Of a DNA stretch of 64,000 nt, positions 1-64,000 are shown piece by piece. Made by a program: the position numbers and the translations under genes. A model generated the notes under the pieces. That model did no database searches. It saw nothing but the letters and a program-made list of their open reading frames with translations, and was not told where the DNA came from. Source of the DNA: Dictyophora rubrovolvata (Eukaryota; Basidiomycota; Agaricomycetes; Phallales; Phallaceae). The stretch spans positions 1,364,001 to 1,428,000 of the forward strand of contig CP114120.1 in the NCBI GenBank assembly GCA_029959195.1, written 5' to 3'. Every line of letters starts with the position of its first letter. The stretch's first letter is position 1.

Positions 1-1925
1 GAGATGAAATACGTTCCGAAAGTCTCCTAATGTTCGGCAACTTGCTGCATTGTGCAAGGGAGAAAATTGGAGATTGCAAAATTGAAAACCGAGCCAGCTG
101 TGCTTTTGTATGGTAAGGCTGATGACTCAAGTTTTGGATCTGAAAGCATTCTAATAGTGGGTCAGTCAAGCGAAAGAAGATCGAGCGGTATGCTGTGTAC
201 AAAACATATGTCGCTCCCGCGATGAAGGTACGAGTTGACCCGATCGCTAAAGCTGAAGCGCCAAGTATTCGTATCTTCAGACTTCTTAAAGAAAGTATTC
301 TTTTTTATAAGAATGCTGTCCGAGTTTTACGCAAGTTCTGATCATAATGATTATCTCGATTGCGTCGTCCTTTTCAATCTTGACAAAGACTCACGTGTCC
401 TTAATTCGAGAAGCGAGTCAGTTGCGCCCCGCCAACGCAAGTTTGCCCATCCTCAGATATTTCAACCGAGTTGTCTACTATCCCGAGGTTCCATAAATAA
501 CAAAAACGTTATATACTGGGTGGAGCCAGTGAACAGTGTTATGTCTGGCAAATTAAATATTCAGCCGAGATTTCCAACACGGCCTGGAATGTTTGGGGAA
601 TAGTATGCTGAGAACATGATGGCTCCAATAATAACGTCACTGAATCATCCGATATATATAACATATCGGTTTATTCCAATATCGGTGTAAAACCGGGATG
701 ACGAGAACAATCATCTCAACCACTTCCGAATTCACCTGCTCAGCCGGTCTGATGACCGTCCGTGTCATCCCCCGACCGATAGAGTTTTAGCAGCAGGCTC
801 TCATAATAAATACTAGGTACAAGCTTTGGCTTGGTGCATATGACTAACCAATTTAGTTCCCAGACGCATCAGATGATTGTTCACCTGGTTCCGTGTCTGC
901 TGATGACCAGTGATGACCATTGGCCATGACCACGCCGCAAGAGTCACGAACAATATATAATGCTTACAAAAACGGTCTAGTTGACAGTTGGGCTATTTAA
1001 GAGACCTTGAGGTATTTATTTGTCGAGAACCGCCAAATATATTATAGCCCATTAGACCGGTTTGCAAAGATGAAATACATGTGTATGGTTGTCCAAACCT
1101 CTCACGATTGCCACGCCGTCATTCGGATTCAGTCTGGCTACATATGTATCTGCAACCAAATTTCCTGTAGAAGGAATATAGGCGTGATAGCGGGACAAAT
1201 AAATATACATAGACTGAACACGCGCATATATACACAGAAGATGAGATCTGTTTTTTGTGCGCCACATCAAAGTTCCGACGCCGTTCCGTCAGTGGGAAAG
1301 CACTCACAAAACAATTGCCCTGTGCTTTCTTCGAATATCCGGATCAGCCACCTAGGCACCTTTTTCCGCAGTTGGTGGACCGGTGAATACATATACATTC
1401 ACCTTTGAAATGAATTACAAGCCAATACTATTTAAGAACAGGTATGTATAATACCCGCAGCCCATTCAGTGCCGATACGATGGAGATATAATTCGATATC
1501 GGCGCATATGCGCACGGACGCCCTGAAAGATGTCATAACTGAATTAGAAAGTTCTCGTGAATTCAATGGCGAGCGTTTCGTTTTTGCGCTAAGATTGAAG
1601 GAATGGGACAGGCCTCGTGACTACTCTTAATCGAGCGAGAATACTATTAGCCCGGGTCTATCGAAGTGGCAAAACGTGCGATACAGTAATACAATACATA
1701 AATCATAAAAAAAAATATCTCATTAGGAAATGAAAAAAGATGGTAATAGTTTTTGGGTTACAACATCATGAGAAGAATAGGCAAAGCAGTGCGCAGTATC
1801 AAAACAACAGAACAGCAGTACTTGTCAAAGGTGGGGGGTAGATGTTTGTTTTTTGCTATGCAAACAAAAGTTAGAAAGAACAAAAGATACATGTGTGGTG
1901 AACGACATACGGGCAACAAGCTCAT
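1..1925. other. AT-rich region without a supportable gene
   Basis: I find no gene I can defend here. The longest open frame is on the plus strand at 235-603 (122 codons). It has no recognisable domain, no signal peptide and no splice context that extends it, so it may be chance. Several GATGACC-like words recur loosely between about 730 and 930 but do not form a clean repeat. The region lies downstream (3' side) of the first minus-strand peptide gene. Confidence 0.5.
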
Positions 1926-2130
1926 TCACCAACTGGGTGCAGAGATGGATTGACGTGTGTCGAGAGCTGTGTATTGATAACACAAATCAGTCAGAGCAAA
2001 CGAAGGTTTATAGGCCGCAGATAAGCAACTCACCATTGCTCTGGTCATCGATGAGGACTATAGGAGCTGCTGAAACCAACTCTGCGAGCGTAAGAGCTGC
2101 TAAAGCAATCCAAACGGCAAAACGCTGCAT
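1926..2130 (-). CDS. Small secreted peptide precursor A (45 aa, two exons, C-terminal Trp)
   Basis: Exon 1 is 2130-2034 and exon 2 is 1966-1926. They are joined across a 67-nt phase-1 intron (GTGAGT...ACACAG) with a CTGAC-type branch site. The 45-aa product starts MQRFAVWIALAALTLAELVS, a classical signal peptide with likely cleavage at VSA/AP. The mature part begins Ala-Pro and ends LDTRQSISAPSW directly before TGA. No cysteines, no CaaX box. A TTTAAAAAGG TATA-like element lies about 110 bp upstream. The gene shares strand, intron phase and position, precursor size and the A-[PS]-[PS]-W ending with the genes at 3345-3547 and 5428-5615, which is the strongest support that it is real. Function unknown. 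By architecture it could be a secreted signalling, effector or RiPP-type peptide, but that is inference. It is too short for ordinary ORF cut-offs. Confidence 0.68.
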
Positions 2131-2238
2131 CACTATGTCACTATGCACCTAGGGGATTTCACAAAGACTGAAAGAATAGAGTGCGAGCAGAGGAGTGAGA
2201 CAATAAGCGGGGAGCGTCGAATAGAAAATCGCCTGGCA

Positions 2239-2250
2239 TCCTTTTTAAAT
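2239..2250 (-). promoter_or_regulatory. TATA-like element upstream of peptide gene A
   Basis: On the minus strand this reads ATTTAAAAAG, about 110 bp before the ATG of peptide gene A. It is followed by a pyrimidine-rich stretch typical of fungal transcription start regions. Positional evidence only. Confidence 0.35.
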
Positions 2251-3344
2251 GCTTCAGTGCAAAGAACGATCATTTTTACAGCTGTGTACTAGCGCCAAGG
2301 TTGACTAAACGCGCCACAGACGCCGGGTTTAGCGCCAGCCACATCCGAGATTTCCATTTGGGCAGCGTTTTCTCACTTCCTCCTCAAGTTATACATATCT
2401 TGTATCAGAAATTTTTTTCCTTTGCCTGACGCCCTGTAGGATCAGGAGTGTAATCTCCCTCTTTCTCTGAACACGATCGATGCCGTCATTTTCATCTATG
2501 AAAGATCTTTCTTGCGGGCTGCTATCTGAAGCTGCGAAAATCTTGGGATTGGACCTTAATCTGAACAGTTTTCCAGTCGCCGTTGGCCTAACAAGCTTAA
2601 AAGGGCCGGCTAGCTCTTAAGGAAACGTGATCAAGTAGCGGAACAAGAACTCAGTGTAATCGGTCCTCCATGGAAGGCTATAGACAGACACCTTATAACT
2701 TGGAAGAAATAGGATCTAAAGTATGCTTCGCCAATATGCGGCTGCTACTGCCTCAGGTTCGCTATTATACATTCTGTGATTCTGCGTTCCTATGAGACCA
2801 TATCGAATTCCTTGGCTATGGACAGGGGCTTCGTGTGCTGATGTTTCTGCATACCCATTGCATGGTACTTTACGCACGTTTCATTAAGCATATGATTAAT
2901 TTTTGATCGACGTGGGCTTATAAACCCTTGGCAAGTGAGGAACAGGCGAGATATCCCGACAGAAAACAAGATTGTGTTTTTTTTCTTCTTTCGACTACGT
3001 ACTCAATATGAAGAAGATATACAGCAACCCTTCTACACTTCGACCATACATGTTGTTGTAAATTTATAACAAAGAAGACAACTGACAATAACCCCATCTT
3101 GGGTTAGGCCAGCCAGATTCGTCGGAAGGGAGGGATAGGGTGGGAGTGACCGAGCATTCGATAAACTTTAGGGTATACTCCGAATAACAGATAAAAGAGA
3201 AGAAAGTTCGAGGAGAAACCAAGAGACTCGCAAACGATTGTGATAAGGATAGATTCAACTTGATAGCAATTAAAACGTTACTTAAATAAAAAGCATCAAG
3301 TAGACTTACCAACAAAGGCCGTTTAGATAACATGGAATTCAACA
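2251..3344. other. Intergenic, no supported gene
   Basis: This 1.1-kb stretch separates peptide genes A and B. A plus-strand frame from 2480 (46 codons, starting MPSFSSMKDLSCG) and a minus-strand frame at 3064-3348 (94 codons) are open. The latter starts by overlapping the stop of peptide gene B (GCATGATG) and is hydrophobic, but contains a good GTAAGT donor inside. I regard both as chance or untranslated sequence. Confidence 0.4.
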
Positions 3345-3547
3345 TCATGCCTGATTCTCAGAAATTTGTGAGCGTTTCCAACTCGCCCCTCCTACACCGA
3401 CATCTGCGAAATGAAATTGACATAATATAAGATTAATGGGTAATGGCGAAGAAGCATGTGCTTACCACCCGGAGTCGGCATTGCGTCGACTTGAGCTAGG
3501 AGAACAGCTGCGACGAAAGAGACAAGGTATTTCACCGACAACTTCAT
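3345..3547 (-). CDS. Small secreted peptide precursor B (46 aa, two exons, ASW-Lys-Arg)
   Basis: Exon 1 is 3547-3466 and exon 2 is 3403-3345, with a 62-nt phase-1 intron (GTAAGC...TTCGCAG). The 46-aa product starts MKLSVKYLVSFVAAVLLAQV, a signal peptide with likely cleavage after VDA. The mature part begins Met-Pro-Thr-Pro, runs through GDVGVGGASW and continues KRSQISENQA before TGA. The A-S-W matches the C-terminal tryptophan motif of its two neighbours. Here it is followed by Lys-Arg, so Kex2 cleavage plus Kex1 trimming would give the same free C-terminal Trp (family knowledge applied by inference). A TATATAAG-type box sits about 50 bp before the ATG. No cysteines and no known domain. Confidence 0.66.
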
Positions 3548-3591
3548 GGCTGTAGTTATAGTGTCCGTCAGGGTGCAGCAGCGAGGGGAGC

Positions 3592-3600
3592 TCTTATATG
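3592..3600 (-). promoter_or_regulatory. TATA-like element upstream of peptide gene B
   Basis: Minus-strand reading CATATAAGAG, about 50 bp upstream of the peptide B start codon. This spacing is reasonable for a fungal TATA box driving a highly expressed small secreted protein. Positional evidence only. Confidence 0.4.
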
Positions 3601-5427
3601 TACGTGCTTACCATCGTCACAACATACCGTCACAGTCAGCTCAGCCGGGGGTGCCTGACCGTAACGTCTCAAGATCTGAATACATAGCTCCACTTTTGCC
3701 CCTGTTATTTATTATTATCATATCACGGCGAGAGAGAAAAAAGCATTTTGCCAAGGTATATGTACCGTGTCAAGATATGTTACTGACGATGGCGTTTCAA
3801 GTCATGGTGGTAAATTATAATAGTGCATTTGCCCAGGAACGACGAATGTCCAGAGAATTTTTTAAGATTCCGGCCAAGAATACTCCGTGTTGTCCCTTGC
3901 GCAGTATGCCCGAAAGAAACAAGCTTGAGTATGTATTATCAGCCTTGCGGATATCATCTAAAATGGATGTGTCAATCATTGCTACGCAGCAATTTGCGGG
4001 TCCTTATTTTCAAAAAGGACTCAAGGCTCAGGGCATACTGCACCCATATCCAAGTAAGTCTGAGACGGTATTGGGTTTCCTCTCGACCAAAATTTTATTT
4101 TTATAAGGAACGTTCCATGGTGGGTTTTTTTTATTTCGAGTTCACAAGCTTATATCTTTACTTGGAAACGCAGGGAACTACACAATAGGAATGGTATCGT
4201 CGGGTACTATGTGCTAGAGGGCCAGTACCGGTGATTCAGCCGAAGTAAGCACGCGCTACAAAGGCGTCATGCCGTGAATGGGAAATGGCCAAAAAAAATT
4301 GGCCTGCTAAAGCGTGCTACATGGCTAACTGTACCTAATCCCTAAAAGGACTCGACCCAAGCAGGTTCCTTCCAGGTTGAATCAGACTGACGTTGGAGAG
4401 CGTAATAAGCTTCTGCGAAAGCTCCGTCGGGCCTATTAGATCATATTGTGCATGAACGGGCCCATTGCACAATGCATCACTATCTCCCTTTTCTGGACGG
4501 GGAAAGGTTTTTGCGACAATTAATATCCATTACATATGGTACAACCAAGCCGAGCTCATGATTAGCGGATCAACGTTAACGTTCAATTTAGCCCTGGGCC
4601 TGAAGCCAAGTATCCAGCCCACCCCAAATAACAACCTGTAACATCGTTGGAACTTACTTAAGTAATCAGCTCCTGCACTGCCCATGTCTCTCGTCAATCC
4701 AACTCCAGATGAACAGTCTCATTTCAAGAATTCAAGAATTTTCTATATAACAGATCCTCGTTATCACCGGTGACGCTGCGGCAAAGGTCCTCCTTTTCTC
4801 TAAGTCGGTCTTAGGCTAGGCGATGATTTGGAATACGACATGTGTAAACCACATCGAACCAATCTTGATGTCTTTGTTTAAAAACTGGGAGTTGCTCCGA
4901 CCCACCGCTGACTGGCGAATGACTTTTTTGTCAGCCGAATAATCGCGTTGAAAAATCCAGGAACACCATGTTTAGGTATACGCTTGTTCTCTAAATGGAT
5001 CCTTCTCACCCGGAGAATGCCGGAAGACAGGTGACAGCGGCGCTGGCCCACAAGCGTGCTTCGTTGTGTTGAGGTGAAATCTCTCCGTTGCCACTGAATG
5101 AATTCCAATCTTACATGTGTTCCTCAGACATTATCTTGATCCAAGCAAAAATAGATCCTGAGCAGCAGTCTACATTCACTGAATAATAGCACAATCAATA
5201 TACAGTATGCCATACTACCCAAGAATCGGAAGGCTCCCTGAGAAAAGTCCATAAACAGTAAATAAAAAAAAAAGAGCAAGGGCAAAGCAAGCTGAACGAA
5301 AACATTATTTGGCCGGGGTAAAGCTAAGAAAAAATTGAAGATATCAGCCGCCGCAGCGCAGCTAGCGAGTTACGGTTGACTCACACGATTCGCATATTGA
5401 CAACAATGAAAAGTCGAGTATCCCCAT
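3601..5427. other. Intergenic, no supported gene
   Basis: About 1.8 kb between peptide genes B and C. Plus-strand frames at 3546-4106 and 3823-4188 are open, but their composition looks non-coding and the first runs antisense through the peptide B promoter. A minus-strand frame at 4878-5108 is basic and unlike anything I know. A minus-strand mini-ORF at about 5211-5125 has a hydrophobic start but lacks the features of the peptide family. I searched both strands for a fourth W-stop member here and did not find one. Confidence 0.4.
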
Positions 5428-5615
5428 TTACCATGGAGGAGCGTCAACGAAGTCGCCGTCCCTGACGATAAGAGAGTCTGTTATCATGTTGGTGAGTCTC
5501 TTTCAAGTTCGACAGCAGTCAAGCGACGGGACGTACCAGGTTGGGCGACGGGAACTGCAATGCTCAATTGAGCAAGGACCAGAGTAATGAAGGTGGATAT
5601 TAACGAGAGACGCAT
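5428..5615 (-). CDS. Small secreted peptide precursor C (42 aa, two exons, C-terminal Trp)
   Basis: Exon 1 is 5615-5537 and exon 2 is 5477-5428, with a 59-nt phase-1 intron (GTACGT...ATAACAG). The 42-aa product starts MRLSLISTFITLVLAQLSIA, a signal peptide. The mature part begins Val-Pro-Val-Ala and ends LIVRDGDFVDAPPW directly before TAA. Intron phase, intron position relative to the signal peptide, product size and the Ala-Pro-Pro-Trp ending match peptide genes A and B on the same strand. A TATATAAATTGG element lies about 145 bp upstream. There are no cysteines or known domains. An Arg nine residues before the motif aligns loosely with the Arg in peptide A. Function unknown. Confidence 0.68.
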
Positions 5616-5753
5616 TTTTTTTTCTTTTGACGAGGAATCAACTCAAAAATTCAAACCAGTGGGGCGGGTTACACGTTGGAAGGACGGATGGCTCTTTAGA
5701 GTGGGGGAGGAGATGTGTGAAGGTCCAGGTGCTTTGCCTTGACTCAGAAGAAG

Positions 5754-5766
5754 CCAATTTATATAT
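5754..5766 (-). promoter_or_regulatory. TATA box upstream of peptide gene C
   Basis: Minus-strand reading CATATATAAATTGG, about 145 bp before the ATG of peptide gene C. It is followed by C/T-rich sequence and an A-rich leader ending right at the start codon. It is the best TATA match of the three peptide genes. Confidence 0.45.
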
Positions 5767-6834
5767 GAAAAGAGCGAAGAATCGCTGATCATCTCATGGT
5801 GATAATTATAATATACCTCAGGTCTCAATATCAATACCAGTGCACTTGATGTGGAAAGCCTTTTGAAAATCCATCATCGATACATCCATTGGCGTCAGGT
5901 ACGGGAATCTAACTAAGAAAAGACTTGTCCAGATAGGCTAGGCCGTCGCCGAAAGGCGTCTACTTCTCCGCTGCAGTGTAAATCGAAAACCCTTGTATGT
6001 AAAGACTATTGAAACGGTTCAAACGATAGTCAGGGTACTATGGTTTCCCTTCGTTACTTTTTCTATTTTTTTCATTATTGTGGCGTGGAACGGCTATCTG
6101 GGGAGAGCTTGGCTGAGAGCAGGCCCCTCCCGGCTACTATTTTAAAATAATAAACAGGCACCTCAGTCGACTTTTTGAATTTCCATACTTCCTACTGCGT
6201 TACTGCGGAACCCCCAAGGACTCCTGGTAATAAATACAGGCACTGCGCAGGGCAACACACAATCAGAAATAACTTCTCAAATATTATTTCGTCAGATTAT
6301 TTAGCAGCTTAAGAACCTTTAAGAATCCGTACCCATGTATAAAATATTAATCCAATGCAGATGGAAATTCCTCCCGTGGTCGAAATATCCTTGTCTTCGC
6401 TCTCTGGGGTCTGAAGGAGGGAATGTCCCACCTACTGACGCCATTGGTTGCGAAATAAGAATGTGGTCTTAATTCTCACCCTAAACAATATTTATAGGAT
6501 GTTATAAAATTATCACAGCTTGGCTGTCTTATCATCATGGCCAATGATTGAAAAATCTCCCTTCTGTTATTGGTTGGTCCAACCGCCATGAGCACCATGA
6601 TCCATCGGAACATGACTGATCATTAGCTTAGGTATCCAGTGTTCAACTTAGGATTCTCAGAAGCGCATGGTGAAAAGATGGTCCAAATTATGACGATTTT
6701 GCTACGTGAATGTCGGACATTTCTTGAATCGACAGTTCACCGCTTTCTCTCAAAGCTTATGCAGTTTATAGCTATTCAAAATGTGATAATGTTACAATAT
6801 CATGATGGTCTTGTGACTCAACTCTTTATTCTAC
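5767..6834. other. Intergenic, no supported gene
   Basis: About 1 kb between the quinone oxidoreductase 3' end and peptide gene C. A plus-strand frame at 6639-6896 overlaps the last exon of the oxidoreductase on the other strand and is a shadow. A GCA-TGG-TGA (Ala-Trp-stop) occurs on the plus strand near 6666, but no signal-peptide exon precedes it. Confidence 0.4.
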
Positions 6835-8407
6835 TTAGGCGACCTTCACTAACAGCTTCCCAATTGTGTTTCTTCCAACTATGTCGTCATGTGTAGCACG
6901 GACGCCTTCTTCGGTGAAAGGATATTCCTTAAAGATGTTAACTTTCAGCTTTCCAGCGGCGATCAAGTCCCACAGCTCGGAAGTATATTTTTGAACTTCT
7001 TCCTGAGTAACCAGATAGTTGAATAACCTAGATTGACACATTGACACACAATCTAAGAAGAAGAAGAAAAAGTTCATCGAAAACGCACGTTGGACGGCAA
7101 ACTTTCAAGTTCTTCTCCGTTAGCTTGAGTGCTATTTCAACACTATTAGAAAACAAATCATCCAAAAGGCTTCGTGTATGTATACTGACGAGGGAAGGGA
7201 GGGACAACACCGGAGGCATTCCCAACCGAGACGATCGTTCCCTTACGACGGATAAGCTTAAAGTTATTTTCCCATCTGGAACACATCATTCAATCAATAG
7301 AACCACCCAGATATGGTTAGTTCATGCCACTCACGTATCTTTCCCGACACCATCAAACACGGCAGAAACACCTTCACCTTTAGTTATCTCGAGCACACGA
7401 GAGACAGTGTCTTCCTTGGTGTAGATGATCATTTCCGTCGCACCATGTTCTTTGGCGATGCGAGCTTTCTCCTCGCTCGAAGTTGTTCCGATAACTTTCG
7501 CACCAATGTTTGCCAAAAGCTGCGTAAAACACAATCCTATAAAAAAAATTAGCACAGACTTTTCTCTCTGCTTTGGGAGAGGAAGGGGAAAACTTGCCTA
7601 ATCCACCAGCTGCGGTGTGCACAAGGATCCATTCACCCGCTTTGACAGGATAGGCCTCGGTGATGAATGTCAGGGCTGTCAAACCTTGGGTAAATGATGC
7701 CGCTCCAAGACGAGTGGAAATCGATGCCGAAAGAGGAACAACACGTTTCCACGGCACTGCAGCATACTCGGCATATGAACGTCCTAGCTGTTAGACTTGC
7801 TAGTAAAGTATAACTCTTGCAACACGCTGAGTATTTTACATACAACGACAACCTAATTCAAGTGGTGCCATTCAAGGTCAGTCAGGTAAAGGGGTGAGAT
7901 TCCTGATAACTCGCCTTGGTCCCAATTTGGAGGTTATTGCTCTTATACCAGGAATCTTCAAGGACTTTGGGATCAGTTGGGAGCTGAACTACTTCTCCAG
8001 CTCCTTCCGTTCCCAAAATTAAAGGCCACCCTCCTTGATTAGGATAGATACCCTTTCTTTGATATGTATCGATGAAATTAACGCCAGCCTGTAAATACAT
8101 CCAAAAAGCAACAAAACACCAAAAAGGCAAGATCAGCAAAACATGAGTCAATATAATGCCCGGGAAATTATATTTTTAAGATACACACGTATTCGATTTT
8201 TACTAACACCTCTTCCGGCCCCAGTTTGGGCACGTTGAGGGTGATTTCCTTGATAGCGGATGAATCGCCGTGTTCGTTAACGCCAAAGGCGCGCATCGTA
8301 GCCGGAATACAAGTTACTGAAGAAGACATAGCTTGGAAGGGAATCCTAGAGTGTGCAACGAGAGAAAGAGGTTTGAAATGGTTCAGTGCCAGTATACGGA
8401 ATCTCAT
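6835..8407 (-). CDS. NADPH:quinone oxidoreductase (zeta-crystallin/ZTA1 type)
   Basis: Medium-chain dehydrogenase/reductase that reduces quinones with NADPH. My model has eight exons and 371 codons from 8407: 8407-8189, 8088-7915, 7852-7844, 7787-7598, 7536-7335, 7275-7190, 7131-7089, 7027-6835. The N-terminal GroES-like part reads AGVNFIDTYQRKGIYP and TEGAGEVV. The Rossmann part reads HTAAGGLG, then LCFTQLLANIGAKVIGTTSS, then AVFDGVGKDT, RRKGTIVSVGNASG and the C-terminal HDDIVGRNTIGKLLVKVA. All are typical of yeast Zta1 relatives, which lack the catalytic zinc. Internal Met codons at residues 27 (MSSS) and 38 (MRAF) are possible starts; the latter gives the usual 330-340 aa. Two introns need GC donors (7914 and 7597) and one exon is only 9 nt, see findings. 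Confidence 0.9.
7537..7597 (-). other. GC-AG intron in the quinone oxidoreductase gene
   Basis: The 61-nt intron starts GCAAGT at 7597 and ends ATAG at 7537. With this junction the coding sequence passes from the glycine-rich loop AAGGLG straight into LCFTQLLANIGAKV in frame. No GT donor nearby preserves both the glycine motif and the frame. Confidence 0.75.
7844..7852 (-). other. 9-nt microexon (GTTGTCGTT) in the quinone oxidoreductase gene
   Basis: A three-codon exon (Val-Val-Val) lies between an intron with a GCGAGT donor (7914-7853) and one with a GTATGT donor (7843-7788). It yields IGTK-VVV-LGRSYAEY, the spacing expected before the conserved YAEY segment of this family. Without it the strand that leads into YAEY would be missing. 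Confidence 0.55.
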
Positions 8408-9014
8408 AAACTAATCATTCTCAGAGGTGATGACGTGAACATGGGTAAGCTAGATGACTAACCAGGCCAGTAAAAATGTTTATCCAATTTATATCGGTAT
8501 TGCTGTCTGCTGACTCGAGGAATCGGTTTGTACATGCTACTGGGATCCTAATTAATACTAATATCCGATTGCCCAGTATGATTTAACCAGCATCACGATT
8601 CTATATCACATTATAGACATATACACTTGGAGCTCTACCACGTTGACCGATAGCATATGCAGTTATTTCTACTTACTTACTAAGTTAATATAATAAGTAT
8701 ATATACCAAAACCAAATTCATGCGAAAACCAGCAAAAAAAAAATAATGAGAACGAAAAGGTATCAATGGTGAAAGATGCACTATAAAAATGGATAAGAAA
8801 TTGAAAAAGCTTGAATGACGAACGTGGGCGACGATGATGGAATGTTATAGCGATTGCGATTGCATTATTAATGAATGTGTGATTCATGTAAAAAAAGGAT
8901 GTGTGAGCGATAGCATAGAAAGGAAGAACGTCTGCAGTTTATGGGTCAAAGAGCGGTCAAAGAACCATTAGCTTCAAAATGGCATGGTTACCTAGGACCA
9001 TCGTGGAAGTTGAC
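8408..9014. other. Intergenic region
   Basis: Promoter side of the quinone oxidoreductase and 3' side of the TBC gene. AT-rich, with a TATATA run near 8698 and A-rich tracts. The open frame at 8669-8887 (-) is low-complexity and not convincing. I see no gene. Confidence 0.5.
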
Positions 9015-11111
9015 TCATAACACTTCAAGTCCGCCGCTCGGGCCTTTCTGCTGCCATTCCGCCCTCCATTGTTTCATTTTCTCCCGAAGCTTCCAGTCGT
9101 TAAGCGCAGTCTCCATCCAAGACAGAAGCTTATCCTCGTCTTCGGGGACAAAGAAAGACGATAAAAGAGACAGAATAGTTTCGAAGGAAGAGTTTGGGGA
9201 TTGAAAGGTATCTGAGAAGAATGGTTGCTGAGAATCGAGCTTAGAAGGACGGACGAAGGCTTCATTACCTCTGAAAACCCATAGGATACCAACAGATGCC
9301 ATAACAAGGGCATCTTTTCCCTCAAGGAAGAATACGTCCCAAAGTCGAAGCTGAGTCTGAAAGGGCACCGTATTTGCAAATAAAGTAATAAACCATTTGG
9401 TAGTATAAGAAGTTGAAGATATCATATTCTTTTTCTATACAAGGCCATTAAGGAATACAGTACAACAAGGGGAACAATGAATACTTACGAAGACGGCATA
9501 AACACCAGGCATTTTCTCCGAAACAACACGCTCCATCACATAAATGGCCTCTAGAAGTCCGGGAAAGCCCGGTTTAACAACGTTATGCATATCATACATA
9601 GTACATTCATGCAAGATAACGAGGATTGCATAGGCCTTTTCAGGCTCAAAATATAGAAGGAGCGTAGCCGCTATTGGGCCCATACCTTGAACATATCCAC
9701 ACTCATCACACCGCAATGAAAAAGCATGTAAAACGCGGAACAGCGCCCGCTGACCCGATCCATATCGTGTTCTAAATGTGATATGTCCCGAGATGGTCCG
9801 AGGAACATCCAAGTCGATTTGAATGTCAAATGAAGAAGGTTTATTGAGGGTATTCTAGGAAGAAATCAATAAGTTGCAAAACAGAAAGAAAAAAATTAAC
9901 AACAAAATACACACAAAATAATCTCGTTTCAATATTTCAAACCGATCTCTCTGAACACCCGCGAATTTTTCGATTAGGACACCCCACGCGGCAGCGCGCC
10001 ACGCATCTGGCACGCCTTTGTATATACGCTCCCGAAATTTATGTTCTTTCTTTGGATTAACTGTCCAATAGAGAACGCTCCCACCGCCGTAGACAGTCGT
10101 ATTTCTGGCAGTTTTATTAGTAGGATGCGAGTGCCGTTCTGTCGAGGGTGATGTTGAAGGCGAATGTAAACGTGAATGTGGGGGGCTTGAAGATGAAGAA
10201 TGCCATTGAGGGTATGAGTTAGAGGTACAAACGTGTGAGTGCATGGGCTCAGGAAGTGGGATAAGCATTCGATGCCATTTCGATAATCTCGAGGTTTCAT
10301 GACGGGGTGGTGGCGGGTTGGCGGAGGAAGGTGAAGGAGAATTAGACTGTGAATGCGAGCGAGAATGTGAGTGAAGGGAAATAGGTGAAGCTGATCGCGA
10401 TTGAGAGAGTAAATGTTTTGGAACGGTCAAATTTGGAGGAGCAGGGGACGGAGTACGTGGAAGAGGTGGAATTTTCACTCCTGCTCTGAGTGGAGACACT
10501 GGTGCGCTTTTGGACGGAGATGGAACGGGTGAAAGCTTCTTGGCAAAAGGAGCAGCGGGAAGGACAGCAACTCTGTCTATTTGAGAAGTAGGGGGTAAAT
10601 AAAACCCATATCTATCGACCATAGAAAGAAACCTAAGCTCGTCTTCTGGGGATGTCCGAAAGTTAGAATCCATTTTTGTTCGAACCGCGTTGCTCCTCGT
10701 TCTTGTCAGTTCCATGCCGTCTTGAAAACCGTCTCCCGGAACGCCATGGAGCTCAAGCTGCGCGTAAGTTGAACGAATATGGAAAGACTCGGTATCTTCA
10801 CCTGGAGCTGGTTTAGATAGCCCCATCTGTTCTCCTGGATCAGTTTGCGAGGGTTGCTGATCCTGGAGTTGCAAAGTTTGCATCAAAGTAGACACAACGA
10901 AGTTGGAGTCGTTCCCAATTTCATCAGTTTCGGGATTCTCCACAACACAGGACAGCAGTCGATCGGAGTCCGCAGAATTCGAATGGCCGGATGAATACAT
11001 AGAAAATATATTTAGCGCGGTGTCTTCGCTGGAACTACGCACTTGCAGGCTATGTCTTTGCTGCACAATATCATCATGTGTTGTAGGTGAGAGTACTGCT
11101 GCAACTGACAT
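9015..11111 (-). CDS. TBC-domain Rab GTPase-activating protein
   Basis: Rab GAP that stimulates GTP hydrolysis during membrane traffic. Three exons: 11111-9915, 9854-9489, and a last exon ending at 9015. The N-terminal 300 or so residues are Ser/Pro-rich and probably disordered. The TBC domain starts RERIYKGVPDAWRAAAWGVL. It contains the catalytic arginine-finger motif as IDLDVPRTI and the glutamine-finger motif as GYVQGM, followed by TTKWFITLFANTVPFQTQLR and LWDVFFLEG. The C-terminus ends GGLEVL. I chose the Met at 11111 (MSVAAVLSP); an in-frame upstream Met at 11216 would add 35 residues. It lies 206 bp downstream of the multicopper oxidase stop on the same strand. The Tyr-Val-Gln form of the Q-finger (usually Tyr-Cys-Gln) keeps the critical Gln. 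Confidence 0.88.
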
Positions 11112-11317
11112 CGGCAAACAACGAACGGAGAGCTCGTCGCAATTTATCAACAAAAGAGAAATCACTAAAGCAACGAGTCTTGACGACCTGACGCCGAGTA
11201 GCGATGATAATCGCAAAACCCGAAGACAGACTCGAAGGGATCAAACCAACGTGTTTGAAATTGTACCCGGGGTTGGTGTCACTGAGGTATAAATATGATG
11301 AGACGTCGTCTAATTCA

Positions 11318-13976
11318 CTAATTGTAATTATGTACACAGCTGTCCATAGCGGACAAGCGCTCGTATTCTGGTATAGAATCGGGTCGCACACTGAACACCA
11401 TCGCCATTCTGTACGCCAGCGCGTCAGTAAATGCATGTCAAGAAAATGTCGGATGGTGCATTGATAAAATGTCAGAAATGTTCAATGCAATTAAATTTTG
11501 ATGAAGTTGATTGGCCAAGAGAGGAGCGCGATTTACCGGGATCAGAAAATCCATTACATAGAGTATATAGATGGTTATGCTTACCCAGAGCTTAAATGCA
11601 CGAGCACATGACAGTGGAACAACCATAATCCGGGGGCATCTGCAATGAAGCGTACAACGGCATAGCCCCGTCGAGGAATAGTCATGGTATCTCGCAATAC
11701 TGGGGCAAAACGTGGCACAACATGACCGGTGCGGTAGTCGTACGATCCCCACCCGACTCGGGATTTGAATGTCGTGAGGGGATAGAAGTGATGACCATGC
11801 TGCATTACATAATTGTCAGGTTAATCATATTTTTGAAAGTGCATTGAAATCCGTAAAACATACCAAATGAAGCGGATGCGGCCCATCGTCCAAGTTGTTG
11901 ATGATGATTTCAATGACTTTTGTCTCTTTACGATCTGTAACGTAAACAAGTTCATGTTGGTTCGCCCAACCTCCAGCACCTTGGTTTTCTGTATTTATAT
12001 CGCCACTCGCTGCAATTTCATTCCTAAGAATCATCGGCGACCATAGATCTGGTTGCCAAGTGCTTTGGTTGAAGTATCCGTACGGGATCCCCCCAAGGCT
12101 ATCGAATTTCATTGTATTAATATATACCATAAACTGAATGTCCGCCGCGGGTAGAAGCATCTGATCCGACGCTTCCAATTGCAGTATATCGAAAGACGGT
12201 CGGGTGGTATCACTCTGGATCGCAAAATCTCGCGTTGGTGGTATAGAGGAAAGGAGAATATACCGAGGATCGCTATAAAATATAGGAAAGAATTGCTCGA
12301 TATCTAACACTGGATCTGCGACGAAGTCCATTAATGGACGACTCATAGTGTCGAACGTATAACTTACTCGCCATATTGAAATCCTCTTCATTAAGCCGCG
12401 TTCTCATCCAGAATGACTCTCCAGCTTTGATCGGAGTCAAGTCATCATATTCGACGTAGAAGGAATATCTCTGCCCTGGAGAGATCATCATCGAACTGAC
12501 AGAATGTGGTTTAATAGGGGACCCATCAGCTTCAACGATTATTAGGGTATGAGAACCCAGCGACACTTCAATATCAACAAGGTTCCTATCATGTTTTGTT
12601 TTCAAGATAAGTAATGATCAACTTGGACTTTCACTCACCCAACGTTAATCACTCTGAATTTTTTGCGTCGGCTCGAATCCGGATTCATGACTACTAGTGG
12701 CTTTTTGCCCTTGCTAGGGTCACATTCATACCACCGGATTAGACGACCACAATCAAAACTGTTCACACCATTAACCAGGACGTTATCTGGCGTAGGTTCC
12801 TACGTTGTTGAAAACAGTCAGCACCAAGCACCACGGAAATCACTGTGATACATACCCAACCAAGGCTCTTCTTACTTCTGTACCATCCAACCATCTCTTC
12901 AGCAGTGCGATGATACCAATCTCCTACCATTATAAGATGCTCTTCCTCAGAATCAGCACTCGTCTCTGGAACATCCTCTGAAAACGAAGTGGGCTTGTGT
13001 ATGATGAATGCACCATATAACCCATCAGATCGTTGATGATTTGAGTGCGAATGCCACCTAATGTAAACAGTATCAACTTGTGATGGGAAAGAAAAACCAT
13101 GTTTCCCTCGCACCAGTATGCCCCACTTTGCTTTTCGTCAATGACGAAGTTATAAGTGAATGAACCATTCACTGAAATAGGACACTTGAGATGTTTTCAC
13201 ATCGACTTGAGGAATAGTAATAGTTGTTTACGTACTTGGGTAACACCGGTGGCTCCGTCCATTGCATTAGATCCAAGATGTCGTATTCCGTGAAAATGTA
13301 TAGAGGTGGTCTCATTGCCAGGTAGCTCATTCTTGACGGTTAGAATGATCCTGTCTCCTGAACGAGCTTCAATTGTTGGACCTGGAAATTGACCTAAAAA
13401 AATAACATGTGATTTGTTGTCACACCATGAAGCATATATATATATATATATACCATTTACGGTGTAGACACTCTTGGTAACACCATCTGGAGCCATTCGA
13501 GTTTCATACCCGATTACCCAAGTTAGGACATGGTTGGTTACTGGACGTGCTTTGTGTTCTGACGGATGTAATCGCGAAGAGAAACCATCTGTTAGTTGCG
13601 GATTAAGCTTATCGAGAGTCGTAACAACAGTGGGTGGAACAACGTCGATGTCATCCCCGGACTCGTTCCCGATTGCTTCACCAATGCTTCCCGAGATGTG
13701 GACTGTTTGGAAATGTTCATTTTGGCTCAACAGGGAGATGGTAAGGAAGACAAAAATTGAAGCAGAAAACAAGAAGATGAAAGTTGAGATTCTCGAACAC
13801 GCTTGTGGGCCTCTCGCCTTCGTTGATGACCTCGGTACCCCTGGTCGCGGAAGCAGCATCTGGCCTTGTTGTTCATCCTTAGAGCTGATTACAGAGCGTG
13901 AAGGGAACCAAGTCATCAGAGCGCCGGAACTGAACAGTCCGTTGAGAGAACGGAAGAGTTGGAGCCCCATGGTCAC
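11318..13976 (-). CDS. Membrane-anchored multicopper oxidase (laccase/ferroxidase-like)
   Basis: Copper enzyme that oxidises a substrate while reducing O2 to water. The start at 13976 (MTMGLQLF) gives about 70 cytosolic residues and one hydrophobic segment near residues 62-83 (FIFLFSASIFVFLTISLL), so a type II membrane anchor, not a cleaved signal peptide. All four copper motifs are present across introns: SIHFHGIRH, WWHSHSNHQ, HPLHL joined to HGHHFY, and LFHCHVLVH. The last exon, after a long intron, encodes GMAMVFSVRPDSIPEYER and stops at 11318. Extracellular N-glycosylation sites (NETT, NGS, NQS) fit. Substrate class is not decidable by eye: ferroxidase, pigment-type and laccase are all possible. 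One intron contains a (TA)n run near 13438-13451. Confidence 0.88.
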
Positions 13977-14506
13977 TGTCCGTCGATTGGCTTTCGGTTC
14001 AGCTTCCGAAACGTGGAATCGAATTATTTCAATGGAGAAACGATTTACAGAGAGTAATCTTACCTGTTCACATATTGATAATTAATGATCATATGACCCT
14101 CAGCTTGAGAACGCAATTGTACTGTGAACGTGCGTTGGCGCCGCGTGTACATACAACGCTTCCGGAATCAATAAAGCTTCGGCATTTCGTCTCCGAATTC
14201 AACTTGTATTCTTGGATTATTCAGCAAACACAAAGTAAATCTAACCGATTTTCGATATTTGATCTTGATTTGATCGTCATATTTGTGGACTACAATTATT
14301 TTTGAGGATAGTAGATTTGACAAGCATTAATAATTCTTTTATCGATATCATTGCTCAAGTCTTTAAAACAAATAAGACAAGCCTCACACAGTGCCTGGAA
14401 TAGCATACATTTAATACACTCTAATTTTTTTTTCCTACCAAGAGAGACAGTGCAATTTACTATACATTTTCTCAATAAATTCTATATCTATTCAAAAAAT
14501 TTTCAA
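13977..14506. other. Intergenic region
   Basis: Promoter of the multicopper oxidase and 3' region of the phosphoesterase gene. AT-rich, with a poly-T tract at about 14429. Open frames on the plus strand here are short and unconvincing. Confidence 0.5.
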
Positions 14507-17245
14507 TCAAGGTGAAAACCCAGTCCCGGAATCAGTGCTCTTAGTTACAGAGAATAACTGGAACATTGTTGGTGATTTGCTCGTGCTAATTTCTTGGGTT
14601 CTCCCGCGGTTGGAAAGAGAGATAAACTCAGAAGTAGGCAAGCTTTGGATGGTGTACCCCTTCCCGTTTCCCAGATCCGTAATGTTGAAGATAGCGGCGT
14701 TGTTGAAGGAGGAGGTTCCCTTCAAATTTTTGTCGACATATGTTGTGGTCGGGGCGCCCGCGAATCGAAGTCTAAATAATGTGGCAGGTGGAGGCGAAAT
14801 TGCATGGACAACGAAGCGAATGTTGTCAGAAGAAGAAGCAAACTCAGCAGGGGGCGGTGCTGAAGTGAGACCCAAATCACGGGTCGAATGGTCGTAACTC
14901 AAAACCACATTACTCGTTTGGAAGACAAGGTAACGACCTTCGGTGAGGGAACCGCGAACAGGCTACAACATATTAGTCCGAATAAAATTTGTTTCAAATA
15001 GGTTACCTACCTTAAACCCATTTTCGATGAATAGGGAATTTTCTTGGGTTTGTTCGCCATAGGGGATCGGAGGGATTGGATTAGGGAACATAGCCTCACA
15101 TAAGTCAGCACCTGTTTTACGGAGAAAATGAAAAGAAAGCATTTGGAATATGAAGGGCGAACTTACCAATGAATTGTCCTTGGGAATTCGTCAATGGTGC
15201 AGCAGGCATAGGAATGTTCGGATTGCTGAAGTCGGGCTAAAAAAACAATTTTTAATTTTTGAGACGCAACAAGCTATCAACGAAAGAACTTGCATGGGCG
15301 AAATCAAACATCCCTACAAGATTATCCATATTTTTGCGACGCCAAGAATTGATCTCAGGCGTTTTCACTGGTGTTCCTTTGGCCGCTAACCATTGTTCCT
15401 GAATAACAATTATTAGTGACACCCAGAAACAAAACATTAACCAGTCTTACAAGGAGCATTATTTGAGATGCGTGATCAGCATGTGCTGTGAAAACATGTC
15501 CTCCTCGAGTCCAAGGGCTGATAGCATAGTGTGGGAGACGGAAACCAGGACCTGCTACTATAGGACCTGTCCCCGGCTCAAATGGGTCCTATGAATGCTC
15601 AGCATTTCATTGGGAAAGGGCGAAGAACAAAAACAAACATGTGGCATCCATTCTCCAGACGTATTGAACGGAGAAGTAGTCGGAACCACGCTAGGGTAAA
15701 TAAAGTGTTAAAAAAGAAGAACGCAGTGAAGGTGAACATACTGATCTGCCCATCCTCCAGTTTCATCATACGAGATGATCAAAACTGTGGAGTTATATTT
15801 CGGACTATTAATGACAGCATTGGCAATCAAGGCTTGTATGTAGGCCCCGTCATTGGGTTGCCAAGGGGGATGCTCTGACAATTCTGTCTGTCCAATAATA
15901 TAGCTGACCGCTGGCAACATTCCATTAGCTGCAGCAGACAAGAATGAATCAATTCCTATGAAAGAAAGTCCTTTTTTAGCCAAAGGGCTGTCAACAGGGG
16001 CTTGCTGGAATTGCTGGAACCACGCGAGCCTGCATAACATTAGGGAGACTTGAAAAGGGGTGACATGTGATCCCTTACGGATTGTCATCAAAATTATCGC
16101 TATCTGAATGAATTCAGTTTCAGAATAAGCTTCTGTCCGAATTACAGAGATATACCTTGATACTAAACAATAATAATTGATGGTTTGTGTCACTTTTCAA
16201 AAAGGCAAACTATATCTCACCACTTGCCAGCTAATGTTAGCTGCCTCCATATGCTCTGGAAAAGTAGTCCACGCTACAGGGAAACAACTGACTCCCGTTG
16301 GGTCGCATCCAGGAGTTTCATTATTGTCCACCGTGGGACCACCCTGATCCGGGCGTTGAGGACCGCCGGGAATATTAGCTGACCCGCTTGCCCAGAAAAC
16401 TGAATGAGAATGAGTGGTTGTGCAAAAATAAGGAAAAAGTACTGTGACAAAACGTTTTACCTCTGTTGGGGTCTGTGCTAGCAATCATACTTTGTGCGTA
16501 CATATCGGCTACAGTAAACGCCTCAGCGAGAGCAAAGTGAGTAGGTATATCCTTTCTTTTGAAATAACCCATGGATTGCGCGGTATTCGCCAAAGCCCAC
16601 ATGTTGTTATTTCCATTATTCAAGGCAGCATGGTTAGCAGTCCAGCCTTAGAAAAGCGAGGTGAGATAAGTTACGTTTTACTAGTGCGCGAATTCCGAAG
16701 GCTTACCGTTTGAACCGGCCGTCATACATTGAGTGGATTTAGTGAAATTTCCTCCGGCCGCGTTTAAGTAGAATGGCAAAAGTGCGGTCGTCTTGTTTGA
16801 AAGGGAACCATCGACTTTCCTGCGCGGGCGTGGTGAGTGGGTACATATATGCTGCAATTGAAATGGGTAGAGTTTGACATACTGATACCATACGGGCACC
16901 CCTTCATCCGTAAGAGCAACATTTGGGTCACCGAAGCCCCTCACTCCAGCCATCGTGCCGAAATACTAAGAAAACCAATATTTTAATGAACTTTTCTGGC
17001 TGGAGACCTGAACTCGACATTTACGTGATCAAATGCACGGTTTTCTTGCATAAACAAGACAACTAGCAAGGGTACTCGATGAGCATCTGGAGAATATCTC
17101 CCAAAAAAGCAGAGCGCATACAATGATCAATGTCTTTGAGACTATGGGTTGGTCCAGAAGGGGAAGGACCATGATTTGCTGCCGCTGGGGTGGCCTGGAT
17201 CCCCTTGGCTAGTAGCGCAAAGATGAGACCAACAAAGTAAAGCAT
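14507..17245 (-). CDS. Secreted phosphoesterase / phosphatidylcholine-type phospholipase C
   Basis: Member of the bacterial/fungal phosphoesterase family that includes non-haemolytic phospholipase C and acid phosphatases (alkaline-phosphatase-like fold). The start at 17245 gives signal peptide MLYFVGLIFALLAKGIQATP. After a short intron comes the family signature DHFVLFMQENRAFDH, spliced to YFGTMAGVRGFGDPN. Then follow WTANHAALNNGNNNMWALA, the catalytic-core segments SYDETGGWADQ and PWTRGGHVFTAHADHAS, and the C-terminal domain of PLC type ending STDSGTGFSP at 14507. Many short introns break the gene. The product is probably secreted and acts on phospholipids or phosphate esters outside the cell. 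It could equally be annotated as acid phosphatase; I favour phospholipase C because of the extra C-terminal domain. Confidence 0.88.
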
Positions 17246-18299
17246 TGCTACCCGTTGATGGTAGGACTACAAAGCAAAACGAGAAGCGTGATCTCGGATA
17301 TTAAATAGAAATAATTCATAGGGCTTTGCAACTTCGAGTGCCTGGAGCATCGCACGCATATCAATTTCGAACGCAAATCTTCTCATAAGCACTATAACCC
17401 GACTCCATCAACCGCAGCTAACACAAAAACATAGGCGTCGCTCACACGAAATAATGGTAGCGGGTCCGGATAAGAGATACTGACGATTTTTGCATTGCCG
17501 CCATGATCACGGGGGTAAGCCCATGTGCGAACGAATGAACAAAGAAGCTCCCTTACGAAATGCAAAAATTAAGAGGGTGCATGTGGAAATCATATAGATA
17601 AAATGGGAACGCGAAGCGCGAACGTTCGTCCAGTGGAGTGAGTAGCATGAGGAGCGCGTAGATTACTAACCACCGCAAGCGTAACGCTTTGTCACGTATA
17701 GCAGAAACAGCTCTTCCTTTTCTTACCTTCAAGCTCTTCGCGTGCTGCCCTGCCAGAAAAAATGATATATAGTGATCAACGTGCCATAACCACGAGCGAA
17801 GCTTTTCTAGCGCTCAACACATTGGTGTGAACGCCACTGCCGAAAACTATCAATATTACACGTAAGGCTTTCGGAATATAACGTCGGGAGAAAGAAATTA
17901 GAGTTCGGTGTCTTTATGGCCTTTCTCCAGTAGATTTCTCCCAGCTTAACCCCCTTTGGAAGAGTACACGTTCATCCAATGCGCCTCTTTGCGTTCAATA
18001 ACGGGTCAGAATCCTCTCGAGTTACGCAGGCGATGACGCAATGATGCTTTTAAAGCTATACCTCCCTGAGGCTGCATAAGCATGAACGTCTGGTATCAGT
18101 TGCTAGTAGTGATCTTGTTCGCAAACGAGAAGGTTCGAGAACAGACGTTGACTTGTGACGTGTAGGACGTGAACACTTCCGATAACTAAAATGCACGACT
18201 CACGATTTACTTCTGCACCTGATGAGAAAGTCTCTCAAGCTTAAGTTTCTAATAATCTCAAAGCACATTACGTACTGTAATTTATAACTCAGGTTATTG
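17246..18299. other. Intergenic region, phosphoesterase promoter side
   Basis: About 1 kb of sequence with no open frame worth reporting on either strand. It separates the start of the secreted phosphoesterase from the CYB2 relic. I looked for the missing cytochrome b5 part of the relic here and could not recognise it. Confidence 0.5.
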
Positions 18300-19375
18300 A
18301 AGGAGATAAACCTGCATTCGCGCATAATTTTTCTGTCACAACTTATGGGACCGATGTCTAGCATCGATATATCCGCCACTATTCTTAGGTTATGACTCCA
18401 CCTTCACCCGTCGTTGCTTCTGGCGCAGCGTTAGTCAAATAGACACCTGCAGGATAAAAGTCGGGACTGGTCAGACGGTATACTGCAGATCCTCTTGATC
18501 ATACACGAAACTACTAGTAGCAGCCGCTCGTGTTTCCATAGAACGGCTTCTATTCTTCCAATTGCATAGGCACAAGGACGACGCTATCGGGCAGGCCAGA
18601 GTTGATTATATCGCACGGCTTCGTTGTAAAGCTATTTTATCTTTCTCTCGACGCAGTCGTTGTGAGTAATAGAGAACGGAATACCAAGATTAAACCAGCA
18701 GATGAAGATCTTGAACCATTCCAAGAAGAAAGAAAGAAAGAAGGCTTCTTTTCAGGACCAAACCCCAATGTTGACGAGACAACCGGCGTAACTGTAACTG
18801 ACATGGGAAAATGTACAAGTTGGTTAGTTTCTTTCCTGCCCTTGAGTCGTAAATGTTTGTAAATAGGTCATACATACCGTGGTCACGAAGTACATATTAC
18901 GGAATTGTCCATCATGATCAGGTATATCCGTCGTAAAGCCAAGAGTCAATTTAGCTGTATATATATATTGACATAATACTTCACCGCGTTGAGGACAAGC
19001 GTCGCCCAATGGTGCTCTAGTTCCCGTCTTGAGTATACCGTTTTGGCACCCAAAAGACGGCCTTGATGGAAATGGAATACTAATATAACATTCGACTTCG
19101 CGCCATCGGATGCATTATGCCAGCTGCGCAAACAACAACCAGGCGTTTTTTTGATGAAATTGAAGGTACGTGGTATCCGCTATGTACATATGTACTTTAT
19201 GAAAGTAAACAGTTTTCCCGACAAGTCCCTTTGTAGTTTATTTGGGTTGGGGCGTTTGTCGTGGAGAAGCGGGGTTATTCTTATTCGCCTGATTTAAACA
19301 TTAAACTGTGAGGTGGGGGTTGGGGTAGTACTTTTAGGAGCGGCTACATTAACGGGTCCAAAGCCATAATTGGTG
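18300..19375 (+). pseudogene. Decayed duplicate of the cytochrome b2 (CYB2) gene
   Basis: The plus strand matches the minus-strand CYB2 gene at 25155-27380 over most of its FMN-domain length, with many substitutions and indels. Recognisable blocks in order are: GCATTCGCGCATAATTTTTC near 18312; GATGTCTAGCATCGATAT near 18352; TCTGGCGCAGCGTTAGTCAA near 18419; CACAAGGACGACGCTATCG near 18570; CGACGCAGTCGTTGTGAGTA near 18649; ACCAGCAGATGAAGATCTTG; CATACCGTGGTCACGAAG near 18875; AAAGCCAAGAGTCAATTTAG, which lies inside a former intron; and finally CTTTTAGGAGCGGCTACATT near 19340. Because intron sequence is conserved, it arose by DNA duplication, not retroposition. Stops and frameshifts break every frame, and the region encoding the cytochrome b5 domain is not recognisable. 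The copy is in inverted orientation, 6-8 kb from the intact gene. Confidence 0.85.
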
Positions 19376-20044
19376 CGTAATATATGCATGATATTTTTCT
19401 CACGTACTTACACTAGGTTTGAAAATAGGATGAAAAGCCATATGTAACTTGTTTAATGATTATACATTATTTCCACTACTACGCTATTACCTTGATACTG
19501 TACGGTATAAATCATAAACCCCTTTTCGCTATGCAGATAGAGAAACAATCTACCTAGGGAACACAGAAGGATACCAATAGGATGAATGTACGTTTTATTG
19601 CGATGTCGACGTATACCCAAAGCTGACAATTAAAAACGGATTTTTAGGGGCTGACAGTAGAGGTTAACAATTTGGGGTGGAGAAGGGATATTGTATTCCG
19701 ACATTCCTTCCATACAATCGTGTTTGTGGAGCGAATGCGAGAGATACAAGATCCACGTGCTTCTCAAAGGACGACATGATGGGGAAATGTGCAACTAAGC
19801 ATGATCTCCCAGTTCCGGAGCACCCAATAGTGCAGACAAGAAGGCGTGAATTGGATAAGAAGAAGAACGGATGAGACCCAGAACGACCAAAGTGGGCAAC
19901 ATGTAGGTACGACCCGTCGAATGTCACGGAATGAGATCTTCTGTCCGCCAAACTAACTTCTTGGCATGGTGACTTGACCTGAAGCGCGCCTACTACATAT
20001 ACAAATAAGTATGTCAAAATTAGATAGGAATGCTTCATCGGTGA
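19376..20044. other. Intergenic region with one unclassified open frame
   Basis: Between the CYB2 relic and the F-box-like gene. A minus-strand frame at 20038-19664 (124 codons, starting MKHSYLILTYLFVYVVGALQ) begins a few bases after the F-box gene stop and has a signal-like hydrophobic start. It has no known domain and no promoter room, so I do not call it a gene. Confidence 0.4.
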
Positions 20045-22416
20045 TTATGAGAGGCCAGACGCGGGATGACAGAACTCCTTCCCGACTTTGCTAATGATGA
20101 AAGGTCCTTGTAAGCTGGTCGTTCCAATGTCCGTATGACTTTGGCGACAAAGGCCGACGATCGTGTTGGCTAGATGCATGTTTCCGGCAAAAACCCAACG
20201 ACCCTGATCGGGATCAGAAGGCTGCTTAGGGTAAGAAAAAAACAAGTGTCATATGATTATTCAGAAGAGTGCATCGGAATGAGATGAAATCACAACTTAC
20301 GGAGGCTCGAACAAGGACTATCAGACCGTCCAGCTTCCTGACTCTTCCATAAAATCGGAAGTCACCCCACGCGGCGCTATGTATTGCATCCGTCTAATAT
20401 ATATAGCGTGTTAACAGGAAGATCCATCGACTTGTCAATCACGTACCTCTCCAGTGATGATCACATCAAAGGCACCAACATTAACGCCAACGCCTTCTTG
20501 TGCGAACTCTGATTCAACTTCATCTGGAATGGGCACACGATCGTCATCACAGAGTTCCATATTAACTGATTCATCTGCAAATGATGACGATGATGATGAT
20601 GATGGCGGCGGCGGCGGCGGCGGCGAGCCAGCTGACAAAGGTATAGAAGAACTTTGAAGGTGCTCTGAAGACCATTCTTCGGTCCAGGTTTGATAGTGCT
20701 TAGTTTGGTATTCTTTATCAGGCTCGTTGGGATCTATAATAGAGACTCTTCCCTGTTTCGTGTGTGCGAATGTATAATGATGGGGGAGACTTAGAGACAC
20801 TTACATTACTTTCGACGAAATTACGTCCGGATATAGGATCAACGTCGTCAGGAAAGTATCCGTTACGATAGCCAGAGTCAGTTTGAGCCAAACCACATCC
20901 GACGGGTTCATCAAGGCTTAAATGTTCGCGCAGTTCAGCATGAAAATAGAGGTTCCAGCTAAAGTTTATAATCAGTCGGGAGAGAGCGAGATGAGAAAGA
21001 AATGGCCTGACACGAACATATGTTGGAGATCTTCGTGAACAGATTGACGAACTTGTGCGAAGGAGGCGGGATGCATATTCGTCATTTGAACCATGAAGCG
21101 CACGTCAGGAAGCTATAGAAAGAGGAGATACATATATACATTCATATGAGAGAAGATAATTAGAGACCATTTATGAATAATACCAGAATGCGACCGAGCC
21201 ATTTTCCAGAGAACATTCGTCGGGAGTACATAGTATTGAACCATGTGTTTGTAGAAATAGAGGAATCGTCAGTCAGTATGTGAGCCACGGCACACATTCT
21301 TGCAAACGCATGGTCCCATCGACTGCTACCGACCGGAGAGTAGGGCAAGCCAGAGAGATGCTCTCTGCCACTTTTGGCATGTGGGACCTCTGTACCTAAA
21401 GCAATCGCCCGAAATGTGTTCATTTCCTGAATGACAGGCGGAACTGGTCTGTTCGGCAGTACGCCAAGAGGACGTCTTTCGCGACGATTGGTTAAGATCA
21501 ACGTGGCACTGCATGCCAAGGGAGGAGGTGCAATTAAGAGTTTGCGACCGAAATACTTAAAATTCGAGGGCGGGAAAAAGGGTAGAGTAGCAATAGTGGG
21601 TAGCGAGCCAGGTTGGAGAGGGGGTATATTGAAAAGATGGTATTGGTGAAAGATAGTGACGGGAAGTTGTGTATGAGGATACTATAAATGGTGAGAGCAG
21701 GTAAAAGGCCGATCAAATGATGATAGAAGGTGAGCGTACACGATGGCTGGCAACATAGATCTGTTCCAAATCATTGTAAATACGTTCGGTTAGCTCTGGA
21801 GGTTCATTTAGGGCATCGGCTAGAAGAAGTGAGGTTGAGTGGTGACAGGTAAAAGATACATACAAGGAAAAGAAACACTACCTCTGTCGCTCAGGATGGC
21901 AAAAGAGGCGGCTGCTAATTGAAGAGGAGTTGTCTCGCGAGGCCAACCATGCTCGTCAAGGTCATTTTCGATGCGGGATAAGACTTGTTCGAGGAGGAAT
22001 TGCTTGACATGGGAGGCTTGAAGCTGTAGCATGTTGTTGCCATCATCATCAAGAAGCATCAAGTATATCTCCCAGAGGCCACGCAAGAGGGTATCGGAAG
22101 TGAAAGATGGCTGAGGAGAAGTATTGAAACGGCAAATATGCCTCAATAATTGAGAGCGATATTTAAACACGGAGGCATAGATGTTTGAGTCGAGTTGGAT
22201 TCCAAGCCTGCGCTTGACTGCCTGGTCGTCGTACATGGCCTTGAACAACAAGAAATAGAGACCATGGATTCCTCGAGAAGGGGCGCCGACCAAAGAGTCG
22301 TGGAAAGATTTTGAAACAAGGAGGAGGTTGTACAAGTTATGGACGCCGTGTGAGGTAACGAGGTCGACGACGATGAGCTGCTGTATTTCGTACGGGAGGA
22401 TAAACCAGGCGGACAT
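20045..22416 (-). CDS. F-box-like protein of unknown role
   Basis: Start at 22416: MSAWFILPYEIQQLIVVDLV, an F-box-like helix (LPxEIxxxIV...). Then a long region including YNDLEQIYVASH, RWDHAFARMCAVAHILTDDS and WNLYFHAELREHLSLDEPVG, then a low-complexity segment (PPPPPPP-SSSSSSS with acidic residues) around 20560-20640. The last exons encode AWGDFRFYGRVRKLDGLIVL and a tail with GRWVFAGNMHLANTIVG and LQGPFIISKVGKEF, stopping at 20045. This C-terminal arrangement recurs in uncharacterised agaricomycete proteins that I know only as F-box-domain or hypothetical proteins. A role in SCF ubiquitin ligase substrate choice is inference from the N-terminus only. Several introns of 50-70 nt interrupt it. 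Confidence 0.75.
20579..20625. repeat. Trinucleotide repeats coding Ser and Pro runs
   Basis: A (GAT/GAC)n tract followed by (GGC)n on the plus strand. On the coding minus strand these encode the polyproline and polyserine runs of the F-box-like protein. Such triplet tracts are length-polymorphic in many fungi. Confidence 0.8.
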
Positions 22417-25154
22417 GGGAGGAAATAGAAAAAGAAACAGAGACAGAGACAGCGAGAGAAGAGGGAGGAGTATGGTTAAATAAGATGGTGATAGGCATTC
22501 TTTAGCGGAGAGAGAGATGCTTCCCAAAATGGTGACGGACGCTTTGCCAGCTTGAAATGCCAAAAACCAGGCGGTAATACAATTTTATATTTAATTTTAA
22601 TTTTTTTGTCGAGACTTGCTATATATATATATACTGCTTGGATAAGCCGCGTTTTGGGAGAAGGCAAACAAAGCTGAGGAAGGCTCAATCGAGTATCGAA
22701 TTCGATATCCACTGCAGCTGCCAGTGAGTATCAAATAGCACAGGGCTTGTCAATTGATCCGGGCACCGTCGTCGTTTGGAATAAGTACATATGTATATGA
22801 TGTATATGAACATATTTCAAATTTAGCGCAGCCAATTGCACTGAATTCCGAGTTCTTTTGGGAAGAACTTTCTCACCCACAGGCTAGCACTTGACAGACT
22901 TGACCTTGAGCTTTGACTCGGATGTCGCCGCTCATATTTGCAGCTCGTTGCGTACACGGCGGCGACGTACGACGGCACTGAGCAAAGGGCCATTTATTTT
23001 TGGTTAGTTCACCGGTCTCAGTGACCTTGACTGCTTCATTTCCAACATCGCGCACTGGTGGCAGCCGCCTCGAACCGAACCGAGGGCTATATGATTAATG
23101 ATAATGACATGCGACGCTCCTCCCACAGTTCCGGTTTTGGCTCCCAAAACTGACACACGCACAAAGTTGGGCAAAGATCATCGGACACTGCAGGTTATTT
23201 GAACTTGTAGCTCACTTGGACGTGTGCTCTCTCGGCGCTCTCCGCTCTCCGCTCACCACAAGCTGGCTGGAACACTTGGACTTTAGGTTCTCACCCCGAT
23301 CCAAATATTCACTCGGCCGGATGGCTTCGTCTGAGCCCTCATGAGATTTTTATATATTTATTATATTATTCGGCTCTCACCGACACTCGACTTCTTTTGC
23401 ATGCGTTGCAACCGCGAGGCTCCTGACAGTCGACTCCTTGTCGGACTCGGACTCAGCGGGCCTTTCAATACTTTTACCGCCTGTACATAGAGTGCTATTT
23501 TCACCTGATCTAGCCTAGGTATGGAGTTCCAGTAATCATCGACATCCAGGACCGCACATCCATACCTAATCCATTGGATTTGGATTCTTTCTCCCGTGGA
23601 CACTGCAGGCGGTCGCGCCGGTTGTCGCCTGCGGGCGAGAAGCTCTTCAAGTTAGTCGAAACGAATTTCTATTTGCCACCGTTCCCCGTGTGCATGATAA
23701 GCGCAATTCTCAGTGCTCTATTAGGCAATGGCTAACCGAGACAACCCACTCAAGTCAACTTGAAGGATCTGGCTCACCGCTGGTAATAGCAAGTGCATAC
23801 ATATATATATGTAACATGCAACCTCACATTGAACCTTGTTGAACGGAATATAGTGCCTCTACTGTAAAAAAAAAAAAAAGAAGACTCCGCCACTGATTGG
23901 TACCCCAAAACATTATATCGCTGTCACATTTGTCAGTTCAAATTCAAACGTCAAGCTCCTGTGTTCAATCAACACTCTCCATACCTTACTATCGTGAATG
24001 GATAAATGGTTACCCCACTGGAACAATCATTCACCCATTCAACCCCCGAATGATCCCCTTGGCATATCGTCAGTCGCTGGCTCTGGCAGTGCATGCTATT
24101 CACACCGTCTTGTTTTCTCCCTTGCCCCTGCACCTGACCCCAGGGACAAATGGGTTCAAGACTCCACGGCTAACAAGCTGGCGACCAGCATTGTACTAAT
24201 ACCTTAACTTCAAGAGAATAAAACGATGCTTTCTTTCTGAAGTCATTGCTATTGAATAACTCAAGTGTCACGTGTCAAACGAATTCTTATACTCATGTTA
24301 AGCAAACGCAGTCATATTATATATGTGCTTTCTACCAATTACTTATGACCATGTCACGACGGTAATGATATCATTGGAAAGTACTTCCAATTAGGAAACA
24401 CCCTGGCTGGTAGTCCTCCCCTCGATCCAAAATTCACCATCAGGTTCATTGTTGAAGTCATTAATATCATCGACTACCTCCTCAATTAAGTTGGGAGCTG
24501 CCATTGTTCCAGCCTGCGTTCGCCATTGTCATTACCTCAAAATAAGTTATGGGGTTCGATGTGCTTGTACTATAATAATACTCGAGTTGAACTTTGTTTG
24601 ATATCGATTAGATCGTCGCTCCGCCGCCGATGATTTCGAAGCAATACGACAAAATATGCACCTAATAGTATGTGACCAAATCGAGGTCTACCGGCACTAC
24701 TTGTTAATAGACTATTAGACATACAACAAGGTTTGGCGACAACGGGTTCTTTTGCGCAGTATTATTCTCAAGGTTTCTAAACTAAGCGTTTCCTCCATGA
24801 CGTCGTCCCGTGCTATACAAACACTCCATGTACCGTTGCCCACCAGTTTACGTAAAAAATATTCATTACAATACAATTCCGGTAGTTCTAGTAATCGCCT
24901 AAGCCATACTGGCCAGACCCGTGAAGCGTTTGTTGTTATTGGCTGTTCGGAAGAAAAGAAGTCGAACCTTGCATTATCAAAGATTCTTGTGCACGCGCAC
25001 GAAAAAGAGTTCATAATATAACTGAGAAACACGCCTGGCAATAGTACAAGGTTATAAAGCTTTGAAATGGATATATATCACCTTGAGTCATAAGACAATT
25101 TTACGTACACCTAGATACCCGAGAGTCTCGGCCATTCTATTCAAAAAAAAAAGT
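22417..25154. other. Long intergenic region, 2.7 kb
   Basis: Promoter side of the F-box-like gene and 3' side of CYB2. It contains a CT-rich leader just upstream of 22416, a (TA)n run at about 22620-22633, a poly-A run near 23866-23879, and scattered TATATA words. Open frames at 22873-23055, 23361-23603, 23897-24199 and 24715-25041 lack domains and splice support. The 37-codon minus-strand frame at 24391-24504 is listed separately. Confidence 0.45.
24391..24504 (-). CDS. Possible acidic micropeptide ORF (37 aa), unsupported
   Basis: An ATG-initiated frame starting MAAPNLIEEVVDDINDFNNE and ending GRTTSQGVS before TAA. The composition (acidic, balanced residues) looks more protein-like than the surrounding frames, but there is no domain, no signal peptide, no CaaX motif and no second copy. 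It may be an isolated exon or chance. Confidence 0.18.
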   Translation of the reverse strand: MAAPNLIEEVVDDINDFNNEPDGEFWIEGRTTSQGVS

Positions 25155-27380
25155 TCATAGCTTTGCCTGCATTTGTGCCGGTTGGAAATTGACTTTCTCA
25201 ACCTTCATTAATATATCCATTAGAATAATCACGTAAAAAAAACATATATGTACGTACATATTCCGGCTTTAAATCTTTCAATGTAGCCGCTCCTAAAAGT
25301 GCCATTCCTGCCCTCATTTCACGGTCCAATATTCGAATCAGGCGAGTAACGCCTGCTTCGCCATAGGCCTGAAAGAAAATTATGAGCTATACATACAAAA
25401 TATATATAACGAGTTGCCTTTCTTACGCTTTGTGCATATAGTAACGGTCTTCCTAGACCAACCGCACGTGCACCGAGACATAAACATTTCAAGATATCTA
25501 CGAATAATGTCAGTCGGATGAAGCGGGTTAAATGGGCGAAAAGGAAACCTGTTCCACGACGAACACCGCCGTCCAAGTAAACTACAAGGGGTTTTGTCAG
25601 ATAACTGCTTTTGAAAGGAGTAACGAATATTGTCTACCTTCAACTTTATCAAAAACATCTGGTCGTCGTTCGCGCAAACGGTATAACACGTCCACGGAGG
25701 GCATGGAGCTAAAATGAAAAAGAAAGAGAAAATCGGTTAAAAGGATGGAGTAATTCATAAATCCATTTCTTACTATTCCATCTGTCTACCTGTTAAAGAG
25801 CAATTATTATCAAATGGAGAAAATTAGGGCTATAGGCTTATTTACCCCCGTGATTAGATATCATAATTCCGTCAACGCCAGCTTCGACTGCCAAAACAGC
25901 GTCCTAAAAAGACACTTTAGACGGGGACAAACACAATGGAGCCAAGCTTCACCTCAACACATTGGATTCCTATAAAGCGATTTGTCAATATATGTGTACA
26001 GACAGTTGGGTCTTGGCTTTGCGATAGATACCTTTGATTACGATGGGCAACTTCGTAACACGTCTTAACCACGGTATGGTCTAGGCTCGATTGCAATCCA
26101 AAAAAATTCCATAAGAGCAAGATAGAAAACCAATCAATCAAACTGCACCTTTTCCCACGTCATATCCCGATCGTCATTCGCAATCATTGCGCCGGCCGTC
26201 CCGTCAACATTGTATTCCTCCTCGTCGTCGTCGTCGTCCTTGTCCTGACTGAGAGGCTGGTCCTGAGGAGAAGCCTTGTTCGTTTCTTCCTGAAGAAGTT
26301 CAACGTCTTCATCCGCTGGTTTGGATTTGATATCCCGTTCTCTATTACTCATAACGACTGCGTCGACAGTGAGAAAAATAGCTTTGTAACCAAGCTGCAC
26401 GACATGATCGACCCTTGCTTGGGCGATGGCGTCGTCCTTGTGTTTATAAAGTTGGAAGAACAAGGGCTGTTCTGGGGAAACGCGGGCTGCTGCGAGTTCT
26501 GCGAACGAACAAGATGAATTCGATGATACCATCTGAATAATCTTGGCTTTTCCGCAAGCTCGGGTAATATTTACTTCGCCCAATGGGTGTCCGAGTTTGG
26601 CCAGCGCTGCACCAGAAACAAAGACTGGTAAGTTGGAATAGTGACCAAGAATGGTGGTAGAGATATCGATGTTAGACATCGCTTTCATAACTCGTGGCCA
26701 GAAAAATATACGCGAGAATGCACGTCTGTTTTCCTCCATGGCTGTGATCGTGAGCTGTCCTAAGTAATAGTATCTTTGGAAAAAGGCAAAAAGTCGTGCT
26801 CACCAATTTCGTCATCAGTTGCAGAAGAATAGTAAGCTAAAGCTTTGTAGGAAAGAACTTTTCTGGCGACGTTCTAGACACACTTAAAGGGTCTGTCTCA
26901 AAAAAAAGTGTCTCCAGACTTACCTCAAGATCAAGTAAATTGTGCATTTTAGAAATCGGAGGCTTGTTGCGCTGCTCACGCTCCATACGCAGTTCATCCT
27001 TTGTTTTGGGTTTCTCTTTCCTTTGCACAGCATCGCCGCTGGAAATCGGTCCCAAATGATTATGCTTGGGTAGATGGGCATCAAGGACACCAGCTGGATG
27101 TGTAGCATTGAAAGCGTCCGTTGCGTCCTTGCCCGCGTATTTTAAGATAATTTTGGTACCTCCTGGGTGTTGCTAAACGCAATGAGCAACATCCTAAAAC
27201 TAAAATAAAAGTTCCTTTTACTGGCAAGAACTCAGTGACATCGTAAACCTGATTGTCAATTACTACCCAGCATGACCTGCGTGCGGGAGGTGGTCAATTA
27301 TCAAGATGGCCGTCTTGAAACATCGCAGTTACATACTTCTCAGAGTTATGGGTCGAAACCTGCTGAAGAGAGTACGACAT
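25155..27380 (-). CDS. CYB2: Cytochrome b2, L-lactate dehydrogenase (FMN-dependent)
   Basis: Oxidises L-lactate to pyruvate and passes electrons to cytochrome c. The start at 27380 gives [20 protein letters not shown], already the beginning of a cytochrome b5 domain. Its haem ligands are seen in EFLPQHPGGTK and [15 protein letters not shown]. The FMN domain follows: [85 protein letters not shown] with the active-site Lys, [14 protein letters not shown] with the catalytic His, [16 protein letters not shown] and [19 protein letters not shown]. The last intron precedes [15 protein letters not shown] and the stop at 25155. No mitochondrial presequence is visible. A long acidic insert ([10 protein letters not shown]) sits in the loop that is mobile in yeast Cyb2. 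A decayed copy lies at 18300-19375. Confidence 0.9.
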
Positions 27381-27873
27381 AAGATATCAAGATTTTCCTT
27401 CCTCCTGGGAGATTCCAGAGGTCGAGTATGAGACGATACGCTTAGAAGCACCTGACATGGCGGTATTTATATACTCAGCGGCTTTAGCATTCGCTACTAG
27501 GTGAGTACATACTGTGTGCTGAAAACCTGCGCGGGCCGAGGACACCGGATCCTTGTAATAATTTATTCAAGTAAGCTGGTTGACACATAAGTAGTCGTTT
27601 ATTATAGTGTAAAGCGAAAGAGGGACAACAGTGCGGTATACGGTATTCAAATTTACATAACGAGATTAATTTCATCTGATGATTTTTCTTTCGAAAGCCA
27701 AGCAAATCTTCGATATTTATCAGGTATACCTTGTAACCAGGATTGAGCTGAATTGCCCATATCAGTGGCAAACGTTCTTGAGTGATTACATAATAGTGGT
27801 TTACTCTCTGTTCAGTGCTCTGAGCTCTCAGTCTGACAGCCAATCCCGTTGATACTCCCGCCTTTGCGCAAGG
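27381..27873. promoter_or_regulatory. Divergent intergenic region between CYB2 and SNU114
   Basis: About 490 bp separate the two start codons, which point away from each other, so the region should hold both promoters. I see no clear TATA box for SNU114, as expected for a housekeeping gene. The minus-strand open frame covering 27484-27843 is not convincing as a gene. Confidence 0.5.
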
Positions 27874-30800
27874 ATGGCTTCATTAGAAGACTACGATGAG
27901 TTTGGAAATTACATTGGTGCAGATCTCGAGTCAGACGAGGAGGCGGAGAATTTACTGCCTGAAGAATTTCAGCAACGTTCCGATGCAGCTCCCCAGCCAC
28001 TAGAAGGATTCGAACCCGAAGCGAGTACGGATGAAATGGCACTTATGGAAGTGGATGGTACGCCTTTCTTCGGACTTTCCCCCCTTGCTTAGGTTTTCGA
28101 TATTGGTTTGTCTAGTTCCAACGCATAGAGCGGTCGTGTTGCATGAAGATAAAAAGTATTATCCAACTGCCGAAGAGGTTTATGGGCCAGACGTAGAAAC
28201 ACTTGTCCACGAAGAAGACACCCAGCCATTGTCAGAGCCTATCATTGCACCCGTGAAAGTTAGAAAATGGGCGGTGGAAGAAAAGGATCTACCTGTTACG
28301 CGTTTCGATAAAGGGTAAGTACACGAATAAAACCATGGTCGAGCTGTATTGTTTACGCATGTGTTGTTTCATATAGCTTTCTTCTTGACATGGCTAATTA
28401 CCCCGAGTTTATTCGTAACGTTGCTGTTGTCGGTCATCTCCACCATGGCAAAACCTCTCTTCTCGACATGCTGGTTTTCGAAACCCACCAATTAACATGG
28501 GATGCAGACCGACCCATCCGATATACTGATATACACGTACTATCCCGCCTGAGAGAAATATCCCTCAAGTCTTCCCCTATATCTTTAATCTTGCAAACCA
28601 CACACGGAAAATCCCACTTGATTCACTTTATCGATACACCGGGTCATGTAAACTTCGTCGACGAGGTGGCTGCCGCTACGCGTTTAACGGATGGTATCAT
28701 CATAGTCGTTGATGCCGTTGAAGGGGTCGGTATTGTGTCCAGTCGGCAGTCTTTTGTTCCTTCTGAATTCTAAAAGCAGTTAACAGGTTATGGTAAACAC
28801 GGAGTCTGTCATTCGGCATGCACTCAATGAGGGTATACCGATGACCTTGGTTATCAATAAGGTTGACCGGCTTATTCTCGAGTTGCGGATTAAACCCCAA
28901 GATGCCTATTATAAGCTCCGGCATACCATAGAGGAAGTGAATACGTTTATAAGGTTTGATTGACTCACTATCAAAGGATCCAGATCCTAACAAAATACTA
29001 TAGCGCTATTAACTCGGATCCGGACCTTCGTCTGAGTCCTGAAAAGGGGAACGTCGCGTTTGCAAGTACCGACCTTGGCTGGTGCTTCACTCTTCAATCA
29101 TTCGCACAAATGTATGTCGATACTTATGGTGAGATTTATAAATTTCTACACGTCTATTTCATCGAGAGCTAATCCACAAGTCAGGTTCTTTTGATGTTAA
29201 AGGTTTTGCTGATCGACTTTGGGGAGATATATATTTCGATGAGGAACACCGTAAATTTTCTCGTAATGCCCCTGATCCTGAATCTTCACGTTCTTTCGTT
29301 CATTTCATCCTTGAGCCACTTTATAAACTTTATACTGTGGTGTTGAGTGAGAACACGGAGCAACTTAAAGGAACTTTGGAAGGACTCGGTATTCTTCTCA
29401 AACCTATCATGTACAAGATGGACGTGGGACCACTACTTAAGGCGGTACTGGACCAATTCTTTGGGAAGGCCACCGGCTTGGTGGATATGATCGTTGAGCA
29501 TATACCGTCACCGTTGAAAGGGAATTCTTCCAAAGTCAATTATTTCTTTATCATTTCGGATACGCCGCCCGTCTGACCGCCGACATTTTTTTTTCGTTTT
29601 TCCAGGTAGAACGTACCTATACCGGTCCGCAAACGTCAGATTTGGCAGAGTCCATGAGAGAACTACAAAAAGATGGCCCCGTTATGGTTCAGATAACAAA
29701 GCTCTATCAAACAACGGATGCACAAGGTTTCCGTGCTTTCGGACGTATCATGTCGGGGACGGTCCGCAAGGGCATGGGGCTGAAGGTGTTGGGTGAAGGT
29801 TATTCACCGGAAGATGAAGAAGATATGGTAAAGGCGGTTGTAGAAAATGTTTGGATTTATCAATCGAGGTATGTTTCATATGTACGAACATCTACTTAGT
29901 TGATTTTTTTTCTTTATTTAAGATACTTAATCGAGGCGGAAGAAGTAGCCGCTGGCAATCTCGTCCTCTTAGGAGGCGTTGATGCATCGATATCGAAAAC
30001 CGCGACACTTGCGTCTATAGATTACGCGTCAGATCTCTATATATTCCAACCTATCAAGCATATCACACAGTCAGTACTAAAAGTTGCCGTTGAACCCATG
30101 ACGCCCTCCGAATTACCCAAAATGCTGGCAGGTCTACGCAGCATCAACAAGTCGTATCCGTTAGTTCAAACAAAGGTGGAAGAAAGCGGCGAACATGTTA
30201 TCATTGGAACTGGCGAGCTTTATATGGATTGCGTAATGCATGATTTACGGAGGCTTTTTGCTGAAATTGAGATCAAAGTCTCGGATCCGACAACCCGATT
30301 CTGTGAGACAGTGCTCGAAATGAGTGCTCTCAAATGTTATGCGGATACTCCAAATAAAAAGTACGGTATATCATTTTTTTCTCTCCTTTCGTCGTAACTA
30401 TAGTTAATCCTTTGTTTCATGGAAGAAACAAAATTACAGTGATCGCAGAGCCTCTCGAAAAAGGCCTCGCAGAAGATATCGAGTCGGGTCGGATATCTAT
30501 ACGAATGTCAGCCAAAGATCGGGGAAAAATCTTACAAGAGAGGTACCAATATGATCTATTAACATCACGTTCAATATGGGCATTTGGTCCCGACGATAGC
30601 GGGCCTAATATTCTTTTGAACGAAACCTTACCTTCGGAAGTTGACAAGACGTTGCTCAACTCTGTCAAAGATCACATTAAGCAAGGTTTCCAATGGGGAA
30701 CTCGGGAAGGGCCACTCTGTGATGAACGTATGTCAATTTCTTAAGATGTTTTGGTCCGCTGATAACTTCTCTTATCTCCAGCGATGCGTAACGTTAAGTT

Positions 30801-31350
30801 CCGACTGCTTGATGCCAGTTTGGCGCAAGAGCCAATATACCGCGGTGGAGGCCAAATTGTACCAACGGCACGACGTGTTTGCTATAGTTCCTTCTTAATA
30901 GCTTCGCCACGTCTCATGGAGCCCATCTACTACGTGGAAGTCCAATCACCAGCAGATTGTATTTCGGCGGTATACACTGTGCTCGCCAGACGAAGAGGCC
31001 ATGTGACGCACGACATTCCCAAGGCCGGTTCGCCCTTGTATACAATTAAGGCATTAATTCCCGTGATTGATGCGAACGGCTTTGAAACAGATTTGCGAAC
31101 AGCCACACAGGGCCAGGCATTCTGCTTGCAAATATTCGACCACTGGGCCATTGTACCGGGCGACCCCACAGACACGTCTATTATGCTCAGGCCGCTAGAA
31201 CCGGCTTCTGGACAGGCGTTGGCTCGTGATCTCGTCTTGAAGACGCGTCGACGAAAAGGTTTGGGCGACCAAATCTCTGTTGCAAAATACTTGGACGATG
31301 AATTTGTTCTTGCACTCTCTGCGTCCCAGTATGCAGATTATTTAGGTTAA
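27874..31350 (+). CDS. SNU114: U5 snRNP GTPase Snu114/EFTUD2
   Basis: EF-2-like GTPase of the U5 snRNP and U4/U6.U5 tri-snRNP that controls spliceosome activation and disassembly. The start [20 protein letters not shown] matches the conserved acidic N-terminus of EFTUD2. After an intron comes [17 protein letters not shown] and [12 protein letters not shown]. The G domain shows G1 [16 protein letters not shown], a switch-region segment [21 protein letters not shown]3 [12 protein letters not shown] and G4 [11 protein letters not shown]. Later EF-2 domains include [73 protein letters not shown] and the C-terminal [20 protein letters not shown]. Stop at 31350. Essential single-copy gene, with short introns throughout. 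Confidence 0.95.
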
Positions 31351-31590
31351 ATAAAAAGTTACTGTATTTTTTTGGTGCTGTAATAAAGATTTCAGAACGC
31401 TTTCGAATCAGTTGCGAGAAGCTTCGATGCTTCATGTGAGAGCGTGGGAATAATTGAAACCTGAATACGTGGCACTTGCTCAGCACCAAATTTTTATAAA
31501 ATCCAACCGAAGCTATACAGCTCATTTCCATTCTCATACCCCGGTTTTGTCTTTCGTTTTTATTTTGCCTCTTCCCCATCGTAATCTGCA

Positions 31591-33696
31591 ATGAGGAGTA
31601 TTACTCTTTCTGCGGTTGCTATTCTTGCCTCATCTGCTATTTGCACGGCCGACGAACTATCCGTCAAATTTGTCGTAAGTAATTGACACGTCAGTCTTCT
31701 AGTAGACCGGAAATGAATAAAAGGACTTGCATTATTACAGCCTACAAGCATTAAAGGTAACTTCGTGGAACAGTTCACGGACTCTTGGAAGGAACGTTGG
31801 ACTCCCTCTGAAGCTACCAAGAAAACTCCGGTCGGCGGTGAAACATTCTCGTATACAGGAAAATGGGAAGTTGAAGAGCCTACTACGCCCATAATTGAGA
31901 ATGACAAAGGTCTTGTTGCGAAAACCAAAGCTAACCATCACGCCATCTCTGCTCCTTTTCCGGAGTCCATTGATGCAACCACCCAACCCCTTGTTATACA
32001 GTATGAAGCCAAATACCAGAAAGGGGGCAATTGCGGCGGTGGTTATTTGAAACTCTTGGAAAAAGACTACCAAACCTACGGAGAATTTGATGACAAAACG
32101 CCATGGTCAATCATGTTTGGTATTGATATGACATGCCCAGCAAGCAAGGTACAGTTACCGCCAATAATAATAGACTTTTTAATAACGCGAGATTAGGTTC
32201 ACTTCATCTTCCGTCACAAAAACCCCAATACTGGTGAAGTCGAAGAGAAACACCTGAAAACCCCTCCAACCCCTACGGTGAACAAGAACACCAAATTATA
32301 CACTTTGGTTGTTTAGTAAGCAATGGTTGTTCCTCATATGTCTGAAAGTTTATTCATTGCGACAGCCCTAACAACACCTTCGAGATCGACGTCAATGGTG
32401 AAGTTTCTAAAACTGGTAATCTCTTGGAAGACTTTGATCCCCCGGTCAACCCACCCAAGGAAATTGGTAAAACGTTTTCTCTCATTTTCTATCACGCCCT
32501 CTTAAATGTCGTGTTTAATAGATGATCCTGAGGATTTCAAACCCGAAGACTGGGTTGATACAGCCAGAATTCCTGACCCCGATGCTACTAAGGTTAGTAC
32601 ATAAATCGAGCGTTGATTGTTCTTCATGTTAAATTTGCATATAGCCTGTTGACTGGGATGAAGACGCTCCCTACGAAATCCCGGACGCGGATGCCACTAA
32701 ACCCGAAGGTTGGCTGGACGATGAGCCCGACATGATTCCTGACCCAGGTAGGAGCTTTCCTTATCTCTTGCTGTGTACATTAGTGAACATAGTCCAAAGA
32801 GGCTATCAAACCAGAAGAATGGGATGATGAAGAAGATGGTGAATGGATCCCAGCTAACATCAGAAATCCCAAATGTGACGAAGCTCCTGGATGTGGTGAA
32901 TGGAAGAGGTCGGTGTGATCGTCTCATTTCAGTCTAAATGTTAATTACTGTTCATGCAGACCTAACAAGGCCAATCCTGACTACAAAGGCAAATGGTTCG
33001 CTCCAATGATCGACAACCCTGCTTACAAGGGTGTCTGGAAGCCTCGCAAGATAGCTAACCCGGACTTTTTCGAAGATCTCACCCCTGCAAAGAACATGGC
33101 GCCTATAGTACGTTCTCAAACTGAAACATTGAAGTGCTCTTCTCATCCGTATCTAGGGTGGTGTGGGTATTGAAATTTGGACCATGACTGAGGATATCCT
33201 GTTTGACAACATTTACGTTGGCCACTCCGTCGCGGACGCCAAGAAACTTGCCCAGGAAACTTTCGAAGTTAAGCTCAAAATCGAGGAAGCTGAGAGTAAG
33301 GCGAAGGAGTCTGTACTCGATGAAGTGGCGCCAGTTTCCTGGAAGGATGATCCAGTCACCTTCATTCGTGCCAAGGTTATCGAATTCTTCGAAGTTGCCA
33401 AAGAAGACCCGGTTCTCGCGTTTAAGACTCAGTTCAACACTGCTGTAGCTATTCTCGCAGCTCTCCTCACTCTCTTTGGTATGATTGGCTCTCTCGCTGG
33501 AGTCGTTGGTTCACAGAAGGTAGTCACTAAGGTTTGTACTCTTGTCATCTATTGTCGCACTACTTTTGCTCACTATATACAGTCAACCAAGAAGGTTGAC
33601 CCTCCAGCCTCGGAAGACAAGAAGAAAAGTGAAGCCGCACCTGCAACTTCCGCGAACAGTGAGAAAGCCGATGGATCGGTTAAGAAGCGGAAATAA
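31591..33696 (+). CDS. Calnexin (ER lectin chaperone)
   Basis: ER membrane chaperone that binds monoglucosylated N-glycoproteins. The start at 31591 gives signal peptide [20 protein letters not shown]. The luminal lectin domain includes [40 protein letters not shown] and [17 protein letters not shown]. The P-domain repeats follow: [40 protein letters not shown] and [19 protein letters not shown], then type-2 repeats [18 protein letters not shown] transmembrane helix lies near [20 protein letters not shown]. The cytosolic tail ends VKKRK, a dilysine-like ER-retention signal, with the stop at 33696. Many short introns cut the P-domain. The split of each repeat by introns makes the ORF view fragmentary, but the order is intact. 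Confidence 0.95.
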
Positions 33697-34176
33697 GTGA
33701 TTCAGCCATTAGTCAACCCGAGACATTCTGGGTGACTTTGGACGGCAAGGTGGTAAAAGCTTGATGAAAAGGAGAGAATGGATTGTTGTGTTTAGCACGT
33801 TCAGTCAACGCGTTCTTCACACTGCCTTTTTACATTTCTATTCCTTCCTTACTTTTTATTCTTCAAAAGATGTTCCTTATTTATAACAATAAAACATTGA
33901 TAATGAATGTACGCTCTGAATTAGATTATGGAGCGCGCGAAATCTACACCCTATGCCTTAAACCTTAACGTAAGCCTTATCGAATCAGAAGAGCTGACGG
34001 GATTATTTTGGTCCATTGTTGTGTGCCCAGGAACTGGGCGCTGCCGGACTTATGAATTGCGCTGGGCGCTTTACGGTCATTTGTGGTACATAGACAGCCG
34101 GGAAATTTTTTTAGATGGTACCGGCTCTGCAAAATTTCACTGTTGAGTGATTTTCCTTGTCATTGATCTTTAAAGC
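33697..34176. other. Intergenic, tandem gene spacing
   Basis: 3' region of calnexin and promoter of the peroxiredoxin gene. An AATAAAA-type polyadenylation signal lies near 33887. Nothing else is recognisable. Confidence 0.5.
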
Positions 34177-35171
34177 ATGCCCGAAATTCGTCGTCCTGCG
34201 CCCACTTTCAAAACAACCGCTGTTGTTTCTGGAGCTTTCCAAGAAGTTTCTCTAGAGACCTACACTAACAAAGGAAAATGGTAACAAATTTTATTCGAAG
34301 ACGTGTAAAGTCTCTAAGTCGCGTTGATCTAATTTCTTTTACAGGGTAATCTTGTTATTTTATCCTCTGTAGGGGTACTTTCAGCTCTTGTCGCAAGCTT
34401 TCATAACTTCTACCAGAGACTTCACATTCGTTTGTCCAACGGAGATCCTTGCGTTCAACGACGCATTGCCAGAATTTGAAAACTTGAATGCGGTTGTTTT
34501 AGGTATGATTCAATTTTTTCGGAAAGAGATGGTGAAAAATAAATCCCCAAAGGTGTATCCACTGACTCCGAGTATGCACACCTTGCTTGGTCTCTTCAAC
34601 CCCGCAAGCAAGGTGGTTTGGGTCCTGACTTGAAATTTCCTTTACTAGCCGACAAACCCATGAAGATTTCGAGGCACGTCGTGGTCTTCATATGGTGGTT
34701 TTGTTTTCTTACTCGTTTGCAGAGATTATGGCGTTCTGATTGAAGAAGAAGGCATAGCTCTTCGCGGTCTCTTCATAATTGATCCGACAGGGATTTTGCG
34801 GTATTCTTTCTCTTCGTCAGCAGCGAATCTGTGGTATTTATCACGTAACTCACTAGTCAACAAACTGTGAACGATCTCCCCGTTGGTCGCAGCGTTGACG
34901 AGACATTGAGACTTCTCAAAGCGTTCCAATTTGCTGTATGTCATGAGCAATGAAGTCTCCATATATCATTTTTAACGAAAATTTTTAGGATAAGTACGGT
35001 GAAGTCTGCCCTGCCAACTGGAGGGAAGGTGGCAAAACCATGAAAGCAGATCCTGTGGCCTCTATGGAATACTTCGAATTTGTTGCAAACAATAGCGTCG
35101 CCGAGACGAACGGTAAAAAGCGCTCTGCAGCTGAAATTCAAGTTGATGGTGCCAAAAAAGCCAAAGTTTAA
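34177..35171 (+). CDS. 2-Cys peroxiredoxin (thioredoxin peroxidase)
   Basis: Reduces H2O2 and organic peroxides with thioredoxin. The start at 34177 gives [20 protein letters not shown]. The peroxidatic Cys lies in [20 protein letters not shown], read across an intron after [60 protein letters not shown] and [20 protein letters not shown] follow in order. The resolving Cys is in [19 protein letters not shown]. The stop is at 35171. So it is a typical 2-Cys enzyme of about 215-220 residues, interrupted by several introns. The C-terminus beyond the usual end ([18 protein letters not shown]) resembles a bipartite nuclear localisation signal, which is unusual for the cytosolic enzymes. Confidence 0.93.
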
Positions 35172-35530
35172 ATTGATTCGTATACTTCATTATAATTTTC
35201 GTTCATAGATTATCACACTGTAGCGAGACGTTCGACAGAAAGTTTTCACTTAATAATTTGTCAAAAATAATAGGTTGGTATTGGTCCCAACAGTCTTTTC
35301 CAGTTCAGTTTATATGAAACTCGATCAGACTTAAGTAAAAGATGTGCGGTCTCCGATTGGCTTATCGCGTCTTGCTTCAGCGCCCCACCTTACGTAAGAT
35401 TTTCTTTCCACATTCAAAAAAATAGTGGCAAGCGTAAACGTCCAAGTTTCTTTTTAACGCCTTTTTCCCTTGCTTCTTACCACGATCATACTGCTGGCAA
35501 GACTTATTGCTCAACCCGAGTTATCATATC
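35172..35530. other. Intergenic region
   Basis: Short spacer between the peroxiredoxin stop and the next gene on the same strand. Poly-A and CT-rich leader sequence, no feature beyond a plausible promoter. Confidence 0.5.
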
Positions 35531-38155
35531 ATGCCCCTCATCTCTTTTTCCAAATCTCGGTCGCAAACATTTCAGTCACGGTCTTCTACCGCGGTCTCTT
35601 CTTTTAGCGGAAATGGCCAGAATGCACTTGCAGGCCCATCAACATCATCAATTCATGTTAACACTTCCTCTGCTGCCAGTTTTACTAGCTCTTACACGGG
35701 TAATCGATCACTGGGACGAACCAAACACCGTTTCTCCAAAGCTTTCACCTTCTCTTTGGAATCGTTCAATGTCGCTGGCTCTATTCGTGGCCGTTCTAAG
35801 CCAATTTCGGATCCAAATAAAAATGATAGCTCTCGTTCTGTCTCCCGAAGCTACATGTCCTATTCCGGTTATGAGGACGAAGACTATGGTGAACCTGATG
35901 TCGAGGCTGAAGAGATACGTCCTCCCAGTGGATTAGGTCGCGCGGCAACTATATTAGAATTTAACGACAGTGCCGTTAATAATTCCAAATGTACAGCTGC
36001 GTCTTTCTCTCGCGAGGTAGTTGACTTTAATATGGTCCTTCACTCCACTGAGTTTTGGTCTCTTCCTGTAGCCACGTATCAGTGAATCAAGCGATGATGC
36101 CGACTCTCTCGTCGAGATACGTTATCCTAGTGGATTAGGTGACATCAAATTGACAGTCACTCCTGTTTCCGCTACCAGAACAAAATTTCCCGCCCGCTCA
36201 ACGTATCCCGATTTCTACCTCCAGTGTCAAGGCAGTCAACCCGACATTTCGCCTAACACATGCAAAATACCTGCCGTAAGGACAGCTGCACCATTAACGA
36301 ATATGACATCAGCGCGTCTCAAAATTTCGTCACATTATAGTTCATCTGTCAAGTTGTGTAAGCTCCTAACAATTCTGAATCCATACTTGGACAAGTCGAC
36401 TTTGTGCACATTAACGTTGGTCAGTCGTAACGTGGGATCGGAAGCTCGCAAATTACTTTGGTGCCATGGACGTATGGCTTTACGGCTCGTCCTTTCAGAG
36501 TCAGGCCTGTCGGCTCTTCTGGACAGCCAGAAAGCCACAACCTTTTTAGACTTTCTTTCAAAAAAAGACGTTTCGCATTTCATTAAATCTCTGGAATTAA
36601 TATGTTCCTTAGAGCTAGAATCCTCTCCTGTACGGCGGCAACCACCTGTTCAAGGAGCTGCCACGGTACCGCACCGACACCCTCGTTCCCGACCACCTCC
36701 ACTTTCTTTGAATCTTAATAATTACGATACCCCCAAAGTGACCCCCCAGTCATGCACACCTATTCCTCCGTCCTCCCCGATCACAGTCCAGACTACTAGC
36801 TCTCCTTCACCCTTCCGTCGTGCACGTATGATAATAAATAATTCAACCATTCCTAGCGCTTTTCGAAACAGTAGTCTCGGTCGCCGTCTGTCCACGCTGA
36901 GGGCCCCCTCACACAGTCGTCCTCTAGAGGGATCCGGCAGTCTACCGACCCGACAAGAGCCGACACTTTCCGATACACAATCACGGCCAAATCATTTAGT
37001 ATCCCTGTCTATTAGCAGCCCAACATGGCAGCCTCCCCCAGAATGGGACAGGGTCGATAGTGGATCCGGACTATGCTCAACTCCTTCAACACATGTTTCT
37101 CCACAGCGGTCGGCTTCTCCATCTTCACCCCGAACACCCACGCCTCATTCAGGTCGAATTCCATCTCCATCCACATTAATCCCGAAACTTTCCCTGCCTT
37201 CCCTTTCAGGCTCAGTTCATAGGACGAGGCATATTCCTTCTCTCCCCGACCTGAAGCCTGAAAAACATAACCCCCGGCTATCCCTCTCATTATTACCTGG
37301 AACGCGATCTACTCCTTCTCTAGAGCCACGTCCCTCGCTAGTAAATGCCTCTCCTGCATCCCCGGGATATACTTTCCCCTCGCCCTTTACGGGAATGTCA
37401 GCTCCACCGCCACCTCCCAGTTTTCGATTTGAACAACCTCTGCCAGGATCGTCATCTATTCCGGCCACACCTATCACCCCTCATTCAGCTATATCTCTTT
37501 CTGCGTTTCCATTGCCTCCATCTTCGGCTTCACCACATTCCCTTCTGTCTGCTTCACCTTCGATCCTACGTCCAAACCTAAAAGTTTCAACAATGGTTCC
37601 CGACGAACATTCCCCACTGCAACAAACAGCCGCAGTTCCGTTCGTACACCAATCATGTAATGATCAGGGCTCTCGAGTCTCTTTAGACTCGGCAGATCCC
37701 TCTACTCAATATATACTTGCACCTATCAAAACCGTCCATCTCCCTTTGAAACCGGTGGAGCTCGAAGTTGATGCAGTGACGATTTCGATCGCAGCTGTGC
37801 AGCCTGGATTCATCGACGGATTAAAGATGGGCCTGAGAGAATTAGCAAACCTAGAAGCGGTTACTATTAGATATGATACCACAAAAGGCCCATCCCACTT
37901 ATCGATTCATCGATCAAATGTAAGTTTTTCAAGAACGTTGCAGTTGCTTTTTCTGAAGGTTGCTCATAGCTGCGCTTCAACCTTTTGCGCACGGTAAATC
38001 AGCTGCTTGTTAGTTCACTGAAGGACATACAGACATTGAAATCAATTCGAATAGCATGTCCTTCAGATTATTCGTCGTTATGTGCTACTCAGCTTTCTGA
38101 ACTAGAGCACATATTTACCAAAGTGAAGACCTCGGTTGTTGTGAGTGATCGATGA
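35531..38155 (+). CDS. Pro/Ser-rich protein with an F-box-like segment, unknown function
   Basis: Unrecognised as a whole. The start at 35531 is MPLISFSKSRSQTFQSRSST. Exon 1 ends at 36016, intron 36017-36071, then a long exon to 37920, and a last exon from about 37968 to the stop at 38155. Residues roughly 1-150 are Ser-rich with RSxS words typical of kinase targets. The central part contains VKLCKLLTILNPYLDKSTLC and LTLVSRNVGSEARKLLWCHG, which looks like an F-box-like helix pair followed by a repeat. A very long Pro/Ser/Thr-rich, presumably disordered stretch follows (about 36640-37560). The C-terminal part (VHLPLKPVELEVDAVTISIA and LGRELANLEAVTIRYD-like sequence, MGLRELANLEAVTIRYDTTK) looks folded and is continued by LRFNLLRTVNQLLVSSLKDI. 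It could be an adaptor for ubiquitination; that is inference. Confidence 0.75.
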
Positions 38156-39057
38156 TCTCTCACAACAACGATTCGTCCGACATTCGTATCCTGTACGGTT
38201 TACAGGGTAGGTTCCATTTAGTCTTGTTTTTGTAATAGTTGTGATTACTGTTGTTACCTCTATACACTTGTATATTTGACTCCGCTAATTACCTGTCAAC
38301 CTTCTAACTCACCTCGTAACAATATCTTTTCTTGGATAAACTTTAGGATATCTACTAATCATTTTTACGCCCATCATCGACAAGTAAAATACAGGCTAGT
38401 CCTCTGGCACTATATGTATGCTGACGCGAGATTTGCCGTATGTGTAGCAACTTCGCAGTTTGAAGATGCGTTACGTCACCAAATCAATCACAAGTTGACA
38501 ATTACGATGATAATTAAAAGAGGGGTGTATCTCGGCTTTGTACTCCAACACCCTCATTTGTTTGTCGACTCAGGATTTAATAAAGAAGAATCAGCAACTC
38601 CAAATTTCAAATTTTAGAACATCTTCTGTCATTGTTACGCTAGGATATAACTCCTGAGCTTTCTCCGGCGTCCTTCGAGATGGATTTTCCTGACTCAACA
38701 GGCCCCTTCATATCAGCTATTTTTTCCTCTTAAGCTACAGTATTTCTGCTCCACTGTGTCGACGTGGACCTCTTGAACGACATTACACCGTGACAACCTT
38801 TCGGCTCTGGAGCAATTTTGGGGTTCAAGGTTTGTGCGTTGAAATTTATTTTTCCACCGCTTTCTCCTCAAATTTGGTACTAGGAGCTGTTGACACGAAT
38901 CATAATTAAGTCATTTACATAATGGTAGTAAAAACGCATGAGCAACGGCAGAAAACCGACGGTAGAAATACCAAGCTGTTAGACCCACTTTCTTCTATCG
39001 CTGTGTCTTTTTCGCAAGAAATTCGCCGAATTTTATTTGCATTCATCCCCTCATCGT
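38156..39057. other. Intergenic region
   Basis: About 0.9 kb before the aspartic protease promoter. The plus-strand frame at 38276-38617 (113 codons) has no recognisable domain and is followed by AT-rich sequence. I do not call it. Confidence 0.4.
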
Positions 39058-39068
39058 GTATAAAAACC
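39058..39068 (+). promoter_or_regulatory. TATA box of the aspartic protease gene
   Basis: GTATAAAAACC, about 75 bp upstream of the ATG at 39140. A strong TATA match that fits an inducible secreted enzyme. Confidence 0.55.
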
Positions 39069-39139
39069 CCAGTCGTCGTAACAAAACAAATATTGTGTCT
39101 TGACCAGTTGACGTACATCGGGCGTTATCAGTTGGAACC

Positions 39140-40720
39140 ATGAGGATCCTCAATTTCTGCTTATCTTCGATGATACTTGCTTGTAGTATCATAGCTACTC
39201 CAGTTCAAATTAACGATTCGCCAGTTACTCTCCCCGTAGCAGTTCGAGTCAACGCACAAGGTGGACCTCTCGCTCTAATTAACAGAGATCGAGCTCGCTT
39301 CCAAGCCATGGCCGTTCGAGGGCTTGCCAAATTCAATGGGAATAATACGGATATTCCCGTTCCTGTCGATGACAGTGGAGTACGTCTGTGTTTGATGAGA
39401 TATGTCTCTTTTAACAGCTTGTTTTCTTCAGCAACTCTATCTTGCTAGTGTCGGTATTGGAGGCGGAAATTACTCCGTTATTGTCGACACTGGAAGCTCA
39501 AATACATGGATTGGGGCGAATAAGCCATATGTTCCCGGTCCCCAGTCTGTAAACACTGGGATGGCGGTTGGCATAACTTATGGCAGTGGGGGTTTTATAG
39601 GAGAAGAATGCAAGTCTTTACCCTACATCATACCTAATATTATTCCTTACAGTCGATAGCAGACATTGACACTGTTTCTCTTGGACCTACGCAGTTCGTG
39701 CAATCCATCGGAGTTGCGAACGAATCTGCAGGATTCAATGGTAACTCCGATGTGGTTTTATGATAATATTGATTATTCCTATGTAATAGGTCTTGATGGG
39801 ATCCTTGGACTTGGCCCAGATGACTTGACTACAGTTTCAACAAAGTCCGGACAAGTCATACCCACCGTAACAGATAACTTGGCCGAGCAAGGAATTACCG
39901 GGGCACGGACTGTTGGAATCTCCTTCGTACCGTCAGATTCAGCCGGCACCCCCAATGGTCAACTGGACTTTGGCGGCCCGAATCCGTCAAAGTTTATTGG
40001 TAATATTACGTTTACACCGAAGACGACGACAGCACCTGCATCAGAATATTGGGGTATTAACCAGACGATAACGTGAGTGTCAGAGTCAGATACTACAAAA
40101 GCTACCGAAACCATTTACGTCAATTTAAGATATGGCGATGCCCGAGAACAAGTGCTCTCACCTACATCTGGTTTTGTGGACACAGGTTTTATTTTGTGCC
40201 CTTTCGTGAAGTCATTGCTGAAAAAATTGTCCAGGCACAACATTACTATACATCGCTAGCGATGCGTTTGAAAAATACCAGTCCGAAACAGGAGCTACTT
40301 TGGATGAAACAACTGGTCTTTTGACAATTAATAACACGGACGGCTTAAGAAGCTTGTTCTTCAACATTGGTGGCGTACGACCTTATTTTTTTACGGTTGA
40401 AAGAATGGCGACTTATTCCCTATTAGCAAGAATTTGAATTTACGCCCAATGCCCAAATCTGGCCAACGAGTATGAATACACTTGTCGGAGGATCCCCAAA
40501 TACCACATACCTTGTTGTGAACAATATAGGGACACCCACCGGGTCAGGGGTAGACTTCGTCAATGGATTCGTTTTTCTGTATGCTTTTTCCTCTTTAAGT
40601 GGATTGGTCTTCGGTCTTCTAATCATGCACGGTAGCCAACGTTTCTACACCATATTTGATTCGGACAGTTCTACAGTTGGTTTTGCCAACACTGCGTATA
40701 CTCTGGACGCTGTTAGTTGA
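39140..40720 (+). CDS. Secreted aspartic protease (pepsin family A1)
   Basis: Start at 39140: signal peptide MRILNFCLSSMILACSIIAT. A short propeptide precedes the catalytic domain. The first catalytic Asp is in NYSVIVDTGSSNTWIGA. The flap region reads VGITYGSGGFIGEE, spliced through a GC-AG intron to YIDTVSLGPTQFVQSIGVAN. GLDGILGLGPDDLTTVST and NGQLDFGGPNPSKFIGNITF follow. The second catalytic site reads SGFVDTGTTLLYIASDAF once a GT-AG intron at about 40186-40231 is removed. The C-terminus is FYTIFDSDSSTVGFANTAYT, ending LDAVS at 40720. Both DTG motifs are intact, so it should be active, most likely as an extracellular protease used for nutrient acquisition. Several introns of about 50-60 nt. 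Confidence 0.92.
39610..39662 (+). other. GC-AG intron in the aspartic protease gene
   Basis: The donor is GCAAGT directly after GGAGAAGAAT and the acceptor is AGCAG before ACATTGACACTG. Removing these 53 nt gives GEEYIDTVSLG in frame, the sequence expected for this family. No GT donor nearby gives an in-frame join. Confidence 0.65.
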
Positions 40721-40965
40721 CATGTAGCAGAATGTATCAAATGAACTGCATTTACATTTTTCAATAAAACGAAAGAATATTTAGTCATTTAGTGTTGCAC
40801 CAACTTGAACCATGTGTCGTCATTGGGGGATGAGTTGGATGTGTGACGCGTGACGTGGAGGCAATCCAGTGAACAGCGGGTACTCAACTAAACAGAAGTG
40901 AAGACAGCTGGGTTTGTTCACCTGTGACGGTGGCCTGAAGGCTAAGGCGGGACTAACAATTCATC

Positions 40966-43900
40966 ATGTACCATCCTGAGGATAATTTAACTGCACCTCG
41001 GCCGAATAAAGACACCATTACGCCGACGAACGTCTTCGCAGTAAGTTCCTCGAGGGCCTCCCCTGGCTCAGGTATGTCATAAGCCGCATCTATATTTATT
41101 AATGCCCAACATTGATTTCAATATAACACAGCACGAGCCCGACTTGCCACCTTGAATGCAGATCCGAAATTCAAGAAATACGTTGCACAAGTCGACAAAT
41201 GCCTTCAGACATTTGACAATGCACATGAATGGGCCGACTTCATTTCGTTTCTTACCAAATTACTCAAGGTAAATAAACCCCTGCTCACACCAGTGTCACT
41301 GTGACTTATAGTTGCCAGACCTTTCAATCCTTCCCTCAATATAAAGAAATACCCCGAAAGCTTATTGTCGCCAAACGCTTGTCTCAATGTCTCAATCCTG
41401 CTCTTCCTACCGGTGTTCATCAGCGTGTTTTAGATGTGTATATACATATCTTAACCGTTTCAGGAGTTAGGCTCGTTTTTGTCCCCGAAATAACTATACT
41501 GAAATTGCTCTAGACCGAAGGACTTAAACAAGATCTTCAACTGTGGAGTGCCGGACTCTTCCCGTTTTTTGAATACGCTGCAACATCCGTCAAAGTCAGA
41601 GCTTTTCTTTAACTTAAACCCTTCTTAACACCTCCCTTAGCCTACCTTATTGAACTTATATGATACATTTTATTTACCTTTACAATCCAGCCTCCGACCT
41701 ATAATGAAGGCCTCTATACTTGCTTTACTTCCCGGTTTGGAAGAAGAGACTGGTGACTTTTTTGAAAAGGTTCTAGACCATAGTTTACTCGCGCCACCAT
41801 CCACTATAATCAGCTGTTTTCTTTCTAGGTCTTCTCGTTATTAGACCGTCTTTCCGGAACAGTATCACCCGCCTTTTTTTTGCAAAATATGTGGGTCATT
41901 ATCATTATGACACCAAAGGCTCGTCGGTCATCTCTAAACTTCATTGCTCGGCGATTACCAAAACTTAATGGAGACGATGGTATGATAGGTTTATTTCTCA
42001 TAAATAATTAATCAATTTAAAAAGGCCTCAGATATTAGTCCTATAATTGGCCGAGATATTGGATTAATGATCAGAGCATTTGCTGCTGCTCTGGAAGATA
42101 ACGACATCCTTGTACGACGCTCGATGCTTGATCTCCTAGAACAAACATTACCTCTGAACAGTGCCTCGTTGAAACGGTGCGTAATTTTACCTTCTCGATT
42201 TATCGTCAATGACTGTGCTACAAGAGCATCCATTATGGACCAGCGAATACTTATGAATGCAGCAAGTAATGTTGTATTACGTCGCGATTTGTCCCTGAAT
42301 CGACGGTTATTTACTTGGTTACTTGGATCCGGCACAGAGGACGAACAAGTGACGTTCTTTCGCTTGAACGGACTGGAGCTTCTGAAAAACACTTTGAAAG
42401 AGGACATGTCAGCTCCTCGACCAGATGCTAGGCCTTTCAAGATCTTCATTAGTTTGCTAGATAAGTGGGAAATTGGGGGTTTGCTTGTGGACGTCTTACT
42501 TTACGACGCGTTCAAATCACTAAAAAAGGCGATTACAGAGTCCCCCGATGGATGTCCTGAAGTAAGCCAGCTTTTCATTTACGAGTTCTTCGACTTACTG
42601 TGTCAGTTGCTCATGACCGCAAACTCATTATATGACTCGGTGGAACCTCTACTAGTGTGGAGACAAGTTTTTTTGGCGGTACGGACGGAAACTTTGGGTT
42701 CAAACCTCTCTGAGCGGGAACCCCTGTCAATGATTCGATTCATACTCAATCGCTTTCGCACGCAAGAAGACGAAGTGAAGGACATACATCTCCCAATAAT
42801 TTGTTCTGCATGCTTGGAACTATTAAAGGTATTTGCATTACCACTAGGCTCATTTGCATATTAACACGCTTCTTTAGGACATATATCTATCGAATAACAA
42901 TGTCATATTTGAGACTCTTTTTGACGATACCTTCCAGACCCTCTCAGTTATCCGTCAGCATATGTCGAATTTGGGTTTGAACCGACCATTGCCTTTAAAT
43001 AATATCGAGGAGTCGTCCGGTTCATACATGCGTGCTTGCAAGTTCTATGAGATACCTTTGAAGGCAGACGAAACTGGGGCTACTTACACATCTCGTCGAA
43101 GTAATATCCCAATAATAACGAGCTTTGAAGACCTCGCTTACCTGAGTACGGTTTTTGCCGCTACCTTGTCCACGTCGGATAAGCCAAGTACCCTAGAGAG
43201 GACATTTATACAAATTTTGGATTTGCTATCTAGCATGGCTACTCGTCTTACTGACGTGGTTAATGTTTCATGGGACCCCAAGGCTTGGTCGAGTGCTATT
43301 TTGGCTTTATTACAATCTGTGAGTTTCTTTTTCTCAATAGCGTCATTCTAACAATGTCAACAGACCACGTCATTTACTTTGGTTGATTGCACCGTATCTA
43401 ACCTCATTGATCTCAGCTCCTCGAAGTTACTGCAACCCCGACTTAACTTGGACAACCGACTTCTTCTGGAAAAGGTTACTTCTAAAGTATGTGGCTATAT
43501 CATTAATGAGCCGTTCTTCTCAAATGCTATCAGTTACTAGCGTTCCTACGTCCTGATTATTCCTTCCATCATGTTCGAATTGTTCATCTTCTTTGGACCA
43601 TTGAAAATATCTCCGAACATCACCACCTTGAGTCGCTGTTCGCGCAAACTTTGACCTCTGACAATAATCCAAACGCCTTTGAAGCTTTTGGCATTTTTTG
43701 GCGTTTGACAGGTATGGTTCCGTTATTGGTTTCAGTCACTGAAACTGAAACCAAGCTCCAGAGGATACTTTACTTCCTGGATTCAGGTTCAAACTGCCTC
43801 TTCTGATCATCCTTGATACGCTGAAGAATCCTGATCCAGAACAACGCCGATTGGGTGAAACATGGATGCGGTGTAGCATGAAATCTTATATTCGGTAATG

Positions 43901-46900
43901 CCTATTCTCTGCATGTTTTCAATAACTAAAGCACTGTAGCATTTTGGAGCCATTGCTTTTCGATCTTATGGAACCATCCATCGTTCGAGAATCCAGCACA
44001 CCATTATACCATAATTATGGTATGACTGCTTTTATATATCGAAAGAAGATGGATCAGAACCGGATGGAACATTTGCTCGAGACACTTCACTCTGTTGTCA
44101 AATTTGGAGGACAAGCGCTGGGTCGCGTGGCACGCAATGCTCAATATCGAGCATCGCTATCTGCTGAGTTTGTGAAACGCGTGGACAACGGTGAGTCCGC
44201 TACTTTCTATTTGGCGCTGTCGTGGGGCTGATTATGATCAGCAAATATTGTTTCACGCCATAGTTCTTACATGGATGTTTTGTTGGAACTTCTTTTCCGG
44301 TATGTCTGGTTTCCCCTTCTTTCTCTTTTACTCATACTAGTCGTAGATACCTGCAATCTGAACCAGCGACAGGACTCCGATCTAGCATGCACTACACCAA
44401 TGTTCGGATCCATTCGGACGTCCTGGATTTGATACAGGTTTTGATCGTCAGAGGAGATTTCTCTATCCAACAACTTCAATCAGCTGGGAAAGTGATTATA
44501 GAAAAATTATGCGTGTCTGTTCATGAGGATAGATATGATCTTCAAAACAAGCTACTGCATCTCCTACATTTCATTTTTTCCGGGCTATCTACGACCCATG
44601 ATGGTCGAACAAAGAGCACCAAGCCTAGCGAGGCATCGTCATCCCAAGAATTCCTGCTGGATTTCGACATTCATCCTCTATTATTGCCGACCTTGCTTGA
44701 CGCTATCCAGAAAACTGCAGGTCGTCCAATCCTTCAATACTGGCTAGATTTTGTTCTGATGACGGTCCCACAATTTCCACGACTCCTAAGCTACACAGTG
44801 ACACCCTTAAGCGAATGCCTTTGCCGCCAGTTATGGTCTTTTGTCGAGACACTGACACATATTGCACGAGACACTGTTTCAATTCGATATGATATTCGCG
44901 CCAACGTAATGGATACTGAAGTCATCATGCTCCTCAATACGTTGGAACGTCTGGTTATCTTGAGTCTTACAAAGGGAGGTGAACCCAATGCTCCCGAGAA
45001 AGAAGACGAAGTCACAACCGAGAAAATTAACTCTGAACCTAGCGGTGGTTCGGGCGGAATACTTGGAATAATGACAAATGTTTTTACTTCTGAGACACCT
45101 ACCAACGCTTCCGAAGAAACGCTTTCGGTGAGTATTTCACCTCCAATGCGTTGCAATATTTTAAATCTTGTCAGGTCCAGTCACCCGGCTACCAAACTCT
45201 TCTTGAGGCAATACGCATTCTATATGCTTTATGGTTATTGACCTCTTGCGAGCCTTCCCGTCCTGACCAAGATTCTATCTCTTTCATCTATACAAGAGTA
45301 AAAATACGTAGCCGGAAGGTGCTAGAACGCTTCTTCCACACCCATTCAAGAGAAGTAGTAGAATCAATTGTGGATTGTTGGCATAAGAAATCCCAGGTAA
45401 TTTATAGTCCTCTTTGGGAGGGCAGATCATGATATTTTTTAAGGATTCATTGTCGGCTGTCGCTTTTGACATCATGGATGCCTTGACGTCTAGTTCACAG
45501 ACGGCAGTGCATCTATTATGCGAAAGTATTAGTGCACGTATTACAAATGTCGACAGAGGGAAGCGTTCCACGGTGAATCAAAATATGTAAGTTTCCTTAA
45601 ACGTCTTATAAGCCCTTCTGACCACAGTTTCATCAAGTTCCGACACTGTCATCTTCAGCTTCTTGGAAGAGTATTTTTCAAGACTGGAAGGACCTGTGGC
45701 AGTTCAAGTTTGGAACCGATTTATGACATTAACAAGAGAGATCTTGAGCAATGTTCAAGCGTATAATTCACAACTTTTCCCTGTTTTGCGTTGTATGACA
45801 GTACTCAATGACAAAGTAACCCAAACCACCGCTATTGAGGACCGCAAGCTGCGTAAAGAACTTCAGGTTAATACATTAATACATACTTGCGTTGATATTC
45901 AGTGCTGATAACCAATTAGGACGTATATTTTAAATTACTTGATGGCTGTGTCCTCGTGGTTGGTCGATCTTTTGATCAAGGGACATGGCTGCGTCGAAAT
46001 ACCAAAGATGCTTTGGTCGCAAGTGGACGATCGTCGCCTATGCCTTCAGGTTAGAAACTCGTATCTGTTGGATTTTTAGTCTCAACTTATCAGTAACGTT
46101 AGATAATACAGCAGATGAGAAGGGTTCAGCGCTGCATGACTTATCTGTCCAAAATACCAATATTGACATTCCCGATCAAGTATGCTTTTACACGTTTTGT
46201 TTGTGTGGGAGACTGACATTGTGATAGTTGACCGCATATCTCGCCTCCCGTGTTATCTCAAACTTGCGACGTTATTTATTTGATAACGATAAAGTGGTGA
46301 CGACATGTACGAACATCGTTTATTACATTATCAATCCTGCAATAAAAGCAAAGACCGGGTATGCAATTGTATCTTTGAAGCCCTACATTTACTTATCATA
46401 AGTCACCAGACGAATACTAGATCTCGACTATAATACCTTTGAGCTGTTGTTAGAATTATCAAAAGTGCCGGTGGCAACGAAAGCCTGGAAAGGCCCCATA
46501 TTGGACGTATTTATTGATAGTCGATTTTTCAACTTCTCTCCCGAAATGGGCATAAAATGGATGCCACTAATTAGTGCTTACGTTGATTCAGACAAGTTAG
46601 CAATTCCGGAGATACTGGGTATGCCTTTCTGCTATTGGCTTTTGTTTGTGTCCTAATTACGCTTCAGCCAAGGTTACCTCGGTTGGCTCGAGCAACATTT
46701 TCTCAAATCGTGAAGCTGAAACACTATCGCGCATGATGAGCTTACGTCGACTGTCGTACGCGCTGTTAGCAGGGGAAAAGAATCACTTCCTAACACAACT
46801 CCCTTCTATCCAAGAAAAGCTCGTCGATGTTTTGAGGAACCAAAATCCGGCTGCAATGGAAAGCGAGGTATAGATTGCATTTGTTGTTTATAGTAATCGA

Positions 46901-47677
46901 TTTATTCTTTCATTTGGAGGTTTATCTATGTCTAAGAGTGTTGCTGTGTCGACTGTCCCCACACAATATGTCTAGCCTTTGGCCTGTTGTCCTGACTGAA
47001 TTGGTGAGTAATTGAATCGTAGGGCATGCGGACCGGAGCCAACTGGATACACAGCTGCGTATATTCGAGGAGATATTAACAGAGCCGCCGCCCGATAATT
47101 CGGAAGGACTTAAAGTTATCTTGTCTGCATGCAAATTCCTTGATCTTGTGCTTACTCTTCAAACCGAGGAATTCCAAATGTAAGTTAATTTATCTATACA
47201 TTGGCATCAATTAATGATAATTCTTTATATCAGCCATCAATGGATATTCATCACAGATACGGTGGATGCCGTTTATCGTCCAGATTCATGGGTTCCGGAG
47301 GCACTTTTCGACCAGCTAGCAGATATGGTGCGCGATCTTCCGACCCGAAGTAATTTGGCAAGTCATGTTATTCAAACGACTCCAATCTATGTTTTTTTAA
47401 CCCAGTCATACAGGAATCGAAACCACTGGACACAATCCTTCCAGTCTTTCAGGATAGGCCGGATAGTGCAATATCTATACAAGAATGCGCACTTATCTCC
47501 CTTCGAAAGCCATTTTTATCTCACGTTCATCAAATACGAAGTATTCGAGATCTATTGTCGTTCTTCTCTCATATAAGCATTGCGTCTTACGAAGCGATGT
47601 ACCATTCTATGGGCAATATTGACTGGGCGGCGGTTGAGAATTATTTGATTCGAGATTTATTTGATATGACGCAATAA
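40966..47677 (+). CDS. DOP1: DOP1/Dopey family leucine-zipper-like membrane-traffic protein
   Basis: Very large protein involved in Golgi-endosome traffic together with Mon2 and the flippase Neo1 in yeast. The start at 40966 gives MYHPEDNLTAPRPNKDTITP. The Dopey N-terminal domain is evident: FKKYVAQVDKCLQTFDNAHE, WADFISFLTKLLK, FPQYKEIPRKLIVAKRLSQC and PTGVHQRVLDVYIHIL. The HEAT-like helical repeats continue through LLLDALMDLLEQTLPLNSAS-type sequence (RRSMLDLLEQTLPLNSAS) to the C-terminal NYLIRDLFDMTQ and stop at 47677. Many short introns of about 50 nt make the reading fragmented, and I did not verify every junction. No catalytic motif is expected. It is the longest gene of the window. Confidence 0.85.
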
Positions 47678-48313
47678 ATCCATCTCCTTTCATATATCTT
47701 TATTTGTCACGGGTTTTTTTATCTCTCCATTATAGTCAATTGCAGATTTTGGTTCACAACGCTAGCGCGGTTGTGTACCCCTTTGATTTCATATCTAGAG
47801 CTTAGATATACACAAAAGTGAGAAGGCGATTTGGTTTGCAGGTCATTGAAAAAAAAATTTCATTAAGATCTAGGCGGCCTGGACGGTTATATATTATATG
47901 TGGTTGATTTGGAGTTTACTATCTCAGATCGACTGAATTCCCCGTGATCTGCATAAATGGAGGGTATACCATATATTGGAGACGATGACCTTGTTCGGAT
48001 ACGCACGATTTTGGAAGAATCGGACTCGGTAGTTAGTAACCGAATTGAAAACCCTTAGACCATGTATCGACATGTATAATCGACCACTCTTCGTTAATCA
48101 CCTTGGGGGCGGGTTTGACATTCAAGTCCAACAGTGGAAGAACTAAGGTAAAGGTAGTAACTCCTGTACGCTTAGTATAAGATTGTTAAAAGACCGGTTT
48201 CGAATTCTCATCTTGTCAAACCTCAAATGTATCGGGGTGCGCGTTTTTTCGAAATATGTAAATCCTATTAAATGCAATCTGTAGAAAATAAATATTACTC
48301 TCCCAATACACTC
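47678..48313. other. Convergent 3' intergenic region
   Basis: Between the convergent 3' ends of DOP1 (+) and the EF-hand gene (-). AT-rich with several poly-A/T tracts. No open frame or repeat that I can support. Confidence 0.5.
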
Positions 48314-49577
48314 TTAAAAATCACCCCAATTGCGACGGAATTTATACTAAGGATAACTGATTAGTCTGCAGTTTTCGATGTACCCAAGAACAAATACCTT
48401 GTATGGTAAATTCTTTCGCATTTTATCGGCTGGAGTCCGAGGCCGTTTGTACCCCTCTGCTCCTTGTCCCCACTCATCTTTGACGCGACCTTCTAAAGCA
48501 GCTTTCTGGAACTTAACCTCAGGTGGTAATTTCTCCGGCGGTGTCTCTCGTTGAGGGATTTGAACATGCTTTTCTTGGACGTGGAGGGCATGCTGATCAT
48601 CGTGAGGATCAGGGGCAAAAGGCAAGTCAGGAATGCCCGGTTTTGTGTCATCAGAGTCCGTATGTTCATGATCATGGTCATGAACAGAGTTTAGGGGCTG
48701 ATCATCAGGTATGCCCTGAAATTTCCTTTCCCTGGCTTCTTCCTCAGCCTCAATTCCTTCATGCATTGCGAAGTGTTCAATATCTTCCGGATGATTGTAC
48801 GATTCATCGGTTTGCGTCTCTGGGGTGGAATGGTATACTTCTATTGGGAAAATAAGTAAATAAAACTCCAGGACTTTTTAGTTCGGGACAAACCTTCGTG
48901 GTGCAAAAAGAATTCTATGCAGAATTAGTTATACAGAATTAGTTATACGAATCCTGGAGGACGACTTTACAACAGCGACATACCACTTTCCACGTCGTAA
49001 TGATGACCCTCGACGCCTAGTTCCTTAAAGTTGGGTAATGCATTTAAACCAGCTTCTTGTAACTCTTCAGGAGTAATCTTGCCATCCCTGTTTTTGTCTA
49101 CGTTTCTCAAAATGGTGCTGACGATTGTGTTGGCCTTTTCTTGTCGTTCTTTTTCATCGGACAATTTCTTTTGGGAATAAGGATGATGAACTCCGTAGAC
49201 AGCCTCGATTTCATCCTTGTCCCATAAGCCATCTCTGTTTAGATCATGAAGATGGAAGAACGCCTTGATGTCAAAAGAGTCGCTGGGTACGGTACATTAT
49301 TGAGTGATTGCGTGATTCAAAACAAAGAAAAAGAATCACATATGATGTTCGGAAGCCATCTTCATGAAGAGGCACTTAGTTTGACACTAGACCTAAGGTA
49401 ATAATGACATACATGTCGCGCTGCATACTGTTCATTCGTCTCGGCGGCGGCGCTTTGTCCTAAAAAGGTTTACAGTCACACGATTAAAAAGAAAAGCCAA
49501 GAAACAGTACCATGCTCTCCATGTGCACTGGCGTAAGAGGCTATCACCGCTATAGTTAAAAGGATGAGATGAAGCAT
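48314..49577 (-). CDS. EF-hand secretory-pathway protein (Ssp120/nucleobindin-like)
   Basis: Ca2+-binding protein of the secretory pathway. The start at 49577 gives signal peptide MLHLILLTIAVIASYASAHG. Exon 2 reads GQSAAAETNEQYAARH. Two EF-hands are seen: FHLHDLNRDGLWDKDEIEAV and NVDKNRDGKITPEELQEAGL, both with complete Dx[DN]xDG loops. Then an acidic/His-rich stretch (DHDHEHTDSDD), a Pro-rich QIPQRETPPEKLPPEV and the C-terminus. The last splice (donor after NLPYK, acceptor just before TATAAATTC) gives YKFRRNWGDF and the stop at 48314, a more conserved-looking ending than reading through to 48347. The likely role is ER/Golgi cargo handling or calcium buffering, by analogy with yeast Ssp120 (inference). 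A 14-bp tandem duplication lies in an intron at 48920-48948. Confidence 0.85.
48920..48948. repeat. 14-bp tandem duplication (CAGAATTAGTTATA x2)
   Basis: Two adjacent perfect copies lie within an intron of the EF-hand gene. Probably a recent replication-slippage event with no coding effect. Confidence 0.85.
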
Positions 49578-50422
49578 TTTGGACCAAGCTGTGACGACTG
49601 TGACTTGGCTCAGCTCAATCATGTCTCTGGAACTTGGCAGGCTCTTTGACACTGTATTCCTTAAGTCCTTTCTTTAGAAAAAAGAAAGCCTGGCGATAGT
49701 CTAATAACCCAAGATTTCGACATTCTGACTCAACTGGTAGTCAAAGACTCCAAACTGCCAAAAGTCATAGAGTATGCGGATTCGCTTCTCAGTCTAGCTT
49801 TTTTCTGTTTTAAAGTTTCGAGCACAAGCCTTAAGGCAGGGGTCTATTGGAGAATTTCTTAATATAATTCCCGCAAAGACGCGATAAGGGGCTCGCGCGT
49901 TCCATTGACGGCACATTTATTCCTTGCTAGGTGCTAGGCGCCACGAGAGTAATTTCTTCCCTTGTTTCTTTTAGAAGCTACCACTAATTTGGTCGCAGAC
50001 ACGTTTAAATTGAAACTTTAAAATCCTGAATATTAGCAGACCTTTTCAACGACACGTCTTCCTCTACGTAGAACACTATCAAACTTATATGCACGCGGGA
50101 TAAATCAAATATACTCTGATGTGAGTAACCATCAATTTGTTTTTTTCTTTTTATTCCCGGCGATTTAGTTTTCAATTCAGTTACCTCTGGTAATTGCTAC
50201 CCACTATTTCCACACGTTTTTATGTCACACTTCCGAGCCGTCAGAGAAGATAGGTCAATGTCGAAATAAATAGCTGAACCAAACTAATAAATATACTAAA
50301 AGTAAGGTTTTCAAACTCTGTCGGAGTTCTATCTCACACTCTCGGTTGCTTATGGGGTCGTTTAAAACTTACAATGTGCGAAGAAAGCTCTCCATCTCTT
50401 TTACTCTCAACTGCTAGTGATT
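49578..50422. promoter_or_regulatory. Divergent intergenic region
   Basis: About 850 bp between the start of the EF-hand gene (-) and the Ser-rich gene (+). It should carry both promoters. AT-rich with no open frame worth reporting. I see no sharply defined motif. Confidence 0.5.
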
Positions 50423-51208
50423 ATGAGCTTTTGCGGACCATATCTTTTTGAACTGTCTTTTCCAAGACCCACAGAGCAATTTGAAGGGTCTTCCTTTAAG
50501 CCTTTATCACTACTAGCACACCATCCATGGGTTCGAGCCTCTCATCATCGTAGCACGGTAGCCAATCCAGACGGCTCAATGCCTCGTCTTTCATTCCTAA
50601 TGCAGTATTATTACCTTCATGGAGAATATCCTCCAAGTTCTGCGGATCACGACGACGACGAACGCGAAAATACGCGGACCGAAACCGAAACCGAAGAGAA
50701 TTCTGGCCCTCAAAGCAATCACAATTATCACTTTGAAAGCGCCGAAGAAGGTTCCGCGACAAACGATACTGCTAGCAATGCAAGTGATGATTCTTCCACA
50801 GCGTCACATCTCGAAGTTAAGAGCATCGGCCATACGATGACACACCCTCTCCAATACGTACTGCGCCCGTCATGCAACCGATCTTCTTCTTCTTCCTCTT
50901 CATCGTCATCAACAACGTCTAGTTCTTTAACCTTCCGTTCTCGCAACGCACGGCGCCAGAGTTTCGGAACTTCTCCCAATATGGGCCTATCCGCTTTTCA
51001 CGACGTGTTCGCAACGTCGATATGTCCATCCACCGATATCTTATTTCCCGTTGAAATCCTTCATCGATGCCCGAAAAAAAAGAGGACTAAATCCAAGGTA
51101 TTAATGTTCATTTATATAGGCGTGGAATTGTGCATCTGACATTTTGAATAAGTGAACCAGATTTGGCAGCTTTCTCATCCCCATGGACGACCCCTTAACC
51201 AGTTTTAG
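50423..51208 (+). CDS. Ser-rich hypothetical protein
   Basis: Not recognised. The start at 50423 gives MSFCGPYLFELSFPRPTEQF; an ATG two codons upstream (50417) is equally possible. The protein is acidic and Ser-rich, with a D/E stretch (DHDDDERENTRTETETEE), a polyserine run at about 50881-50915, and a basic cluster PKKKRTKSK near the end of exon 1 that looks like a nuclear localisation signal. An intron with donor GTATTA after KSK leads to IWQLSHPHGRPLNQF and the stop at 51208. It is probably a disordered, nuclear or regulatory protein. It has no known domain, so its reality rests on the clean open frame and plausible splice. Confidence 0.5.
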
Positions 51209-51909
51209 CATGATAATTTATTATATCCAGGATCGTAGTATACATGTGAAAAAATTTTATGTCTTCAAATCTACCTTCGGCTTCTAAATCGGGTCCTGCG
51301 TGAAATTTCCGATGGAAGACTTGTACTGTGCAATATTAGCATACACGCTTTCTACATATATGCCGCAGTTTTAGATGCGTAAATCCCGAACCCTATTCTT
51401 GTCTCTAGTCAGCTATACTCCATTTGACAGAGTCGCTTGTATCACATAAATATGCCCGTCACTCATATCATTCCTGTTCTGTCCGGACTCCGGATGGTCT
51501 AATAACAAATAACAGGTTTTCGTCCCCTTACACGTTATAGTATATTTGGCGTACAATGTGATTAAAAAGTCAATCGGCTTCCTCTTCTGTCGTCTCATCT
51601 AAGACGTCATGGAATAAGAAAAAAGGGTCTTAAAGAGATATATATCAACGAGTCCCGTGAGTTTTCACGGAAGTGTCAATTGATAAACGATACTCCGATG
51701 GGATCAAAGAAAACATGACAACACTGCTAAGAAAGAATTCGAGATTTGACTTTGATCAGGTCAATTGCGAAAACGTTGAATCACAAGTGCCAAGCTTCCA
51801 ACAATAGCAATTGGTGCCGCTTAGCGAATGAGGGTATATTATTATATTGTTTACCCCCCGGAGCTCGTTACAATTTCACCCCCATCTATCAATCTAAACC
51901 ATAGTAAGA
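51209..51909. other. Convergent 3' intergenic region
   Basis: About 0.7 kb between the convergent ends of the Ser-rich gene and ERG11. AT-rich. The minus-strand frame at 51413-51598 has no support. Confidence 0.5.
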
Positions 51910-54106
<2,197 letters not shown>

Positions 54107-54414
54107 TGTTCAAATCTAAAATATGAAGACACAAAACGGCTAAGAATTTGAGCCCCTGCCTCTTTTTAGAGCCTGCGTAAATTTCTGCGCATCGAACGAT
54201 ACCATCTGAGTTCAAAAAAATTACGTAACATAGTGGGACTATTAGCATTTCGGAAATCGTCCAATACCGTTGTTTCGAAGCGAAATATCGTGATTGGGTT
54301 GTTACCTATAATGTTGCCGGGCGTATAGTACTCTTCCAGCACGATTTTCCAATCGCATATTATTATTATAGCGTAGTGAATCTTTTAAGTAATAGAAGAC
54401 ATAAATCTCTAACT
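54107..54414. other. Short intergenic region
   Basis: About 300 bp holding the promoter of ERG11 and the 3' end of the mitochondrial ribosomal gene on the same strand. No distinct sterol-response-like element that I can name with confidence. Confidence 0.45.
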
Positions 54415-55281
54415 TCATTGACGCGCTTCTTGAGCCATTTCAAGGCCATTTCTAAACCCATCCAACGTTCTAGTCAACTGACCTCCAGAAGCCTGAGATA
54501 GAACTCCTGCGATTTGCATAGCCGGCGTGTTAATCAAGCCTAATAACTGTCCTTGTAATGTTTCCATGGATGGTAGTTTGGAAATTGCATCTAACTCCTC
54601 CCGAAGGAACAGTCTTTTCTCGATCAACGCTCCTTTTAACTCCAATTCCGGAGGTAAATTTGGACGAACTCGTTTCTTCCGTCGACCCGGAGTGGGGTTT
54701 TCGAGAACAGCCAAGCGTGCCTCTTCCTCTGCGGCCAGCCACTGTTCTGGAGTGAGTGGTGGTTTTTTAGGAGGAACAGCACGAGTAAGGATACGGAAAA
54801 GGGCGGCCAACTGTGGTGGGTGTAAAGAGGGTAGCGATAAAATCGCAAGCGCACCAGGCGAGGCAACATGGGCAAGTGTTCGTTTTGTTTTCAAGTCCAA
54901 GTGGACATTTTCGCGCAGTGCTACACCCAAAAGGCCCGATTGAACAACCATGAATTGGGGAACGGGGGGTACTGCTGCAGTATTCGCAAGTTCCAACGAA
55001 GGAGATGCTGGCGCAGGTTTCAATGAATCAATGTCACGACGCAGTCTGATAAGTCCTGGTGTAGTGAAGTTTTTGTGTGCGAGAAGAAGTAATGGCGAAT
55101 CCGTGTCTAGTAGTCTTGAATACATGTCGAAAAGGAAAGTCTTTCGAACGGAATATTGTCTAGGCATCTTTTTTCTTGGGTATACTTTCGAGGGACTGAC
55201 AGACACTGCATATTCTCGAATATGAATATGGAGGGGTGAGAATTGAATCGATATGGTCTTTGGAACTACTCGAGGTAGCAT
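54415..55281 (-). CDS. Mitochondrial large-subunit ribosomal protein uL10m
   Basis: Forms the base of the L7/L12 stalk of the mitochondrial ribosome. A single exon of 288 codons from 55281. The first 30 or so residues (MLPRVVPKTISIQFSPLHIH) are basic and hydroxylated, as for a mitochondrial presequence. The L10 core reads KTFLFDMYSRLLDTDSPLLL, LLLAHKNFTTPGLIRLRRDI and FMVVQSGLLGVALRENVHLD. Later comes ISKLPSMETLQGQLLGLINT and PAMQIAGVLSQASGGQLTRT, the typical C-terminal helices that hold the stalk. Absence of introns is unusual for this window. Family assignment is good; the gene symbol differs between fungi (MRPL11 in yeast). Confidence 0.88.
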   Translation of the reverse strand: MLPRVVPKTISIQFSPLHIHIREYAVSVSPSKVYPRKKMPRQYSVRKTFLFDMYSRLLDTDSPLLLLAHKNFTTPGLIRLRRDIDSLKPAPASPSLELANTAAVPPVPQFMVVQSGLLGVALRENVHLDLKTKRTLAHVASPGALAILSLPSLHPPQLAALFRILTRAVPPKKPPLTPEQWLAAEEEARLAVLENPTPGRRKKRVRPNLPPELELKGALIEKRLFLREELDAISKLPSMETLQGQLLGLINTPAMQIAGVLSQASGGQLTRTLDGFRNGLEMAQEARQ

Positions 55282-56160
55282 TCCGAAGAAAAATGGCAGT
55301 CACGTGACACTGGCTGACGGCTGCTTACATAATCCCCTACGGTGCACAGACAAACTCTCATTCCAAATGCATAGTCTGACTACTACTACTAATTTATTCC
55401 TACAGTAAGTAGTAACAGAGTGCATGTGGAGCTGCGCTTGGGCTGTATGGAAGCTGAACTCTGTGGTGACGAAATGTTCTGGTTCGGGCCGGTGCCATAT
55501 ACTTTTCTAAATACAGTGCCAATCCCTACGTTGCTCCGACGCGATCAGATCATGAGTTTCGAGAATGACGGAATAGTGTAGCGTGCGTAATTCCGATTCA
55601 ACTCAAACCCATATCCGACTTATTGACGCGGTCTCCTTTAAGTACTCCTCCGAAATCGTATACACCGCTTCACGGTCAGGGGCTAGTTCCAATACTGCCC
55701 AACCCCACCCTGCCTAATACTGCCCTGTACTGCCCAATACTGCCCACAAAACCAAGAGCGGCTCCAAGTCTGTCCAAAGAGTGCTGTCCTCTCCTGCGTT
55801 GACTCCATTTTACTATGATACCAAGCCATGAATCGATTGGAAGATGTGAACCAGATCGGAACATAACGCATGATGCAGTATGGATAATTGGCTTGACTTC
55901 AACTGCTAAGGGGACATCTTCCTCGTCATCACTCTCAACCTATCCCCCTGCTCTAAATCCATGGAAATTGCACGACATGAATCTATTAGACTCCTCTTCT
56001 TCAGGCCTCGGTCTCGACCGGCCGTTCGTTTACTCTTGTTTGCCAAGTGGAATCAGGTCTTTGCTGTGGGGAGTCAAAGTCGGGTGCCTTGCCTAGTTAT
56101 TGTATAAAACATGACACTCGCCTGCCAATTGTTCCCCATCTCTTTTAGCTTTTCATTATC
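55282..56160. other. Intergenic region
   Basis: About 0.9 kb. It contains a degenerate ACTGCCC array at 55691-55746. The plus-strand open frame 55815-56096 has no domain support. The 3' part forms the promoter of the KNH-like gene. Confidence 0.45.
55691..55746. repeat. Degenerate tandem repeat of AATACTGCCC
   Basis: About five imperfect copies of TACTGCCC (AATACTGCCC, TAATACTGCCC, TGTACTGCCC, CAATACTGCCC). Function unknown. It lies in the promoter region of the uL10m gene. Confidence 0.75.
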
Positions 56161-56202
56161 TTTTACTTTTACTTTTACTTTTACTTTTACTTTTACTTTT
56201 AC
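56161..56202. repeat. (TTTTAC)7 hexanucleotide repeat directly before a gene
   Basis: Seven perfect TTTTAC copies followed by a degenerate TCGTAC, ending 13 bp before the ATG of the KNH-like gene. Pyrimidine-rich tracts at this position commonly mark fungal core promoters. The perfect copies suggest length variability between strains. Confidence 0.95.
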
Positions 56203-56214
56203 TCGTACTTTAAT

Positions 56215-56796
56215 ATGCGTTTCACCACTGCTATTTTCTTTGCCACTGTGGCATCTTTCTTCAGCGATGCCTCCGCACTTGCTATCCAGACTTCCCACTT
56301 GAAAGCAAGAGACGCGACGAGCGATCTTGGAATCATATTTCCTTCAAAAAAGGACCTTTTTTCACTGGAGATATAGCGGATTTTGTATGGTATGTTTTTT
56401 TTGCCCAATACGCTAAGATCTTCACTGAATAGCAAATATCGTAGGAACATCTCTGCGCTCGGCCCTGACTCGACCGCCCAAGGTACGATGAAGCTGGGTC
56501 GGCAAACGTTAGACAAGGCGAATCAAAGTATTTATCAAACTCTCGCATAATGGCTTCAATTATCTAACTCGTTAAACAGTTACTCTATTGGCGAGCAGTT
56601 TTGATTTGATTGCGGGTAGGGTGACTGTCACCATACCACCTAACTCGACTGACGGGAATAACTATATTGTTACCTGTGAGTACACCCTCTTATTTGCCAT
56701 GCAGTCCCAAGTCTGATCAAATGGATAGTAACCGATCAGTCGGGACAGTTCCCTCCAAGTGTCTCCGACCAGTTCAGGATTGTGCAGCGGCCATAA
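56215..56796 (+). pseudogene. KRE9/KNH-like secreted protein with a frameshift in exon 1
   Basis: Signal peptide MRFTTAIFFATVASFFSDAS from 56215. The Ig-like domain of this small secreted/GPI family is recognisable in order: KKGPFFTGDIADFVWNISAL, GTMKLGRQTLDKANQ, ITLLASSFDLIAGRVTVTIP, GNNYIVT and SVSDQFRIVQRP with the stop at 56796. Introns use GTATGT, GTATTT and GTGAGT donors, all in frame with each other. The first frame, however, runs into a stop (TAG near 56377). The two parts join only if the A6 run at 56346-56351 has one more base (or two fewer). So it is either a frameshifted pseudogene or a homopolymer sequencing error. Unlike family members with a GPI anchor, no Ser/Thr-rich tail follows. 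It is probably related to cell-wall beta-glucan assembly, by family analogy only. Confidence 0.6.
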
Positions 56797-57207
56797 GCTT
56801 ACGCTCTGTTAAATTTTCTCGGACATGTTTTTACGCTTCTGCCTTATTCGCTATATTAGTACCTTTTCGTTGTTCAATTTTAGTCAGATTGCTTTCACAT
56901 AGAGCCATTTGTCTGCTCGTCCAACGGACTTCATCTCAGTTTAAGAGTAGGCAAAGCATATTTTTTTGTGTGGATCTGCGATGAAGTATGTAGTTTTTAC
57001 CGCTTTATCATTCTTCAATGGAAACAGTTTTATTTATATAACCAATCTGGATACGCCTGAACAACAGTACACGCGAAAAAAACACATTATATATGTATCG
57101 ATCAAAGTATTCTAGATAAAGCCCATTGGTCCTCTCTTCCCCGTATACTCAGTATTTGATGATTATAAGTAGTATTCCAGCCTACTAACTTAAGAATTGC
57201 CATTTCA
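56797..57207. other. Convergent 3' intergenic region
   Basis: Between the convergent ends of the KNH-like and expansin-like genes. AT-rich with nothing recognisable. The plus-strand frame at 56667-56984 overlaps the KNH-like exon and is a shadow. Confidence 0.5.
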
Positions 57208-57834
57208 CTAATCATAACCACTTTCTGGTTTGATCAAGCTCATCATGCGGCTAATACGACACAACTCACCGTTTAGTTTACCTGTATCTGTGTTGGCAAA
57301 CTGAGTAAATAATCCCCTTGACATGTCGAGATCCTGGGCAAGTGGACACGAGGGACACATGTCGGCCACAGCCGCGACTACTTTCCGTTTAGAAGCTTCA
57401 TCGGCGATTTCAATCTTACGCCCACAATGACGTCCGTTAGCATATGTGGATGTTTCTGAAAAAAATCCATGAGTTTAAAAAAAAAGATGAAGAGTTTTGT
57501 AGTATGTAAATATATGCACGCAGAGCTACGATAAAATCTGTATCTTGATGCACTTTACCACAAGCCCCGGCATGGCCATGCTGTTCAAACCAATAACCGC
57601 TAGTAGTATCGCCGAATTCGAGATCAATCAATATTTTCCGCGGAGGGGTAGCACTTACTTCCCGTTATAAACCTGTGTTTTAACTGCATTTGTATGTTCA
57701 GCATTGTTAGCATACCCAACCTCCCTTTCCGTTATTCGGTCACTGGGAACCACGGAAAGAAGTGCCGACGGCTGTACAAAGACCGGAGCAGTGAAAAGGA
57801 TGCCGGCAAAGAGGAAGGGTATGAGAAAAAGCAT
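57208..57834 (-). CDS. Secreted expansin-like (RlpA/double-psi beta-barrel) protein
   Basis: Small extracellular protein of the expansin-like family, thought to bind or loosen cell-wall polysaccharides; no catalytic activity is established. The start at 57834 gives signal peptide MLFLIPFLFAGILFTAPVFV. Three exons join as VYNGNGYWFEQHGHAGACGK, then VHQDTDFIVALQ (intron) TSTYANGRHCGRKIEIADEA, then VAAVADMCPSCPLAQDLDMS and RGLFTQFANTDTGKLNGELC. All four characteristic Cys (ACGK, HCG, MCPSCP) are present. The ending either reads through to SLIKPESGYD or removes a 45-nt in-frame intron (GTGAGT donor); both end at 57208. The usual ending with a hydrophobic strand and Trp is not seen. Confidence 0.8.
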
Positions 57835-58405
57835 GGTATTGAGAACCGGAGCCGAAGTCTTGCAATGGAGCTTTCCCTCTACAAGGAATGTTAGAGGATC
57901 TTCTGTTCAATGACTTTTATAACGAAATTCCGAAGATTATGCCCGATATGGCTGCATGGTAATCAGGGTGGTAGATAGGACTGGCCCTAGATTAATTATG
58001 ATCAATGAATGCAGCAGGGAAGCAAAAAGGAGTCTGATGGTCTTTACCCTTGTGGTATCAATAAATGGAGGGTGGCCAGGCTTGGCCCCACAGCCAATTT
58101 GAAACGCGTTTCATCACGCGTCGTCACAACCTAAGATCAAAGCGCTCCACCAACCGCGCAATGTGCGAACATAGGTATGTTTTGCATAGCAACAAAAGAA
58201 ATTCACAAGCAAATCTGGGATTGGCATGCAATTATTCTATAAAAAACGTAACATCGTATATACATATCAAATATGTATAAGTGTACCCCTACATCAATAA
58301 ATATGGGACGAATATTTTCATTGGTGGGGTATACTACCGTTCACCGCAGGCGTTGGTTTGCTGGGAGCGAGACTTGCCGTTTCCAAAACTTTATTACATC
58401 TTGAT
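57835..58405. other. Intergenic region
   Basis: Promoter of the expansin-like gene and 3' side of COQ1, both on the minus strand. No supportable gene. AT-rich with ATATGTATA words. Confidence 0.5.
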
Positions 58406-60216
58406 TCACGACTTGCGGTCCACAATTCTTTCAGCAATAACGCAAAGTGCCTCTTTCGCTTCGCTGTTCGGTAACACATCAAGAGCTTCAATTGCCTTTT
58501 GGGCGTGCCTCCTCGCTAAATCACGAGTCTTGTCAATGCCTCGTGAGCGATGAACAAGATTATGAGCCTTGGGAATAAAAAATATATGAATAAAAGGACA
58601 ATGAAACACTTGATATCCACAAGAATACACTTACGGTTTCGACATCTCCAGGACCTTTGAACCGCCTTTTAATAAGTGGAAACATGAGATCAGGGTATTC
58701 TTCCCAGGCAAACAGCGCAGGGGCAGTAGCAAGCCCTAATTTGAGATCTGCACCTGCTGGTTTACCAAGCACACCTCCGTTGGCAGCAGCACCGGACGAT
58801 GATGAGCCAGGAGAAGGGTTAATAGATTCGTAGTCTAAGGCATCGTCTACTAGCTGAGTGTAGTTAGGCCACAGGTTTACCTCGCGAGTGCGCAAAACAA
58901 AAAAAAAACAAAAAAAAAAGATACCAACGAACCTGGAAAGCAATTCCCACATTCCGACCATAGGCATACGCGACTTCCTTCCATATTTCACCTTCCCGCG
59001 CGCCTCCTAGAATCACAGAGGCTCGAACACCCTTGGCCATTAGACTGGCTGTTTTGAAATATGATTTTTGCAGATAAATCCGCCAGTCCTGAGGTGTAAT
59101 GTACTCTGTTTCTGGCTTAACGAGCCCAGCTGGAGAAACTTTGGGTTTACTCTGTATCCTGTTCAGTACTGTTGAGACCAGCTCGCCATCTGTCCCTGCG
59201 TTTTGTTGAGAATCGCTAGTAGATTTGCCCGCTCCAGTACCAATTTGTAGGATCTCGCCTTCCACTAGGTTTGCAATAACGGCCGAAATCAGCTCCACGA
59301 CTTCATTATCACCCAGCCTGCTCAGGGCTATACTGGCTCGCGCAAGAAGGAAATCTCCTGCCAAAACGGACATTTTGTTACCGAACATGGCAGGAGCAGA
59401 AGGTGCGCCGCGCCGAAGAGGCGATTCATCTAATACATCATCGTGGAGCAATGATGCTACATGAATCATTTCAACAATTTGGGCAAGTCGACGTTGCGTT
59501 GGTAATATTGTCTCGGAGAGAAATGGAAGGATGTCATGGCGTGGCTTGGCGGGGGGAGAAAATGGGCTGCGTCGATATTTAGCGGTTGTCGGTACACGTA
59601 ATAAGAAGGCATCTTCGAAGGAGGATGTATAATCTGGCATACTTGGGTTCCAATCATTGAGTACGTCCGGTCGCGAAAGAGGCATGTCTAGCTCGTCGGA
59701 TCGACCACCCGCGCCTTCGCTTTCAGCATGTCCGTGTTTGACGTCCCAGTCCAGTCCCAGTCCATTGCACGCTCTTGCGAAAAGCAATACAATAAGGGGT
59801 CTAATTTGCTTGGAAGGGTGACGAAAATAATACTCGGCGACTTGAGTAAGGGTAGGATTCGACGAGCCCAGAAGGCCAAGTAGAGAGGACCGAATGTATG
59901 CCAAGTCAGATTTAACAAAGGCATACGGGTCTAGAGAAGTTGGTGGGTGCAATTGAGGGGACTGTGACGACGAAGATGGAGTACGACGGGGAGGGAGCGG
60001 GCGCGGAGGGACTAAATTGGGCGGGTCGTCCGTGTGACGAGTTGTTGTTACTGTTGCTGTTGCCGGTGCCCTTGAAGAAGTGGTATTCGCCGTTGCATTC
60101 CCAGAAATGGCCGTAGTAGTAACAGCAGGTCCGAAAGGTGCTGCCGTGACGGTCGACTGTTTCCTCAGTCCAAGTCTGGCTGACATTCTATACGGCATGC
60201 CCGTCCATCCTCGCAT
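58406..60216 (-). CDS. COQ1: Polyprenyl (hexaprenyl-type) diphosphate synthase for ubiquinone
   Basis: Builds the isoprenoid side chain of ubiquinone in mitochondria. The start at 60216 gives MRGWTGMPYRMSARLGLRKQ, a basic presequence; a later Met (MSAR) is possible. A long Ala/Thr/Pro-rich linker precedes the fold. Synthase motifs in order: AEYYFRHPSKQIRPLIVLLF with the conserved K-x-[IL]RP; the first Asp-rich motif as LLHDDVLDESPLRRG at about residue 259; VLAGDFLLARASIAL; KSYFKTASLMAKGVRASVIL; YAYGRNVGIAFQ; then the second Asp-rich motif LVDDALDY after an intron. The C-terminus is ALDVLPNSEAKEALCVIAER. Stop at 58406. Linkers between motifs are longer than in yeast Coq1. Chain length cannot be told by eye. 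Confidence 0.92.
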
Positions 60217-60971
60217 CTCTACTACGCCTACGTTTTGCCCGAATGATTTTCCTTGTGCCCTTTGCCTTTACTGTTGATTTTGAAGAAGCGACGAGAGAAA
60301 TAAGGCACACGGTCGAATATTTTAGAAATCTATATAACTCAGAAAGAGGCTCACTTTATGGACCGACACCTTTAAATAGAATCGTGGAATGCTACGAATC
60401 AAAAGAGAAAAAAAATAAGCTTGTGAAGTTTAGTCTCGTGAGAAAAAAATGGAGAGGAAGTCATTGCGGATTACTGCGCGTTTTCGCACCAAGTTGTGTG
60501 TCGTTGTTTGTTACGACTGCGAACAAAAAAAAAGTCTGAATGACAGTGCGCGCGACTGCTTCGACGTGCATCAGCGAGGAAGAACACTTACAAGGCTTGC
60601 TTTAGAAAAAAGAAGCGACGACCACAGACGACCACGTCTCCGCAGGTATTATTCGCCCGTCCGCGTCAGAGTCGGAAGCGGCCCGGAAGCACGTGACACG
60701 TGAATGCTCAAGTTGCAACTTCGGCAACTTCGGCAACAACTGTCATTCCCTTTATTGCTTTCTGAAATGATTTACATACAATACAATGGTCATAATGAAA
60801 TTACAAAAGGGTAAGCAAATCCTTTGTCCTCGATCAGATTTTAAACAAGTCCAGCCTTTGTTGCTACGTCCCCAAGTGGCCGATCAAATGTTACCATGTC
60901 CATTCCGTTCTCGTCGACCTACATAAACTTCGTCATTTTCAATCAGGGTTTCAAAGACTTCTTTCCCCATT
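60217..60971. promoter_or_regulatory. Divergent intergenic region between COQ1 and the next gene
   Basis: About 755 bp between divergent start codons. The plus-strand frames at 60243-60539 and 60449-60703 have basic, non-descript translations and lack splice context. Probably two promoters. A short repeat AACTTCGGC occurs near 60717-60740. Confidence 0.5.
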
Positions 60972-62547
60972 ATGCCAGTTACTACACGTTCACGCCACCG
61001 TGCTATTCAACAGGCAAATCTTCAAGCAGCACAAAACCAACAGCAGAACGCACCTCAGGCTGGGCCATTCCTGCCCGTACCTATACCGCCTGCAATTTTA
61101 CCATATGAAAACCTAAGGTCGTACGTCCAAACTGCCAAGGTTCCCAACCCCAGTTTCAGTGGAAACATTCCGACCATATGTCGACAAAGAGACCGTATCG
61201 CCCCAAAAGATCGTCATCTTCTTTCCATCGAGCCTGATTCTCGTATTCGTCTTAAGGAGGTCTGGGTTTCTAGACCGCCCAATATGGCAGGAAGAGTGAA
61301 CACGCGTACGTTTGTTTTCTTTCAATCCGACGTGTTTCAATAGTCTCTTATAACGTCTATTCATTTTTCAAAAGTCGTACGCAAATCCATTCCGAATCAA
61401 CCTATCCCAGATGCCGAAAGTCGTGGTGTCTACATTCGTAGCGCCAACTTCAACCTTGCTGCCCCGGGATTCTTAACATTCATAGACCCACCCTCACCAA
61501 TCAGTCACATTAGCGACGTGGTAAATCTCACTATGGGGATCCTGGAAACGGCCGAGCGTGTCGTAAACCTCGTGTGGCCAGAGGAGAGCAAAGGACTCGC
61601 TTTCACCTATCCACCTCCAGATTGTTCGTCCGTTTCTGAGGCTGACGCGTCTATATGCATTCCTTTGTTCTATCAGAAAATGAGGGAGCAAGATCTCGTC
61701 AGAGTCACTGAGCCCAAGATCAAGATGGTAGTGATAGTTTTAGCTCCCTGGGCTATCGCAATGTCGGATATGTGTGAACTGCTAACAATAGGAAAAGTGC
61801 GTGTGGAAAATGACTTTTTTGATTGATTTTCTTAGTAATAATTTTCCAGTTTCCTAGGGGGCCCAACGGGACATGGCCCTCACCTACTCGTGCACAGAGG
61901 GTTTGGGCTCAGGTACAGTATTATTTTGATATCTGAATTCACATTCTTAATCTCACTTTTCCGCTTTTAGATATACCAATGCTGTGCCAGCCAAAATTGT
62001 CCCTTCTTTATCCTAACCACTTATGATCAGTGGATCTTTGGATCATTCCAAACATGTAACGATTTACATCTTTTTTTTGGTGCTGCATCTTTCCTGATTT
62101 TTATTAGCGTCCGGTTGGTCACGGGTGGTTGCCACCACCATAATGGCACATACAGATGTTCGACCTTCCATGTTGGAATGGGCTGTCTTCTGGTGCGTTT
62201 CAGCGTTACAGATTAGTGGGGGTTGGTCGGCGAGCGTCAGTATTTTACTTTTTCCCATTTTCTTAAAAGTACCATAACGTCTCTTGCCACAGAAATTCTC
62301 AGGTCCCCAAAATCCAGAAATCGCTCATCCGGAATACATCCAGAGCACTGACCCAGTCGAAATGACGGATGAAGAGTGGCTGAATAGACTCTACTCTGAT
62401 GAAAGTAGGCGGCTCTTCTTTTCTTTCTTTCTTTGAAGAATAATCAACCTGAAAACGCAATGTACCTCAGAAAACGAAGAAAATACCCCTCTTCCCGTCC
62501 CCACCAAAGTAGATGGGCACGACAATATATATTTTGCCCACTTCTAA
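60972..62547 (+). CDS. Unclassified spliced gene, lineage-specific protein
   Basis: Not recognised. The start at 60972 is MPVTTRSRHRAIQQANLQAA. Exon 1 carries SQ-rich, Pro-rich sequence and GPFLPVPIPPAILPYENLRS, then RRLKEVWVSRPPNMAGR-like sequence (RLKEVWVSRPPNMAGRVNT). After introns: LVRKSIPNQPIPDAESRGVY, AAPGFLTFIDPPSPISHISD, ETAERVVNLVWPEESKGLAF, FPRGPNGTWPSPTRAQRVWA, QIYQCCASQNCPFFILTTYD, QWIFGSFQT, VVATTIMAHTDVRPSMLEWA, FSGPQNPEIAHPEYIQSTDP and a last exon ending VDGHDNIYFAHF at 62547. The second half, with alternating Trp/Cys and ILTTYDQWIFGSF, resembles the protein-kinase-like or Fungal-protein-kinase-associated families common in basidiomycetes, but I cannot name it. It is probably real given seven in-frame splices. 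Confidence 0.65.
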
Positions 62548-63177
62548 GTTGTAAGATAAGAACTTCAAATTCTATTATTCATATATGTACCTGCAATCTC
62601 TATTTGTTCCGAATTACTCTGTTTGTGACGAGATGCCGCATTCTTTTCGCATGTGCCAACGCTGTTTTACCTTCTCCGTTAAACCATCGGGAGAGTGTCT
62701 TCGGCATCTCGGCAGGTGAGGCCGTTACCATCCTTCCCACTAAGTCGCGTACTGCCTGCATCGGACCCTCTGAAATTTTAATCAAATCTTACAACGTCAC
62801 GCGACTTGGATGCCAAATTGGTTCATTTGATAATTCTTTGAAGATGAGATTATGCTACCCGGTGATGTTTCGGAATAACAACCATATGTTTCTTATACTC
62901 GAGTCCGATGCATCATCGTATCCGTCAGACTTAGCTTTGTTCGGTAATATGACAAGTGCAAGTTTGGAACACACGTTTCTTACGGCTTTAAACTCACAGC
63001 GAAGCTAGACAAATAGTCTCCGGTCCGCACATTTCACGAGTTGACCTAACTTAAAAGCCTGTACTCCAACCAGTTTAACTTCACTACGGCCTCTCAAATT
63101 GGTACATTGAGGTTGACGTATAAATAACAACCTGACTTTAGGAAGCTGGTTTTCTCTCTTCCTGTTCTATCCTTCCA
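62548..63177. other. Intergenic region with opposing open frames
   Basis: About 630 bp. A plus-strand frame runs to 63008 and a minus-strand frame lies at 62600-62785 (MIKISEGPMQAVRDLVGRMV). Neither has a domain, and they overlap. I call neither. Confidence 0.4.
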
Positions 63178-64000
63178 ATGTCGAGCGAACCCCTCATTAC
63201 CCTTTTTGATATTACTACTACAAAGGGTGCATTTTCACCTTTCGCATGGAGAGCCAGGTTATTCTCCTTTCTTTTCTTCTCCTTTTTCACGCAACCTGAC
63301 ACGATTTATTCTAACAGGCTGGCACTGAACTACAAGAAAGTCAATTATAAGACGCATTGGCTTGCTCTTACGGACATTAAGCCAAACCATTTGAAGCTCG
63401 GCATCCCTCAGACGGTCCATCCCGTCGAGAAACCTTTCTATACCGTTCCTGCAATAGTCGATGCATCTTCTTCACCGCCTACCACTATATCTCAATCATA
63501 TAATATTGAAAAATATCTCGATGAAAAGTTCCCGGATCCACCGTTGTATTCTGTAATCCCTCCCGGCTCAACGAATTCGGTGGAAGTTACAGAGAGGGTC
63601 GCGTTTCTTCGCGAACTGGACGAGTTTCTCCAGACCAAGGACTGGAGACGAAAAATTCTTGGACCATTGGTTATTCCACATGTCCCGAGTATACTTCAGG
63701 AACGCGATAGATCCTATTTTTATGAATCTCGATCCCGATGGTTTCAAGTGCCATTTGATGATATCTATCCAAAAGGAGAGGCAAAAGAAGCTTACCTTCG
63801 AGATCTTAAAGCTGCCTTCGACGAAGTTGAGAGTATATCTCAGAAAGGTCGACCCGGGCCATACGTTCCGAATGATCCAAACGATGCTCCTTGGGTCTGT
63901 GGTAATATCATAACTGGAGGGGATTTTACACTTATTGGTGTGTTTATCTGGATTCAAAAGGCTAATCCTGAGCTATGGGATTTGATCAAAACCTGGAATT
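63178..64000 (+). CDS. Glutathione S-transferase (Ure2p/GTT-type), truncated by window end
   Basis: Transfers glutathione to electrophiles or acts as a reductase in stress defence. The start at 63178 gives MSSEPLITLFDITTTKGAFS, then SPFAWRARLALNYKKVNYKT across an intron, a thioredoxin-like N-terminal domain. Its possible active-site Ser is in AFSPF, with the glutathione-binding cis-Pro in FYTVPAIVD and SYNIEKYLDEKFPD. The alpha-helical C-domain starts with AFLRELDEFLQTKDWRRKIL and continues FYESRSRWFQVPFDDIYPKG and YVPNDPNDAPWVCGNIITGG-type sequence to the window edge. The gene is incomplete here. The family is expanded in wood- and litter-decay fungi. Confidence 0.88.
   Translation, partial: MSSEPLITLFDITTTKGAFSPFAWRARLFSFLFFSFFTQPDTIYSNRLALNYKKVNYKTHWLALTDIKPNHLKLGIPQTVHPVEKPFYTVPAIVDASSSPPTTISQSYNIEKYLDEKFPDPPLYSVIPPGSTNSVEVTERVAFLRELDEFLQTKDWRRKILGPLVIPHVPSILQERDRSYFYESRSRWFQVPFDDIYPKGEAKEAYLRDLKAAFDEVESISQKGRPGPYVPNDPNDAPWVCGNIITGGDFTLIGVFIWIQKANPELWDLIKTWN

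Follow-up and report, generated by a model that had tools for sequence, protein, structure and literature searches.

The question raised by this locus is whether three very short, two-exon reading frames on the minus strand of the window (the whole 64 kb stretch of stinkhorn DNA that was analyzed) are genes, and what kind of peptide they would encode. RabGAP and multicopper oxidase genes lie in the vicinity. The models are as follows.

g1, 1926..2130, minus strand: exons 2130-2034 and 1966-1926, intron 2033-1967 (67 nt, phase 1); from translation and the micro-gene scan.
g2, 3345..3547, minus strand: exons 3547-3466 and 3403-3345, intron 3465-3404 (62 nt, phase 1); from translation.
g3, 5428..5615, minus strand: exons 5615-5537 and 5477-5428, intron 5536-5478 (59 nt, phase 1); from translation and the micro-gene scan.

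Conceptual translation gives precursors of 45 aa for g1 (MQRFAVWIALAALTLAELVSAAPIVLIDDQSNALDTRQSISAPSW), 46 aa for g2 (MKLSVKYLVSFVAAVLLAQVDAMPTPGDVGVGGASWKRSQISENQA) and 42 aa for g3 (MRLSLISTFITLVLAQLSIAVPVAQPDSLIVRDGDFVDAPPW), identical to those of the original prediction, whose coordinates, frames and single phase 1 introns are reproduced exactly by the sequence models. In g2, an alternative acceptor lies 12 nt downstream with the frame also open, which would give an intron of 74 nt. As had also been claimed, all three precursors begin with a signal-peptide-like N-terminus (called by hydropathy and the −3/−1 rule alone), contain no Cys, and carry the motif A-[PS]-[PS]-W or A-S-W. The Trp of g2 is internal, at a distance from the C-terminus that differs from g1 and g3. 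Each precursor holds one predicted core, and the three cores in tandem are unlike: QSISAPSW in g1 and DGDFVDAPPW in g3, both preceded by a single Arg, and in g2 a core ending in GGASW, followed by KR, the only dibasic site of the set, and an eight-residue tail, SQISENQA. The predicted cores are neutral or acidic, not cationic, and have neither Tyr nor repeats. X-Pro/X-Ala pairs occur after the signal peptide, not after a Kex2 site, in g2 (MPTP) and g3 (VPVAQP). Among the three genes, no DNA similarity exceeds that of shuffles (best p 0.07), and pairwise alignment of the post-signal parts reaches p 0.06 at best.

Upstream of each ATG lies a TATA-like element, and these are compatible with separate promoters for g1, g2 and g3, without proving them.

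g1 TTTAAA, 2244..2249, minus strand: begins 119 nt upstream of the ATG; consensus match only.
g2 TATAAG, 3593..3598, minus strand: begins 51 nt upstream of the ATG; consensus match only.
g3 TATATA, 5760..5765, minus strand: begins 150 nt upstream of the ATG; consensus match only.

As to the kind of peptide, the original prediction saw no named family with this signature. That part is not supported, since secreted, Trp-ended, Cys-free peptides ending in APSW, PPSW and AADW have already been published from basidiomycete KEX2-processed repeat proteins (KEPs), for many of which Trp-ended cores are stated in the sections of the report available to us (PMC9769878). The same sections list QYKAPSW and QMRPPSW as peptides measured in Coprinopsis cinerea supernatant; the ending of QYKAPSW is identical to that of g1, and both QYKAPSW and GPPAPSW may be compared with the g1 core (PMC9769878). 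KEPs 490115 and 447393 of C. cinerea, 2599 of L. edodes and 1091723 of P. ostreatus resemble g1–g3 in having a signal peptide, linear APSW/PPSW/AADW cores, cleavage at basic residues, some cores with N-terminal Gln, and X-Pro/X-Ala dipeptides; when KEPs were expressed in Pichia, cleavage apparently occurred after a single Arg as well (PMC9769878). Unlike the stinkhorn genes, where three neighbors each hold one, different core, these KEPs carry several cores separated by KR or RR. Repeated cores between Kex2 sites, by which KEPs are recognized, were absent from g1–g3. The original prediction had set KR-separated repeats aside for this very reason; the core signature is nevertheless the same, and g2 has KR directly after its Trp.

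The likeness extends beyond the published peptides. Among the 8000 candidates scored with a protein probe that joined these peptides to AVPVAQP from g3 were an Amanita thiersii KEP, P0018 (APDWRR, VQSWKR, PPSWRR; E 1.5e-6), and the metagenomic P0020 (GGPSWKR, PGASWRR, APPWRR; E 0.021). P0020 contains both GASW and APPW, endings that the probe had lacked. APSW, GASW and APPW all fall within a set of 17 KEP xxxW ends, in which a random xxxW would fall with a chance of about 0.006; the set was collected with a PSW-rich probe, and g2 requires the KR cut. In both retrieved proteins a brief tail follows the final W-RR, just as SQISENQA follows W-KR in g2; the two differ from g2 in having several cores and Ste13 spacers of the DAEP, EAEP or EPEA type. 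Post-signal matches exceeded shuffles (1000 each, uncorrected) for g2 and g3 against P0020 (p 0.006 and 0.011) and for g2 and g1 against P0021 (p 0.002 and 0.006), P0021 itself having only E 7.4; in 7 of the 12 gene-to-KEP comparisons p was above 0.1. The peptides of g1–g3 thus appear to be of a known kind, with the tandem, one-core-per-gene format as the apparently new part; such packaging was not found described in the portions of the KEP literature that we consulted. What stands of the original reading is three real-looking small secreted-peptide genes of shared architecture in an agaricomycete; what does not is a signature lacking a named family.

We consider it fairly probable that g1–g3 are three stinkhorn genes, each encoding a precursor with a single core, and that their products are linear secreted peptides with a terminal Trp, of the same kind as those derived from KEPs in other mushrooms. 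We infer their expression, cleavage, release and signaling role as follows. Signal peptidase would take off the first ~20 residues in the ER, and a Kex2-type protease would cut after Arg (the single Arg of g1 and g3, the KR behind Trp in g2), with Kex1 trimming the basic residues from the g2 product. A Ste13-type dipeptidyl aminopeptidase may shorten the X-Pro/X-Ala starts of g2 (MP-TP) and g3 (VP-VA-QP). The released peptides would have ~8–10 residues (QSISAPSW, GDVGVGGASW and DGDFVDAPPW), and the N-terminal Gln of the first could become pyroglutamate. The genome itself contains a Kex2 P-domain match (C1:2267883) and DPPIV_N matches at two places on contig C8. The products are probably secreted peptide signals, most likely diffusing between hyphae or toward neighbors, each gene with its own ligand.

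Cryptococcus neoformans belongs to the Tremellomycetes, a class other than that of the stinkhorn, and the precursor of its Qsp1 peptide holds one core. Quorum peptides of the Qsp1 type are marked by maturation outside the cell and by import through Opt1. Qsp1 is described as a secreted, linear, Trp-ended quorum signal of 11 residues made from a secreted pro-peptide, and by this description it resembles the products of g1–g3, also from a basidiomycete; it differs from our proposal in that its maturation is ascribed, in the sections consulted, to the wall protease Pqp1 (PMC7537855, PMC5959073). Ascomycete alpha-pheromone precursors, with one to 16 repeated peptides, share the signal peptide and the Kex2/Ste13 route that we propose here, and some are single-copy and some end in PCW; their cores differ, with a conserved Cys in one subgroup and PYGXPXG in another, according to the parts of the source at hand (PMC6339444).

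Distinctly unlikely, in our judgment, is that g1–g3 are small secreted effectors or antimicrobial peptides against plants, animals or microbes instead of inter-hyphal signals. The precursors are divergent, arranged in tandem and predicted to be secreted, as such proteins might be, but they have no Cys and no cationic core, and the nearest-looking known functional precedent, Qsp1, is a signal. When six KEPs were knocked out in C. cinerea, no phenotype was apparent in axenic culture, and in the excerpts consulted the authors raise a role in communicating with the biotic environment, which favors this alternative.

It is quite improbable that g1–g3 represent the initial exons of longer genes for secreted proteins, the ‘Trp-stop’ being a splice donor at an exon 2 ending in TG|GT. 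We rejected this reading on the codon signal of the gaps and on inspection of donors and acceptors. Up to the next gene the gaps show no coding signal above null (a low-powered codon test), and no splice donor is present at the Trp of g2. The W-stop junctions of the other two do overlap GTRA (GTAAAT within TGGTAA of g3, GTGAAT within TGGTGA of g1), but these candidate donors lack the G at position 5 that the introns used in g1–g3 have. For g1, one acceptor would add 10 residues; for g3, five YAG acceptors lie within 250 nt, one adding 79 residues, yet that extension is a hydrophobic read across a T-rich stretch. The match of the Trp motif to measured peptides argues against this alternative too (PMC9769878).

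Least probable of the three is that g1–g3 are coincidental reading frames. The models were originally picked by eye, and a direct protein search with their alignment gave four candidates, none at E <= 10, and no orthologue. The codon evidence is weak: in this low-powered test the log-odds are positive for all three frames (5.7, 4.2 and 7.7), with exon 2 of g2 negative (−0.8). Against coincidence, under strict thresholds, chosen post hoc with g1–g3 already in view, only five ATGs in the window yield any micro-gene, and g1–g3 are three of them, within 3.7 kb, on one strand, all with phase 1 introns and the Trp motif. The same scan of 65 other loci of this genome (212,507 bases) gave none; 63 of these loci were fetched through motif or family matches, making the sample non-random, some overlap each other, and they include 20 kb left of the window, with loci of the window region (L001-L007, L024, L074, L075) excluded. 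Markov-3 sequence gave 16 strict ATGs in 2.6 Mb when trained on positions 1-6500 and 6 in 2.6 Mb when trained on the window. Loose thresholds yielded 26 ATGs from the other loci and, from 650 kb of Markov sequence, 37; no Trp-ended model was among either group. Trp-motif micro-genes numbered zero both in the 212 kb of other loci and in the 5.2 Mb of Markov sequence, so that the models together with the motif are far above null.

Basidiomycete CaaX pheromones have CaaX at the C-terminus and no signal peptide, and MSDIN toxins likewise lack a signal peptide; we rejected the former on the absence of Cys in g1–g3, and the latter on their predicted signal peptides. Dikaritin/ustiloxin-type RiPPs, which are marked by nearby DUF3328 (UstY) genes and by repeated cores with Tyr, are unlikely, given the absence of repeats and of Tyr in the predicted cores. 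Of the 95 ORFs in the window, 20 were scanned with Pfam, and no DUF3328 gene was among these.

Further searches of the genome and of Pfam added no relatives. Protein searches of the genome with g1, g2 and g3 returned self-matches only, a composite KEP probe gave nothing useful in a search that had no positive control, and Pfam had no match at E <= 1 for g1–g3 or P0018-P0020. The pattern A-[PS]-[PS]-W plus TRR (stop or Trp) occurs at 28 sites (34 in the reversed control), with a micro-gene at g3 only; g1 was missed because the pattern is blind to AGY serines. P-x-W-K-[RS] occurs at 54 sites (control 47), and the 30 inspected by eye included no repeat protein. W-K-[RS]-[DE]-A has 23 sites (control 8) and W-[RS]-[RS]-[DE]-[AP] 68 (control 50). 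Since the nearest pair among these 91 sites is 7,654 bases apart, and since inspection of those 15 sites among the 23 that encode a true KR showed none to be a KEP, no multi-core Trp KEP with [DE]-A or [DE]-[AP] spacers was seen in these limited pattern searches, from which core-internal introns would hide one.

A wider proposal, tentative and on balance unlikely, is that linear peptides ending in Trp make up a class of secreted signals spanning the basidiomycetes; Qsp1 (...AYPW) and the KEP peptides of mushrooms (...APSW) would be its known pieces, and stinkhorns would keep stand-alone, single-core genes for it. If so, three unlike ligands in tandem would be separate channels, for example for mycelial density, fruiting and neighbor recognition. 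Published surveys demand repeats (at least four fragments in Le Marquer, highly repeated sequences in Umemura, in the parts available to us), and single-core genes would therefore escape them, and may be missed by gene callers too, so that the count of such fungal peptides may be too low. Single-core genes are also easier to delete, express and synthesize than multi-core precursors, and could therefore make the function of Trp-ended KEP peptides testable.

The original prediction comprised three two-exon micro-genes, here g1, g2 and g3, and splicing and translation reproduced their coordinates, protein lengths, intron lengths and phase, and lack of cysteine:

2130-1926, minus strand: g1, two exons, 45 codons (45 aa), GT-AG intron of 67 nt in phase 1, no Cys; protein MQRFAVWIALAALTLAELVSAAPIVLIDDQSNALDTRQSISAPSW
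3547-3345, minus strand: g2, two exons, 46 codons (46 aa), GT-AG intron of 62 nt in phase 1, no Cys; protein MKLSVKYLVSFVAAVLLAQVDAMPTPGDVGVGGASWKRSQISENQA
5615-5428, minus strand: g3, two exons, 42 codons (42 aa), GT-AG intron of 59 nt in phase 1, no Cys; protein MRLSLISTFITLVLAQLSIAVPVAQPDSLIVRDGDFVDAPPW

In g1 and g3 the Trp lies directly at the stop codon; in g2, KR and eight residues follow the Trp, and calling g2 Trp-ended thus presupposes a Kex2/Kex1-type cut. Two further features of g2 count against the reading: its Trp occupies a different chain position than in g1 and g3, and the codon-use score of its exon 2 is slightly negative (-0.8). An alternative g2 acceptor 12 nt further in likewise keeps the frame open. 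Also against the reading, the three genes show no sign at the DNA level of being duplicates of one another, and direct homology searching (protein search with the g1-g3 alignment) found no homologue.

How often such models arise by chance was gauged by scanning for micro-genes, defined by a hydrophobic start that includes a cleavage-like site, a GTRNG donor, a CTNA branch-like site, a YAG acceptor and a short exon 2. The settings were fixed once g1-g3 had been seen, the Trp motif itself being no part of them. Under strict settings five ATGs passed in the window, three of them being g1, g2 and g3. None passed in 65 other loci of this genome (212,507 bases, partly overlapping one another; L001-L007, L024, L074 and L075, from the window region, excluded), a set that is not random since 63 of the 65 had been retrieved through motif or family matches. 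Order-3 Markov sequence gave 16 ATGs in 2.6 Mb when trained on positions 1-6500 and 6 in 2.6 Mb when trained on the window, with the Trp motif in none of the passing models of either set. Loose settings let through 8 window ATGs, 26 from the remaining loci and 37 from a 650 kb Markov sample; dropping the branch-site requirement passed 11, 45 and 65, respectively. In both cases g1-g3 were the only models with the Trp motif.

The artefact we took most seriously is a possible hidden third exon, whereby the apparent Trp-stop would be a splice donor, since a potential donor site overlaps Trp plus stop where these read TGGTAA or TGGTGA. However, the possible donors there lack G5, and the g2 Trp has no donor at all. 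The possible extensions would add 10 residues to g1 and 6 to 79 to g3; the longest of them is hydrophobic and is read from T-rich sequence. Nor did any coding stretch in the gaps exceed the null (best codon score 5.4, where the null for 1.8 kb has its median at 5.8 and its 95% point at 8.4), a test of low power given that three comparison regions score 10.2 (7.0-8.8 kb), 6.2 (phosphoesterase region) and 4.9 (45.4-47 kb).

As to the surroundings, window 4670-4816 (plus strand) matches C1:2080918-2081075 (L003) at 71% DNA identity, where by eye an EH-domain (Ede1/Eps15-like) gene appears to start; in the window the frame is interrupted by stops, so that the stretch separating g2 from g3 probably contains the remnant of a gene. 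To the right of g1-g3, window 7000-64000 holds ordinary fungal genes: RabGAP-TBC, multicopper oxidase, phosphoesterase, FMN-dependent dehydrogenase, Dopey, P450, mitochondrial L10, GST, an EF-G/EF-2-type GTPase (by eye, probably Snu114) and a calreticulin-family end matching under the Pfam cut-off. The nearest non-self match of the L10 gene (54418-55281) is from Clathrus columnatus (73% identity), other named matches being Hysterangium, Ramaria and Sphaerobolus, which places the genome among the relatives of stinkhorns. An open frame at 39104-39445 (plus strand), which contains MRILNFCLSSMILACSIIATPVQINDSP and had no match in a Pfam search, resembles the opening exon of a further secreted-protein gene.

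Trp-ended peptides are described from KEX2-processed repeat proteins (KEPs). C. cinerea KEP 490115 yielded QMRPPSW, QYKAPSW and pyro-QYKAPSW in Pichia; C. cinerea culture supernatant contained, from KEP 447393, GPPAPSW and DDDPEGPPAPSW from its non-repetitive C-terminus; AADW-ended peptides came from Lentinula and Pleurotus; several Pichia products apparently originated from single-Arg cleavage; and the authors place Trp-ended cores in many basidiomycete KEPs (all as described in PMC9769878). The g1 end, TR followed by QSISAPSW, closely matches this pattern of a single-Arg cut and an APSW end.

A probe of these published KEP peptides plus the g3 stretch AVPVAQP retrieved four proteins at E <= 10 among 8000 scored candidates. 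Two of them are clear Trp-core KEPs, P0018 from Amanita thiersii (E 1.5e-6) and P0020 from a metagenome (E 0.021); P0019 is a looser KEP (E 2.3e-4), and P0021, with SPSW-KR repeats, is not significant (E 7.4). P0020 cores include GGPSWKR, PGASWRR and APPWRR; GASW, the g2 core end, and APPW, the g3 end, were absent from the probe, yet both occur in P0020. All g1-g3 core endings fall within a 17-member KEP xxxW set (chance about 0.006 each, the set being PSW-rich by construction). Post-signal alignments of g1-g3 with P0018-P0021 (12 comparisons, 1000 shuffles each, p uncorrected) gave three at p <= 0.006, two of those against P0021, one at 0.011, one at 0.083 and seven above 0.1. Cut past the last W-RR, P0018 and P0020 would keep a short tail, as does g2.

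KEPs have been defined by at least four fragments (Le Marquer et al., PMC6339444) or by highly repeated sequences (Umemura, PMC7329392). Unlike KEPs, whose cores are repeated, the g1-g3 precursors have a single core each; a dibasic site is present in g2 alone. Because the repeats, a defining feature, are missing, we suggest that g1-g3 work like KEPs, not that they are KEPs. In the assembly (28,239,528 bases, 11 contigs, N50 2.755 Mb), two W-basic-basic-[DE]-[A/P] patterns occur at 91 places at least 7,654 bases apart, and no multi-core Trp KEP was seen, the search covering these pattern spacings only. True KR is present at 15 of the 23 W-K-[RS]-[DE]-A places, none of these 15 being a KEP, and of the 54 P-x-W-K-[RS] places 30 were inspected, with no KEP among them. 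The W-K-[RS]-[DE]-A pattern is commoner here than in a reversed control (23 vs 8); the 15 read are no peptide precursors.

The mode of action of g1-g3 is probably as follows: the precursor would be secreted, a Kex2-type enzyme would cleave after Arg, X-Pro/X-Ala pairs would optionally be trimmed by a Ste13-type enzyme, and a linear peptide would be set free. The assembly has a Kex2 P-domain match at C1:2267883, and two places on contig C8 match DPPIV_N, as does, weakly, one on C7; stops inside some of these matches may be introns. Qsp1 is unmentioned in the main text of PMC9769878, and our literature search found no paper combining Qsp1 with 'KEX2-processed'. This quorum peptide of Cryptococcus has 11 residues, ends in Trp and is secreted as a pro-peptide; the protease Pqp1 matures it extracellularly, and Opt1 imports it before it acts (PMC7537855, PMC5959073). 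It is the closest functional precedent known to us for g1-g3, a link that we draw from the common ending alone.
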